A stretch of 64,000 nucleotides of DNA from the NCBI GenBank assembly GCA_025331435.1, contig JAIWNI010000114.1:24826-88825 (forward strand), read 5' to 3'. Source of the DNA: Choanephora cucurbitarum (lineage: Eukaryota > Mucoromycota > Mucoromycetes > Mucorales > Choanephoraceae). Under the pieces are notes generated by a model that had not been told where the DNA came from, searched no databases, and saw only the letters and a list, made by a program, of their open reading frames with translations. Below are positions 1-64,000 of this stretch, one piece after another (within the stretch, counting starts at the first letter, position 1; each line of letters starts with the position of its first letter). A program made the translations under genes and the position numbers.

Positions 1-1791
1 CAATCAGGCCAAGATATCTGTGAACTTATTGAAGAAGAGGAATTGCTAGACCCTGTAGTTCAATGGGGTATTCAAGACACACAGTGGCCAATGACTTCTG
101 ATAGTCCTCAAGGAAACTATCCCAGTGTAGCATCAGTGCGCTTGTTGACTGTCATGGCACAAGGAAGCAAAAAAGTTGCTGAAACGATTGTGGACAAAGC
201 TATAGGCACACTACGTTTTGTGTTAACCTCACCCGAAATCGCCGCCACTGCTAACTTGAAACAGAGAGCCTATGCACTTCAGCTTGAAACACTCAAATTA
301 GTTCGCATATTGGCTTGTTACGGATTTATCGTTCCGACGTTAGAGGATCTGCAGGAACCTGTCATGGATTGGTTGCGTGCATCGTTGCGCTCAGCGGATG
401 ATGAAAACGACGTATATGCGAGTGTACGTGCAGCTACAGCTATTGGCTTACTGGAGGTTTTGTTACATGCAGCTGCTGATCCTCACAAGACAACGCCAGC
501 CCATGCAATCGATTGGCATCAGCCCACAGCTTATTTACCTGCTGTATTAGCTGTCTTGAGAGCAAACCGAAAACAATTACATCAAGTGCTCTATGAATCT
601 GCTTTAGGTTATTTGGGTACCTGGGCTTCTTATGCCAGCCTGTTTCCTCCACCTGCAGACATGATTCGTGAAGTATGGAAAGCTGTTTTTGAGGAACAAG
701 ATGAAGACCAGATTGTATCAGCTTCAACCACAAACCATGGCTTGCTTCGCTACATTCAATGGCTTGTTGCCTATAGTTCACAAATTGTGTGTACTGACCT
801 TTCTGAAGCTGCACAAAAGGCTCTGTTGTCCACTCCTTTAATGAATTTGCTTCAAGAGCGCTGTACTCAAGACCTTCATAGTCGCTATGCATTGTGGATA
901 TGGGCAAGTCATACAAGTGAGCAAAAATGGAGAAGCGATGACACATTAGTGCAAATGTCGGAACTGCAGTCTGGTATTCGCAGCAAAGTGCAGGCAGCAG
1001 CGGACTTGGTTGAAACGTGGTTGGCGCAGAATCTATTGCAGCTTTGTCTATCTGACCAGCTACCGAATGATTTGAAACCATTTTACTTTTCAGCGCAACC
1101 AGATCAACTTACCATCTCAAAGGCCTTGTTTGACCATGACGGTCGACCTCTCAAGTCCCTTATGTATCTCTGTCAACCATCTCAAGCCGAACAAGACACA
1201 AGTGCGTTTATTCTATCACCTATTGATGCTCTCTATCATCTTGATAAATCGACACTGGCACAAAAGAGTCAAGCAAGTGCAGTCAGTATTGTGTCTCAGA
1301 CATTGAACTTTGCGGACAAGTCGGTCAAGATAGATCCTAACACGGCTATTGTTAGTCTGATGAAGATCTTTTTAATTGGTGACCGAGAAGGAAGACAGGC
1401 GGATATGATGTCTGAACGTGAAATCTTTTGGGATGTGCCTGAGGTAGATGATTGGTTAGATAAGTACTGTTCATACTCAACTACATTGAGTTGTTTAGAG
1501 AACGCATGGCAAGCGTCATCTCAATACATTCGACAAGCTAAAGTACCTTTCTACCAATTCTATCAAGGCTTTGTGGCTCAATATGCAGCTGTATCGTTAG
1601 GTCATCATGGATTTGCTCGCCTGTTAGTTTATCTTTTGAGCCAGATTGATGTTGTTGACTATCGCCACCTTGTGTTTGCTGATTATAGAGATATTCTGCC
1701 GACACTCAAGGTACGCCAGGATGAGTTGCCTTCATTGACTCATTCTCAGCTTCAGACACTCTCAGACGCAGGTCTCCACCTTTCACCCTAA
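1..1791 (+). CDS. RNA polymerase II-associated protein 1-like (RPAP1), C-terminal part, 5' truncated by window edge
   Basis: The frame is open from base 1 and ends with TAA at 1789-1791, giving about 596 residues of C-terminal sequence with no intron. No in-frame start is needed because the gene runs off the left edge. The protein is a long alpha-helical, repeat-like chain without membrane segments or signal peptide. Its last third, with the segments FYQGFVAQYAAVSLGHHGFA and VVDYRHLVFADY, resembles the conserved C-terminal region of RPAP1. In other eukaryotes RPAP1 helps assembly or nuclear import of RNA polymerase II and works with Mediator. The identification rests on recall of the family pattern, so it is good but not certain. 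The N-terminal RPAP1 domains lie outside the window. The next gene is on the same strand about 330 bp downstream. Confidence 0.7.
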   Translation, partial: QSGQDICELIEEEELLDPVVQWGIQDTQWPMTSDSPQGNYPSVASVRLLTVMAQGSKKVAETIVDKAIGTLRFVLTSPEIAATANLKQRAYALQLETLKLVRILACYGFIVPTLEDLQEPVMDWLRASLRSADDENDVYASVRAATAIGLLEVLLHAAADPHKTTPAHAIDWHQPTAYLPAVLAVLRANRKQLHQVLYESALGYLGTWASYASLFPPPADMIREVWKAVFEEQDEDQIVSASTTNHGLLRYIQWLVAYSSQIVCTDLSEAAQKALLSTPLMNLLQERCTQDLHSRYALWIWASHTSEQKWRSDDTLVQMSELQSGIRSKVQAAADLVETWLAQNLLQLCLSDQLPNDLKPFYFSAQPDQLTISKALFDHDGRPLKSLMYLCQPSQAEQDTSAFILSPIDALYHLDKSTLAQKSQASAVSIVSQTLNFADKSVKIDPNTAIVSLMKIFLIGDREGRQADMMSEREIFWDVPEVDDWLDKYCSYSTTLSCLENAWQASSQYIRQAKVPFYQFYQGFVAQYAAVSLGHHGFARLLVYLLSQIDVVDYRHLVFADYRDILPTLKVRQDELPSLTHSQLQTLSDAGLHLSP

Positions 1792-2125
1792 TCTCTCTCT
1801 TTTCGAAAATAAAATATATAATGTATATTACCACGTGTTGCAGTTTCTATATTTTTTGAAACAATGTGACAATCTCACTCGATTCTTGAATTCCAAAATA
1901 AAATTTCAGGGATTAATTTTTTTTTTGAATTCAATATGTAAGACAATAAGAAGCTAAACTTGTCAACAAAAAAAAACCCCAATTTTTTTTCTTATGTAAA
2001 TAAACAACTATTCGTCGGCTGCTTGTCCGTGCTTTCATATAAATATGCACTCATTTCTGTTTCGTTTGCTTTCTCTTTCTTTCTCTTTATACATACTTTT
2101 TTCTAAAATCTCATCTTAACATACA
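1792..2125 (+). promoter_or_regulatory. Intergenic region with probable promoter of the small zinc-ribbon gene
   Basis: This gap holds AT-rich 3' flanking DNA of the RPAP1-like gene and then a TATA-like stretch (CATATAAATATGC near 2036-2048). A CT-rich leader (about 2060-2100) leads into the ATG at 2126. TATA-to-ATG distance is about 85 bp, typical of promoters in this window. No other open frame is convincing here. Confidence 0.4.
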
Positions 2126-2395
2126 ATGGACTGTTATCTTTCACCACCTTCTTCACCTGTCTTGGGTCATCGTGCAATTTGCGGTGAATGTGATAAGCCA
2201 TTAGCTTCTGACTGGTTTTGTTCAAACTGCCATATGAAATGCTCAACATGCAATCGTTTTCTTGGAAAGGATGAGTATTGTACTCGGTGCTGGACATTTG
2301 ATCCTTTCTCTCGACAACTTTTTCCAAAATACCTCCCATTTTCGGGATTGCCTTCTCCTACCAACTCAACAACCAAAAAGCCAAAATCTGCTTGA
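2126..2395 (+). CDS. Small protein with tandem double-CxxC zinc-ribbon-like modules, function unknown
   Basis: An intronless frame of 89 residues. Eight cysteines between residues 19 and 55 make two copies of the same module: CGEC, nine residues, CSNC, then three residues, CSTC, nine residues, CTRC. This regular CxxC-x9-CxxC spacing, repeated after only three residues, is what a pair of small zinc knuckles or a double zinc ribbon would look like. The C-terminus is proline, serine and lysine rich and probably disordered. There is no signal peptide or membrane segment. I do not recognise a named family. The regular spacing and the plausible promoter (TATA-like box, CT-rich leader) make a real gene likely. 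Zinc binding is inferred from the cysteines only. Confidence 0.6.
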   Translation: MDCYLSPPSSPVLGHRAICGECDKPLASDWFCSNCHMKCSTCNRFLGKDEYCTRCWTFDPFSRQLFPKYLPFSGLPSPTNSTTKKPKSA

Positions 2396-3841
2396 TCTCC
2401 TTTTTTTTTATTTTATTTTATCTCTGTACAATATTCTATCTTAAGTTTGTATTATAATTATAGCCTCCTCTTCTTACTAGAAGCATCATGATCATATACC
2501 AATCCCACATAATAAATAATAAAAAAACACAAAACATCTTGTTCTATAACGTGCTCTCTTTTACAACATGTCTAAGTTTATCTTAATTTGTACAACAAAG
2601 CTCAAGACTCCCAAAAAAAAAAGGGAATATAAAAAAAACTGCACGTAATATGTAGATGCATAAAACTTAGTACCACACGCACTGCAGTTTTGAACATAAA
2701 CGATCTTTTCTCATACACTCAACTAAAACGTTAACTGCGCGCGACGAAATCTCGGGCCCTTTACTTCTTTTTTTTCTAATCGAGACAAATCTTCCTTTTT
2801 CTGAGTTAATCTGGTTGAGCCGCATTTAATTACGCTAGGCGATTGAATGGACAAGTTTAAAGTGAATTTAAAGAAAATTAGAAAAAAATGAAGACCGACT
2901 ATTTACTCGCGTGCATGTATATGTTTATTTGCGCATTGCATAGACATGATTTTTCCGACCCTTTTTTTTTTTCTAAAACAAAGAGGTTAGGCTGAATTAT
3001 GGTTTGTAATACTCAAAATTAAGAAGCACGATGATGAGGGTTCTCGATAGTTCGGTCCGACTAATGACTAAAATGTCAATGTATTACAGAATTACTATTT
3101 TTGATAAACAATCAGTGTTTGTAGGATTCAAGAATATAAAAAAGAAAGCTTTGACTTTTGTGATACGATATAGCAATTGACTGTAAAAGAACATCGTCTC
3201 TACTTCTTCAATACATTGTTGGCCTATAGACTCATACGTAATGCACTATGTAGGTGGGTTTGATGCAATATAAAGATAATTCGTTCGGGTCCTCAAAAAG
3301 AAAGAAAAGGCGTGTCTGACGAGTATACTTTTTGGTATTTATAAAAATGTAATCATTTCACTGCATTAGCTGACTTTTTTTTTTTTTAAAAAAAAAAGAG
3401 AAACTAGAGCTTTTGTCAAGCCTTAAAGTTTCCTTTATTGTAGGTTACTCTAACATTTACTCAAAAGAGAGTACAAAATGAGGGTTCGCAAGAGTTATAA
3501 ATGATGAGTTTTAAAATCAAATTCCAAGAAAAAGAAGAGTGTTATTTCATTATTCTTTGAAAAGTGTTAACCAAAAAAAAAATACTACCTACAATTCATG
3601 TCTGTTTCACTCAAACCATGCATCTCATATAAGAACCGTTACTTCGTCAAGTTAACGATAAGTAAGCTGTACGTAAATTGGGTCGAGTATGCATATGCAT
3701 CACTGGGTTCAAAAAACCATGATTTACTAAAGATGACTATCATATGCATTACAGTGCCTCCACCCCCAATTTTCGTAAACCTAAAAACAGAATTCATTTT
3801 GATCTCCGCCTAATTTTCAAAAGAAGATTACAGCATTCTCA
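2396..3841. other. Intergenic, AT-rich, no gene recognised
   Basis: About 1.4 kb with many A and T runs, short open frames without codon structure, and no RNA gene I can support. It ends at the left boundary of the Tc1/mariner element. The region is probably 3' flanking DNA and transposon-rich spacer. Confidence 0.5.
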
Positions 3842-3872
3842 TACAGTGTGAACCGAAATAAGCTGCGGATTT
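3842..3872 (+). repeat. Left terminal inverted repeat of the Tc1/mariner element (with TA duplication)
   Basis: Starts with the TA target base pair followed by CAGTGTGAACCG. It matches the reverse complement of 4639-4669 at 29 of 31 positions. Confidence 0.88.
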
Positions 3873-4667
3873 ACAAACTCCACGATTTAAACACGTAACC
3901 CATTGTTGTTCTTTGTTAGTCTTTCCATCACTCTTTTCTCAATAAACATACGAAAATAAGCACTTCAACAGTTATCCAAAGAAGCTAGCAAGCATCTTTC
4001 CGAATAAAGTTATAATAGATGAGCTGGCGCTTTTATGTATCAAAATAACATTGCTCAGATCGCCAGAGATCTTAACCTTCCTGAATCAACCGTACGAGTA
4101 GCTCATGAAAGATTTCAGCAAACAAAGACCACTCTTCCTTAAGCTTCAAGCGGGAGGAAAAGACTTCTTTCTCAGATTGATTTGAACGCGTTTGAGACAA
4201 GCGTTCGTCGTCGACCTGCTGAATCAATCAGGGCTCAACATCGTCATTTTTGAGTTCTGGCAAGAAAGTCTCTTTGACCGCTTTTCGAGTAGCCTTGGGT
4301 CGTATGAACTTCAAATCGTGTGTCGCAACAATAAAGCCAGCTCTGAAGCCCAGACATAAAGACTCACGTTTGGCTTGGGTTCTGTGATGGTATGAGGATG
4401 CTTTCATGCAAATGATGTTGGCCCTCTTGTGGTACAACATGGATCAATGGATCAAGAAGTATTTGTTCAATGTTTGGTTGATTGTTGCCTTCCCTGGATT
4501 GAAAAAGAGTCTGTAAAGACCGATATTGACTACATATTGCAGGAAGACATTGCTCCATGCCATGTAGGAGCATACTCCAGGTGTTTTAAGATGAACATCC
4601 TTCATGGTGCAAGGTACTCCATTAAATTTAATTTTTAAAAATCCGCAACTTATTTCCGTTCACACTG
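3844..4667 (+). mobile_element. Internally deleted Tc1/mariner element with intact TIRs and TA target duplication
   Basis: The element begins CAGTGTGAAC and ends GTTCACACTG, and is flanked on each side by TA, the duplicated target of Tc1/mariner elements. The 31-bp ends (3842-3872 and 4639-4669, counting the TA) match as inverted repeats with two mismatches. Total length is 824 bp, much shorter than the roughly 1.3-1.6 kb of complete elements. The interior holds pieces of a Tc1-type transposase on the plus strand in several frames. It is therefore a defective copy that could move only if a full element supplies transposase. Confidence 0.88.
4030..4636 (+). pseudogene. Decayed Tc1-type transposase
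   Basis: Pieces of a Tc1 transposase can be read in order on the plus strand. First comes a helix-turn-helix like piece (IARDLNLPESTVRVAHERF, about 4054-4110). A segment ending KPALKPRHKDSRLAWVL follows, about 4258-4385. Then a piece beginning VMV and a stop, GCFHANDVGPLVVQHGSMD, runs from about 4384 to 4446. The last is a DDE-like piece around EDIAPCH near 4543-4563. The join at about 4385 drops the section that normally holds the first catalytic aspartate. A TGA at 4393-4395 sits where the family has tryptophan. Several frame changes and stops occur elsewhere. The gene is clearly dead. Confidence 0.75.
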
Positions 4668-4669
4668 TA
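4639..4669 (-). repeat. Right terminal inverted repeat of the Tc1/mariner element (with TA duplication)
   Basis: Ends CGTTCACACTG followed by TA. It pairs with 3842-3872, with two mismatches in 31 positions. Confidence 0.88.
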
Positions 4670-6559
4670 CTAGTACATATTCTTGTCTGAGGATCTCATG
4701 CAATTCTGGGAGAATTCACTTTTTGGATTCTTAAATTTATGTTAGCAGTGTATTGTGTTTGGTTTGGAGACGACAGAGGAGACATATTTGACGAAATCAA
4801 TGAGCAAGTGTACACCTTTGAGATGGCGGTCGAAAAGGATGGATATCTATTCCAAAAGAGACTACTTGAACAGAAATCTTACTTAGTGCTTTTATGCCTC
4901 TGGGTTAAGGGTAAGCCTGTGTAACGTTAAGCTTTGTATTCAAAAGATAATTGATATTCAGATCTCCCACAACTCTTTATCAGAAATGTCATGTCCACAA
5001 AAGTATATCGACAAAAAAATCAAGATCAAGACAACTGTGAAGAATCATGAGTTTCTCTCCAGCAACTCTGTCAACGATTGGACCTTCAAGAACTATTTCA
5101 TATGGACTGAAGACATTTTGCTTAGACGCATAAAGTCGTATTGCGGCATTTTGCCTATTTTGCTGACAATAGATTGGGTCTTGGCATAACGTCTCTCTAT
5201 CTGCTGTCTTTTATCCTCAATTTGTGCACATGAAATGCATTTTAGTGATATGCAACACCAATATAAAAATGATAAGCCTAACTCGATTAGATCAAACCAT
5301 CAGTTTATTTCTCAAAGGTGCAAGAAAAAGGCAATAGTATACAGAAAGAGAAATGAGTTGTCGGACTTGATAAGCTCTTTCTCCTATTCTCAATTTAAGT
5401 AAGTTGACCTAAAAAAGCAAATGAGATGATTGACATGCTTATACAAATAAAGAAGTTTTAGTTGACGTTCTATAAGCAGCAACAACTAGCTTATTAATAG
5501 AAATTCAAGACACCGACATTGCTTGGATAATATTCAATATGAGTTGATAGACCATCGATCAGAAAACTTTGTAGTCGCTAGATATACTTGTTAATTTCAT
5601 TGTTAGACAAAGTTGGTATTGCAATGTGAGTTGTTATGGCCTAGAATCTCAACAACGGGCTTCTTTACGTTTATGTCATAAATAGAAAATTTTGTATGAC
5701 AATAATATAAAAACTTGCATATGAATGTGTTAATACACATAACGAACTAACATCTCCCCTGCTCTCCGTACACAGACCTGATTTTCTAATTAAGCGGAGA
5801 GATACAATGCATTTCTCCTTTAAGTCAAAGATCAAAACTCATTCTTGCATCAGCTTTTTTTTGTCTATCTCTCTCTCCTTTTTTATGTCAAACTCTAATA
5901 AAATGAGTAGTGTTTGTCTCGTTTTGTAAAGAGAAGGGAAGAGGGTTTCTTTCTTATTGAAGCTCCAAAAAGAGCTGAATGGCTAACGATTTGGAACGAA
6001 AACTCGTGAGAGACGAATAAAAGAATTTTTTTTATGGCACTGAGACATACTGGTCTATCCCTTCAGCATATAAGAATTAAGAAGAGATAAGTGTGTCATG
6101 AAGCTAGGTACTGCAGTTTGAAGGAGACTATAGTTAGAATAACATTCGAAAACTAAACATGCACACTTGTTGTGGAGGCCTTGCAGTTTTATAATTTCAA
6201 TGACTTGTCACAGACCAAAAAAAAGTCAAAAGCTCGACTGAAAAGAAATCTTAGCCAAATCAGAACGCTTTGTTCTTCGAGAAAAAAAAATATAACATCA
6301 ACAACAGGCTACAAAATCGGAGTGGCGATCTTTTTAGCACTTCCAATGTTTTCCTTTATTAGCTCATCAAGATATGATTGTTGCTTTAATCAGCAACTTT
6401 GCTGTGTTGTTAGTGTCTTTAGAAAGCATAAGGCTACTTTTTGATATGTTACAGTTAGCCCTGTTATCCTCCCCTCTCCTTTCATCTCAAACATATTCCT
6501 TTATAACTCTCTAAATTAGCCATGCGAGGTTTTGTATTGTGATCTTCGGGAGAAGAAGG
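4670..6559. other. Gene-poor spacer, no functional gene recognised
   Basis: About 1.9 kb. Short open frames (for example 4739-4924, 4986-5189 and 6172-6444) show no family resemblance, no spliced extension and no promoter-like context. The stretch next to 6560 may be the scrambled 3' part of the decayed RuvC-type frame on the minus strand, but I cannot follow it. Confidence 0.4.
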
Positions 6560-7560
6560 TACCTATTTGGGATTGTTTACTTGCTTAGTGTCAACAACGT
6601 TGTTCTTGCCATATTTTTTATTTCCATGCAACAATCTCTTTTATACTTCATAAGCAGCTTTTTGTTTCTTGACGTAGACCTAGAACTTTGATTTTGATGA
6701 CTAACGTTCTTTGTCATAATAGTCAGAGATGGGTTTGTGATCTTGAAGTCTTGCTCTGGCAGTATCTGCAAAGTGATTTATGTTGTAAGCTATAATATTC
6801 AGTCAAAGGTGTTTCGTATTCTTTGCGGATTGCTATGTTTATTAGAAGAGTCAACAGCAAAAAGGATATCAGTGATCCGGGTATCAACGGTCATAAGTGC
6901 ACCACCATTGATATCTTCTATCAGATTGTTAAGAGTCAGTTCCACGTATCCTTTGCCTGTTTTTTTTAAGCTAAGTTGGATAGAGCATCCATCAGTTTGG
7001 ATATGTTTTCTGTTGAATAGGTAACGGAGTCGGCTTACGGTATGTCAAAACCATACTGCAAGCAACCAGAGTTTTCTTTTGTCCGTAGATAACTTTTCTA
7101 ACGAATATACACCAATCTTTGTAAAATCAAAAAAATGATAACAAGTGTGGTTAAAACCATCACTAGACTTTTTTTTCCTGTGCCAACATTCTCCTTAGCT
7201 ACTGATCTAGCAATCTCATAGAATGGCTGTTCGTTGATGCGTATGTACTTTGGAGCACAACCATGCAAAGGAAATAGAGAAAAGTAGGGCGCACCATATA
7301 AGTGAGTATATTCTAATAGAACCACCTGAAGTTTCCTTTAACTTTCTTGTAACAAAAGTACAAAAACCTACACGAGCGAGAGCATTTTCTTGAACGAAAT
7401 ATTGCTCCTCTCAACCTTGTTGAACTTGATAGAGTCATCTGAAGTACAGCTGAGAATACGCATGTAAGTTTGCTTCGGTAGGAGGCTTGTGTTCAGAAGC
7501 ATCGGATCTTGAGCCGTGTCTAAGCGATCATTGACCTAAGCTTCCATTAGCTTCGTTACC
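6560..7560 (-). pseudogene. Decayed RuvC-type nuclease-like open frame (TnpB/Fanzor-like family), pseudogene
   Basis: Read on the minus strand, fragments appear in the order expected for a repetitive Mucoromycota family of TnpB/Fanzor-like proteins. They are HKPPTEANLHAYSQLYF near 7500, APYFSLFPLHGCAPKYIRI near 7250, FDFTKIGVYSLEKL near 7110, IQTDGCSIQLSLKK near 6990 and GGALMTVDTRITDILFAVD near 6880. Then come RKEYETPLTEYYSL near 6815 and VYVKKQKAAYEV near 6665. The piece VDTRITDIL sits where a RuvC-I motif (acidic residue followed by a loop) would be. Pieces lie in different frames with stops between them, so the gene is dead. The family link is from memory of such proteins and needs a search. 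Decay itself is plain to see. Confidence 0.42.
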
Positions 7561-8562
7561 TTCAACACAAGAAAGCCAAGGAGAAGGACAATTATTTTTA
7601 ATTGAGAGCATGTTTAGTTAACAACTTTCTTTGCAATACTAATGAATAATCACCACTGTAGAATTCACTACTGCTCTTTATACCAATTTCAAAAGGAATG
7701 AAGTTTTTTTTTGACTCATAATTATCAACTGTATTGTCTCTAACTAGTGTCTCATATTGCTTTGCCATCGACGAGACGATTGCTGGGAAATCCTGGCTTT
7801 TGTAGTCCTTGATCCGAAGCTAAAACTTTCTTTCAAATTCCTTAAAGCATTCCTGCTTCATACAGGAACGGTGGAAAAGAGGTTAGGATACAGAGAATAA
7901 GATACAACGGAAGACTGTTATCATTCTTCAATTAAGGCAGCAAACACAGCACCAGCATAAGCTACTCAATTTGTGTGTGCAACAATCTCTTGCAATTTCT
8001 TGATGAATCCTTCAAACAGGCAAACGTTTTTCAAGTTTAGTACAAATCACAAACACTGGTTATGGCTTGGCTACTCTACTTGATCAGCAGTTAGTTAACC
8101 GACTTTTTGTTTTAATCTTGTGCAACTAGTGATCGTTGATTAAATTTCTCTTTTCTGACAGCCTAGCTTAGACATCAATAGTATCAATTCTCGGTTTGAA
8201 TTGATGATCACTGTCATAAATTTGTTACCAGCATTTTTGAAGTTTTGCACAAACTTAAAGTACTTAAGGTCATGGTGATGTAATGAATAATCCTTTAATC
8301 CACACTGTCATCCACTTCTATTTGGACAGCTCGGGCTAATTGTATAAGAGTAAATCAACTTGAAAGTACATTTTCAACAACCAAATGCTTATCAATAGAG
8401 AATTAAAGAATTGTAACTGAATTTTCGGTGAATTAGACTAGCATTTTCTTTTTAAATACGCTGAAGTTGAAATTAAATGCATACCAAGATGAACAATGAT
8501 CAATCAAATTTGACTCTCTTTTCTTTTCTTGTGGGGAAACTTTCTCTTCTATTTTTTTCTCT
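7561..8562. other. Intergenic region upstream of the dynamin-related gene
   Basis: About 1 kb with no coding signal that I can support on either strand. The last 50 bp before the ATG at 8563 are a CT-rich leader (TCTCTTTTCTTTTC and similar), the usual leader type in this window. Confidence 0.4.
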
Positions 8563-11059
8563 ATGCCTGATCATATCATTGGATTGATCAACAAAATACA
8601 AGATGCGCTTGTATCTATTGGCGGCAATGAAAGTCTCGATTTACCCCAGATTATCACAGTAGGAGAACAGAGTTCAGGCAAGTCTTCTGTTTTGGAGCAT
8701 ATTGTCCAACGCGACTTTTTGCCCCGAGGTAGCGGTATCGTCACGCGCCGACCATTAGTATTGCAGCTAATCACCAGTCAACATGGAGATGACTACGCCG
8801 AGTTTCTACACTTGCCTCAACAGAAGTTCTTTGACTTTGATCAAGTACGGGCCGAGATTGCAAACGAAACTGATCGTATAGCGGGGACCAACAAAGGCAT
8901 TTCACGATCGCCCATTCATTTGAAGATCTATTCCAAGAACGTTCTTAATTTGACTTTGATTGATCTACCTGGACTGACAAAGGTAGGTACTTAAGTTCAC
9001 ATGTACGCGGATATGGATAGCTGCTTATGCATATACACTTGTTTTATCTTTGATTTGTCAACATTCAAAAGATACCGATAGGTAAAAAAAAAGGAAACCA
9101 AGAGAGGAAGAGAGAGAGTTCAAGTTTAACTAAATTGGCTTCTTTATTAGGTGATCAACCTCATGACATTGACGTTCAGATTCGAAAGTTAGTATTGGAC
9201 TATGTATCAAAGTCAAACAGGTAAACACTACTTTTCTTTTACACTCTCAATTCAAATAACGAATATCTTTTCAAGCATCATCTTGGCCGTAACCCCTGCA
9301 AACGCAGACCTTGCCAACTCCGATAGTCTCAAGTTAGCTAAGCAGATAGATCCTGCAGGACAAAGAACTATAGGTGTTCTGACCAAATTAGATCTTATGG
9401 ATGCAGGCACACACGCGTTAGATGTGTTGACGGGTAAGGCATTCCCGCTGAAACTCGGATTTATTGGGTTAGTCAATCGAAGCCAGCAGGACATTATTAC
9501 GAACAAATCGATGCAGGAAGCTATCAAGTCAGAGCAATTATTCTTCCAAAGCCACCCTTCATATAGAAATATCGCAGATCAATGTGGCTCATTATATCTG
9601 TCAAAGCAATTAAATAATGTAAGTCCTCTAATGCCGTAGTGTTATCAGTCAACCAAACTCAAGCTCTTCAAAGATTCTTGTCAACCATATTCGTCAAAAA
9701 CTACCTGACCTTCGTTCGAAATTAAGCTCACTTATTGGTCAAACTCAACATGAGTTAACACAGTATGGTGATCCTGCATTCCATGGTTCAGTTCATCAGG
9801 TAATTTTTGTCTCATCATTTCTCTATACAAGCACATTGGCTGGAAACGGTAACTAAAGATGAAGAGGGGGAAACCAATTAGGGATCATTGATATTGAGAT
9901 TATTGACGATGTTTTCAAACGAATTCATATCGTCGATCCAAGGTACATCTGATATCTCTACCAAAGAACTATCAGGAGGTGCTCGTATCTACTTTATATT
10001 CAACTCTATCTTTGGACATGCATTGGATGCTATTCAACCTTGTTCCAATCTAACGAACGATGATATTCGAACAGCCATCCGTAACTCAACAGGGCCACGC
10101 TGTTCTCTTTTTGTGCCTGAAGCTGCTTTTGATTTGCTAGTCAGACCTCAAATCAAGCTGTTAGAAGCACCTAGCTTACGTTGCGTAGATTTAGCCTTTG
10201 AAGAGCTCTCAAAGATTTGCCATACATGTGGGACAAAGGAAATCACCCGTTTCCCACAATTACATGCTCAGCTAGTTGACGTTGTTTCCAGCTTGCTACA
10301 TGAACGATTGACACCTACTTCCGATTATGTTGAAAGTTTGATTGCTATTGAATGTGCTTATATCAATACAGATCATCCTGATTTTCCTGGTGCAGCTGGT
10401 GCTATGGCTGAGCTTCACAAGAGACATCGCGAGGAGGAAAAGGCAGAGAGAAAGAGAGCAGCTCGTCAACAGTTAATGCATCCCGACCAGCCACACCATA
10501 AGACGACACGATCCATGTCTATCACATCGATCGCATCTAATGCCTCGTCTCCTCCTAGAGATTCTTTTCTTAACGCTTTTTTCAATGGCAGCCAACATGC
10601 TATCAACAAGCCTTCGTTAGGGTTGTCTACAGAAGAGCGTTTCTCAAAGATGATGGCTTCCTTATCAGACGGACTGGATAACGAAATCAAGGTGACCACT
10701 AGTGAGAGAAACGACAAAGAAGTTGAATTGATCCGTACAGTATATCTTTTTACTTTCTTGTTGGTATATGATTTGCTTTTCTAATCATTTAAAAAAAAAC
10801 ATTAGGTTACTTAATTACAGCATATTTCAATATTGTACGTAAAACTATTCAAGATTTAGTACCCAAAGCTATTATGCATTTGCTAGTCAACTTTACAAAA
10901 GAAACAGTACAGAACCGACTTGTTTCTCATCTCTATCGAGAAGAACTATTTGCAAATCTTCTCCAAGAAGATCCAGCTATTGCAACAGAAAGAGAGAGAT
11001 GTAAAGCTATGTTGGAAGTATACAAAAATGTATTTTCATTGATCAGTGAAGCCATGTAG
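8563..11059 (+). CDS. DNM1: Dynamin-related GTPase, DNM1/DRP1 type (mitochondrial and peroxisomal fission)
   Basis: Exons: 8563-8982, 9072-9081, 9151-9220, 9276-9618, 9674-9799, 9882-10734, 10806-11059, giving 691 residues. The GTPase domain has the P-loop GEQSSGKSS (residues 34-42), DLPGLTK as G3 and TKLD as G4. Stalk motifs such as [14 protein letters not shown] and [11 protein letters not shown] follow, then a charged variable insert (about residues 460-540) and a GTPase effector domain in the last exon. There is no PH or proline-rich domain, so it is not a classical dynamin. The block [18 protein letters not shown] after the switch region fits Dnm1 better than Vps1. It acts as a GTP-driven spiral that cuts mitochondrial and peroxisomal membranes. 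Exon 2 is only 10 nt and supplies I-P-I and the first base of G in the conserved segment between LTK and GDQP. It converges on the carotenoid oxygenase gene, 92 bp apart. Confidence 0.9.
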
Positions 11060-11150
11060 TAAATAGAATAAATATGTAAATAGACAAATGAAAAGAAATG
11101 AAACTGATATTTAAGAAGAATAAAAAATAAGTAATATCTAACAGCTTGTT

Positions 11151-13508
11151 TTAGCGTTGCTCTTCTCGGAGACGATAAGAGCCATGTGCAAAACTAAGAG
11201 GCACCAGTTTTTCTAGACCTGCTGTGGCCAAAACTTCAAATGTTTGTGCATCAAGTACAAGCAAGAATGAGGTGGCTCTAGCTGAGTCCATCACAATACT
11301 TAGCAACACACCTTCATCTTCTGCAACTCGATCCTGAGGTCCTACTGGAGGTCTTGGGACGAATATAGCTTCACTAGAATAACAGGCATCCTGATGCCAT
11401 GATGCACAGACTTGGTTTGTCTTGACATTCTTAGAAAAAAAAGAGAGAGAGAGTTAATATTGCCCTAAAATAACATTCATCATTTAAACCACTTTACTAT
11501 CTTAACTATGCTGTCCCAAACAGCACCATTCTTCAACGCGTTTTCAGCAGAAAAGCTCAGGCCATACATAAATGAATAGTCTTTCATCTTATAGTTTGGA
11601 TGAATTTGAGGTAGCTCGACTGAAGGTTGTGCACACTTTGTAAATGAAGCGATAGGCATCCATGAATACCATTTGTTTGTGCTATCTTCATTGTTGTATT
11701 CTATGTCGTTGGATGGTACAGAGGCAGATTGTCGCTTTTTGCCCAATATACTAAAGACAGATGAAAGTCGAGTTGACATGTTGTTTTTCGACGGTATGGA
11801 CCTGTTGTTCGCAAGATACTGAATAGACACCTCTTCAATCTTATTTAGCGTGTATCGTCTTAACTCAGAAGCCACCAATCGAGCAGGTTTCATGTCGTTG
11901 GGATGGCGCAGGAATTCAGTTCTCAATTGTCTGGCAATTGTATCATCCGGATAACATATCATATCCAACACAACATTACCATAGTCATCTTCGAACGCAT
12001 TGACGTGGTTGAATATGAAACAAGGATCAGATCGAAATGTAGCAACTACCTGTCCATTTTGACGCGAGATAACATAGATCAACATAGGTTCAGAAGGTTG
12101 AAAGGAGAAAGAATCCATGATGCTCTCATTCCAGTTAAACTTGACTCCACCTGTGTTGGCTAACATGGGATGGATAGCTAACAGAATGTATCGTGGTGTA
12201 ATAGAGAATGTGTTGATAAAAGCCATAGGTGCTGTAATTGAGCCAATAAGCTCGCCCTTAGGATGACGATCACTGATTGAGAAGAAATGATATTGTGCAG
12301 ATTGATAGCCTACTTCCAACGTGAAATTAATGTATTCGCCTGTACGTGCATCAAATTGACCGTTTGGACAGGCACTTGCGCCTTTAAAGGCAGGATTAAT
12401 TTGATTCCATGTCCATAAGCGTGTAGGACTTAGATCAAAAGGATCCAATTCTTGTACCTAAACAGTTTTTTTTTTTTTTTTTTTTTTGGTTTAGTTCTCT
12501 ATGTCTTTCTTATCCATAACAGAATGGTGAGTTACTTGCATGATTGGCAAAATTCTGAGCAAACAATCTTCCTTCGAATCCAGGCAATGAGGCAAGTACA
12601 CGTGCCCCACATGGTTCAGCATCAGGCTTAGTCACTTTGGAAGAGCCTAAAATCTTTGACAACACTGTTTGGTTTGTATCGGACATAAAAAGACCTGCTG
12701 GATGTTGAGGCGCATAACCATGATGTTGTCTGATTTTCTCTACTAGTCTACGGCTGGTGGATCGATTTCGATAGGTAACTGTGTTTCTTTGACCGTTCAA
12801 ATCAAAACGATTGACAAGCGGTAGTCTATTTAAATAGAGAGAGAGACGAATCAACAACAAACAAATCCAAAACAAAATAGATACGTTACGCATCGAACCA
12901 ATGGCCAAATGTATATAGGGCTGTAGCATTCACCAATTCACCTTCTATCTCTGTTTTGCGCAAATACTTTATATCATAGGTAGCTGGGCCTATAGTAAAG
13001 TACTCTGCTATAAGCCATTCAGGTAAATGTCCCAACACTGTTAGGTCATCTATTTGATCGCTATCTTGAAAATTTTGGAAACCCTAAAATGCCATAAAAT
13101 TTAAAAATAAAATAAAACAAACTAATTCATTTGATTTACTTTTGCAGCTGAGGTATCTGCATCAAGTATGACTTCATCTTGTCCAACGTGTTCTGAAGTT
13201 TGTGAATCATGAGTTTCTTCTTGAAGCAAATGGTTGCTTTCAACTGGGGCTGAAGTAGCCCATGGATCGTCCTCTTCATCATCGTCTTCTTCTCTTAGGG
13301 AGGCTGTAGCCAAGGGGTGTTCTTTCCTTGTTTCCTCTTCTTGTTTCCAATCATTGATTTCTGAGGCAAGTTCAGTATGGCTATCACTTTGTTCAGATAT
13401 GACGTGAACATCATTGGAGAGCGATATTTCCTGTAGTTGCTCAATATCCAAAGAGTCCTTGTTATTCTCTGAACTATCTTGTTGAGTCAAAAGTGGTTTG
13501 TCTGTCAT
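11151..13508 (-). CDS. Carotenoid cleavage oxygenase (RPE65/CCD family)
   Basis: Exons on the minus strand: 13508-13140, 13083-12890, 12825-12536, 12450-11498, 11429-11151, giving 694 residues. After an acidic, serine-rich N-terminal extension of about 120 residues comes a carotenoid oxygenase domain. Family features include NATALYTFGHWFDA, the histidines in CFIFNHVNAFED and SFAHGSYRL that would bind the catalytic iron, and EAIFVPRP near the end. Such enzymes split beta-carotene or apocarotenals with O2. In Mucorales members of this family (CarS/TSP3 and AcaA) start the trisporoid sex-pheromone pathway. Which of the several paralogs this is cannot be told by eye, so no symbol is given. One join is less certain: exon 4 may start at 12450 (ACAAG acceptor), which is the choice that keeps the frame into LDPFDL. 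The N-terminal acidic part is probably disordered. Confidence 0.85.
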
Positions 13509-13608
13509 TTAGTGAATAAAGAAAAAGAAGAAAAGAAAGATAGTCCAGAGCAGATAATTGTTCTCTGCAAAATTAAAAAAAAAAAATCGATTTGAAATAC
13601 AGCGTATG

Positions 13609-13621
13609 GGTTCACACTGTA
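13609..13621 (-). repeat. Isolated 13-bp match to the Tc1/mariner terminal repeat
   Basis: GGTTCACACTGTA is identical to the outer 13 bp (with TA) of the left end of the element at 3842, in right-end orientation. No partner end is visible within 1 kb. It lies about 100 bp upstream of the carotenoid oxygenase start codon. Confidence 0.5.
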
Positions 13622-15270
13622 ACACTAGATCGCTGTTCAATACGTCGATAGAGCGTGATTGGCTATTGTTACCCCATACCTAGTTGCGGTTAGAGACAAA
13701 AACGACAATGGAAGCAATTTAATCTCAGTTGAATGTATACCGCTTGATTTTGAAATGCGTTATGGTCAACCTACTTATTCAAATAGTACTAAGTTCATAA
13801 GCTTGAAACAGTTGAACTCTATTCATAACCTTTGTTTATGTATAAGGGGACATATAACTTTGGTAGTTTCATTAGTGCTCCTGAAAATATTAGAAAAAAA
13901 TAACTCTGGAGACTAACGTAGCGATACATTCTATAGCTTAATTGCTTTTAACTGGACGACAAGCTAAAGAAAGAAGCTACGGATATGCTAGTTGTCATAT
14001 AGTGGGGCTAATAACACAGTGTTTAAGAAACCTATTACAAAGATGCTTTTTGCTAACGGGAGGGTGTAGGTCAAGATATATATATATCTTCAAGATTGAT
14101 TGTTGATAGCCTTTCTCTTTCTTTACGCCGCCAAAAAGAAAGTAGAAATAATGTATTCAGACAAACTTCTGCTATCAATAATCATTTCTCTTCCTTGCTT
14201 GTTTAAGACTAACTAAAAGCCCATAAGCTGGCTGTTATTTTTCACAGTTGGTTTCATCCATATGTATACTTTGTCAATGAATCTTTTCTTTCTCACTTTT
14301 GACAGATACTCCTTCTGTTGTACATTGCGCATTTGTCTTTATTCGATAGGTAACTTAAAAGAAACAGATTATATTAACAAGAAATCGAAAGGTGATGCGT
14401 CGATTCTAAAATAGAGTTGGGTTTGTTTATAGCATCAAAATCGTTTTAATTCAAGATTTCCTAAGTGCAGAATGGGGTTCGATCTTCGGATGATTCTATG
14501 CAGCCTAAGGGAAAAGATCGTAATTCTTTATCAGTAGTAGGTACTGGTGAAGAAATAACAAGCTGAAAGCCGTAAAGGATAGTGAGAAGGCTAGTAAAAA
14601 TAGTTCTTGAATTCATTGGATTAATTGGGAGAAATATGGAAAATTAAAGAGAGAGAGAGAGAAAAGATACAGAAAAGAATGATGGTCGAAGTCTACTTTT
14701 TTATATCTTTAAAAAGGAGAATAGACTCTTTGTTTCTGTTATGTGTCTGCCTAAAAAGGAGAAAAAGAGAAAGAGAGGGAAAATTAGAGTAAGAGAGACA
14801 ATTGAATGATTAAATCACAATGAAGACAGTTGTCAAATTTGACAATGGCGTTTTAGTCTCGAGTCAACACAGGACTGCTTAAATATGCTGATAGGCAATC
14901 TAATTTTAAACAAAGAGAGAAAGTACCGAAAACAAAACAAAAACAAAAAACAAAGGATAATGCGTAATTCTTTATTGAACAATAGAATTGAAATGTTGCT
15001 AGTGGGTTAATTGCAAATGAGATTTCGCCCTGTGTCTTTTTTTTATTGTATAGATGGCATATAGACTGCTTGTACCAATTGAGTGTCCTATTTCAGTTCA
15101 AAATCCTGGATCTCACAATGATACGATAGTCAGTTCAATATATCTTGAGACAGGCAATGCTATCACCCTACAAGCTCAAATGAAGCATTGATATTTCAAG
15201 CACCGGCTTCTTTCTCGGTTAAAATTTACTTTTTTTTACTTTCTATTTTTCTTCTATACTTTAATTTGAC
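13622..15270. other. Long intergenic region between divergent carotenoid oxygenase and RRN6-like genes
   Basis: About 1.65 kb that must hold both promoters. It contains GA-repeat stretches (14647-14665 and 14757-14795) and a TATATATATA run at 14079-14088. A frame at 13659-13916 lacks family resemblance and is not called. No tRNA is seen: the GGGGTTCGATC at about 14473 lacks the matching stems. Confidence 0.4.
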
Positions 15271-18037
15271 ATGGACGATCTTGTCGAAAGATCAGAGTTC
15301 CCGTTGCTTTCTGCAGATCCGCACAAAATAGTGGTTGATGCGGGATTTCCTCTTCACAAGTTCCATGAAAACCAGCCGAGTAAGTTGTCGAGATTCAACA
15401 AGATCAAACTGACTGACGCAGTTAGAAGCCATTCAACATGTCGAAGAACATGAGATCCTGCCACGAACAAACGACTTCAGACCTACACCTTTAACTAGAA
15501 AAGCAGATCTAAAGCATTATGTAGAGAAGTGCGATGAAAGACCTTGATGGCTAGAGTTCTCATTTTGGCTTTCTTTTTCAAACATAGGTATCTCGTATCT
15601 TTCAAGACGTGCCAGAATTAAGCATGGCACAACTACCACGATCTGAAGTGTTGAATCTTTTGTCAGACGATATACATATTCGACGTAGTCATGAAGCCAT
15701 GGATCCACTGATAGGCAACAGTTTAGCTCATTTTGCATACGATGGATTGGAATATTATTTGTTGTGTGCTGGTCCTTCCTTGTCTAACTTAGGTATAAAA
15801 GAAAAACAATCAAAGATACACTAGAGGATTATTTTTCAACTAAAGACAAAAGTGATCTCTTAGTGCTTTTATCCACGCAGCTCAAGCCATTTGAATATAG
15901 AGATCATCAAACTACAGTGAACTTACCTTTCGATGCTATATCAATTCATGATACTGTTGACCTTCAGTATCCTATACGACAGATTACTACACAGCTCAGT
16001 AGCAACAACAAGCAAGTGGTGCTCATCAGAACAACATCTACCATTCATTTGTTTGTGTTTCAGCCAAATCAGACATTGGATCAAATCCATACTGTTCATG
16101 TACCACAACTAACAGCGACAAGACCGACTGTTGATTATTCTATGCCAATTCATGCAACCCTTAGTCCGTTTGATATGTATCATTATGCGTTCATTACCAA
16201 CAATGGATATATGGCTATTGTAGATGGGCTTAAAGGGAAATGGATTTGTGAAGAAGAAGGCGAAACTATACCAGATGAAGTAACCTATTGCTCTCGTTGG
16301 AGATCATGTGCATTTGGAAAATCGCCTTTTACACTCCTGGTGGCTTCTCCCGAATGCATTCAAGAGAAAGAGTTTACAGTAAAGTATTTGTGTTGATTCT
16401 TGTGTATTTCCCAGCTAACGCATGTCAATGATATGATAGGCAGATCAAGTCAAGACTACCTTATTGGCTAAGCCCAATGAGCGTATTATTGCATTTCATG
16501 CGATGAACAGGCATGTCTATTGTTTCTCTACATTAGAGTCTGTAGTCATTATGGATCAATTGGTGCCTCAGAGACCTGTGATGACATGGCAACATCAGCT
16601 TCGAGGTTTACCCTTTCATTTCTTGGTCAATCAAATAGAAGAAAATCAATGTAAGCGAATGCTTCAGCAAAGACATAACTGTTTATTTACTGAACCAATC
16701 TAAAAAAAAAATAGGGAGCATTATGGTGTTTACAAGAGATGCTCATTATACAAGCATGATGACATTTTCTTATGATAGAACAGGGTAAAGTATTTACACA
16801 AGTGTCTATTTATAAGAATACGACCGTCTAATTTTACCTTAGCTTGTTGCCTAAACCTCAAGTGCTTGAAACACACAATATGGAACTCTCTGTCCATACA
16901 TTTGAAGAATTCTATGAATTCAACAATAGAATCAAACCTGTAGGTATCTTATGCAAATCATTTGAGCAGCCTTCTACTCTTTTTGGACTCTATCGAATTT
17001 TTGAAGATGGATCTATGCGTGTACATTATATCGCCAGAGACAAAAAAAAGGGTGGGACATTTATCAGTCGACCAGCCTATCGTATTGATCAAAGTCATAC
17101 TCGGTTTGAAGCGTTGCTGAATGAAGTCAAGCTAGCTATATTGCCTGAACGCATGTATACTGCTGAAAGGGAAAGAGAAGTCGTTCGCCTAGACACGACG
17201 CAATATCAAGACTATCTGCAAGAAGAAGTCCATCAAGATGAGAAGAGACTGAATGACAAGATCAAACCTAAAATAGCGTCTGGTGCACGACAAATAGCTT
17301 GTCCTATGTCGTACAAAAATCTATTGGAAGATCATTCGGATCATCATACCCAAGAGGAACTTTTTTCATTCTTAACAGAGATGCAACAATACGAGCCTAT
17401 TGAGCTTATAGAGAATTCAATCAAGATACCCAGCGTGCTCAAAGACACATCCTCCACTAATCCAGTATTGCATCAAAAGCTTCTACAGGCACACGCAAAG
17501 GAGATCAAGTTGGCCAGTACTATCCTTCGTCCGCTTAAACAACAAGACAACAAAATGGAATACTTGCCTCATGTATCATTTGAATCCACAACTACTACTA
17601 AAGTAATGGCCTCATGTTGGACTTTAGATAACCGACCTTACTCAGAACTTGTGTTCCCTGAGTACGATACCGAGACTGTACCTGTGCCTGAGACATTCCC
17701 CTCTGTTCAAACAACCAGTTCATCCTTGACTGCTTCTGTTCCCACTATTGTGCTGGAAGACGTGGATGATGAGCTGCCTGATATTCCTACAGTAGCCTCA
17801 GTCAAGATAAAGACATCAAGCCAAAAGAAAGAGGAGCCTGAAGAAGAAGAAGAGGAGCCACTGTTTATGTCTTCTCAAAACGCCTCACGTCCTACTCTCT
17901 CTTCTCTAGCTGGCCTTACTAGTCCTGCGCGTTCATTTGCCAATGTATCTACACAACCTTTGGCTGGTGCTTTCGGGTCTCGACAGAAGTCTGTTGCCAA
18001 AAAGAAGAAGAAGCCAAAGACATCAGGTTTCAAGTAA
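15271..18037 (+). CDS. RNA polymerase I core-factor subunit-like protein (RRN6/TAF1C family)
   Basis: Exons: 15271-15379, 15426-15520, 15588-15792, 15846-16378, 16440-16650, 16715-16784, 16843-18037, giving 805 residues. All joins keep phase. The N-terminal half looks like a beta-propeller (repeated short strands such as HLFVFQP, YHYAFITNNGYMAIVDG and SIMVFTRDAHYTSMMTF). A helical middle follows, then an acidic and serine-rich linker. The C-terminus is lysine-rich and reads QPLAGAFGSRQKSVAKKKKK and then TSGFK. This propeller, helical and K-rich tail layout with a final Gly-Phe is what I know for Rrn6/TAF1C, the factor that recruits RNA polymerase I to rDNA promoters. Length also fits (yeast Rrn6 894, human TAF1C 869). 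Sequence conservation in this family is weak, so the call is moderate. The fourth exon could start at 15816, but that would need a 23-nt intron, so 15846 is preferred. DHTKD1 follows in the same direction after 156 bp. Confidence 0.6.
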
Positions 18038-18193
18038 GAGATACTTTGCCCCTATTTTTTTCTTGGTGATCATTACTTTTATCAGGTGACCGTGAGCCTT
18101 TCAATGAATCGTGGTAAAAATTGTAAATAAATAAATAGATAGATAGATACGCTTAAGATAGCCCTTTCTCTTTTTCTCTTTATTTTATTTATT

Positions 18194-21100
18194 ATGTTTC
18201 GACAGACCACAAGGAATCGATTGACTCAATATACAAATACTCGATTCAGTCTGAGAAAAAGAAGTTATCACGATGATGGTGTCTACGGATATCGCGTACC
18301 TAAGGAATTTAAGATGCCTGATTATACCTCAGAAGAACTATCCAATCGTATGAAATATGGTAGTCTGCTGAGAATGATACAAGCCTATCGTACGCATGGT
18401 CATGAAGGTGCTCATTTAGATCCATTGAATATCATGAAGAGAAAGTAAAGTTAGATATAAATCAAAAGAAGAAGAGGGACTGACATGTAAATTTCATTAG
18501 GGAAGTGCTTGCCTTAAAGCCTGAACGTTATGGACTTGACAAGAGCCAAAGTGATCTCTACAATTTAGCAGGTAAGAATTCAGATAGAAGCCATGAACAG
18601 CAATAGGCTGACCAGAATGATCCAGGTATACTTCACGTCAATGATGCTGTACAGGAACAAAGTGTTACTAGCAAAAACGAAGCGGACTTTGAAACTATCC
18701 TAAATCACCTTCAAGCTGTCTACTGTGGGAAAATTGCCTATGAATTTATGCATTTACCTGTAAATCTGAATTAGTACACTCTAGTTATTTTCTCACGCTG
18801 ACATGTCAATTGCTTTCTTTCTAAATGTAGTCTGCTAGTGAAAGAAGATGGTGGTATCATGCTGTTGAGAGCTGGGATAAGCCACAAATGACAAATGAAC
18901 AAAAGAAGCGTATCCATCATTTACTCTCCAAATCTGAAGTGTTTGACCACTTCTTGGCCAAAAAGTTCCCTAATGTAAAACGTTATGGTTTAGAAGGAGC
19001 CGAAAGCATGATGGTAGCCTTGGATCGTCTGTTTGAACTGTCTGCTCAACAGGGCATTCAGGACGTTGTGATTGGTATGCCTCATCGTGGTCGATTGAAC
19101 TTGTTGTGTGATTTGCTTGAGTATCCTCATGCAGCTCTATTCCACAAGATGAAGGGACACCCTGAAGTGCCTGCAGATACCTTTGCTTCAGGCGATGTCA
19201 TTTCCCACTTGACCAACAATCCCACTCTAGACTACAATGGAAAGCCTGTGCATGTCTCACTATTGCCTAATCCTTCTCATCTTGAGGCTATCAATCCTGT
19301 AGCCATGGGCAAGGCTAGAGCAAAACAAACAGGTCTCTTGAGCAGTCAATCTGACACTGATTGTAACTTGGGTGATCGGGTCATGTGTGTTCAAATTCAT
19401 GGTGATGCTGTAAGTGTCGTGTGCTATAAAGATCCTAATGAGAGCTTGATATTGATTTTGTTATGTTTCACATTGTAGGCCTTTTCTAGTCAAGGTATCG
19501 TGATGGAGTCCTTGGCCATGTCTAATCTACCTCACTACTCATCTGGTGGTTCAGTTCATATTGTTGTCAACAACCAACTGGGCTATACTACACCCGCTCA
19601 AAACGCGCGTTCTTCTGCTTACTGTTCTGACATTGGCAAGATGATCAATGCGCCTGTAGTCCATGTCAACGGTGACTTCCCTGAGGATGTAGCCCGTGCC
19701 TTGGATGTTGTCTTTGAATACCGCAACAAGTTCAGAAAGGATATCATTCTTGACTTAATGTGTTACCGTCGATGGGGTCATAACGAACTGGATGAACCTG
19801 CCTTCACTCAACCCTTGATGTACAACAACATTCGTCATCGTACCTCTGTACCCAAGCTATATGAAAAGAAACTTTTGGAGGAAAAGGTATTGGCTTCAGA
19901 CCAGGAAGCTACAAGCATCCGAGAACGTCATGTTGAAGCTCTGGAGAGTCAGTTGGCTAAGGCGGAAGGATACGTTCCTGATGCAAATCAATTCCACCTA
20001 GACAAGAACTGGAAGGGAATGCAACATATCAAGACAGGCAAAGAGCAACAACGACCTGACACAGGCGTTGACTCACACACCTTGGTGGAAATTGGTCAAC
20101 TCTCAGTAACACCACCTGAAGGCATTCAAGTCCACCCTCGATTGCAAAAGTATCACATTGATCAACGTATTAAGAAGCTCAAGGCTGGCCAAGCGATCGA
20201 TTGGGCCACAGCTGAAGCATTGGCCTTTGGTTCATTGATTCAAGAAGGTTATGATGTGCGTATCTCTGGTCAAGATGTCGGTCGAGGTACTTTCTCTCAA
20301 CGCCATGCTATGTTTGTCTGCCAACAAACAGAACGTGCTTTTGTTCCCTTGAACCATATGAAGAAGGATCAAAAGAACTTCTTGGAGGTTGCCAACAGTC
20401 CACTTTCCGAGTATGGTGTGCTTGGTTTTGAGTATGGTATGTCCATGGAATCACCTCGCCGCTTAGTACTCTGGGAAGCTCAATTTGGTGATTTCTTTAA
20501 CGGTGCTCAAATTACGATTGATACATTCTTAGCCAGTGGTGAAGAGAAATGGTTGAAGCAAAGTGGGCTAGTCATGCTCTTGCCTCATGGTCAAGATGGT
20601 GCTGGACCTGAACATTCTTCTAGCCGAGTTGAACGGTTTTTGCAGGTAAAACAGAAAGAGGGTGATGAAACTCATGTAGCATACTCATGGATTCTTAGAT
20701 GAGCAATGATCCATTTGATATTGAAAAGGCCGATAATGTTCCACCAAATTGGCATATTGTCAACTGTACTACACCTGCTCAATACTTCCACGTGTTGCGT
20801 AGACAGGTAAGCAGACGGGATTCTTTCTGTCAACATGTAAAACTAAGCTTATGAAATAACATAGATGTTACGGGATTACCGCAAGCCTCTCATTGTTGTC
20901 TCTCCCAAGAGTTTATTAAAGTCACCTGTAAGCATGATTGATTCTTTTTTTTTTTCATTTCACTCTAATGCAATCTTTAGGTGGCTGTTAGCCGTTTAGA
21001 CGATATGGCACCTGGTACTTCCTTCCAACCTGTCTTGACTGATTCTTCTATTCAAAACCCCTCCAAGGTAGAAAGAGTTGTGTTTGTGTCTGGCAAGTTT

Positions 21101-21424
21101 TACTATGACCTTGTCAAGGAAAGAGATCAACGCCAGTTGAATGACAAGATGGCTTTGATCCGAGTAGAGGAAATGAGCCCATTCCCAAAGAAGGAATTAG
21201 AGCAGGAAATCAGCCAATTCTCTGGTGCTCAACAGTTCATCTGGTGCCAAGAAGAACATCAAAATGCAGGTGCCTATGCTTTTATGGCACCTCGCTTGGC
21301 TCAACTGTTACCCAGTCCCTTAAAGTACGTAGGCAGAGAGCCTCTTTCTTCACCTGCTGTCGGTATTTCTTCTCTCTTTAAGAAACAATCAAGTCATTTA
21401 TTAGAACAATTGATGAAACATTAA
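18194..21424 (+). CDS. DHTKD1: 2-oxoadipate dehydrogenase E1 component, DHTKD1 type (mitochondrial)
   Basis: Exons: 18194-18444, 18501-18571, 18626-18759, 18831-19409, 19479-20645, 20699-20806, 20865-20927, 20981-21424, giving 938 residues (human DHTKD1 is 919). The first 20 or so residues are rich in Arg, Thr and Asn without acids, as in a mitochondrial presequence. Thiamine-diphosphate enzyme motifs include GMPHRGRLNLL, HGDA joined to AFSSQGIVMES across an intron, and NNQLGYTTP. The block VYGYRVPKEF at the N-terminus and the overall match favour DHTKD1 over the paralog OGDH. The enzyme decarboxylates 2-oxoadipate in lysine and tryptophan breakdown and feeds glutaryl-CoA through the shared E2/E3. 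It is convergent with the DnaJ gene, stop codons 54 bp apart. Confidence 0.92.
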
Positions 21425-21477
21425 TGATAATAATAATAGTATAAGGGGAGAAAATAATAATAAGATATACGTTGTTT

Positions 21478-22708
21478 TTATGCTCTGATTTGTAAATCCA
21501 TCACCGACTTATCGGCTTCTGTATGCTTGTAGATATAGCCTACCCACTTTAAGGCAATAGCTCGCTTTGTGCGAACCTTGGCATCCACATCCTTGTCCTG
21601 AAGCACCTTATCACACACTTGACGCAAAGTGGCTTCTACTTCAAATTTAGATGTCTGCCAGAGTGCCTTGTATGTCTTTGTGGTCACTTCTTCTTCTAAT
21701 TTCATTTTGTCTTCATTGTCCATGTCTCCCTTCTCTTCTGCCTTTGAGATCATTTCAGCTGCTTGTTGTACGTCCATAGCCACTCTCACTGTATTCCAGA
21801 GTTCTTTGACGATATGCTTCTTTTGTTTGAATCCGACAAAAATACTTGGCATTCCACCACCCTTCATACCCAAATAATGCTTGGCCTTGAGTGAATAAAC
21901 ACCACCAATAGAGTGAAGTAATTCGATACCATAGCTTTCATTCTTGAGTTTCTCGGCTTCCTTCTTGATGACTTCTTGAAAGTCATTGATAGCCTGTTGA
22001 TCGCCGGAGGATTCAGCAAACATGGCAAGTTTCATCTTTAGGTTCTCTGCTAATTTGTCTACACGTTCCTGTTGCTGCTTTTGCATCTTCTCCATCTGTT
22101 CTTTGTTCATGCTCTTCTTGTCTGAGGAAGCATCGTCTTGTTCTTTCTTTTCTAATTCCTCTTGTTGGGCATCACTGAACATTTCGCCTACAGCCAAGTC
22201 ACCAATGATACTTCTAAAGGCATCACCACCAAACATTTGTTGGAAGTATTCCCGAGGATCGGCAAATCCACCCTCCGGAGCGAGTTCTTTGTCTTTACCA
22301 TACTTGTTGTAAGCTGCACGCAATTGAGGGTCTGATAACACTTGGTAGGCTTCCGAGATTTCTTTGAACTTGATGACGGTATGTAAGCATATACAGCATT
22401 ACAATTTTTTTTCTTTTATATCCTACCTTTTCTTCAGCATCTGCTTCTTTGTTTTTATCAGGGTGATAAACCTATTGGATATAGATGAGCTCTATTGTCT
22501 CAAGTAAAGAAAAAAAAGAGTTATTTACCATAGCAAGCTTTCTAGAAAACAGATTACATCAGTATTGAGATAATCATCAAACAAAATCTTTTTTTTTTCT
22601 ATACCTATAAGCCTTTTTAATCTGGATTGGCTGTGCATCCACGGAGACACCCAGAAGGTCATAGTAGGAAGTGTCTATGGGATTTTCGTCTGTGCCGAAC
22701 TTAGACAT
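21478..22708 (-). CDS. DnaJ-family co-chaperone with X-domain (CAJ1/DJP1 type)
   Basis: Exons on the minus strand: 22708-22605, 22541-22529, 22471-22427, 22368-21478, giving 350 residues. The J domain is at residues 10-75 with YYDLLGVSVDA, the catalytic HPD in VYHPDKNKEA and FKEISEAYQVLSD. After a short acidic, glutamine-rich coiled coil comes the DnaJ-X domain (FGGDAFRSIIGDLAVGEMF, then IGGVYSLKAKHYLG) seen in yeast Caj1 and Djp1. It should stimulate Hsp70 ATPase. Djp1 acts in peroxisomal and mitochondrial protein import, but a specific role here is inference. There is no zinc-finger or G/F domain and no membrane segment. Exon 2 is only 13 nt, encoding the end of R and then K-L-A-M in helix II just before HPD. 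Confidence 0.85.
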
Positions 22709-23019
22709 GGTTATTTATGGAAATGATATAAACAATGAGAAAAAGAAAAGAAAAGAAGAAAAAAAAATCGAAAATGATCAAAACAAAAAAAATCAGAGAG
22801 GAAAGTTATTGTGCCCTTTTCTGAATTTTCATTGGAAAAAAACGTGGGTTCTTCAAACACCGACGTACATTTAAGTCCCAGCATCAATAAGCTTATTTCA
22901 AGAGATCGGAGAGTGAATAAGATGATAAGCCAATAGAATGATGTTTATTTTTGACATACACTGCCAGTGCGTTGCCATCAATGACTTTTCGTCACATGGC
23001 AATAACAGAGTCCCTTCTT

Positions 23020-23613
23020 TTAGATATCATCCAATGAAGCATTGAATTCATCCAACTGAGCTTGAAGTTCAGCAATCTTTTGCTTAAGTTCTTCATTCTT
23101 CTTTTCTTGGTCACTGTAGAGTGATTCTAATTGTTGTACTTTACGCTCAAAATGTTCTGCCTTGACATCAGCCTCTCTGAAACTAATCACTACAAGGTAA
23201 GTAATCGACCAGAAATACTCCATAGATAATCCTTACTTTTTTGTAGTTTCTCTAATTGTCTTTTCAGAAGTTTCTAATTCTTGTTCTAACAAGGTGATCT
23301 TTCTTTGAGCAGCATCGTTTTCCTTTTTTAAATCATCTTCATCCTCTTCCAGTGCTTTGAGTTGTTTGATCTTTTCATTGGCCAATTCCAAATCCTCTTC
23401 CAAATGTTTGTTTTGGTTTGTCAAGGAGATGATTTCGTGCTCTTGTTTCATCTGCACTTGTTCCAATTCTTTATATTTTTGTTCGAATGCATCGGCTCTG
23501 GCATTGGCTGCATCAGCCTCAGCACGAATACTAGCAATTTTCTAATCTGACGCGTCAATCTAGCTTCTATTTCAATGTTCTCAGTGCTATTTTACCTCAC
23601 GAAACTTTTCCAT
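23020..23613 (-). CDS. Tropomyosin
   Basis: Exons on the minus strand: 23613-23596 (18 nt), 23541-23237, 23182-23020, giving 161 residues, the same length as fission yeast Cdc8. The start MEKFREKIASIRAE fits the conserved tropomyosin N-terminus (MDKxREK in yeasts). The whole protein is a heptad-repeat coiled coil without proline. The C-terminal third contains DVKAEHFERKVQQLE, a hallmark of fungal tropomyosins. The third exon start was chosen because it yields RETTKNFREADVK, which aligns in length with Cdc8. Tropomyosin coats formin-made actin cables and is needed for polarised growth and cytokinesis. Fimbrin, an actin bundler that competes with tropomyosin, lies 29 kb away. Divergent to the next gene (353 bp apart). 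Confidence 0.92.
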
Positions 23614-23864
23614 GGTGTAAGATATAGAAAGAAAGAAAAAAAAATGGAAAAAATAAGAAACAGCGCTTTTAAGTTATTTTACACAGGTGGATTTTTCTTT
23701 TTTAGAAATTTCCAATTGGCGCCTTCTTAAACAGTCCATACTTCTTTCTAAGGCTTAAAACAATAGAAAGAAAGAGAGAAAAAAAGAGACAGAGAAAAGA
23801 TCATATGTAGACATAGTCTAAAGAGACAGAGAAAGAGAGTGAAAAAAAAAGGAACTATGACTCA

Positions 23865-23966
23865 GCCAATCATATATAAGAATTCCTGTACCTGAAAACA
23901 AAAAACTTCTTATTTTCTCCCCCCTTTCCTTTTCTCTTTCTTTTTCTTGATAACTCATATACCAAA
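23865..23966 (+). promoter_or_regulatory. Core promoter region of the small membrane-protein gene
   Basis: CATATATAAG at about 23870-23879 lies about 90 bp upstream of the ATG at 23967 and is followed by a CT-rich leader. This matches the TATA-plus-pyrimidine-leader pattern of other genes here. Confidence 0.4.
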
Positions 23967-24326
23967 ATGATACCCGTGCTACTAAGAGAAAAGAAAAAGG
24001 CAATGATCAATACAGCCTCTTACATGACAGTGGGCACTCTGACTGTTATCAGCATAAGCTCATTGTTTCTATTGTTTATGCTTATCAGTCTAGTGGATGA
24101 CTTAGTGCGTGTGTTGACACCTAAATACCTATTGGACTGGACAACGGTGATCAGTCATATCAGTGCCCAACTCACTCATTTTGCAGAGTGGGAAAAGAAC
24201 AAAAGAGCCTTTTGGTATTCTGAAGACCATCCCATCTATCATCAAGATAAATTTCACGAATTGATATCCACTGTCACCAGCTATATGAATGCTTATGTAG
24301 AGCGAAAACGAAGAGCCACGAAATAA
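23967..24326 (+). CDS. Small membrane protein, function unknown
   Basis: A single-exon frame of 119 residues beginning MIPVLLREKKKAM. One strong hydrophobic segment, about residues 21-44 (VGTLTVISISSLFLLFMLIS), is preceded by several lysines, so a cytosolic N-terminus and one membrane crossing are expected. The C-terminal 70 residues are soluble, with aromatic residues (HFAEWEKNKRAFWYSEDHP) and a basic end (ERKRRATK). I recognise no family. TATA box, CT-rich leader, and tight convergent spacing (42 bp) to VMA21 support a true gene. Confidence 0.55.
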   Translation: MIPVLLREKKKAMINTASYMTVGTLTVISISSLFLLFMLISLVDDLVRVLTPKYLLDWTTVISHISAQLTHFAEWEKNKRAFWYSEDHPIYHQDKFHELISTVTSYMNAYVERKRRATK

Positions 24327-24368
24327 TATGAATAAAGGAAAAAAACAAAGGATAGCTTTATCACGTGA

Positions 24369-24704
24369 TTATTGTGTCTTGGGTTTATCTGCTGTATTTG
24401 GCTTCTCAAGCATGGCTGTGATAATATAAAGAGCAACAATCAGATTGGCCATGGCAGCTGCTGCACCTGCAGCATAAGTTGTGTTGCCTAAGAAAGAAGT
24501 AGTGTGTTATTGCGTCTTTCTCTTATGTTGACATCAGCTTCACTTACCTTCAAACAGACTATGCAACGTAAGAAAGAAAGTCAGGATAGGGAAAGCAAAT
24601 AAGGCAGCTGTGAATACAATCAGCTTGACTAGCACATCCATGTTGTCATTCATCCACACTTGGAGTGAGACTGTTTCTTGTTTTTCTTGATTCGAACTTG
24701 ACAT
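24369..24704 (-). CDS. VMA21: VMA21-like V-ATPase assembly factor
   Basis: Exons on the minus strand: 24704-24548 and 24487-24369, giving 91 residues. Two membrane segments are visible: VLKLIVFTAALFAFPILTFF (about residues 24-43) and AAAAMANLIVALYIITAML (about 63-81). A short loop with FEGNTTYAAG lies between them. The proline after the first hydrophobic stretch and the small second hairpin are typical of VMA21, which helps assemble the V0 ring in the endoplasmic reticulum. The C-terminus KPKTQ has the KxKxx form of an ER-retrieval signal, as expected. An upstream in-frame ATG at 24761 would add a hydrophobic stretch translated from leader sequence and is not preferred. It shares a 108-bp divergent promoter with the cyclophilin gene. 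Confidence 0.85.
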
Positions 24705-24812
24705 GAGTATGCTATGAAAGAGAGAAAGAGAGAGAAAGCTGAAAAATAATAGCCCGCTCATCAGTGATTTTCACTTTCTTTTTTTTTTTTCTTTTTCTAA
24801 AAGAGATTCAAC
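24705..24812. promoter_or_regulatory. Short divergent promoter between VMA21 and cyclophilin
   Basis: Only 108 bp separate the two start codons. The DNA is a GA-rich stretch on the VMA21 side and a T-rich tract on the cyclophilin side, without an obvious TATA box. Confidence 0.45.
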
Positions 24813-25916
24813 ATGAAGATCAATCCTCGTGTATTTTTCGACATTGACATTGATGGCAATAGAAGTAAGCACTTACGCCTACAAAAGCCCTGTTGTATTA
24901 GTTGCTCAATCTCTTGATTAGTTGGTCGCATTGTCATGGAACTATTTGCAGACGAAGTACCAAAGACAGCTGAAAACTTCCGAGCTTTATGTACAGGCGA
25001 GCGAGGTCTGGGCAAGATCTCAAATATGCCACTTCACTACAGAGGCTCCATCTTTCATAGAATCATCAAGGGCTTCATGTGTCAAGGAGGTGACTTTACG
25101 CGTCGTAATGGTACAGGTGGTGAATCGATCTATGGTACAACATTTGCAGATGAATCATTCAGTCGAAAACATGATACACATGGTCTATTGAGTATGGCCA
25201 ATCGCGGTCCTAATACTCAAAGCTCTCAGTTCTTCATTACTACTCGACCTACACCTCATCTCGATGGTAAGCATGTCGTCTTTGGTCGTGTTGTTTCTGG
25301 TTACCAAGTAGTTGAACGTATGGAAAATGAGCCTGTGGATAGTAATGATCGACCTTTACATAATGTGATGATTGCTACCTGTGGTGAGCTTGTGTTAAAG
25401 TTACCACCTGGCGTTGAATGTAAGTATAGCCTAGAGAGAAGGAAACGCATCCCCTGGTTCTGATGCGTCTATTCTAGTGACAGCATTAAAGCGAAAAGAG
25501 CAAGAGCAAGAGAGCGAAGATGAATCAGATAGCTCAGGGAAAAGAAAGCGATCAGATTCCGAGTCAGAGGATGAAAAGAAGAAGAAGAAAAAGAAGAGCA
25601 AAAAGAGTAAAAAGCACAAGAAGCACAAAAAGAGTAAAAAGGAAAAGTATAGTAGTGAAGAAGAAAAGGCATCAGTAGAAGAAATTAAAGAGGAACAAAA
25701 TACCACACAGCCAACTGAAAGGCGTTATCGCGACTTTGAAGATAAGAATGCAGCTAAGCCTGAATGGGAGCAAAGGAGACGATTCAATGCGGATCCTAGT
25801 GTTAACTTTAAAGGAAGAGGCCATGTGGTAAGTGGATCTTTACACTGTTAAACTTTTTTTAGAGGGTATTGTTACTGAAGTTTATTCTATAGAAATATTA
25901 TAGAAAGAGATATTAA
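24813..25916 (+). CDS. Nuclear SR/K-rich cyclophilin (peptidyl-prolyl isomerase, PPIG/NKTR-like)
   Basis: Exons: 24813-24864, 24922-25419, 25478-25827, 25893-25916, giving 307 residues. Residues 8-175 are a cyclophilin domain with [23 protein letters not shown] and [12 protein letters not shown]. The tryptophan of cyclophilin A that contacts cyclosporin (WLDGKH) is histidine here, as in the large nuclear cyclophilins. After it come acidic-serine and lysine-rich stretches (residues about 170-245), then RRYRDFEDK and a terminal GRGHVKYYRKRY. Proteins of this build associate with spliceosomes and the RNA polymerase II tail. The last exon is only 24 nt. It was placed because it gives the expected GRGxxKYR-like end. 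Convergent with the A-T-R gene (26 bp between stop codons). Confidence 0.88.
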
Positions 25917-25942
25917 ACAGATAATAAAGAAAGTGGAACATC

Positions 25943-28900
25943 TTAATTGGGATGGTAAAAACCAACAGATTGCCAGTGAGTAAGGTATTTTCTAAACAAC
26001 TGTGCGTCTAAGACGGGTGATCGATCAATGACAGGAGCCAGCATCTGGGTTTCTTCGGTCTTCCAGATTGGCATCTTAAAGTGAGAGCTTTTGAAGTTGG
26101 CCTCATAGAATGAAATAAGACGATAACATGGGTTGGATTGATCTTGACTGAGTGCTTCTATCCATTCAGCAGTACTGATGATATCAAAGGACATGCCTGC
26201 TTCCTTCATGGCTTGAAGTACATCAGACCAATGAATGCGGTGAGGATTGACAATATGGTAAATAGAATGCGTGCTGTCCTGAAGCATGAGGTCCTTGATG
26301 CTAGCAGAGGCATAATCAACGCTGATCCAATCAATCACGGTATCCAACTGAGGCATCTTATGCATCAGAGAGCCTCCACCAATAAACATGAGTGGGTATT
26401 GTTCAGAGGTATTCCAAACACCATTTTCAGAGTCACCGCAGACTTGGCCAAGACGTTCGATGAAATAAGGCAAGTTCTTTTCAGATGCAAGATAATCAAA
26501 CAGCTTCTCAACAACAAATTTGGAATGAGCATAACCCATTGGCATACATGTATGAGAGTCAAAAGGTAGTGGTTTCTCTTCGATTTCATCTTTACCCATA
26601 CCAGCACTTGCAGAGACACTAGAGATGAAATGAACCTGCATAGGATTCTTGGGGCGATAGGCAAACTTCAAAAGTTGATAGAATGGGGCAATACATTGTT
26701 TGTTGTAATGATTCACAGGCATGTTGAAATCCAATAGCCAAGCACAATGTTGAATGATTGTCACTTCTTCACGGAGACGATCATAGAGTTCCTTTCCGAA
26801 GCCTAAATAGGGAGCAGAGAATTGCATGGGTAAGACTTCAACTCGGTCTGTCTGTAAGAGAGTGATGTCTAGAGAGCGAGATTGGAAAGCTTCAAACAGA
26901 CGCTTGCTCAATTGATCTTGTTGACCTCGGACACAACAGTAAACCTTTTTGACACGAGTATCTTGAAGCAAGTCCCGTAACAAGAATGAACCAAGTGAAC
27001 CAGTGACACCCGTTAATAAGACGACATGGTCTCCAGGAGCAAGCGTGCTTCTTCTTTCAGCCTTTGGGAAGTCCTGTGAAGCCATACGAATGTAATCTTC
27101 AGCTAGTTTTTGTGCAGCTTGGTACTGTTGTTCTCTTTGAAGGGAGGCATCTTGCTTCTCATGACTCAACAGAGCTTTTTGAATGGACTGGATACTAGGG
27201 TGCTGAAACAAGAAGTTTTGAGGTATATCCATATATTCGGCAATGCGATTACGAAGCTGGATGGAAGTAAGCGAATTGAGTCCCAGATCAAACAAAGATT
27301 GAGAATGGTCTTTCAGTTGAGAATGATCGTCAATGTCCAAGACTTCAGCTGCGCATTGTTCCAGGAAGTCGGCGAGTTCATCTGCAGTCCATGACTTGGA
27401 TGTTGTATGAACAGGTCCTTCCAAGAACGTCTTGTAAAGGGCCTCAATTTCTTCTCTGTACATGTCTTCTACAGCTTTGCGTTTGATGGTACATTTATCA
27501 GTTGAAGGCAAGGATTGACCTAAGGGTAGCACCTTGACCATTTGAGGTACAATCTTGCTATGGTTAGGACATTGTGTGTTCACTTTCTTGACAGCATCCT
27601 GTACTTGTGCCATGATATCTTCTGAGCGCATACCGCTAACAACCTCGGGGTCAAGTTCAATCAAGGCAGCAGTACATTGTCTTGCTTGGCCGAGGACAGC
27701 AGCTTGTTTGATCAGATCGCATGCACGCAAAGTGGTTTCCATAGGCAATGGGTTAGTCTTTTCACCATTTTCCATGACCAGTGTGTCATCGCGACGTCCA
27801 ACATAAGCATAGTATTCATCACCCACAGGCTTGAACAAGTCATTGGTATTGTAACCACTACCATCGGGTCGATTGCTTACATTGGTGGCTAGAGTAAGAC
27901 CGTCCGCAGACATAAATAAATGCTTGAGTTCACCTTCGTCTTCAAAAACGCAACGAGTGTTAGGATCAATCATTCGAAGCGAGCTCCAGTGATGCTTTCT
28001 TTGAGGAGAGAGGTCCGAGGTCATGATGGCATTGATCTCAGTTGTGCCGTACATAGTACAAAGGTTAAGACCATGTTCGCAAAGCCAGTCACCGGATGCT
28101 TCACGAAGAGCAGCACCGCCAAACATGGCAAACTTGAGTCGCTTAACAGCATCGAAATCTTGCGTCTTCTTGAGATAGGGAATCATTTGTTCAAAAATAA
28201 GAGGAGGTGCACACATAGCGGTGACGTTGTTGGAACGAAGTGCGTAATCAATGTCTTCTAAGGAAGCAGGGAGATTTTGCATAAAGACGACACTACCGCC
28301 TACTGTAGCCATTGAAAAATGAGCATAGGTACCAAAGATATGAAACCTAAGTGATTTGAAGTTAGAAAATGGTTGAAGTTAGACTGATCAAAGGCAACTT
28401 ACAGAGGTCCGCAAGACAGCATTACATCAGAGGAGCAAAGAGGCTCAATCCCTTTAGCAAAAGGTAGTGTCAAGTGCAATGGAGTCAATAAGTGAAACAA
28501 GTATCGGTTACTCAAGTAGATTGGTTTAGGGAAAGAAGTGGTTCCGGAACTAGACAAGATCAAATGTTATGCGTATGAGTAAACACATTATCCGTTGTCT
28601 ATGAGTTGATTTGTTTTCTTTCTTTACCTATGAATAATCAACGCATCCTTGTTAATATCAGCATCAGAAAATTGAGTGTCAATCAAGTTCTTGTGGTCGG
28701 GATTCAAAGGTTCTTGGAGCAAAAGTTCAATGTCAAATGGCTCTACGACGACTAGTTTCACATTGTCTAGCTGGCTGATAGCATCTCTTGAGATAGAACC
28801 ATACTTGGCATCGGCAATCATAAATTTGGCTTGAGTCTTTTGCATCAAGTTGGTGATAGCAGCTTCTGAATTGCGAGGAGAGATAGCCATCATTGTGCGG

Positions 28901-29199
28901 CGTAGCTTGAGTAAGGCCATCATGACAATTAGATAGTTGATGTTATGTTCACTTATGTAGGCAATCACTTCTGTAGTCTTTGCGTATTGATACCAACGGC
29001 AAGCCAAATTGGTAGCCAAAAGATCTATTTGGGCATAAGTGAGAGTCTTGTAGATTTTATCTTTTGAGATATAGCGAGCAAAAACATTATCAGAATAAAG
29101 CTTGGATTGATGGCTTAACAGATTGGTAAGTGCTTTAAAGTGGTTGGACAATGCTGAACCAGATGCAAAATTGATTGTTTGAGAAGTTGTTGATGCCAT
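25943..29199 (-). CDS. NRPS-like A-T-R enzyme (adenylation, thiolation, thioester reductase)
   Basis: Exons on the minus strand: 29199-28628, 28549-28403, 28346-25943, giving 1040 residues. The adenylation domain spans about residues 20-460 with SSGTTSFPKP (A3), CTMYGTTEINA (A5) and GYNTNDLFK (A7/A8 region). A carrier domain follows with LFDLGLNSLTSIQLRNR, where the serine would take the phosphopantetheine arm. The rest is an NAD(P)-dependent reductase with LLTGVTGSLGSFLLRDLL and the active-site YAHSK. There is no condensation domain. Such proteins activate a carboxylic acid, hold it as a thioester and release it as aldehyde or alcohol. Lys2 (aminoadipate reductase) has the same order, but this protein is shorter and lacks the Lys2 N-terminal part, so a separate acid reductase is more likely. 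Substrate unknown. There is a TATA-like box at about 29290. Confidence 0.87.
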
Positions 29200-30845
29200 T
29201 GTAGGATGTCAGATTCCTTAGATGAACAAAAGAGAGAGAAAGGGAATGTTGATGAAGAAGAAAAAAAAAGGAGAGAAGTAGTTTGCTTTTATATATCTAT
29301 TTTATCAGCGATAAATCAACAATACAGAAGCTGTCTTAATTTAGTTGAACGGTAAAACTTTTTCTCTTTATGTTTAAAGTTCAGAAATAACACTAAGTCA
29401 CCTCTTTTAGTCGTGCTTGTGTCTCTCGTGAGAGCTGTTTAAAACATTCAAAACTCAACAGATGCTTTACCATTGAAGCAAATTGCTGATTTCGTGAAAG
29501 GAACAATCATTATACTTTGACAGCTAAGGCGTTTTTGTTCAGAGAAACGCCTTCAAAAAATACATAAGATCAAGCTAAACTAAATCAAGAGCATGAACCA
29601 TAGTTTAAAGGATGTCAATCTTGATAAATCGATTAACTTTATCGGTAAGATGTGTTCCTTTTGCTTGTTCATTTTTCCTAATTTGGACGAATTTAATTAT
29701 TCTTGAATTGACGTATAGATCATTAGACTTAATCGTTCTACCGAGACAGCATTTTAAAAAGAGATGATGTGTGACTATGTCATCACAGCATGCATTGTAC
29801 GGCAGAACAATTTAGAACTGAGGATTCTGGTAAAATAATTTGTCCTTGTGTCCTAAATGAGTTAAAGACAAAAAGCATGCATTTCATTTAAAGAGCAAAG
29901 GAAATATTTGACTAGATAGCATGGTTATCTACTACTCCTTCTTTCGAGTTTTCCTCAGGCCATCAAACGACGTGCATATGCATTTATATAGTTAAATTCT
30001 TTGTGGTCTTGTTGGATAGAGAAGTTGATTGGGTTTGCATGATTCCTTAGGATAAAGACCCTAGCTGAGCCTAAAAAATTGAGTTCAACTTTCTACCGGT
30101 AACTTTATTTCATTTAAAAAAGACTATTAACTGACAGCGTGACTTGGAGAGCCAGTGCTACAGCCCTCGCTCTTTTCTATAACAATCACGTCAATGATAC
30201 TGCCTATAGAATTGTTATCCGCCTGCTATCGAATGATCTAAAATATCATAAGCTCAGCTTCAAGACTTAGTAATCTGCCGGCGTATTCAGCCATTTTCGA
30301 CACGATTACCAATAAGAATCTTTGCTTTTCTACTTCTTCTCTCCAACGAAGCAAAGGCGCGATACTTTTTTGAGGGACTATTTAGTAGAGAGAGAGAGCT
30401 TTAGACCTGATTCAAATGATTCAATGGTGACTCACTGTTTTATCATTTATAATTGGAAGTAAAGAGGAGAGGAAAATGACATCTCTTGAATAGTGAACTA
30501 AAACTAGCCATATCGATCTATCAGTATTTGATCAAAATACTGAATGCTACATATAACAGTCAAAGACTATTTATATCAAATAAAAGCATGATTGTTTGAT
30601 CTTTCTACAACCTTATTTCACCCTATACAGGCTATTGGGAGTAAACAAAACCAATGATGTAGTAGTGTTTACACATAAACATGCAGAATTTTCTTTTAAC
30701 ACAATTATTAGCGTGGAGTTCAAAAGGCCAACACATATATGCATGCTCCTATGACTTTTCTTCCCCTCATCATTCAAGTACGAACAAAGAAAAAGATATA
30801 CTTGAGAGAATGCTATTGTATTAAAAGGATATATATCTTTATTGA
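29200..30845. other. Intergenic region, promoter of the A-T-R gene plus spacer
   Basis: About 1.65 kb. The first 120 bp form the A-T-R promoter and leader. The rest is AT-rich with no gene I can support. A stretch near 30130-30260 has a 45-codon open frame on the plus strand, but without start, splice or family evidence. Confidence 0.4.
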
Positions 30846-33800
30846 TTATGTAGCTTTCTCTTTACCCTTTAAGGATTTTGTTGTGTTAACGGATTCATTT
30901 GAACCTGTTGTTGTGATTGGAGGAAGGGCTGGCTTTGCCTGAGGATTGCCATGTTGACATATAATACATTCTTGATCTGTCCCCAGCTGTCTATCCAAGC
31001 ATTCTGTATGAAATCCATGTCCACAATGGAACACAGCATATCGTTTTTGAGTAGGAGCATGTTCTGTCGCCTGCTCCTCTTCTTCGTCGTTCTCTTCATT
31101 TGCTTTTAGGCCTGGTTGGTCATCTATTCCCCAGGCCAAAGGAGGATGAAGTAAAGTGAGATCAAGTATGCTGGCACCGCAAATCTCACAAACTGACCGA
31201 GTAGGCCTCCAGCCTTTACTACGCTTTATCACCATGTCCTGTAGACTGCCAAACAAGTCTCGATCAAACAATCGATTTGTCAGCTCTAACAGTTGACCTT
31301 CATACTTGTACGTGTCCAACATGCTCAAGAAAATCTCCCTAAAATTAGCAAAGGTTGTTTCGCCTCGTGCCTGAGAAGTAATCAGACGCTGTAAGAGACG
31401 AGGTAGCGAGACTTGAGGCGACGTGGAGAGCAGCAGAGAGGTCAAGATAGATTGAACGAACGATTTGAATGAATTGACAATACGATGGTGAATTTCGGTA
31501 GGCGCTGAGGCTTTGTTGCTGAGTGCGTTATACATATCGATCGATGCCTCCACATAAGCATCTAATAAACGGAACCAAAGTGTTTCTACCACATGATCAT
31601 TTTGGGTAGCGTCATCTTGAGCACCTACATCAGAGTCATTTCCCACAGAACTGTCTTCACCACTGCCACGACTTAATTCAGGTATATTTTCCTCTTCTTC
31701 GTTGTCTTCGAGTCCCGCTTGATACGTGTTGACAGCCAGACGACTGCTGTTCTCACAAAGGTGTGTACCTACTCTCAAGACACCATTAAGACCAATCAAA
31801 CAGCTATTGACTGTGTTTTGTTCTTCAAATGTCCACATCTTGTCAGAAGATTGATGCTCTTTCAATATAGACAAGATAGCATTGTCCTTTTCTTTTGCTA
31901 CTTCCAACATCTTGTCAAGAGCACCACTTGTGTCACCGTTCTTTTCCATAATCCATACAACAGCATCAATAACACCGTACTGCTCGCAACATTTTTGGAT
32001 CTTGTCTAGAGATACTTCGTTGCTTAGTTTTGTATTGAAATAGTTGAAGACGCCTGAAGGATCAAATCGACACATAAGCTCAATATAACGCTCCTGAATA
32101 GTACTATCCACTTGAGGGATTGTGGCTTCCTTGATGAGACCTTGGTGAAGTTGCTCATCCCCTTGTTGTTCGTCTTGTTCCTCAGAAGGCTCTAGCAGAC
32201 CTCTCAAGTAAGAAAACAATCGTTTGTCTGCTGTCACATGATTCTCCTCATCATCAAACTCTTGGTCTTCTTCTAACCGACGAATAACATCAGTATGGTC
32301 ACTATCCAGATAACTCTCAACAATATGGGCTGTCTTTTGTCCATCAATTTCAACAAATTGTGAAATGCGAATCATAAAGACACGCTTGATTTCTTCCTTC
32401 TGAGAGCTTCTTAAATCATTCGAGCCCAGCAAGCCTTCGACACATTCAAAAACCATTTCTCGACATTCATCATCTTTCAAGTAAGCTTCAACAAGCTTGC
32501 CGTACTTTTCATCGCGACGATAAACGTGTTCCAACACTTTCCAAAATCCTGCTTCTTCATACAACTGAACAAGCTGCTCTTCATGTGAGGGTGTAAAAAC
32601 CATCAGTAGGTTAGATACTGCCTTCTCGCGCTCAGCACGAGTATCAGGATCATGATCCTCCGCTAGTCTGACAAGCACTTTATAGAGGGTCTTGGGCGGT
32701 AACAGAATAAATGTGGTATACATATGCAAGTTTGTAGCAATAAACATGTAGAGTAAAATGAGGTTTTCGTTAGAGATATAATTGTTGGTTGATACTGAAG
32801 GCGATTCGTTGTAGGGCATTGATGGCACATTGATATGAAGGTTAGGTCGGTTTGTACCAAAGGACTGTACAGTAGAAGCAGAGATGGATTGCTTGGGGCG
32901 AGGTGGTGGTAATGGTAAACTATTGCCTGCTGAGCCGCCACCCATTACGTCTAACAGTGTATTCACAATGATCTGTCGAGAGATTACCTTACCAGGTACC
33001 TCATCTTCAAAACGAGAACTCAGAATATCTTCTCCTCCATTCAACCATGGATCTTCAAAAGCTACCTCCAGCGTTTCCAAAAATTTCTTTGTACTAAAGC
33101 GAAGCAATAGACGCAAATAAGGATAGGTAGGCTCGGAAGTGCCTTCGTCTTCTTCTGCTGTCAGTACCAGCTTACCTCCTATAGGCGGCCAGACAACACA
33201 ACGGCCAGAGAACACAAACGAGTAAATGGCACTTCGGGCATCACTTGCTTCATCGGGGTCTAAGATTGCAGTTCCTTCAGGAAACGACCTGCCTGTCAAA
33301 ATGAGCTTGAGATAATCAAAGAGTTTTTCAGCATTCTGGCGTATGTGAGATGCTTGTTGTGTACCTTCTTCTTGACGAAGAACAGCACGAACCACTTTCA
33401 GCATTTCAACCACAGGGCTAACATAATCGTGCATGCTCTTGTTCCATACATACATCATAGCCTCATACATGCCTTCACGATGACACATGCTTACTACCTG
33501 ATCGATATCTAAGTGGCGAGGATTGACATGCCAGATGACTTGTTCTAGGCTATCTAGCAAACGTTTCTTGCTATAATGATCCACCAAGTCTTTCATAAGA
33601 GAAGGTGGTACATCTGGAATACGGTCTGCAACAATACAGGGTTCCAACACTTCTAGGAAGACACCCTTCACCTTATTATCCGCAAATCGCTCATAGACTA
33701 CATCAAACAAGAACTCTGTATTGTTCATGCTCAGACAAGCTTCAATACATCCCTGAGCCAGATCGCGGAACAAGACCATTTCGCCACCTGCAATTTCATT

Positions 33801-36797
33801 TGCCATACCCTCATAGGTACGCTTGGAGGAGAATGCATAGTTGAGTGAGGCTACCAAAAGATCCATCAGATGCTCGCCCACAAGCGATTTGCGAGCCTTT
33901 TCTTCTTCAGGGAGACCAATGACAGTTTGAATACCGACACCGTTGTAAAAACTGGTGGCCAGTTCAATGCTTTCTAGGAAGTCACCTGCTTGCACTAGAG
34001 CTAGGATACGATCTTTCCAGGATAGCAATGTACCGATATAGATCTGCTTCATGCCCAGGAGAAACAGTTTGCCCTTGTAGCCCTTGATTGAACTGAAGTA
34101 AGCCATTTCAACTGATTTGAGTATACTTGAATTTTCAGGTGAGTCCATTGTCAGATTAGCAGCATCGATCACTAGGTCCTTTAAGGGAGTATTAAACCAA
34201 TCATGGTAAATCAGTTGTTTATTACGGACACTGGTTTGTTGAGTCATAACCATCTTTTTGGGATCAAACAAGATCATCTCTTCATTGGATGTAAAGAGCA
34301 CAAGAATTTGTCGGTTGATCCATTGGATGCCTACAATAGCTTCTTTGCATTTCCATTCACCCACTTTTACAAATTCGAGAGAAAGACCCTTTTTACTTGG
34401 GCTGGGCTTTTGAGGAGGTGTTGGTATTCTGGGTGCTCTACTGTTCTGAGGTTGCTGCTTGTTTTCTTGTTCAACTACCACTCGAAGGATAAAAAGATGG
34501 TTTCCCCAAGCAAAAGCAAGCATTGGATCTGAGTTGGGTTGTTTGTCTTTACCTGTATGGCTTGATAAGTTTATGTATATATAGAAAAGAAATGACTGTT
34601 GTTACCTTTGTTGGCAGTTTCTTTAGTGGCCTCGTTATTTCCTGTTCGAAGCACTGGCAACCATGCTAGACAGCCTGACAAAGGCTCAATGTTAGCCTTG
34701 GATCTATCGTCTGAACTGGATGCTGTATCTGGTGTTGAGATAGTTGCTTTTGATTTCAAAAACTTGTAAAGTGTTTGCGTAGTAGGCTTTAAACCAACAA
34801 TAATCATCTAAATAAAAAAACAAAGAATGAGCAAAGTTGAATCTCTATCGACGATTGTTACTCACTTTGTAAGGCGTCAATAAAGCTACTAATCCAAAGC
34901 TTTCGGCGGGATGGGGTATTTGGCCCAAAGGCAATGGCTGCATGGCAAACACAGTACTAGGTCTTCTCATTTTGAATGGTGTGGATAGTGATTGAGATCT
35001 CATCCTAGCATTAGCAGCTACTGTTTGAGCACGCTGAATCTCGGGAGTTAACGAGAGATTTTGGTATCGACCTAAAATACGGGTGGTGTCGACTGCGTTG
35101 ACCATGATGACTTTATAGAGAGTATGATAGAAAGCCATGCCCTGGTCATCACCAGATACAATGTCTGATTTCTTCACACCTACAAATCCAATATGGAGAA
35201 TGGATGCACCCTTGACATGACCTTCTTTACGAGGTACTTGTTGCTGAGGGGTAGATATAGCGCCTGCTACTTGATTGGCTGAAATGGGATCTATCACTCT
35301 AATAGGAGAAGCAGGTTTTCGCATATCCCATACAACAATATAACCTTGAGAATGGCCACAAGCAATGGTTGTATGATCAGCCGAAATAGCCAATGAAGTG
35401 ACTGATCCAAGCTCAATAGCTCGCGTACTGTCACCCAAGATGCATTTCAAGTTCTGCGAATAGTCATACACAAACACCAAGCTACGTGTGGTACCAATCG
35501 CGATTACTCCACTGACGGCCATGACTGAGATTAATCCACTTTCCCGCTTCATTTCTTCCGAATAGAGTTGGTCTGATATCTTGATCAAAGGCGTCCATTT
35601 AAATGCCTCCCAAGGCTCCATGTTTCCTTTATCATCGTCCATAAACAAAGAGCCCGCAAAATCTGAGGAAGAATAGAGTGAGACAGCATCATTACTCAAA
35701 TCCAGACGTTGATTTAGCAGTTGGCTGCTAATGAGCGAATTGGAGCCTGTTCGTTGAGAAGAAGAGGATGAAGCGAATTGAAACCGAGGTGTGCTAGGTG
35801 CTTCTGAAGGCGAATCCTACAAAGTAGAGCATGAGTGGTTTTTATTTTTTTGGGGGGATCTCAAATTTAAACTTACGAAATGCAACAAACTAGAGTCCAC
35901 TTCGGAACCGTCTTCTTCAAAGTCTTCATCTGAATGGTCTGTTTCATTCAGTATGTTTTCTAGTTCGAGATAATTGGCTAGAAAGAAACTTATCCATATC
36001 AGTAGCTGCTAGAAATGTTTCTATAAGCTTCACCACAATAATCAATTTACCTTTCTTTACAAATTCTTCGTACAGGCCAATCTCCTTAAACACTTCCTCT
36101 AACAGATCAATTACCTGTTGCTTTTTCTTCTTTCCGATGCTGTTTTGAGTAGGATTGCTGACGAGTGGACCACCATTCAGATGAATGTGCAAATCTTCTC
36201 GAATTTTGTGCAAATCGTTAAGTCGAGTCTGTATCACTGTGTCAGAAACAACAGGCAAATCAAGTTCGGGAATTCGAAGTGCATGAAACTTTTGTTCAAG
36301 AACCGTCAGTGGCGGGACACCATTTATCAGACGTGTATGATAGGGAATGGCATCCAAGACTTTAGAAAGTGGATCAGGCTGGCTCCTTTCAAACAACTTG
36401 GGTGATAACGGTTGATTAAAGAAAGTAGACTGACGCGGTGTATTTGGCCTATAGGATGTTCAATGAGTTTTGTATTCACACAAACATGAAATAATTACGT
36501 TGAATAATCTGAAGCAATCGACTGTGATCGTTGATGGCTCATGAAAGTTTTGAGATCAGCCAAGTATTTATCGGCAAGTGACCGATCCTCTAGCGCAGCT
36601 CTCAGATCTTCAGGCAGTTCAGCAGTAGCTGTATTAAGGTCGATATCGATATGGTTCAGCATCTCTTCGTCATCCTCTGAGCTTTCTTCCAATACTTCTT
36701 TCAACAGAGCATCATAGTTGCTCTGAAAGTTGACAGAGCCTGTACTGACGCTAGGCTCCATCACTGGTGAATTAGGTTGTTTGTCTTCTGGATTCAT
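30846..36797 (-). CDS. VPS8: VPS8-like CORVET subunit (WD40 propeller, solenoid, C-terminal RING-H2)
   Basis: Exons on the minus strand: 36797-36499, 36448-36051, 35977-35877, 35816-34866, 34807-34606, 34552-30846, giving 1885 residues. The N-terminus is acidic and serine-rich. WD40-like strands follow, with SGVIAIGTTRSLVFVYDY and TTIACGHSQGYIVVWDMRKP. In the long last exon the alpha-solenoid holds the conserved Vps8 region (RDLAQGCIEACLSMNNTEFL, DYVSPVVEMLKVVRAVLRQE). Near the C-terminus is a RING-H2 finger: CEICGASIL, then FHCGHGFHTEC, then CIIC. VPS8 is the CORVET-specific subunit that binds Rab5/Vps21 and tethers early endosomes. The protein is longer than yeast (1274) or human (1428) VPS8, mainly through low-complexity linkers. 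No frameshift is needed. Confidence 0.88.
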
Positions 36798-37138
36798 AAC
36801 ACGGCTAAGAAGTCAGTTGGTGCCTTTTTTGTCGGTAGTTCAAAGAAATAGTGAAAAGAACACCTAGTATTTATTTCTCCGTTGCAAACCTAGTGAGAAA
36901 ATGTCGCTGGTAGAGACATATTCATGAATTTTCTTCCTCATCCTATTTTGATTTTCTCGAGTTACACCCATTCAATTTTGATAAGATTAGTATCATTCTA
37001 AAGCTCATACTGACGGATCTATGTAGGTGTTGTTGTTTTTTATATTTAACTCACTTCATCACTATACATTTTCAAAGCTGTGTTTTTCAAAAAAGGCAAT
37101 TTCATTGATTGGTTAAAACTCAGCTTGAAGAAGCCTCA
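36798..37138. other. Spacer between VPS8 promoter and decayed transposase
   Basis: About 340 bp. It holds the VPS8 leader and AT-rich DNA, with no gene. Confidence 0.4.
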
Positions 37139-38413
37139 TCAACATTCTATCTTTTGTTCTTTACATTTTTCCACAAGGTCACTATAATATTTGAAGCATT
37201 GTTCAAGATAATTCTCCCAGACTAATATAATATGAGATCCTTGGGTCTCAGGGAAGCTTTTGTTGAATTTCTTCTTCAGTGTGGCAGCAGTTTCGTTCTT
37301 CTTGTCCTTGAACGCTATCTTGTTCTTTGCCATCCCTGACACCTTCTCAATTGGTTGCAATTCGCAATGGTAGGGTAATCAAAATGGTGTGCCCATGCTT
37401 TTCTGATATCAAGTATGTTGCATAAACAGGTTCGATTGCAAGATTCTTCTCAATTTCCAAAAGCTCGCTTTTTTTCTTTGATTGGTCTAGATAAGCCAAA
37501 CACTCATTCTCAATCAAATAAAACTTAATCTTAGCTTTCTTACTGTTGCTAATAGGTATCTTGCTGATATAATTCTTATGGCAAGGGGCACTATTCATAT
37601 GGATAATGAGATTATCATAAGGGGCCACCGACACACAGAGCCTCTCAAAAAGACTGGCATATTTGTCCTTGTCAAAATTGCCATGATAATCTGTCTCAAC
37701 ACCTCTACTCCCTTTTGCCGGCCAAACAATAATGCTGTATTTGATCATGCTGTCCTTGCGCCTTTGTTATTGAGTACAGGCAAAAATGTAGCAAAGATCA
37801 TCAACATTGGACCTTTGTTCTTCTCGTTAACAGTGGTTCCAGGCGCTACCCAAGTTTTTTTTCGCATGATGATCTACATGACAATACGGTTCATCCAAAA
37901 AAAAAATTCTGGACGTATTGGTTGGTCTCGAACATTGGCGTTTTCTGACCGACTGCATACATACATATGTCTGTATGTAATGTTGTTGACAGAGTCGTGC
38001 ATGATGTTCTTTCTGTCACCTGTCTTATATTTGAGTATAGAATGTAAGTCTCTAAGAATGGTTGAGCTAGAGATGTTGAAGTTGTAGATCTCATGAAGTG
38101 AGTTCTCAATCGATATGACAGTGCTTTGTCTGCATTTGTTGTTATTCGTTTGAACAATGTCCTTCACGACTAAAACATACTCCATAAAAAGTGGTTGGAA
38201 ATGAGGACCTCTCTTCTTCTTTTCAGAAACTTCCAAGGAGTTATTGTACATATGAATGGCCTTTTGTTCAGCAAAACGCTTACGCTTGCTTTTTTGCTTC
38301 TTCGAAGGTGCATTCAACTGACCATCCTTCATGATGCCATAGACATAGCTCAAAAGCTTGTAGGTTTCATCTGAATATTTATAGCAGTTGAAGTTTTTGG
38401 CTGATGATGACAT
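37139..38413 (-). pseudogene. Decayed DDE transposase of the IS630/Tc1-mariner type
   Basis: On the minus strand, protein pieces in neighbouring frames read as one broken transposase. An N-terminal part (38413 down to about 37874) is lysine-rich and ends VRDQPIRPEFFFWMNRIVM. A middle piece is in another frame (about 37860-37745, including KKTWVAPGTTVNEKNKGPML). The next piece (37748-37347) begins MIKYSIIVWPAKGSRGVETD and includes LIIHMNSAPCHKNYI. A last piece (37360-37139) covers the C-terminus. The order matches the IS630/Tc1 core: first acidic residue, W...PGT segment, then DNAPxHK. Here the first acidic position reads N in WMNRIV and the second reads N in HMNSAPCH, so catalysis is lost as well as the frame. 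No terminal repeats were found. It differs from the element at 3.8 kb. Confidence 0.5.
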
Positions 38414-38470
38414 TTTATTTAATAACTTTTTTTTTAGAGAAGATAAGAGAGGAAACAAAATGCTATTCAC

Positions 38471-39270
38471 GCATAGTAATTAGGCCCTTATAGCTCCATT
38501 TTTCATGGAGTATGCTGTAAATAAAAGTCGTTTTTAGAAAGAAAATCAATGAATACATCTCTATATATGAAGGCGCTTCTCTTGAGAATAACCTCTATCA
38601 CTCAGCTCTTCTTCTTATGTACTGCTGAACTTCTCTCTTCAAAGGCCAGATTGCACGATCAATGGATCTTTGCTAATTTACTTTTCCCATTGCTTTTATT
38701 TATATGTACTCATAAATTATCACATACAAGCACTTGCTCAACTTTGTTACTAAAACTAATCTATATCTCACAGGGTGTGCCTTATAACAACACTAGAGGG
38801 TCAATTTTATACTTGACTGTTTTATCTGCTGTCTCAAAGAAAGAGAAAAATCAATTTGCATGAGTTAACTGTCAGTGGTGGATGACCTCGGATCTACTTG
38901 GTTACTGTTTTTTTTTTGTAAAAGGGGATGCTTTATTTACTAGATTACTTATAAGTAAACGACAATTGTCTTGTGTATTTTGAAACCATATAACTTCATC
39001 CACTTTGTTTAGCTGAGTTATCTCTATTTGATTTTTTTTATGCAGCATACAGCTCAAATTTACTCAGCAAAATAGCCTTAGTGACAGTATCTTCAGTTAT
39101 CACGGGTGGTTATGTGGAGGCGACAAAGGTTGCGTTGTGTTTATGCGATTACTTACAGGATTAAAAAGAAAAATAGATATGATTGGATAACAAAAAGACC
39201 ATGTGAAGATCTCGTCACTTGAGCTAGTTTTTTGATTGGTTGATCTTTGATCAACTGATATCACCCCTTT
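38471..39270. other. Intergenic, no gene recognised
   Basis: AT-rich DNA. A small hairpin CTCCAT-TTTTC-ATGGAG lies at about 38498-38514. A hydrophobic open frame at 38549-38863 has no promoter, homology or splice support and is not called. Confidence 0.35.
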
Positions 39271-39274
39271 CACG

Positions 39275-40634
39275 CCAATATATAAGGATACTTTTCCCTT
39301 TCTCTCTCTTTTTTCTTTTCTTTTTCATTCCATATCTCACATCAAGGCAAGCCAAAAGTTAAGTATTATATCTCTTTTTTTTATGGTAAACTGTGAATGA
39401 AGGAACGTGTGTTCAAAAGGCGAGAAAAGGGGTGTTATATTTTACTTCTTTGCTGTTTGATCGATGTCTCTTGACGTGCTCGCCAAACATATTTTGGCTT
39501 GAAGCGTGTCTTTAAGGAACATCTCTTACAGTATTGAACTTAATGAAAATGAAATGGAGCTCCATGTAGCTCACATTCAGCACTTCATTCATTCAGCGGA
39601 CGCGTTTGAATGGTGCCTAGTCTATACTTTGTAAAATTTTGTGATTGTATTAGTACTTTTTAGTACTTTCTTTATCTCTACTTTTTATTATTATTACTAT
39701 TTTATTACTTGAACTCGATTCATCTACTACTACCAATACTACTCTTGTTCTATCTGGTACGTGTTTTAGATCACCAAGCCAAAAATCAAAACCAAGCTAG
39801 TTTAAATCAAACTCAAGCCAACTCGTCCATTTTATCGCTTCTTGATCCATTATCTCTTGGTCTGCTTTTCTCTGCGTCTATGCGTCTCATTGAATTGGGT
39901 TCACTTTTTTGCAATCGAATGGAGCTGACATAAAGGAAAAAAACTGCTGACTACTTATCGCTATTAAAGTCTACTAAATCCTGCTTCTTTTATTATATCT
40001 TACAATCCTACTTGTATCAACAATCATACATATCCATAAAGATAAAATAAAATAAAAAGTCGTTCCATCATTACACAACCTATAACTTATAATCACTTGT
40101 GAATCAAAATGGTGCATTTTGTGCTTAAAGACATTCAGTCCTTTTGAATACAACCTACTGCTGTTACTAGTGTTGCAAATTGCACTTGTGCTCGCCTTCT
40201 ATTGGCTAAATGGTGTACAAAGAGTAAGTTTACTCAAGTAATAGCACTTCAGCAAAAGTTTTGTTTCATGGCTGTAATATAGGCCTTATGACTGAAGCCC
40301 TTCTCTTTAAACTATTCCATTCTTTTTCCTACAACTTGCTTCCATTGCTTATCCGAAGCATTTTTACTTTAAAATGCCTCAGTTGAAATTATCTGCCTAT
40401 GTATTCAAAAAAGGGGGTTAGCACTATCAGTTGCTTACTGTATTTCTCTTTTCATTATGACCATAAACAGGAGAGGCTATCTTTTTTTATCCTCAACACA
40501 TCACTCAATTCACCAAACGAAAAGGGAAGCCATCGATTGAAGTCAGTGTAGAACAGGTGAGATATGCTGTAGCATGCGGTTATAAAGAAGTTATTAATCT
40601 AGAGCAACAAAATAAAGCAAAATGCTTAGAATAA
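39275..40634 (+). pseudogene. Fragmentary spliced gene, possibly a decayed membrane protein
   Basis: A TATA box (CAATATATAAGG, about 39279-39290) and a CT-rich leader look like a real promoter. Downstream, several coding-like stretches flanked by splice signals follow. One lies at about 39540-39630 (ENEMELHVAHIQHFIHSADA). A hydrophobic stretch at 40134-40221 reads EYNLLLLLVLQIALVLAFYW before a GTAAGT. A stretch with ATG at 40374 ends at 40416 and joins in frame across a 54-nt intron to 40471-40634 (EAIFFYPQHITQFTKRKGKP, then to a TAA). The two 3' pieces join cleanly, but I could not connect all parts in one frame without stops. It is either a decayed gene or one with splicing I failed to see. 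No family recognised. Confidence 0.3.
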
Positions 40635-40886
40635 GGTGAACCTTCTTACTGACTAAATCCTTTTTTTTTTTACTTATAATGAAATTGAGACATTACGATC
40701 TATGAGCTGTACACTCAGAAAACAAACTATAGTCACTAGTTGCATTATACGTGTTAATCATACTGTGGAGAAAAATGGGACCTTCTCACTCCTTAATAAC
40801 TACATTTGAATGAAGCGCTTGCAGCACACTCTCGTTCACAGTTACAATTTTTTTTCTTTTTTTCTCTCTCTCTCTTTTAGTTTAAG

Positions 40887-41551
40887 ATGGGCAAAAAACA
40901 ATCGGGTGGTATTAAGCCCTCTGAATACAAGAAAAAAGGCCCTTCGCAGCCATTGATAGACAAGATACCTACAAACAAAAAAAGCAACAAAGATGACATT
41001 CCTGATGATGAAAAACTTCGCTTGATTGATCAAACAGGACTATTGCAAAAAGTCAAGCAACGTGAACAAGAAATAGAGCAACAATCAACGACAACAGCAG
41101 AATACGTTTGGCAAGCTATTTTCTTAAGCATTCCATTTGCCTTTCTGATGGGAACATTCGATGTCACTGTCAAAGTACAATACAATGAACCTTGGGATTA
41201 TGCAGGTCTCTTGACTCGATGTGTGAAATCAGCTCCAGGTAACAAGATGAGAGCAGAATGTGACCTGGTTAAACTAACACTTATCTGAAAGCACTTGCAC
41301 CTATTATTTACTTGACCAACAGATACAAAGCAAAGAGATCAACTCAGTTTTTGATGTCTTTAGGTTCTGTCTTCCTGGGCTCCCTTTTGATGTACACTTT
41401 ACATCGTTCACCTTCACTTGGTCAAATGATGCGTGCACCTGGTTTAGCAACCATATGGATCTATTTCATTGTTCAGCTTGATCTTTTGCCTGCTGTGATT
41501 ACATTGGGCATTGTATTTGCCTATTGGTTTTTTGGTTTACGAGTCATTTAA
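40887..41551 (+). CDS. Fungal multi-pass membrane protein of unknown function (DUF7719-like)
   Basis: Exons: 40887-41238 and 41292-41551, giving 203 residues. A basic, soluble N-terminus of about 75 residues (MGKKQSGGIKPSEYKKKG) is followed by about four hydrophobic segments: VWQAIFLSIPFAFLMGTF, CVKSAPALAPIIYLTNRY, TQFLMSLGSVFLGSLLMYTL, and two joined segments from LATIWIYFIVQLDLLPAVIT to the end. The sequence RAPGLATIWIYFIVQLDLLP resembles the conserved end of a fungal family that I recall as DUF7719. No catalytic residues are evident. It lies convergent to heme oxygenase, with 56 bp between stop codons. Confidence 0.65.
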
Positions 41552-41607
41552 TAAACTATATCAATACAACAACAACAACAACAAGAATGAGAAGGGGGGG
41601 AATAGAA

Positions 41608-43245
41608 TTATTTTGAATAACGCTTGTAGACAGCTACACCAATAGCAATCGCAAGTAGACTGATACTGAACATGCTAGCCCAAGGAGTAGATTTAGGCTT
41701 CTTTCTAGGCTCATTATCATCAGACAGGTCAATTGTCTCAATCGATCTATCGGTCACAGTGGTTGTTGTCTCAACTTCGATAGCACTTTCCTGGAGATCA
41801 AAGATAAATTCTTCTTCGTCTTGTTGAGATGAAAGCACAGAAGGAGCCAATACGCCTGCTTCAGAGAGTTCTTGTACTTCATCGAATAGGGCAATGTTCA
41901 ACTCAAAAGAACGAACAGCTTCAGCAACAATCAAATCACGTGTAGCTTGGTCCACTTTAGCTGCATTCAAACGTTCACGGTAGAAGTTCTTGAATTCAGA
42001 CTGGTTACCCAATTGGTCAAAGTGATAAAAGTTCAAACCATCCACTGTATCCCAGGCACTATCTGATTCATCTAGTTGGAGAACATGCTTCTTGAGACGC
42101 TTAGACAAGATCTGGCCACCACTCAAATCACCCAAATAACGAGAGTAACTATGAGCAATCAGCAAAGCTGGGCTTGTAGCGCATGCATCCTTCATGGCCT
42201 TTACATAACTTCTAACAGCAGGTGTCATGGTGTCTGGATGAGTAAGTTCAGACGCACGCTCTTGGCCGTAAAAATATTCAAGATCTCTTTTGATGGATTC
42301 TTCTCGATTCAATTCTTGAGGGAAGTGAATAATCTTGACAACTGGGTGATCCTTATGTTCTTCAAGCAATTCCTCCATATATCTAGAACACTATAGTGTC
42401 ATTTCTCTCTTTCTTCCCTCCTTCTGATATAAAAAATGAATGACTTACTTGTAAACAAAATAAAGGGAATTGATATAGCGGCCGTATTCATCAGCGTTGA
42501 TATCACCCTTAAGAAAACGTCTAAGAAATAGTAAAACATGTTAGCTGATCTCTCCCTCTCTTTGTCTGTAGGTGTTACTCACCTTGTGAACACACTAGTT
42601 TCTGCAGCTCGATGAACTACTTTTGTGCCTTCTCTCATAGCAGAAGCCAGTTGTGGATCTTCAAGATATTCAGGCTCGGCTACCTTTTCTGGCTCTTGTT
42701 CTTGCTTGATATCGAAAAGTGTTTCGAGTTGAGTCTTGTCAAGGAAGCGATTCAACATCTTTACAAGCACAATGCCTTCTTCACATGAAGGAAGCTCTAT
42801 TACATTTTTCAGCTTCAAGCATCTTCCATACATTTAGATACGTCTTTTCTTTTACCTGACATATTTAGAGTGGGATGATCTTTAGGAATTTGTGCCATCA
42901 AAGCAGCAATTTCTTGTTCGGATCTTGAAGAAAAAGGACAACCTATCAAAAAAAAATTAGATTGACTCAAATCAAACTCTTTTTTTTTCTTCTCCCTCTT
43001 ACCTTCTTTAAAAGCAGGACTAAATCGTTTAAATGACAAAACACTGATTAGTCTGTTCAAATTGGATTGCAATACGTTCTCTCTTACCAACGAGAAACAT
43101 CACCATGGCTTACAGCAAGTGAGTTTACTTCTTCAAGGGCAGCATATGGACATCCTTTTGAGAAAGCAGGGCAAAGATGTTTAAGTTCATCAATATTAGT
43201 CAGGCCTTCGAGGCCAGGATGAGGAGGCATGCCAGTTTCAGTCAT
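41608..43245 (-). CDS. Heme oxygenase with C-terminal membrane anchor and Cys-Pro-rich N-terminal extension
   Basis: Exons on the minus strand: 43245-43088, 43019-43003, 42942-42856, 42796-42583, 42520-42449, 42382-41608, giving 440 residues. The heme oxygenase domain starts near residue 135. It has the proximal histidine in GTKVVHRAAE (His149) and the signature LLIAHSYSRYLGDLSGGQIL. It opens heme to biliverdin, iron and CO. The last 25 residues (MFSISLLAIAIGVAVYKRYSK) are a tail anchor, as in animal HO-1/HO-2. The N-terminal extension of about 85 residues carries CPAFSKGCP (25-33) and CPAFKEGCP (53-61), which resemble heme regulatory Cys-Pro motifs. Exon 2 is only 17 nt and supplies the start of the second copy. 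The ATG at 43245 is preferred over one 30 nt upstream because it is the first that fits the short leader. Convergent with the DUF7719-like gene. Confidence 0.85.
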
Positions 43246-43693
43246 TTTGTATATATTTAAGATACAAGAAAGCAAAAAGAAAAAAATCTAGAAAAAAAAA
43301 GAGGAACCACTGAATTTAAACTTTTTTTCCTTAGATGACCAAGTCATGCGTATGTGATTGGAGCATCACACTTTATTTGCCGACAACTATACCTTCTTTT
43401 TTTTTTGGTCTATTACGTTTATTACGTTTGTTATTTTATTCGATGATACTTTGTTCACAGAAAAAAAATCGATTAAAAAGCAGCTTACAGAATATTTCCA
43501 AATAAAGTGTAATGCCGTTTGACAGATATGCTTATTAGGTGCTAAGTGTTAGTTCATTCTTTTGCAAGTATGCAAGCTTCTCAATAGCAATAGAGAACAA
43601 GTTGCATAATGAGTGTTGACCTTACATTCTACTTTTTGTATGAAATACATTGCTTTTATTCAAGAAAAAAAAAGTATCAACCTCTAGACAGAA
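43246..43693. other. Spacer between heme oxygenase start and biotin-protein ligase stop
   Basis: About 450 bp containing the heme oxygenase promoter. Long A and T runs are present and no open frame of interest is seen. Confidence 0.4.
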
Positions 43694-45808
43694 TTATGTC
43701 TTTTTGACGATTAAACCTTTAAGCATATCAAAACTGTTCCCATCGGGTTGAAGTGTAAATCGCTTTCGAGGATTATTTACACTTACAGCCTCAAGCATGC
43801 CATAGTCGCGTGTGATACCAACAATCTTAGCCTTCTCATTGTCATGTGTAGTCAAGGTCACCATTTTATCACTAACAAATCATTTAGTTTTTCTCTTTTT
43901 AGATGGCTATTTAGCCATTAAACTTACCTATGCAACCAACGTTGATAATACTTATCCAGAAACCATGATCCCATTCCCTTCTCACAGAACTCCATATAAT
44001 ACTTCTCAAAAGTGACCAAAGCATGAGCCAACACTTCTTCTCTCTCTAGTCGTTTCAATGATGGATTGTGTTGCTGGATAACATCGTTGATGGAGACTGT
44101 AGGATGCGGGTTGTTAAGATTGACACCACAGCCGATCACAAGCAAGAATTCATTCTTTGCAAAACTGGAATTGACCAAAAGTCCTCCTACTTTCTTAAGC
44201 CCATCAGGTAAATCTGCATAAATGTCATTGGGCCATTTGAGTCGAAGAGGTACGTTTTCATAACCAGGTCGCGTACGAATGCTTTCCACGATAGCCAATG
44301 CAATCAAATATTGAATAAACACAACAGGTGAATTTGAGAGTTGAAGAGGGTGACGCACTACAAAGCTGAATTGCAATGCACCAGCTTGAGACACCCATGA
44401 ATTTCTACCTCTACCTAAACAAAAAAAAAAGATATCAGACCTTGCTTCTTTTTCTTTCTGCTTTTATGTTCTTTGACCTCTTCCTGCAATTTGATTGGTA
44501 GCAAGACATACAAGACCATTAGGCAAAGCTTCTGCGAGTTCATAGTTCCTATAGATGAACAAGTTAAAAATAAAAATAACACAAGCTTTTCAAAGTTTCT
44601 TTCTTCCTTTACTTGTCTAGAACCGTCTGTGTACTTGTTATGACCTCTGAATACAAAACAGCATCACCAAAGCGATATCCTACTCCTCCTCCCCATTCTT
44701 GCTTTCTTCGTGACACCAATGCGTCAAAATATGCTTTAGTGTCAAATAAAGGAGTTAGTGTCTTGTGGGGTGCATGTACTTGCTGTTCATTGGACAAAGC
44801 TGGATAGAGTATTTTAAGGACTGGAGATCTATCTTCAGACTCACGCTCCAAGGATAGACGTGTCAACATGTCAGCAACATCATCTCCGCTGTTGTCTAGT
44901 GGACCAATATAGAATGCATCGTTTGAATCCTTAAATAGTCTATCCTGATTAGTGTTTTGGTGTAACCTTTCAGTGATGTTTTTTAACAGTCGCCCGGAGA
45001 GGGTTGAGAGGTATAGTGGTGTCAACTGAGGTACACTCTCTACAGCTTCCTTTCTTGTTTTTAACCCAATACGGCCCAAAGCTTGTGTTAGAAACGCCTG
45101 ACAAGCTGGAAGAGATGCTGATAGATCTCGAATAATGTCTGCTTGATGATCATTGTCACTTAAATCCACTAAATGAATGTTATATTCCGGATGAATCCCA
45201 AACAGCAGTGCTGATCCTTTGCCTACTTGACACTCAACACCTGCTGCACTGTCGACCTCGTCACCTGAAAGACCTGGATCTTGATAGGTACAAACCACCT
45301 TGACTTGATCAAACGTATGAGCATCAACAAAATAGCCTCCACCGTTATAATAGGACTTGAGTAAGCCATCCTCTGTCTTTACAGACACTGCTCTAGCGCC
45401 CTTCTCACTATTGTACACAAATCCAGGATACATCGTACCACGGCTTGTGCCGGGGAAAAAGGCAAGTTCACGCTGACCAATCACTTGTAAGGGACTGCCC
45501 TTTTCAAACTCGATATCATGAGAAGCATAATAGGCACCTGCACAGAAGCCCAAATAACGACCCCCCTCTTGAACATAATGCCTTATTTTACTGTTGACTG
45601 AGCCGTTGAGGTCTTCACAATAAGGTGAGTCACGCCCGCCAGGAATGACGATCAAAGAACATGTCTCTTCCCAAGGCTCTGATTTTAAAGTGGCAGCATC
45701 CACTTTCATGACATCGTACGCATGACCCAAAATAGACTTTAAGGTCAAGTAGGTTTGCTTTACTGAAGTAGGTGAAGTGCCATTGCCTTGGTAGATCAAC
45801 ACGTTCAT
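43694..45808 (-). CDS. BPL1: Biotin-protein ligase (holocarboxylase synthetase), BPL1 type
   Basis: Exons on the minus strand: 45808-44613, 44548-44478, 44414-43928, 43871-43694, giving 643 residues (yeast Bpl1 is 690). The N-terminal 300 residues form the glutamine-amidotransferase-like domain typical of fungal Bpl1 (MNVLIYQGNGTSP, IVIPGGRDSPYCEDLNG, GFCAGAYYAS). The catalytic domain has GRGRGRNSWVSQAG (biotin and AMP loop) and LRLKWPNDIYADL. The small C-terminal domain carries MVTLTTHDNEKAKIVGIT. It attaches biotin to pyruvate carboxylase and acetyl-CoA carboxylase. Start at 45808 chosen because MNVLIYQGNG aligns with known N-termini. An in-frame ATG 30 nt upstream is possible. The second intron begins GTCAAA, a less usual donor. 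Confidence 0.93.
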
Positions 45809-47621
45809 CTTATTTTGAAATGAAGAAGAATGCCGCACAAGTAGTCTGCCAAACAGTTCAGAGGACTTTAAACAAAATAAACAAAAAAGAAGCAGAGGCA
45901 GAAAAACAAAAGATAAAGCTTAGTTTAAATGAAGTGTCATTCATTATTTTGCTTAAAGAGAGACAGAGCAATGTATGTCTTTATAGATGATTCATAGCTA
46001 AAGCTAAAGGAGAAGCAAGCAAGGACTTGTTTCATCCAATGCAAACTGATTTGTTCATTGTTGCTATTGTAAGGCTAAAGATTTGGAGATACGAATGAAA
46101 CTAGTATTCCCATTTTGCCTATCCGAAGGCTGAAATAGCGATACAAAGGGCAAACCAGCGCAAAGTAAGAATGCTAGTTTCATTCGCATCTCCAGATATT
46201 TATCAGTGTGGCTATTTATTGCTGAAGAATCAGAGTACTGTTATATGACATTGATGTGGAAGGCAGATATTTTGGGTGTCTAGGTTTAGGTGTCCTGGAG
46301 TTTTGATTGAGGCTCCCAAACTATTTTGATGGATCCGTTCGGGATATGTTTCTGAATCAAGGCCAGTTGCATTAATAAGATGTCAGTAAGATCAAGGACT
46401 GTAGATAAGACCATCATACGATTTATCGCGTCTGGTGAAGCCGTATAGAGTTACCACTTTTCTAATTTGATATATGCTTTTTAAAGCACAAGCAGGAAGA
46501 ACATTACTGAATTGCTCAATAAAACAACAGAGAAGAAAAAAAGGCACTGTTTATCATGATTGGTTGCACTCTCACATAAATAAGTTATTTATGTATATTA
46601 TCATTGAAAAAAAAACTTGAACAAATGTGATGGTAATGATTAATTGGCACAGCTCTCTCATCTGATAGTGTTTTATTGGGTATTGTATCATTATTCCCTT
46701 TATACATAGATAAGCATCGCAGATGTAAATGAAGTTATTGATAGATGTTCAAAAGGAGTAAACACAGATCATTGCTCATTCTATCATTTATTCAGATAGT
46801 CTGCTTGTGTCCAATAAATAGCCTGCTTCCATCCTAGAGTAATAGCTCATCCTACCTTACTTTTATCTGCCAAAACCATGATTTAGCAAAAACTTACGAT
46901 CATTTGTATTTCGAAATGAATGCCTTTGGAGTGAGCATAAGGTCGAATAGGCTACTTCTGTAATGTTAAATAACATCTTTGTTAGCTGGCTGGAAACCCC
47001 CGCTTAAGAAGCTCATATATGTTATTCGCATAGTTTTGTGTCAGTCATGAAAAGAAATAGCCACTGCCTATCTACAATTTTGAGTTTGTCAAAGGAATCC
47101 CTATGACGTCTTCTACTTTCTGCTCTCTATACTGTCTTTTTGTTTTTCCTTTTTGAGGCTCAAACTGTGAAAGAAAAGTATGATCGAAGACGCGATTGTC
47201 TTGACAAAATTGCCGCAAATGTGCATGTGCAACAAAGAAGGCCAACAAGCTGCGTGCACCAGAATAGAGCAGTACTTGGCCTCACTTCTATCAACACTAG
47301 AACCGAAAAAAGCTTTAAAGTTTAAATTTCAAGGCATCAAAAACTCTCTCCAGGCTTGTACTCAATGAAATTCTTCTTTCAAAGAACCAATGAAGTAAGC
47401 TTTTCTTATTTTGGGAAGCACATATTCTTGACCAATTAAAGTAAGAAGTTCACGGACTTTCGAAAAAAAAAAAAAGTTGTTCGATTGCTGAGATTAAAGC
47501 AGAAACAGACTACTATTTTCACCGACATGAATCCCCTCTTCCCTTCACCCTCTTTCTTTCTCTCTTTCTTTTCCTATTTCCTTCTCTCTCTCTTTTTCTC
47601 TTTCCCTCATTATACATAGCA
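45809..47621. other. Long intergenic region with a fold-back repeat; promoter of the transporter gene
   Basis: About 1.8 kb. It holds the inverted repeat at 46077-46201 and, just before 47622, a long CT-rich leader (47540-47610). Overlapping frames at 47140-47368 were not called: they have no homology I recognise and no clear promoter. Confidence 0.4.
46077..46201. repeat. Fold-back element with 33-bp inverted arms (MITE-like)
   Basis: The arms 46077-46109 and 46169-46201 are inverted copies, 29 of 33 positions pairing, around the core GGAGATACGAATGAAACTAG. The loop is 59 nt and holds a shorter inner pairing (TTTGCC with GGCAAA). No target-site duplication is obvious. Confidence 0.6.
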
Positions 47622-49416
47622 ATGGAATTACACGAAGTAAAAGCCGACAAATCATTTTATTCGGGTTCGTCACCGAGCAACATCAATGAAAACTTTATGG
47701 GTAAATATGCCCTGTGATCAAATTTTTTTGGCCATAATTTGACATTGACATCTATTGTTACAACAGGTGAAATCGAACATGACAACATTAGCTTCTCCCA
47801 TGGTGTTGATGCAGATGACAGCAAAAGAGGATCTTCTTTTCTAGCTTACTTTAATATTGTCTGTGTGGTGGCAGGCACAGGTGCTCTTAGTTTACCTTAT
47901 GCTTTAAAACAAGGTAAGCAAATTTTGTCTCCCCTTCCTTTCGTTAAGATTGACAATTTTTTAATTAACAAACAAACTTTTTCTTTATTTCAATTACAGG
48001 CGGCTGGATTGGTAAGATTACATCACTTCTTATACGCTATTTATGATTGTTTAACTAAAGCAAAAAATATGATGTAGGTCTCTTCATTCTTGGCCTAAGT
48101 TGGTTCTTTTCGACATGTAAAGTTCATATTGTCTTTTTTTTTTCTTCTATCTTTGTTATGCTTATTGACAGATAATGATTAGACTCGGGTGTCATTCTGA
48201 TTCGATGCTTGTATTACAATGGAAAAACCAGATTGTCTTCTTACCAAGAAGTTGCTGAAGAAGCATTTGGTAAAATCGGTGGTTGGTTGGCCTTCTTCTT
48301 TACAGTCATCTCTTTAATTGGTGTGCCTGTTCTTTATATCCTGTTGGCCGGTTCCAATCTACACTCCGTCTGTGCGGGTACATCTGCTGAATTAACATTC
48401 CCTATTTGGGTTGTTATTTGTTCCGCTGTTGTTGCTGTTCCTTTTGTGTTCTTCAAATCAATGAAAGATGTTGGTGTTTTGAGTGCCTTTGGTATGCTTG
48501 CTACTGTTGTCGTTGTGCTTATTTGTCTTGTGATGGCAGCTATTGACAGACCCAACCAAACTAATGTACATCATGATTCTGTTATTTGGAGTGAATTCCC
48601 TGTTGCTCTTAGTTCTATCGTTTTCAGTTTCGGTACGTTTGTGCAATTTGCTTATCATCTAATAGGGTTAATGATCACTTATTTATTTTCCTTTTACGAT
48701 TCACTTCATATCTCCATTTTCTTGATCTGATTTAGGTGGTAATCCTGGTAAGTTTTGATTTGTCTAAAAAAAAAAGAATTTCAAATGACTCATCATGAAT
48801 CCCACTATCAAATCTATTATCAGTATACGCACATGTCGAAGCTGGTATGCGTCGCCCAAGAGACTGGCCCAAGGTAATCACTGCTGGTCTCTCTACTTGT
48901 GCCATTCTCTATTTCTTGACTGCCATCCCTGGTTATTATGTCTACGGTAACCAAGTAATGAGTCCTGTTTATAACAGCATTCCTGCTGGTGGTGCAAAAA
49001 TAGCTTCTGAGATTGTCATTACTGCTCACGTATTGATGGCCTGTCCTATCCTATTGACTTCATTCGCACTTGATCTGGAAAAGATGTTTGGTATCAACAG
49101 CTTCAGATTCTCTCGCGTAGTCGAACATACATTACGTTTTATTCTTCGTATTGTTTTGGTTGTTATCATTGCAGTCATTGCTATTTACGTACCCTTCTTT
49201 GGCGACTTTCTGTCTTTGTTGGGTGCCTTCAGTAACTGTACACTCATCTTGATCTTCCCAGTCATCTTTTACCTTAAACTGACAGGCGTTCGTAACAAGC
49301 ATTTTACTGAATTGATTCTTTGTGCCGTCATTGTGTTGATTGGTGTTGTCGGTTTGATCTTTGGTACCAAGAGTGCTGTTGAAGCTCTCAAAGCTGATTT
49401 TGAAAGCTCTAGTTAA
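47622..49416 (+). CDS. Amino-acid transporter, AAAP/AVT family
   Basis: Exons: 47622-47700, 47767-47913, 48000-48011, 48078-48116, 48183-48632, 48736-48747, 48824-49416, giving 443 residues. It has a soluble N-terminus of about 45 residues and some eleven hydrophobic segments. Family motifs include GTGALSLPYALKQGGWIGL in the first membrane helix, SYQEVAEEAFGKIGGW, and VYAHVEAGMRRPRDWPKV after the fifth to sixth helices. These fit the Aa_trans (AAAP) family, most like vacuolar AVT-type carriers. The substrate is not predictable. Two internal exons are just 12 nt each: exon 3 gives G-G-W-I and exon 6 gives G-G-N-P, both in conserved membrane helices. Both are phase 1 at each end and could be skipped without breaking the frame. 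Confidence 0.85.
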
Positions 49417-50231
49417 GACAACATTTAGAGTTTATCCCTTTCTTTTTGTATATAGCACTTTTTATTGTATGATTTTAGCTTATTTATTCTATTCTTATCA
49501 TCGAATGTGCCCTAGAATTAATTTGTTTAGTAAATAAAACGAAACAGAAACAATCTCATTTAATGTTAACAAAATAATTCGTGTAACAATACAATGAGCT
49601 TTGTAGATCACAGTTAAGTCTATAAAAATCAAAGGGACATGCTGCCATTTTAATAGATATACGGCCCAATCAACATTTCGACTATTTACAAAAATGGTTA
49701 GTAATTTTCCTTAACTCAGGGTCCATAATGTCAACTAGAATAGGTGCTATTGTAAATGGCATGTAATCATAGTTTATGGCCAAGGACTTCTTTTTTCTTT
49801 CCTGTTACGAATATGAGTTTAGCTGCTTCGTCTTTGATTTGTATCAAATAATCCAAGTCCTAATGGTTGAGAAGATGTCATGGACGAAAATAGAAACAAG
49901 TTGATAGACTGAGTGAATAAGACATTCTAATTTGTATTTTAACAAATTTTATGTGAGCCATTTAAGCCTTGAGCGTCAATTGTGCATCGCGTTATTTTAG
50001 CCTTTTCTAACAGATTCTCTTGTCATTAAGTGCTATTCGCGATTTGAAAAGAAACTATTTCCTACTTTTGAAGCAAACGCATTTCAATGGATAACAAAAT
50101 ACATTTACTATCAAGACCTGTTATGATCTTTTTCAAACAGCGAACCTTATTTAATTCATGTCGCACGATTGATAAATTGCTTCTCTCTTTTTTTTTCATT
50201 TCTTAAAAGTAACAGAGAAAAACTAATATCG
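49417..50231. other. Intergenic region upstream of the ISC1-like gene
   Basis: About 815 bp, AT-rich, no gene recognised. A CT and T-rich leader (50181-50205) precedes the next start codon. Confidence 0.4.
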
Positions 50232-51731
50232 ATGTCAACAGTAGACCAACTCAAAGTACTGTCTTTTAATTGCTGGTATGAAGCATTCGACCTTGATTTG
50301 CTTTGAATGATAGTTGTTGAATAACGCAAAAGGGGTCTTGCTGTAGTTTCAAAACATAGAGAGCTTCGATTGAGAGCAATTGCAGAGGCACTTCAAAATC
50401 AAGACTGTGATTTGATTACCCTTCAAGAAGTATGGGTAGCCAAAGATCTTGAGCGTATTGAGCATGCTGTTAAAGACAAACTTCCTTACTCAAGATATTT
50501 CCCAAGGTAGGTTTTTTTGGTACAGATATCTTTTGCTTAATGTTAACTTCAATATACAACAATAGTGGTGCATTAGGTAGTGGCCTTGCTATCTTCTCGA
50601 GATTTCCTATTTTTTCGCATCATTATCATCGATATACCTTAAACGGGCATCCACTTATGTTTATTCATGGCGATTATTATGTTGGTAAAGGCATTGGATC
50701 GATTGTAGTGAAACACCCTATTATAGGCTTGTTAGAAGTGTTCAATACCCATTTGCACGCCAGCTATAGTCCTGCTCACCATTACACAGCACATAGAGCA
50801 GCCGAATGTTGGCAACTGGCAACTATTTTAAGAAATTCGGTTGCTATGGGTAGACAAATTATAATGGCAAGTTTTATTTTCGCATTTTTTTTCTAAGGAA
50901 AAGAAAAGCAAGGCTAACAGCTACAGGTAGTCTGGAGATTTCAACAGTGTTCCCACTTCATTTAACTATCGACTTATATGCGATCATGGACTGCTGACTG
51001 ACTCATGGCTTCAGATGCATGGCGAACCTGATCCTAACAAATTCGACTTTGACAACTTCGACCCAGACCTGTATACACAATATTTTGGCTTTACTTGTAG
51101 CTCACCTTTCAACACGTTTTCTCGATCTTATAGAAAGGTCAACATCACATCTGCTCATGAAATGAAAGGCAAACGACTCGACTATATATTTTATAGACAC
51201 ACGCCACAACTTACTTGTGTTCACTCAAGTGTTGTGTTGACAAATACAATTGAGCACACTGACTTGAGCTACTCGGATCATTTTGGCGTTATGTCTACCT
51301 TTCAACTCTCTGCTCATCATGAGGCCAATACATCCAGCACATTATTAACTCATGATCCATCTTACACCCAGTTAAGTCCTTCCGTGTTAGATGAAATACT
51401 CGAAGAGCTCAAAAAAGAGCAGGGCTACTGTAAGAACAGTTCGAATCGCTTACTTGTTTTATGTTGTCTGTTTGTGATATTGCAGCTCATACTGTACCTA
51501 TTGACAATCATATTACCTACTACATTAAGAGACCACGGTGCATTACCTGTTGCTCTGGTAACTGCACTCGGAGGCGCTTTGATGAACATTGCTTCTGTAT
51601 TGATACCAATTTGTCTTATTGTTGGATTTGTGTTTGGACATACAGAAGAGAAGGCATTTAGACAATTTATTGATGAAATAGACGCTTTCAGGCACCAAGC
51701 ACTAAATGCTAATTGTGTGCTAACTGAATAA
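50232..51731 (+). CDS. ISC1: Inositol phosphosphingolipid phospholipase C / neutral sphingomyelinase (ISC1 type)
   Basis: Exons: 50232-50275, 50333-50506, 50566-50866, 50931-51731, giving 439 residues (yeast Isc1 is 477). The endonuclease-exonuclease-phosphatase fold is visible: VLSFNCWGLAV, LITLQEVW (Mg-binding Glu), FNTHLHASY, SGDFNSVP and YSDHFGVM (catalytic His). Two membrane segments near the C-terminus, about 355-376 and 388-412, fit the membrane-anchored Isc1/nSMase2 pattern. It splits inositol phosphosphingolipids to ceramide. The third intron appears to start with GC (ATG then gcaagt) and end in AG. This is the only junction that gives IIMSGDFNSVP in frame. Confidence 0.88.
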
Positions 51732-52196
51732 AGTCTGTCAGTACAAAAAGCCCGACCTATTGTCCTATCCGACTCAATTTCTTTTCCGATTGGTTCCTTC
51801 ACACAATGCATATACATACATTGATTATACCGATGTGCCTGAGTCCAATTCTTATTTTTCCACGCATTCTTCTTTTTTTTTATAGGAAAAAGAAGCCGAA
51901 TCTGTTTGATGAAAATGATATCAGTCTGATTGGTTTTGACTAAAATAGAGGAGAACAACCTGTGGTCATATTGGATTTGCTTGGCAAACACAAAAAAAAA
52001 GATGAGTGGGGTTCGCAGGATAAACCTCTTTTAAAGACCGAGAAGTCTTGGTAAGTTTAGCTGTAATGGAGCTGTGATATACGTCATTTGCGCGACTTTT
52101 TTTTTGTTTATATAATAAAATCTCGGTCATCTTTCCTTCTTCTCTCTTTTTTTATTCTTCAGTTTCTTTTATAACAAACTTCTGTAAACACTCAAA
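51732..52196 (+). promoter_or_regulatory. Intergenic region with fimbrin promoter
   Basis: About 465 bp. A TACGTCA element (52079-52085, CRE-like) and the TATA-like TATAATAAAA at 52111-52120 lie upstream of the fimbrin ATG at 52197, followed by a CT-rich leader. The first half is 3' flanking DNA of the ISC1-like gene. Confidence 0.45.
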
Positions 52197-54355
52197 ATGG
52201 TGGTAAACGCTTTTATGCTTCAACGCAAATATCCTCAGTTAGAGGTAAACGATATCAACAAGCTTATTGATCAGTTCAGGTAAAAGCACTTTTTATTTCA
52301 CTTTTTTTTTTTGAAAGGAGAGAAAAAAAGGCAAAGTCATCTCGGATTCTAACTTGTTGTCAGTGAGATTGACCTTGACCAAGATGGCTACTTGGACCAA
52401 AAGGAGATTCAAAAAGCTTGTCAACAGACTGGATATAGTGATAATTATGATGAAATTCGTGCTACTCTCAAGGACGTCAGTACAAATGCTTCTGGTAAAA
52501 TTGATGTAGAAGAATTTATCGAAGTAAGTGTTCTTTTTTCTATTTTTATTATGTCATTATCATGAAGACACGAAAAAGAGGTGATTAAAGCTTTCTTGGC
52601 ATTGTCCTTCTAGCTTGCTGCCAAGCTCAAGGATGGTCGTAACAAAGGTGCATTTGATGTACACCAAAACAAGATCAAAGTACATGGTACAAATGCCAAC
52701 ACAACACATACTATCAACGATGATGAGCGTTCTGAATTCACAAGACATATCAACAGTGTTCTTGCTGGTGACCGCCATATCGGTAGCCGATTGCCTATTT
52801 CTACTAACACAATGCAATTGTTTGACGAATGTAGAGACGGTTTAATCTTGTGTAAGCTGATTAACGATGCTGTTCCTGATACCATTGATGAACGTGTTTT
52901 GAACGCTGGAAAGAAGGTGAACAGCTTCCAGATGGTTGAGAACAACAACATTGTTATCAACTCTGCTAAGGCTATTGGTTGTTCAGTTGTCAACATTGGC
53001 TCTACTGATATCATCGAAGGCCGTGAACATTTAATCTTGGGTCTTATTTGGCAAATCATCAAGCGCGGTCTGTTGAGTAAAATTGATATTAAGCAACACC
53101 CTGAATTGTATCGATTGTTGGAAGATGGTGAGACATTGGATGATTTGTTGAAGTTGCCTCCTGATCAAATCTTGTTGAGATGGTTCAACTACCATCTGAA
53201 GGCAGCTGGTTGGGAAAGAAGGTAAGCAGGTTTTTGTGAATGACATATCAAGATTTTATTGACTCTTGTTTCTTTAAAAAAAGAGTTCATAACTTCTCAA
53301 AGGATGTTGCTGATGGTGAAAACTATACTGTTTTGCTCAACCAACTGAAGCCCGAATCCTGCTCTCGCGCTCCTCTTCAAGAACGCGATTTGCACCGTAG
53401 AGCTGAAATGATCTTAGATAATGCTGAAAAGATCCATTGTCGCAAATATTTGACACCCACTGCCTTAGTTGCTGGTAACCCTAAATTAAACTTGGCCTTC
53501 GTTGCCCATCTCTTCAACACACATCCTGGATTGGAGCCTTTGACTGAAGAAGAAGCACCCGAGATTGAAGAAATTGATCCTGAATTGGAACGTGAAGCTA
53601 GAATGTTCACTCTCTGGCTTAACAGTTTGAACGTCGAACCTGGTGTATATAACTTGTTTGAGGATTTACAAGATGGTTTGGTCTTACTACAAGCTTTTGA
53701 AAAGGTCGTTCCTAACCTCGTCAATTGGCGTGCTGTCAGCAAAAAGCAACCTCTCTCTCGCTTCAAGCAAATTGAAAACTGTAATTATGCAGTTTCTCTT
53801 GGCCAACAATTGCATTTCTCTCTTGTTGGTATTCAAGGTTCTGATATTGTAGATGGACAAAAGACTTTGACATTAGGTCTCACATGGCAATTGATGCGTG
53901 AAAACGTTGTCCACACCTTGCAATCCCTTAACAAGAATGGACGTTCTGTTTCAGATCAAGACTTGATTCGCTGGGCTAATGAGACTGTTCAGCGTGGTGG
54001 CAAGACTTCCAAGATGTCATCCTTCAAGGACAGCTCTCTCAGTACAGGTATCTTCTTCTTAGATGTCTTGAATGGTATTAAGCCAGGATATGTTGATTAC
54101 AGCCTTGTGACTCCTGGTAGAACCGAAGAAGACGCCTTTGACAATGCCAAGCTTGCTATCTCTATTGCTCGTAAGTTGGGTGCTACTATTTTCTTAGTGC
54201 CCGAAGATATTGTCGAAGTTAGACCTAAGATGGTAAGTATCCGGATTATACGGATTGTTTATAAAGAAAATATTTATATATGTTTTTTTTTCTATTAGAA
54301 CTTGACTTTCATTGGTAGCTTGATGCAAGTTGATAAGGATACTAATCACTCATAA
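52197..54355 (+). CDS. SAC6: Fimbrin (actin-bundling protein, SAC6/plastin)
   Basis: Exons: 52197-52279, 52364-52523, 52614-53221, 53284-54232, 54299-54355, giving 618 residues. Two EF-hands open the protein: the first is canonical (DLDQDGYLDQKEI) and the second weaker (STNASGKIDVEEF). Four calponin-homology domains in two tandem pairs follow (for example DGLILCKLINDAVPDTID, ADGENYTVLLNQL, LQDGLVLLQAFEKVVP and STGIFFLDVLNGIKP). Length and order equal fungal fimbrins. It cross-links actin filaments at endocytic patches and the contractile ring. In fission yeast it competes with tropomyosin for filaments. The last exon is 57 nt and ends MQVDKDTNHS. Confidence 0.95.
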
Positions 54356-56150
54356 GCCTCCCATTTTGCTCTATTAATACTAATGTTATTACTATATATT
54401 TCTATTACCTATATAAAAACTATAAATATGAACTCTGCTGCATTTTAGATATCTAAATATCGCACAAAAGGAGTATCAGTAAATACCAGTTTGTTACTTT
54501 TATTTTCTATAAGCTCATATCGTGATGTCTCCTTTGCCCAAAAAAAAGTAAAGATGGGAAGAAAGTATTGATTGATTGAACTTTATTGAATAACCCCTCT
54601 ATACCATGTCGATCTATGGCTAAATGCAAGTTGCAATCATACTTGTACAGAAGAAAAAGCTTTTAAGGATATCCTTAAGAGCCTATTAGTTTCCTTTTTT
54701 ATAGGTCCTTGTGTTGTCCGTAAATTGCTTATACCAAAGGCAAATAGGACAAGAAATAAGTCATTTTTTCTATGAAAGATGAACATACTGGTTGTGTCTA
54801 AGAATGATAGAAATTAGATCAATGTCCTCGTCTTTGTACAAAGCTTAGGTTTTTTATTACTACCAAAGTAAGTTGATGTTTGCTAAAACCTCACAAAGAC
54901 AAAAGTAAGTTCTATTAGAACACACATGTTACAACCAAGTAACTCGTCAAGTAATTAAGTTTAGGAAAAACTCTCTCAACAACAACTGTCTCAACTTAAA
55001 GAGAGATGACTTTGTTGCTTTGCAAACATAGCTAGTTTTTGCTCTATAAAGCTTTTTCATTTATCCACTAACAGTTCGTACAGATTTCGTAAACTGGAAT
55101 GAAGTATCTGTCCAAAACGTAGTGTGATCAAACCTTCGATTCTAGCGTAGCTATTAACTTAACCAAAGCACCTGTTGAGCCATTTGGATTTCTCACAAGG
55201 GGATTTGATAAGCTTGTTGTGATATTCGGCAAAAATCGTATTCTGATTTATGTCTAATAGGCAAGCAAGCAGCAACAACAACAATGATTATTTGCTTATC
55301 TGCAATTAAGAGTGATAGGAGGGGAACTCATTTTGAAAGAAAGCAAATTGGAACGAGCCGTATTACCAAGCAGAAAAACAGCCAATATGGTGCACAAATA
55401 AGAAAAAGTGATAGAGTTGAACATGGCATTGTCATCCTCCATGATAAATCGCTTTGCAATAAAGGAATATATACACTGGTAAAAAAACTTGGCCTTACAG
55501 AGTTGCTTGCATTGACATATAGAAAGCATCGCAGACGCGGCATCTTGAGAGTTTTTCCATAAGCATTTCAGATATTTCTTTTCTTCATTCAGACTATCCT
55601 TCTTCGCTTCTTTGCTCTTCGACAGTATAGGTGCTGGATAAGAGCAATCCCAACTCAGGAGAGTTCTTTGTAACAATACCTTCAATGACATCCAAAAAGG
55701 AAGAAGTGTACCGAATGCAGCTCTCAAAAGCAAACCGACTTTGATTAGAGCCACTAAAGACTTAGGGAGAAAGTTTGGAGGTATGCTTGTTCATTCCCTT
55801 AGCGCGCACTTATGAGGGTTGAACAACTCGCTTATAGATCTCATTGTTGTAAAGATAATATATGAAAGCGATAGCATAAAAACGCTTCATTGTTGGAGGC
55901 AACTAAAGAGAAATTGGCAAGCTCAAGAAAGTGATGCATCTAGTTACTGAGAGACTCGTTACATTTTAAACTTAGAAAAACGCTCAAGCCACTCAGCAGA
56001 GTTGGTACGATAGGAAGATCGATTTCTATAAACTTTAAAAATGAACGCGTGCGACAATGTAACAAAAAATGTGACGCAATATTTTTCCCTCCCTCTTCTT
56101 CTCACCCCTCCCCATTTTCTTTTACTGCGTTTCTTTTACGTCTGTAAAAC
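54356..56150. other. Gene-poor region
   Basis: About 1.8 kb. Two overlapping open frames on opposite strands (55284-55562 plus, 55296-55754 minus) have no recognised family and no promoter. They may be remnants of a transposon. A CT-rich leader (56086-56135) precedes the nucleoporin gene. Confidence 0.35.
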
Positions 56151-57649
56151 ATGTTCAATCCTCATACACATCAGCCTTCGAGCTTTGACGTGGCTAATGA
56201 GCAGCAGCTGCCGTCTTTCATAAAGCCTGAGTCTGAGAGACCTGACTTCTTTAGTAAACCCTCAACCCATTTGTTTTCTGACGAATCGGTTGAGTGTCCA
56301 AAAAAGAAAAGGTCTGAGGATTATACACCTTTCCAGCATATCCCTTCCTCCTCTTCTATTCCAGTCATCGAAACTTCAACCTACTCAGACAATGAGGTTT
56401 TAGAGCTTGCACTTAAAGCCAAAAAATTTGATCCGAAAAACCCTTGCCTCTTTGGTCATAGGCCTCCCAAACCCCCTACTGAAGAGTCTATGAAACGACA
56501 TAGACCACCAGATTTCGATGAGACTGTACGTAAATATTTTAGTGGAAACTCGAAGAAGCCAAAGATATTCGAAGATTATTTGCCTCAACATAACAACAAC
56601 AATAACAACAACAACAGCAATAGCAACAACAACAACACTAACTTGCTTAGTCTCATTGCTCCACCTACTAATGTCAAGATACCACAGCAGCCACCAATGT
56701 TTCCAGAAAATGCATTTCTCCATGCTCCACTTGTAGCTCAGCAGCCCACAGCGATGGATGAAGATCGATATCAAACTCCTTACAGGAGCAAAGGTGTTTT
56801 GAGTGTTTATGATGATTCAGTGGTATTGAAAAAATACATGTTGAAATTAAAAAAAAGACAAATGCCATGATTAAGTTATTTTGGGTGAAAAAACACACAA
56901 AACAAAAAAATCAACTCATACCTCTTTTTATATATCTTATAGTCAATATCCGGCAAGAAGCAATACTTGTTCGAAAATACCTCTAACAATAAAATTGACG
57001 ATGATATGTAAGTGGCGAAGTTTAAGATAGGTGGTTTTTCTTGTTGCTCCTTGTTAATGGTGCTTTCTGTATAGCCCTACTGTGGTGTCGAGGCGTAAGG
57101 AGGGAACGTTTGCAGGTTTTGATAGATCTAAGCATTTGAACGATGCTTTCTTGTCTTCAGAGTCCAATGCACAGATCAAGCCAGTTGACAGGTAAAGTAT
57201 ACTGGGCTTAGAGGCTTCTTTTCTTTCTTCTTTCCTTTTTTTCCTTTGTTCCTTCTTTCTTTCTTTCCTTTTTCTGATCATTGCACAGTAGACCAGAAAG
57301 AGAGATCAACAAGAACAAGGTGAGGATCTTTGGCTACGACCCAGACGAAGCCAACCAGGTGGTCCAGTTCTTTTCGAGTTTAGGCGAGATGGTAGAGCAG
57401 CCTCACTGTGAAGCCAACTTGACAGTGTTGCATTATCACAGTGCCGAGGCAGCTGCCAAAGCGATTGAGTACAACGGGACCGTATTCAACCAGAACCGAG
57501 TGATTGGCGTGACATACAACGGGCTACCAAAAGACGTCGGACTGAAAGTACACGACAGTGGAGCCGAGATCTATCATTTCAATTCAGATGAACAAAAACA
57601 GAACAACAGCTTTTTCAAGAAGATAAAGTCCATCATGTTTGGGAATTGA
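56151..57649 (+). CDS. Nucleoporin NUP35/NUP53-like, copy A (MPPN RRM domain)
   Basis: Exons: 56151-56822, 56943-57007, 57075-57191, 57289-57649, giving 404 residues. The N-terminal half is disordered and contains DFDETVRKYF (121-130) and an asparagine run (148-164). The atypical RRM of Nup35/Nup53 (MPPN domain) starts near residue 286 with NKVRIFGYDPDEANQVVQFF and includes VFNQNRVIGVTYNG. The protein ends SFFKKIKSIMFGN, an amphipathic, membrane-binding type of end known for Nup53. It would sit in the inner ring of the nuclear pore and bind the membrane. The end of exon 1 is the least certain point (56819 or 56822). From 57126 to 57576 the DNA is a near-exact inverted copy of part of the convergent paralog. 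Confidence 0.85.
57126..57576 (+). repeat. Left arm of near-perfect inverted repeat (NUP35-like RRM region)
   Basis: 451 bp running from within exon 3 through the intron into exon 4 of copy A. Compared with the reverse complement of 58274-58736 I find two base changes in exons (57163 region and 57564 region) and a 12-bp length difference within the CT-rich intron. Sequence on both sides diverges abruptly. Confidence 0.92.
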
Positions 57650-58113
57650 ATGAAATCACTCCTTCCGCTTTTTTGCTAAAAACCTTAGAATATAATAGAT
57701 AACCAAGCTGTGTTTATAGAATAAATTAGATTTTGCTACTTTGTAGATCTTATTTTGATCTCACCCAAGGAAAGCTATTGAATAAGAGTCAGTTATTGTA
57801 AGAGAGAAGTAACAGATTTGAGTGTATAAGCAGTTTTTGATTGGCTCTAGCAAGAAAAAAAGGATCTGCCTCACCTGCTATTGATACAAGAAAACCAAAT
57901 CATAATGTAATATATTGGAAAGAAGCTAGAAAACGATAATGTATAAATCTCTTATAGTAGTAACAAATCAAAGCCATATTTTGATCTCTCTAAAGAAGTT
58001 TTCAAAGAGAGTTGCAGCAATTCTCGAGAAGAAGATAAAAAAGGAGATGGTCAATAGATAAAAGCACTGCTTTCTTCCAAAAACGTTTCTGTTTTTTATT
58101 TTTATTTTTATGT
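57650..58113. other. Spacer between the convergent nucleoporin genes
   Basis: 464 bp of AT-rich DNA between the two stop codons. It serves as 3' flank of both genes and is the unique loop inside the inverted repeat. No open frame. Confidence 0.6.
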
Positions 58114-59546
58114 CTACCATCCAAACATAGCTGTCTTCAACTTATACAATAAACTATCATTTTGTCGTTGAAGTTGTTGCTGTTGTTGCAATTGTTCCCG
58201 TTGTTGCTGTTGTAACTTTTGTTGTTCATTTTGTTTGAGTTGTTGTTCTTTTAATACCAAGTAAAGGTTGGGGTGATAGATCTCAGCTCCACTGTCGTGT
58301 ACTTTCAGTCCGACGTCTTTTGGTAGCCCGTTGTATGTCACGCCAATCACTCGGTTCTGGTTGAATACGGTCCCGTTGTACTCAATCGCTTTGGCAGCTG
58401 CCTCGGCACTGTGATAATGCAACACTGTCAAGTTGGCTTCACAGTGAGGCTGCTCTACCATCTCGCCTAAACTCGAAAAGAACTGGACCACCTGGTTGGC
58501 TTCGTCTGGGTCGTAGCCAAAGATCCTCACCTTGTTCTTGTTGATCTCTCTTTCTGGTCTACTGTGCAATGATCAGAAAAAGGAAAGAAAGAAAGAAGGA
58601 ACAAAGGAAAAAAAGGAAAGAAGAAAGAAAAGAAGAAAGAAAAGAAGCCTCTAAGCCCAGTATACTTTACCTGTCAACTGGCTTGATCTGTGCATTAGAC
58701 TCTGAAGACAAGAAAGCATCGTTCAAATGCTTAGATGATGAAATGCCTGTTTCTGAGATAGATCGTTTAGGAGTTGCCTGATTCTCAGGTTTCTTTAGTG
58801 TTCTAAAGAACCCATGAGGTGATGCACTAGAGCTTGCAAATATGCCTTTATCCACTTTTGGTGCTACATTACGACTACAACAAAAGAAATACATGAACGA
58901 TGAGCAACGTCTCGATTTCAGTACAACTGTATGTCTAATTTACATAGTGCTTTCAACTCTAGTTTCTGTGGTATCTTCGAAAAGTCGTTTTTTACTGGGC
59001 TTTGTGTCTCTTGCAGTCTATAGAAACACTCTTTTGAGCATTACGGTCATAGTGCTTAGATAGTATAGGTCTTACCACTAAAGAATTGTTAGCATCACAT
59101 AAAAAGTGAGGTAATGTGATGGGTCTTCGACTATGAAGACGAGCAGGACCGAATGTTTCGTTAGAAGTGGCTGTCTTTTGTGTTGAATTGTTAAGTAAGG
59201 CGGTATTTGAGGTACGCGTCAACGAGGGATCAGAATCGGCTGTGTTGAAAAGAGAGCGGCCTGAAGGTGAGCTGGAAAGAAGCATGTTGGATGAAGCAGG
59301 TGGAGGTAGTTGATCTTCAGGGCTTCTAGGTTTGAAATCCTGTCTTCTAGTTGTTTCGGGGAATACCTTTCGAATGGTATCATCAAATTCACCTGTTCTT
59401 GGTTGTTCAGAGGAGAACAGACTAGGTGGTTTTTGGTTGAACAGATAAGGTTTTTCAGAGTCGAGTTTCTTTAAAGGTGGTAAGGCAAATATATCCTTAT
59501 TTGACGTGTTGGAAGCTGGGGGTTGAATTGTATTAAGACTGGACAT
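58114..59546 (-). CDS. Nucleoporin NUP35/NUP53-like, copy B (MPPN RRM domain)
   Basis: Exons on the minus strand: 59546-59076, 59017-58944, 58874-58671, 58561-58114, giving 398 residues. The N-terminus shares only short motifs with copy A (EFDDTIRKVF at 53-62, then KKRLFEDT like KKQYLFENT). The RRM is identical in protein sequence to copy A over about 90 residues. After it comes a glutamine-rich tail (about residues 352-382, QQQ and QLQQ runs) that copy A lacks, and the end SLLYKLKTAMFGW, again amphipathic. It would have the same inner-ring role. Because N- and C-termini differ while the RRM is identical even at DNA level, the two genes are old paralogs with a homogenised core. Confidence 0.85.
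58274..58736 (-). repeat. Right arm of near-perfect inverted repeat (NUP35-like RRM region)
   Basis: 463 bp pairing with 57126-57576. The extra 12 bp lie in the CT-repeat part of the intron (109 nt here, 97 nt in copy A). The spacer between arms is 697 bp. Confidence 0.92.
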
Positions 59547-60360
59547 GGTTATAACGCCAAAAATTGAGTAAAAAAAAAAAGAAAAAAAATTGAAAGACTT
59601 AATGCTTTCTTGTGCAAGTGACTGCGCTAAATTTTACAGAAAGGTTAAAGGGCATTGTTTCTTCAAACAATAGCTGCTGTTAAACAGTCATTCAGATCTA
59701 AATATGTTTTAACTAATTCAATATATTTGAAAAACAATGCGTTATGTCTTACTTGAGAATAGATCGTATTAGGTCTTTGTCGACTGACTAGTCATTTTTT
59801 GTTTATTTACCTAGTAAGCTATCCCATTGTGTGTGTGCAATGTACAAAAAAAGGGGGGGAGGATAGTACTTTACCTCTGTTGATCTCTAATCGACTGTTT
59901 CAGAAAAAAAAAAGACTCAACCGATGAGGTGGATTGCATAGATTGATCTACAATCAACAAGAGATAGCACAAATACTCAACAGACAATAGTTTATAATAA
60001 AATGCATAGCTTGATGTCATTGTTTTATTGTTTTCATATACAAAATAGATAAAAAAAGAGAGGGTATATTTTAAATAAATTTCGTATTTATGTAAATACA
60101 TCTGTGTATGTGCGCGCAAAATATGATATTACATGCACTTAAATATCTTGAAAGTGTACAAAGCTTTCTGTACAAAGAGAATAGATATGAGTGAGTGCGT
60201 GTTGTATATGCTGAAGCATATGTTATATATACCTAAAGTATATATTTCATGTGAAAAGCGGTCTATTTGAATAAGTTAATCCGCTTAAAGTGAGAGAGAG
60301 AAAGAGAGAGTTATTGGAAGAGTAGAACCAATCAACTCCTCCATCTTCCTCTAAAATAAC
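59547..60360. other. Intergenic, promoter of nucleoporin copy B and 3' flank of the SAM-HMG gene
   Basis: About 810 bp, AT-rich, with purine runs such as 60289-60309. A minus-strand frame at 59871-60119 is not supported by any other evidence. Confidence 0.4.
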
Positions 60361-61239
60361 TTATTCAGAGGTGTCTGAAACCTATAAGAAATAGTTTCAG
60401 TTTGAATGTAACTTTTTCGGTAAGAGATTGCTTGATCTTACCCTTTGATCATCATAGTTGAAGTCCATTACATAATCTGAATTTGCATGAAGTGCCTCTC
60501 TTTCATATCGTTCCTTTTGTTTGGAACTCAATCGATTCCATCTGTCATGAGCAATTGAGACAACATCGGACAGTTCAATATGTTCATCACCACTCAATTC
60601 ATTCTTGAGTCTTTTTAGGAATTCATCAAATGCTGTCACTGGTTTAGCTGGAACGTATTGTCTTCGCTTTCTGTGATGACTTCGATGTCTTTTGAAAGAT
60701 GGAGGGTTCTGAACTGTCTTGGTAACTGTGGTTGTGGTTGTTGTGATGGTTGTGCCTAATTTCGTCATGTGTGATGTTCCATCTATTTAATGTTTTAGTA
60801 TTGCACAATTGCATAGACTCTCTGCTTTTTTTTTTTACCTTGATCATCATACCCATAATGAATAATGATAGGTGTAGATAGAGGTACACCTCGGGCAGTT
60901 GCTATAGCTCTCTGTAACAACTATCACTATCCTTAGTTAGCTAATTCAATACGATATCACTAAGCAACAATACCTACTCGTCTGTGTCCCCTTTTAACAT
61001 TAAGGGATATCAAATCTGATTCGGTTATATCAAACAGCTTCAGAAAAAAAAAGTTTTTTTTTTTGGTTTTAGTGCGTTATTTTTCTTTCAATTTCTCGCA
61101 GTAATTTTTTTTTGTTTAAATGGCTTACAGATAATAGTCGATCGAACCCTTCATTAACGAAAGTATCATAATATTGTGAGAGCTTATAAGTGGTAAGGAA
61201 TTGCCGTAGTTGTTCAAGTAAAAATTCTCTGTTATCCAT
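60361..61239 (-). CDS. SAM-domain plus HMG-box protein, probable DNA-binding regulator
   Basis: Exons on the minus strand: 61239-61129, 61037-60978, 60911-60839, 60782-60442, 60381-60361, giving 201 residues. Residues 1-63 read as a SAM domain: FLTTYKLSQYYDTFVNEGF, then LFDITESDLISLNVKRGHRR. A linker with a threonine run (92-100) follows. An HMG box spans about residues 120-190: KRRQYVPAKPVTAFDEFLKR, then VVSIAHDRWNRLSSKQKERY. The last exon is only 21 nt. SAM domains mediate protein assembly and HMG boxes bend DNA, so a transcription regulator is likely. The order of small exons was fixed by phase and domain continuity. The neighbours tptA and rnhA of the Mucorales sex locus are not seen, so this is not called sexM or sexP. 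Confidence 0.78.
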
Positions 61240-61436
61240 GATTCTGTAATGGCTGACTTCTTTTCTTTAAGAAAAATAAAGAAAAAAAAAGTGTAAGGGG
61301 TGGAAGGAGAAAGGTTTTACAAGCAACTCTGTCAGGTATAAAAGCTGTTGTTGTTCGACTTTATTCTTGCTAAGAAGTAAAACTTAAAAAAATAGAAGGG
61401 AAAAAGAAAAAAAAGAGAGAGTTAAAAATAAAACTA

Positions 61437-61470
61437 AAAGCCTAAAAAAAATTAGGCTTTATTTTTTTTT
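61437..61470. repeat. Hairpin followed by a T run
   Basis: AAAGCCTAA (61437-61445) pairs perfectly with TTAGGCTTT (61452-61460) around an all-A loop, and about ten T follow. It looks like a terminator hairpin but is in a eukaryotic context, about 200 bp upstream of the SAM-HMG start codon. Confidence 0.5.
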
Positions 61471-61633
61471 TACAGAATAAACGTTAATGCTGTTTAGGAA
61501 CTTCCTATTTCGACCAATCAAATACTGCATTTTCTGTTTCAATCTATCGCATTTTGAAATGCTCAAACAAAATATAATTAGTCAAATAGCACCTAGTGTC
61601 AATTTTTCCGTTAATAATTTATGTAAAAAAATT

Positions 61634-61733
61634 GGTGCGGTTCTAAAAAAAAGTAGTATATAATTTATCAAAGTTTTTTAAAACAGTGCTTAAGGGTTTT
61701 AGAACCACGCTTATTTTTTTAAAACAGTGCTTA
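61634..61733. repeat. Cluster of short repeats with inverted GGTTCTAAAA ends
   Basis: Three units of about 20-21 bp end at 61692, 61713 and 61733. Two are TTTTTAAAACAGTGCTTA and the middle one is GGGTTTTAGAACCACGCTTA. GGTTCTAAAA at 61639-61648 is the exact inverted copy of TTTTAGAACC in the middle unit. This could be the remains of a transposon end. Confidence 0.45.
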
Positions 61734-62215
61734 TATTGCAGTTTGCCTGCTTACCCACCGTCTGCTTTTCAAAATTTGTGCAGCTGGATTAAAAACGATA
61801 GTTGGCTTTTGCTTATGCTTTAATACTATTCTCTTTGAGAGCCTTGTTTGCTTTCTCTAATATTCAACTTTATAACTAGCTAACATGAAGGCAAATGCTA
61901 CCCTTTTTGTCTGCCAGTTTTGAGGCATACACTTAAAACTTTAATTCAAAAATTTCTTGTTTATATCAGCCTATTCAAAAATCGAGTCGTGATAGTCAGA
62001 ACACCATCAAAAGAAACCTACTTTTCCTGCTAACATAGTTTTATTGTAAGACTACAATGCGTCCATAATTCATTGATGTTTATGAACTAGAGATACACAT
62101 CTACCACTACAATAGTCATTCATCCTTGAGTGACTACTGCAGACTAGTTTTAATTTCTGGTTCAGCATTTACATTTTTTTTCTCTCTCTTTCTTTCCATC
62201 AGATTGTTTAACATC

Positions 62216-63572
62216 ATGTTGCTCAACAAACGTTTCAGCCCCTCTAACGAAGAACTTTGCTCCAAGCCTGACTTGAAGCTTGCTTTGGAGAAGATAAGAG
62301 AAATAAAGCAACAGTACCTTCAGGCACATCCCGAAGAAGCCCCTGATCGGGTTTCACTTTATTTTGCTGGTGCTGTTGCAGAGGAGTATATTTCTCCCAT
62401 AAAGAATGTCTTTCCTCGTACCAGAACCAAGACGAGGAGAAATTCTTATACACATTTCCTTGCAAAAAGTCTGCTTGGTAAGAGTAGCAAAACTCCTAGG
62501 GTCATGAAAAAGATCGCCAAGGAGTATGAAACCGTTAAGGCCAACAACGAAGAGTTTGCTCAGCTCAAGAAAGAAGCAGACGAGTATAACAAGGCAGCTT
62601 CGACTCGTCCTGTCAACCTTGCCAGGACTCTTCAGCAACAGGCTATGAAAGCCTTGGTCCGTCAGGCTGACTGGTTGCTGGATGAGTTCAACACTCACAC
62701 TGTGTTCATCTGGGCAACCCACAACCCAGATGCTCTGGATAGACCAAAGTTCTATGCTAGCAGTGGTAATTGTATAAAGTAATGTAAAGTTGACTATTGT
62801 TTCTATTGACTTCGATCTGATAATATTAGAGGTTGGTAAAGTCTTTGAGAAGCAACTTTACGAAGCTTTGAAGAAGCAAGCAGCTTCAGGAGTCTTTCAG
62901 AGACTTGTCAACGCCTTAGGACAGAAAGCAGCAGGTTCGTTTGAAAACTGGTTTCGTGTAAACTCGTTAGGTAATCATCAATTCAAATAGGAATTCTGAA
63001 GGAGAAAACTCCTCATGATGCCCTGCTGGAGACTCTTCAGGTTGACTCTATTGAGTCAATCAGTTCCGAAAAGTTCAAGACGAAGAAGAGGACGGCATTG
63101 GCCAAGTGCATTTCAGGAATGGTTTTAGAGCTTATCAGTAAGTAACAAACAGCCAGAAATAAACATGTCTAACAAACTCGATCATATAGGACTACATCCA
63201 AAACATGCTTCGGATGATCAGGTTATGTGGATGAATCTGATAAGCTCTAAGCCTTCTGCCTCTATGCCAACTTTGACCTTGGTTAACTGGCCTCGTTTTC
63301 CAAATGATGTGATCAGTGGCCGATATCAGCTTCATAAGTTTGATATTCAAACCATGAAGCAATTGGCCATTGGTCTTCGCGATGGCCAGATCAAGGTCGA
63401 ACTTTCTCCTCCTTCTTCGTCGACCGACTTATGTCTCTCTCCTGCTGCTTCTGTTGCTACCTCTGTTTCTTTCTCTCCTGTTGCTGCTGAGGTTGCTTCT
63501 CTTGCTCCTTCTCCTGTTGTTTCCTCTTCTTCTTCCACCTTGCCATCTTCTTTTGATGCAATGGCGGAATAA
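62216..63572 (+). CDS. Unrecognised four-exon gene, serine/alanine-rich C-terminus
   Basis: Exons: 62216-62765, 62830-62970, 62991-63137, 63190-63572, giving 406 residues. All junctions are phase 1 and keep the frame. One proposed intron (62971-62990) would be only 20 nt, so that boundary is doubtful. The first exon codes for a basic, helical region (LALEKIREIKQQYLQAHPEE, KTPRVMKKIAKEYETVKANN). The last exon holds LVNWPRFPNDVISGRYQLHK and then an alternating Ser, Pro, Ala and Val tail. No membrane segment, signal peptide or known catalytic motif. Codons end in C or G more often than in neighbouring genes. I do not recognise a family. It could be lineage-specific or derived from a mobile element. 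Confidence 0.5.
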
Positions 63573-64000
63573 TAAAAAAAATATTAAAACTCATTCAATT
63601 ATTTATTTCAGCACCCCTGGCGCAAATTTTTCAGCCCTTTCTTTCCACTTTTCTTTTTTTTTCCTGAAAATATACAGTCCAGGTAAGCAAAAGATAAACT
63701 TCACAAGATTGTCTATACGATCCTCATTATTGTTTCTGCCCATAGATATTTGTTTAAGCTGAACTAAAACCTATGCACTTAGCTTAATGATAATTAATAA
63801 GATGGTTGGTTAACTTGCCTTGAAATTGTCTTGTCCTCAACTTTCGCGTCTTTAACCTGATATCATAGGAGGTAGGTATCTCGCCGCTGACTCTTTGTCT
63901 GCTGTTATAGTATAAGTCTGGTTGTCGCTTAATATTCACGTCTAGGCAAGACGTTTGGATAACGCGGCAGGCTGCACTTGTCTATTACATAGACTTTGAT
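63573..64000. other. 3' flank and window end, no gene recognised
   Basis: About 430 bp. No open frame or RNA gene can be supported. The last 100 bp are less AT-rich and might belong to a gene beyond the edge. Confidence 0.35.

What the first reader, a model, noticed from the sequence alone, without database searches (positions are those of the whole stretch)
57126..58736. Almost perfect 450-bp inverted repeat made by the RRM ends of two convergent NUP35-like genes
Two nucleoporin genes face each other. Their N-terminal halves share only short motifs, and their C-terminal tails differ. Yet from the middle of exon 3 through an intron to the end of the RRM they are the same base for base apart from two changes and a 12-bp indel in the intron. 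Identity of an intron and of silent sites next to diverged flanks points to recent gene conversion (or repeated conversion) between inverted paralogs, not to a fresh duplication. A palindrome with 450-bp arms and 0.7 kb spacer is also prone to hairpin formation and inversion of the spacer, and the convergent transcripts would form long double-stranded RNA, which Mucorales can feed into RNA interference.
Basis: partly seen in the sequence, partly recalled or inferred. Interest (0 to 1): 0.85.

Follow-up and report, generated by a model that had tools for sequence, protein, structure and literature searches.

The report
Palindromic nucleoporin pair sharing one domain
Two neighbouring fungal nuclear-pore genes that face each other appear to keep copying one shared domain from each other while the rest of each gene evolves separately, so the copied stretch is alike within a species but differs between species.

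Summary
Confirmed. In Choanephora cucurbitarum two convergent, long-diverged NUP35-like genes (A, B) share 57126-57576(+) / 58736-58274(-): 449 of 451 aligned bases match, plus a 12-bp intron indel. In Blakeslea trispora the orthologous pair also has RRMs identical to each other but not to Choanephora's: of 89 RRM columns 66 are invariant, 23 sort by species, 0 by gene, while N-termini sort by gene. This is repeated gene conversion rather than one recent duplication. In-tract exon-4 GC3 (0.625) is extreme for the sampled DNA, as GC-biased conversion predicts, but the tract's introns are not GC-rich. Gene B of strain KUS-F28377 carries gene A's tail, as spacer inversion predicts; that short-read assembly probably cannot resolve the arms, so it is only a lead. 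A second inverted gene pair with a homogenised 5' block lies in 240 kb sampled from contig C223. The double-stranded-RNA idea is mostly wrong: both mRNAs carry the arm in the same sense. The closest precedent found is the Saccharomyces flip/flop inverted repeat. New member of a known kind.

The parts
56151..57649 (+). Gene A, NUP35-like, exons 56151-56822, 56943-57007, 57075-57191, 57289-57649
   Evidence: Splice-site model (its exon 4 was written one base too long) translates to P0001, 404 aa; PF05172 at residues 291-362
58114..59546 (-). Gene B, NUP35-like, exons 59546-59076, 59017-58944, 58874-58671, 58561 (or 58558)-58114
   Evidence: Splice-site model equals P0005 (397 aa) but for one residue at the exon 4 acceptor; PF05172 at residues 256-327
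57126..57576 (+). Arm in gene A: last part of exon 3, intron 3, exon 4 through the RRM
   Evidence: 449 of 451 aligned bases identical to the other arm
58274..58736 (-). Arm in gene B: the same block, with 12 extra bases in the intron
   Evidence: in-tract GC3 0.585 over 118 codons (0.602 in A)
57577..58273 (.). 697-bp spacer with the two different C-terminal tails, stop codons and 3' regions
   Evidence: AATAAA at 57720 (+) and at 58095 and 58101 (-)
57577..57649 (+). Tail of gene A, ending ...MFGN; the same tail is joined to gene B in KUS-F28377 (P0003)
58114..58273 (-). Tail of gene B, Gln-rich, ending ...MFGW

Best explanation
The inverted repeat is the footprint of repeated non-allelic gene conversion between two old, convergent NUP35-like paralogs. 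A four-exon gene was duplicated before Choanephora and Blakeslea split (shown by N-terminal orthology; the way it was duplicated is not known). The N-terminal parts and tails diverged until they hardly resemble each other. The RRM block stayed alike enough to pair, so that a break in one copy can be repaired from the other, within one chromosome or between sisters (inferred), and the block is reset to identity time and again (shown for two lineages at protein level, at DNA level for the window alone). A crossover in place of simple conversion would invert the 0.7-kb spacer and exchange the two tails in frame (inferred; one unverified candidate).
For: Intron and silent sites identical between arms but for 2 synonymous changes and one indel, with 46 of 180 aligned residues shared upstream. 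Same exon number and phases in A and B. Blakeslea pair: 89 of 89 RRM residues identical to each other, 66 of 89 to Choanephora; 23 of 23 variable columns sort by species, while N-terminal columns sort 16 by gene, 0 by species, 2 cross. Tree tests reject gene grouping for the RRM and species grouping for the N-terminus (six-row N-terminal tree). Both KUS genes read L where both window genes read F at one site of the block. GC3 in the tract is extreme for the sampled DNA. A second homogenised inverted pair in 240 kb. Same mechanism argued for Saccharomyces inverted repeats (passages).
Against: No DNA of Blakeslea or KUS-F28377 was at hand, so silent-site and intron identity is shown in the window alone. 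Linkage in Blakeslea is inferred from an equal contig length, and P0006 is a partial record: one column after the counted block the two Blakeslea proteins differ (T/S) and P0006 ends soon after. Introns in the tract are not GC-rich (0.351 and 0.339 against 0.233-0.388 in the other four), against a general GC-biased process. The direction of copying is not known.
Confidence: 0.9

Rival explanations
1. One recent partial inverted duplication (for example by template switching) put the RRM block of one gene onto the other in Choanephora alone.
For: Near-identity including the intron would fit a single recent copying event.
Against: The N-termini show that both full genes are older than the split from Blakeslea, and Blakeslea also has identical RRMs of another sequence; at least two events would be needed, with edges in the same exon. 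A copying event that replaces the homologous block is conversion in effect.
Confidence: 0.05
2. Assembly artefact: one arm was copied in place of the other's true sequence.
For: 450-bp near-identical arms are hard for short reads; in KUS-F28377 gene A breaks off at the end of exon 3. How the window's assembly was sequenced was not found.
Against: The arms differ at three places, and Blakeslea and KUS-F28377 assemblies repeat the pattern with their own sequences.
Confidence: 0.03
3. Purifying selection alone keeps the two RRMs alike, for example because the two proteins dimerise through them.
For: Yeast and vertebrate Nup53/Nup35 RRMs form homodimers (passages of PMC6881172).
Against: Selection on protein does not keep silent sites and an intron identical, nor change both copies alike in each genus. 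The conserved Trp needed for dimerisation in a vertebrate homolog aligns with Leu in gene A (that this is the Trp meant rests on my recall of its numbering). Selection may still favour converted copies.
Confidence: 0.01

Closest known systems
Saccharomyces chromosome XIV flip/flop region with homogenised inverted repeats (PMC9731477; outline with abstract and passages seen)
   Same: Inverted gene copies kept alike within species by gene conversion across a genus; paralogs closer than orthologs; inversion of the region between is explained as a by-product.
   Different: There 4.2-kb repeats flank 24 kb and hold whole genes; here the arms are about 450 bp, cover one domain plus an intron of otherwise diverged genes, and the spacer holds the two 3' ends. 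Inversion is shown there, not here.
S. cerevisiae Nup53 / Nup59 (passages of PMC8700311)
   Same: Two Nup35-family proteins in one fungus, with a C-terminal amphipathic helix.
   Different: I know of no conversion between them and did not test it. Here the pair is adjacent and inverted, and a third, more canonical paralog lies on contig C223.
Y-chromosome palindromes of primates (search listings only; otherwise recalled)
   Same: Arm-to-arm gene conversion in inverted repeats, with GC-biased conversion discussed.
   Different: Arms there are far longer and hold whole genes (recalled); here one block inside two genes.

Membership tests
Concerted evolution by ectopic gene conversion | Paralogs more alike within a species than orthologs between species, in the converted block alone | tested here: met
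   RRM 23 columns by species and 0 by gene; N-terminus 16 by gene, 0 by species, 2 cross
Concerted evolution by ectopic gene conversion | Silent sites and introns identical in the block, sharp edges to diverged flanks | tested here: met
   in the window's genome; not testable in Blakeslea (no DNA)
GC-biased gene conversion | Raised GC at silent sites and in introns of the block | tested here: inconclusive
   GC3 0.625 in tract exon 4 (0 of 357 windows reach it; 2 of 1630), but introns in the tract not raised
Recurrent inversion between inverted repeats (flip/flop type) | Both orientations of the spacer found | tested here: inconclusive
   P0003 of KUS-F28377 has gene B's front with gene A's tail; MiSeq assembly with 400-bp insert setting may have joined it wrongly
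NUP35/Nup53 nucleoporins | Nup35-type RRM | tested here: met
   PF05172, 51.1 and 51.3 bits against a cut-off of 24
NUP35/Nup53 nucleoporins | Conserved Trp of the RRM dimer | tested here: not met
   Leu in gene A (alignment to 4lir), the same residue in B; the C223 paralog keeps Trp. Lowers the claim of a canonical dimer, not of family membership by RRM
NUP35/Nup53 nucleoporins | C-terminal amphipathic membrane helix | tested here: inconclusive
   Tails end FFKKIKSIMFGN and LLYKLKTAMFGW, similar by eye; structure model too poor to use (mean pLDDT 38.8)

The most novel reading that the evidence does not exclude
The palindrome is a naturally flipping cassette: the converting arms also cross over, so that two nucleoporins exchange their C-terminal tails (FGN against FGW) by DNA inversion and populations hold both states. 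More broadly, Choanephora may have many inverted neighbouring paralogs in which one exon block is kept identical by conversion.
Probability: 0.25. Interest if true: 0.75.

Novelty: new member of a known kind. Interest (0 to 1): 0.52.

Why it matters
It is a compact natural case in which one domain of a nuclear-pore gene pair evolves in concert in two genera while the rest evolves apart, with edges that can be mapped to the base. A second case in a 240-kb sample suggests that inverted neighbours may convert often in this fungus; one literature search for Mucorales and gene conversion listed 12 papers, none about such a pair by title and start of abstract. If the spacer flips, DNA inversion would shuffle the ends of two pore proteins.

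Tried and rejected
Double-stranded RNA from convergent mRNAs: rejected as stated, on orientation (full report). Codon bias of highly expressed genes as the cause of the high GC3: one actin-family open frame has GC3 0.46 (L027) and the rest of A (0.42) and B (0.30) is not raised; this weakens it, no more. Structure prediction of gene A with six sequences gave no usable model (mean pLDDT 38.8), so no fold search was made. Relatives outside Choanephora and Blakeslea: three protein searches found none; they need shared 5-residue words, one search scored only the 7990 best candidates, and no search was left for the C223 paralog, so absence from other Mucorales is not shown. A treekit tree of the RRM stopped because only three different rows remained; fixed trees were compared instead. 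The HsbA family search of the genome finds one of the two genes of the second case, under its cut-off. Papers: passages of PMC5238444, PMC6881172 and PMC8700311; outline with abstract and passages of PMC9731477; all others search listings only. Nucleoporin + gene conversion + paralogs + Nup53 gave 0 papers; Blakeslea trispora + genome + Choanephora + PacBio gave 0; no paper on the window's own assembly was found.

Full report
What is there. The window is C18:24826-88825 of a 33.4-Mb assembly. Its two genes are proteins P0001 and P0005, which the source names as Choanephora cucurbitarum and lists with a contig of 88,825 bases. Gene A (+) and gene B (-) converge. My models, four exons each with the same phases, reproduce P0001, and P0005 but for one residue. 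Both carry the Nup35-type RRM. The arms align over 451 bases with two mismatches and one 12-bp indel. Both mismatches are synonymous C/T changes (Ser TCC/TCT, Ala GCC/GCT; read from the sequence), and the proteins are identical over the 21 and 89 columns compared in the tract. Upstream of it they share 46 of 180 aligned residues. A DNA search of the assembly returned no third copy.

Why conversion, and why repeated. Three protein searches gave four relatives besides the window's own two: P0004 and P0006 of Blakeslea trispora, P0002 and P0003 of C. cucurbitarum KUS-F28377. Both Blakeslea proteins are listed with a longest contig of 495,455, from which I infer linkage. Upstream of the tract each Blakeslea protein is the ortholog of one window gene: A-A 84/189, B-B 138/228, against 46/180 for A-B within Choanephora and 46/146 within Blakeslea; among the cross-species A-B values Blakeslea A to Choanephora B is 48/137. 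In the RRM the two Blakeslea proteins are identical (89/89) and differ from both window proteins at 23 of 89 columns. All 23 variable columns sort by species and none by gene. Of 135 gap-free N-terminal columns 23 are invariant, 16 sort by gene, none by species, 2 cross and 94 fit none of these. Tests of fixed trees on the four proteins reject species grouping for the N-terminus (delta logL 54.7, AU 3.6e-7) and gene grouping for the RRM (delta logL 106, AU 3.4e-11). A tree of all six N-termini divides A from B with support 100/100, and holding the four Choanephora rows together is rejected (AU 6.6e-12). P0002 has no RRM and was left out of the RRM work; P0003 was left out of the site counts and fixed trees. 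So the pair is older than the split of the genera, and the RRM block has been made alike since, in both lineages. In Blakeslea the alike block starts somewhat later in exon 3 (17 of 22 residues alike where Choanephora has 21 of 21); one column past the counted block the Blakeslea proteins differ (T/S), and P0006, a partial record, soon ends. The two C. cucurbitarum assemblies repeat the pattern at one site: both window genes read F, both KUS genes L, while the A N-termini differ at 23 of 256 residues.

Composition. GC3 of the 96 in-tract codons of exon 4 is 0.625; A outside the tract has 0.42, B 0.30, and the RRM exon of the third paralog on C223 0.30. Of 357 half-overlapping 96-codon windows from 64 open frames of 180 codons or more, in the window without this locus and 200 kb of C223, none reaches 0.625. 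With denser windows, frames of 150 codons or more and 240 kb, 2 of 1630 do, both from one frame. GC-biased conversion would predict this. Against it, the tract's introns (0.351, 0.339) are no richer than the other four (0.233, 0.388, 0.362, 0.348). I treat the GC signal as suggestive only.

A second case. The 240 kb of C223 (1-240000) were taken because that contig holds the third NUP35 paralog, not for repeats. With copies at most 15 kb apart, one inverted repeat was found: C223:59391-59694 and 61213-61516, 304 bp at 99%, with a weaker 79-bp, 87% extension; a DNA search finds it at only these two places in the assembly. It covers exon 1, an intron and exon 2, up to the next donor, of two head-to-head genes. 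Their 3' exons are related but clearly diverged; one has a HsbA match under the cut-off (E 2.2e-6), the other a marginal one (0.0099). In-tract GC3 is 0.588 over 51 codons (37 of 1971 sampled windows reach that) against 0.389 and 0.459 in the 3' exons. One case gives no genome-wide rate, but the NUP35 pair is not alone. The same scan shows four close direct repeats, among them identical 314-bp copies flanking a retroelement-like open frame.

Spacer inversion. If the arms cross over, the spacer flips and the tails change places. Both flipped joints read in frame. P0003 of KUS-F28377 is such a protein: gene B's front with gene A's tail, whereas gene A carries the FGN tail in both the window and Blakeslea. 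But that genome was assembled from MiSeq pairs with an insert setting of 400 bp and a simulated jumping library (passages of PMC5238444), and its gene A stops at the end of exon 3 and is listed with another contig. A wrong walk through a collapsed arm would give the same protein. I cannot tell the two apart.

RNA. A and B each encode the RRM in sense, so their mRNAs carry the arm in the same polarity and do not pair there. Read-through from one gene across the other's arm would give a hairpin RNA. AATAAA lies at 57720 for A and at 58095 and 58101 on the minus strand for B, which fits separate 3' ends but proves nothing.

Function. Nup53/Nup35 RRMs dimerise, and dimerisation matters for pore assembly (passages of PMC6881172 and PMC8700311). 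The paper names a Phe and a Trp as essential in a vertebrate homolog. By alignment the Trp of the GNW motif is Leu in gene A, while the C223 paralog keeps it and matches solved Nup35 RRMs better (best E 1.2e-5, against 0.093); that the GNW Trp is the one meant rests on my recall of its numbering. I infer that C223 holds the more canonical gene and that A/B are a derived pair. Whether keeping the block alike is selected, or simply follows from nearness and similarity, is open.

Verdict. The kind is known: the Saccharomyces flip/flop region is the closest case found (outline with abstract and passages of PMC9731477). One search for Mucorales and gene conversion listed 12 papers, none about such a pair by title and start of abstract.

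Noticed in passing
L012:9391-9694 and L013:1213-1516 (C223:59391-59694 and 61213-61516): Second inverted pair: head-to-head HsbA-like genes with a 304-bp, 99% identical 5' block including an intron, and diverged 3' exons.
   Followed up: partly
window 58556-58561 and 57289-57294: Exon 4 has tandem acceptors (CAGTAG): the same DNA is annotated with the first acceptor in P0001 (VDSRP) and the second in P0005 (VDRP).
   Followed up: no
L017:4096 to L018:664 (C223:104096-110664): LTR-retroelement-like unit: identical 314-bp direct repeats 6 kb apart with a 1507-aa open frame between them that looks like a pol polyprotein.
   Followed up: no
window 3842-4669: Matches C223:72682-73687 in two pieces at 83-86%; its ends look like inverted copies of one another, perhaps a decayed DNA transposon.
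   Followed up: no
L004:3778-4188 (C223:244277-244687): Third Nup35 RRM exon of the genome, on another contig, with the conserved Trp and an FGW end; a more canonical NUP35 than A or B.
   Followed up: partly
L032:3469-5202 (C223:223469-225202): The only sampled open frame with a 96-codon stretch of GC3 above the tract's (0.635); looks like a multi-pass membrane protein, identity not checked.
   Followed up: no
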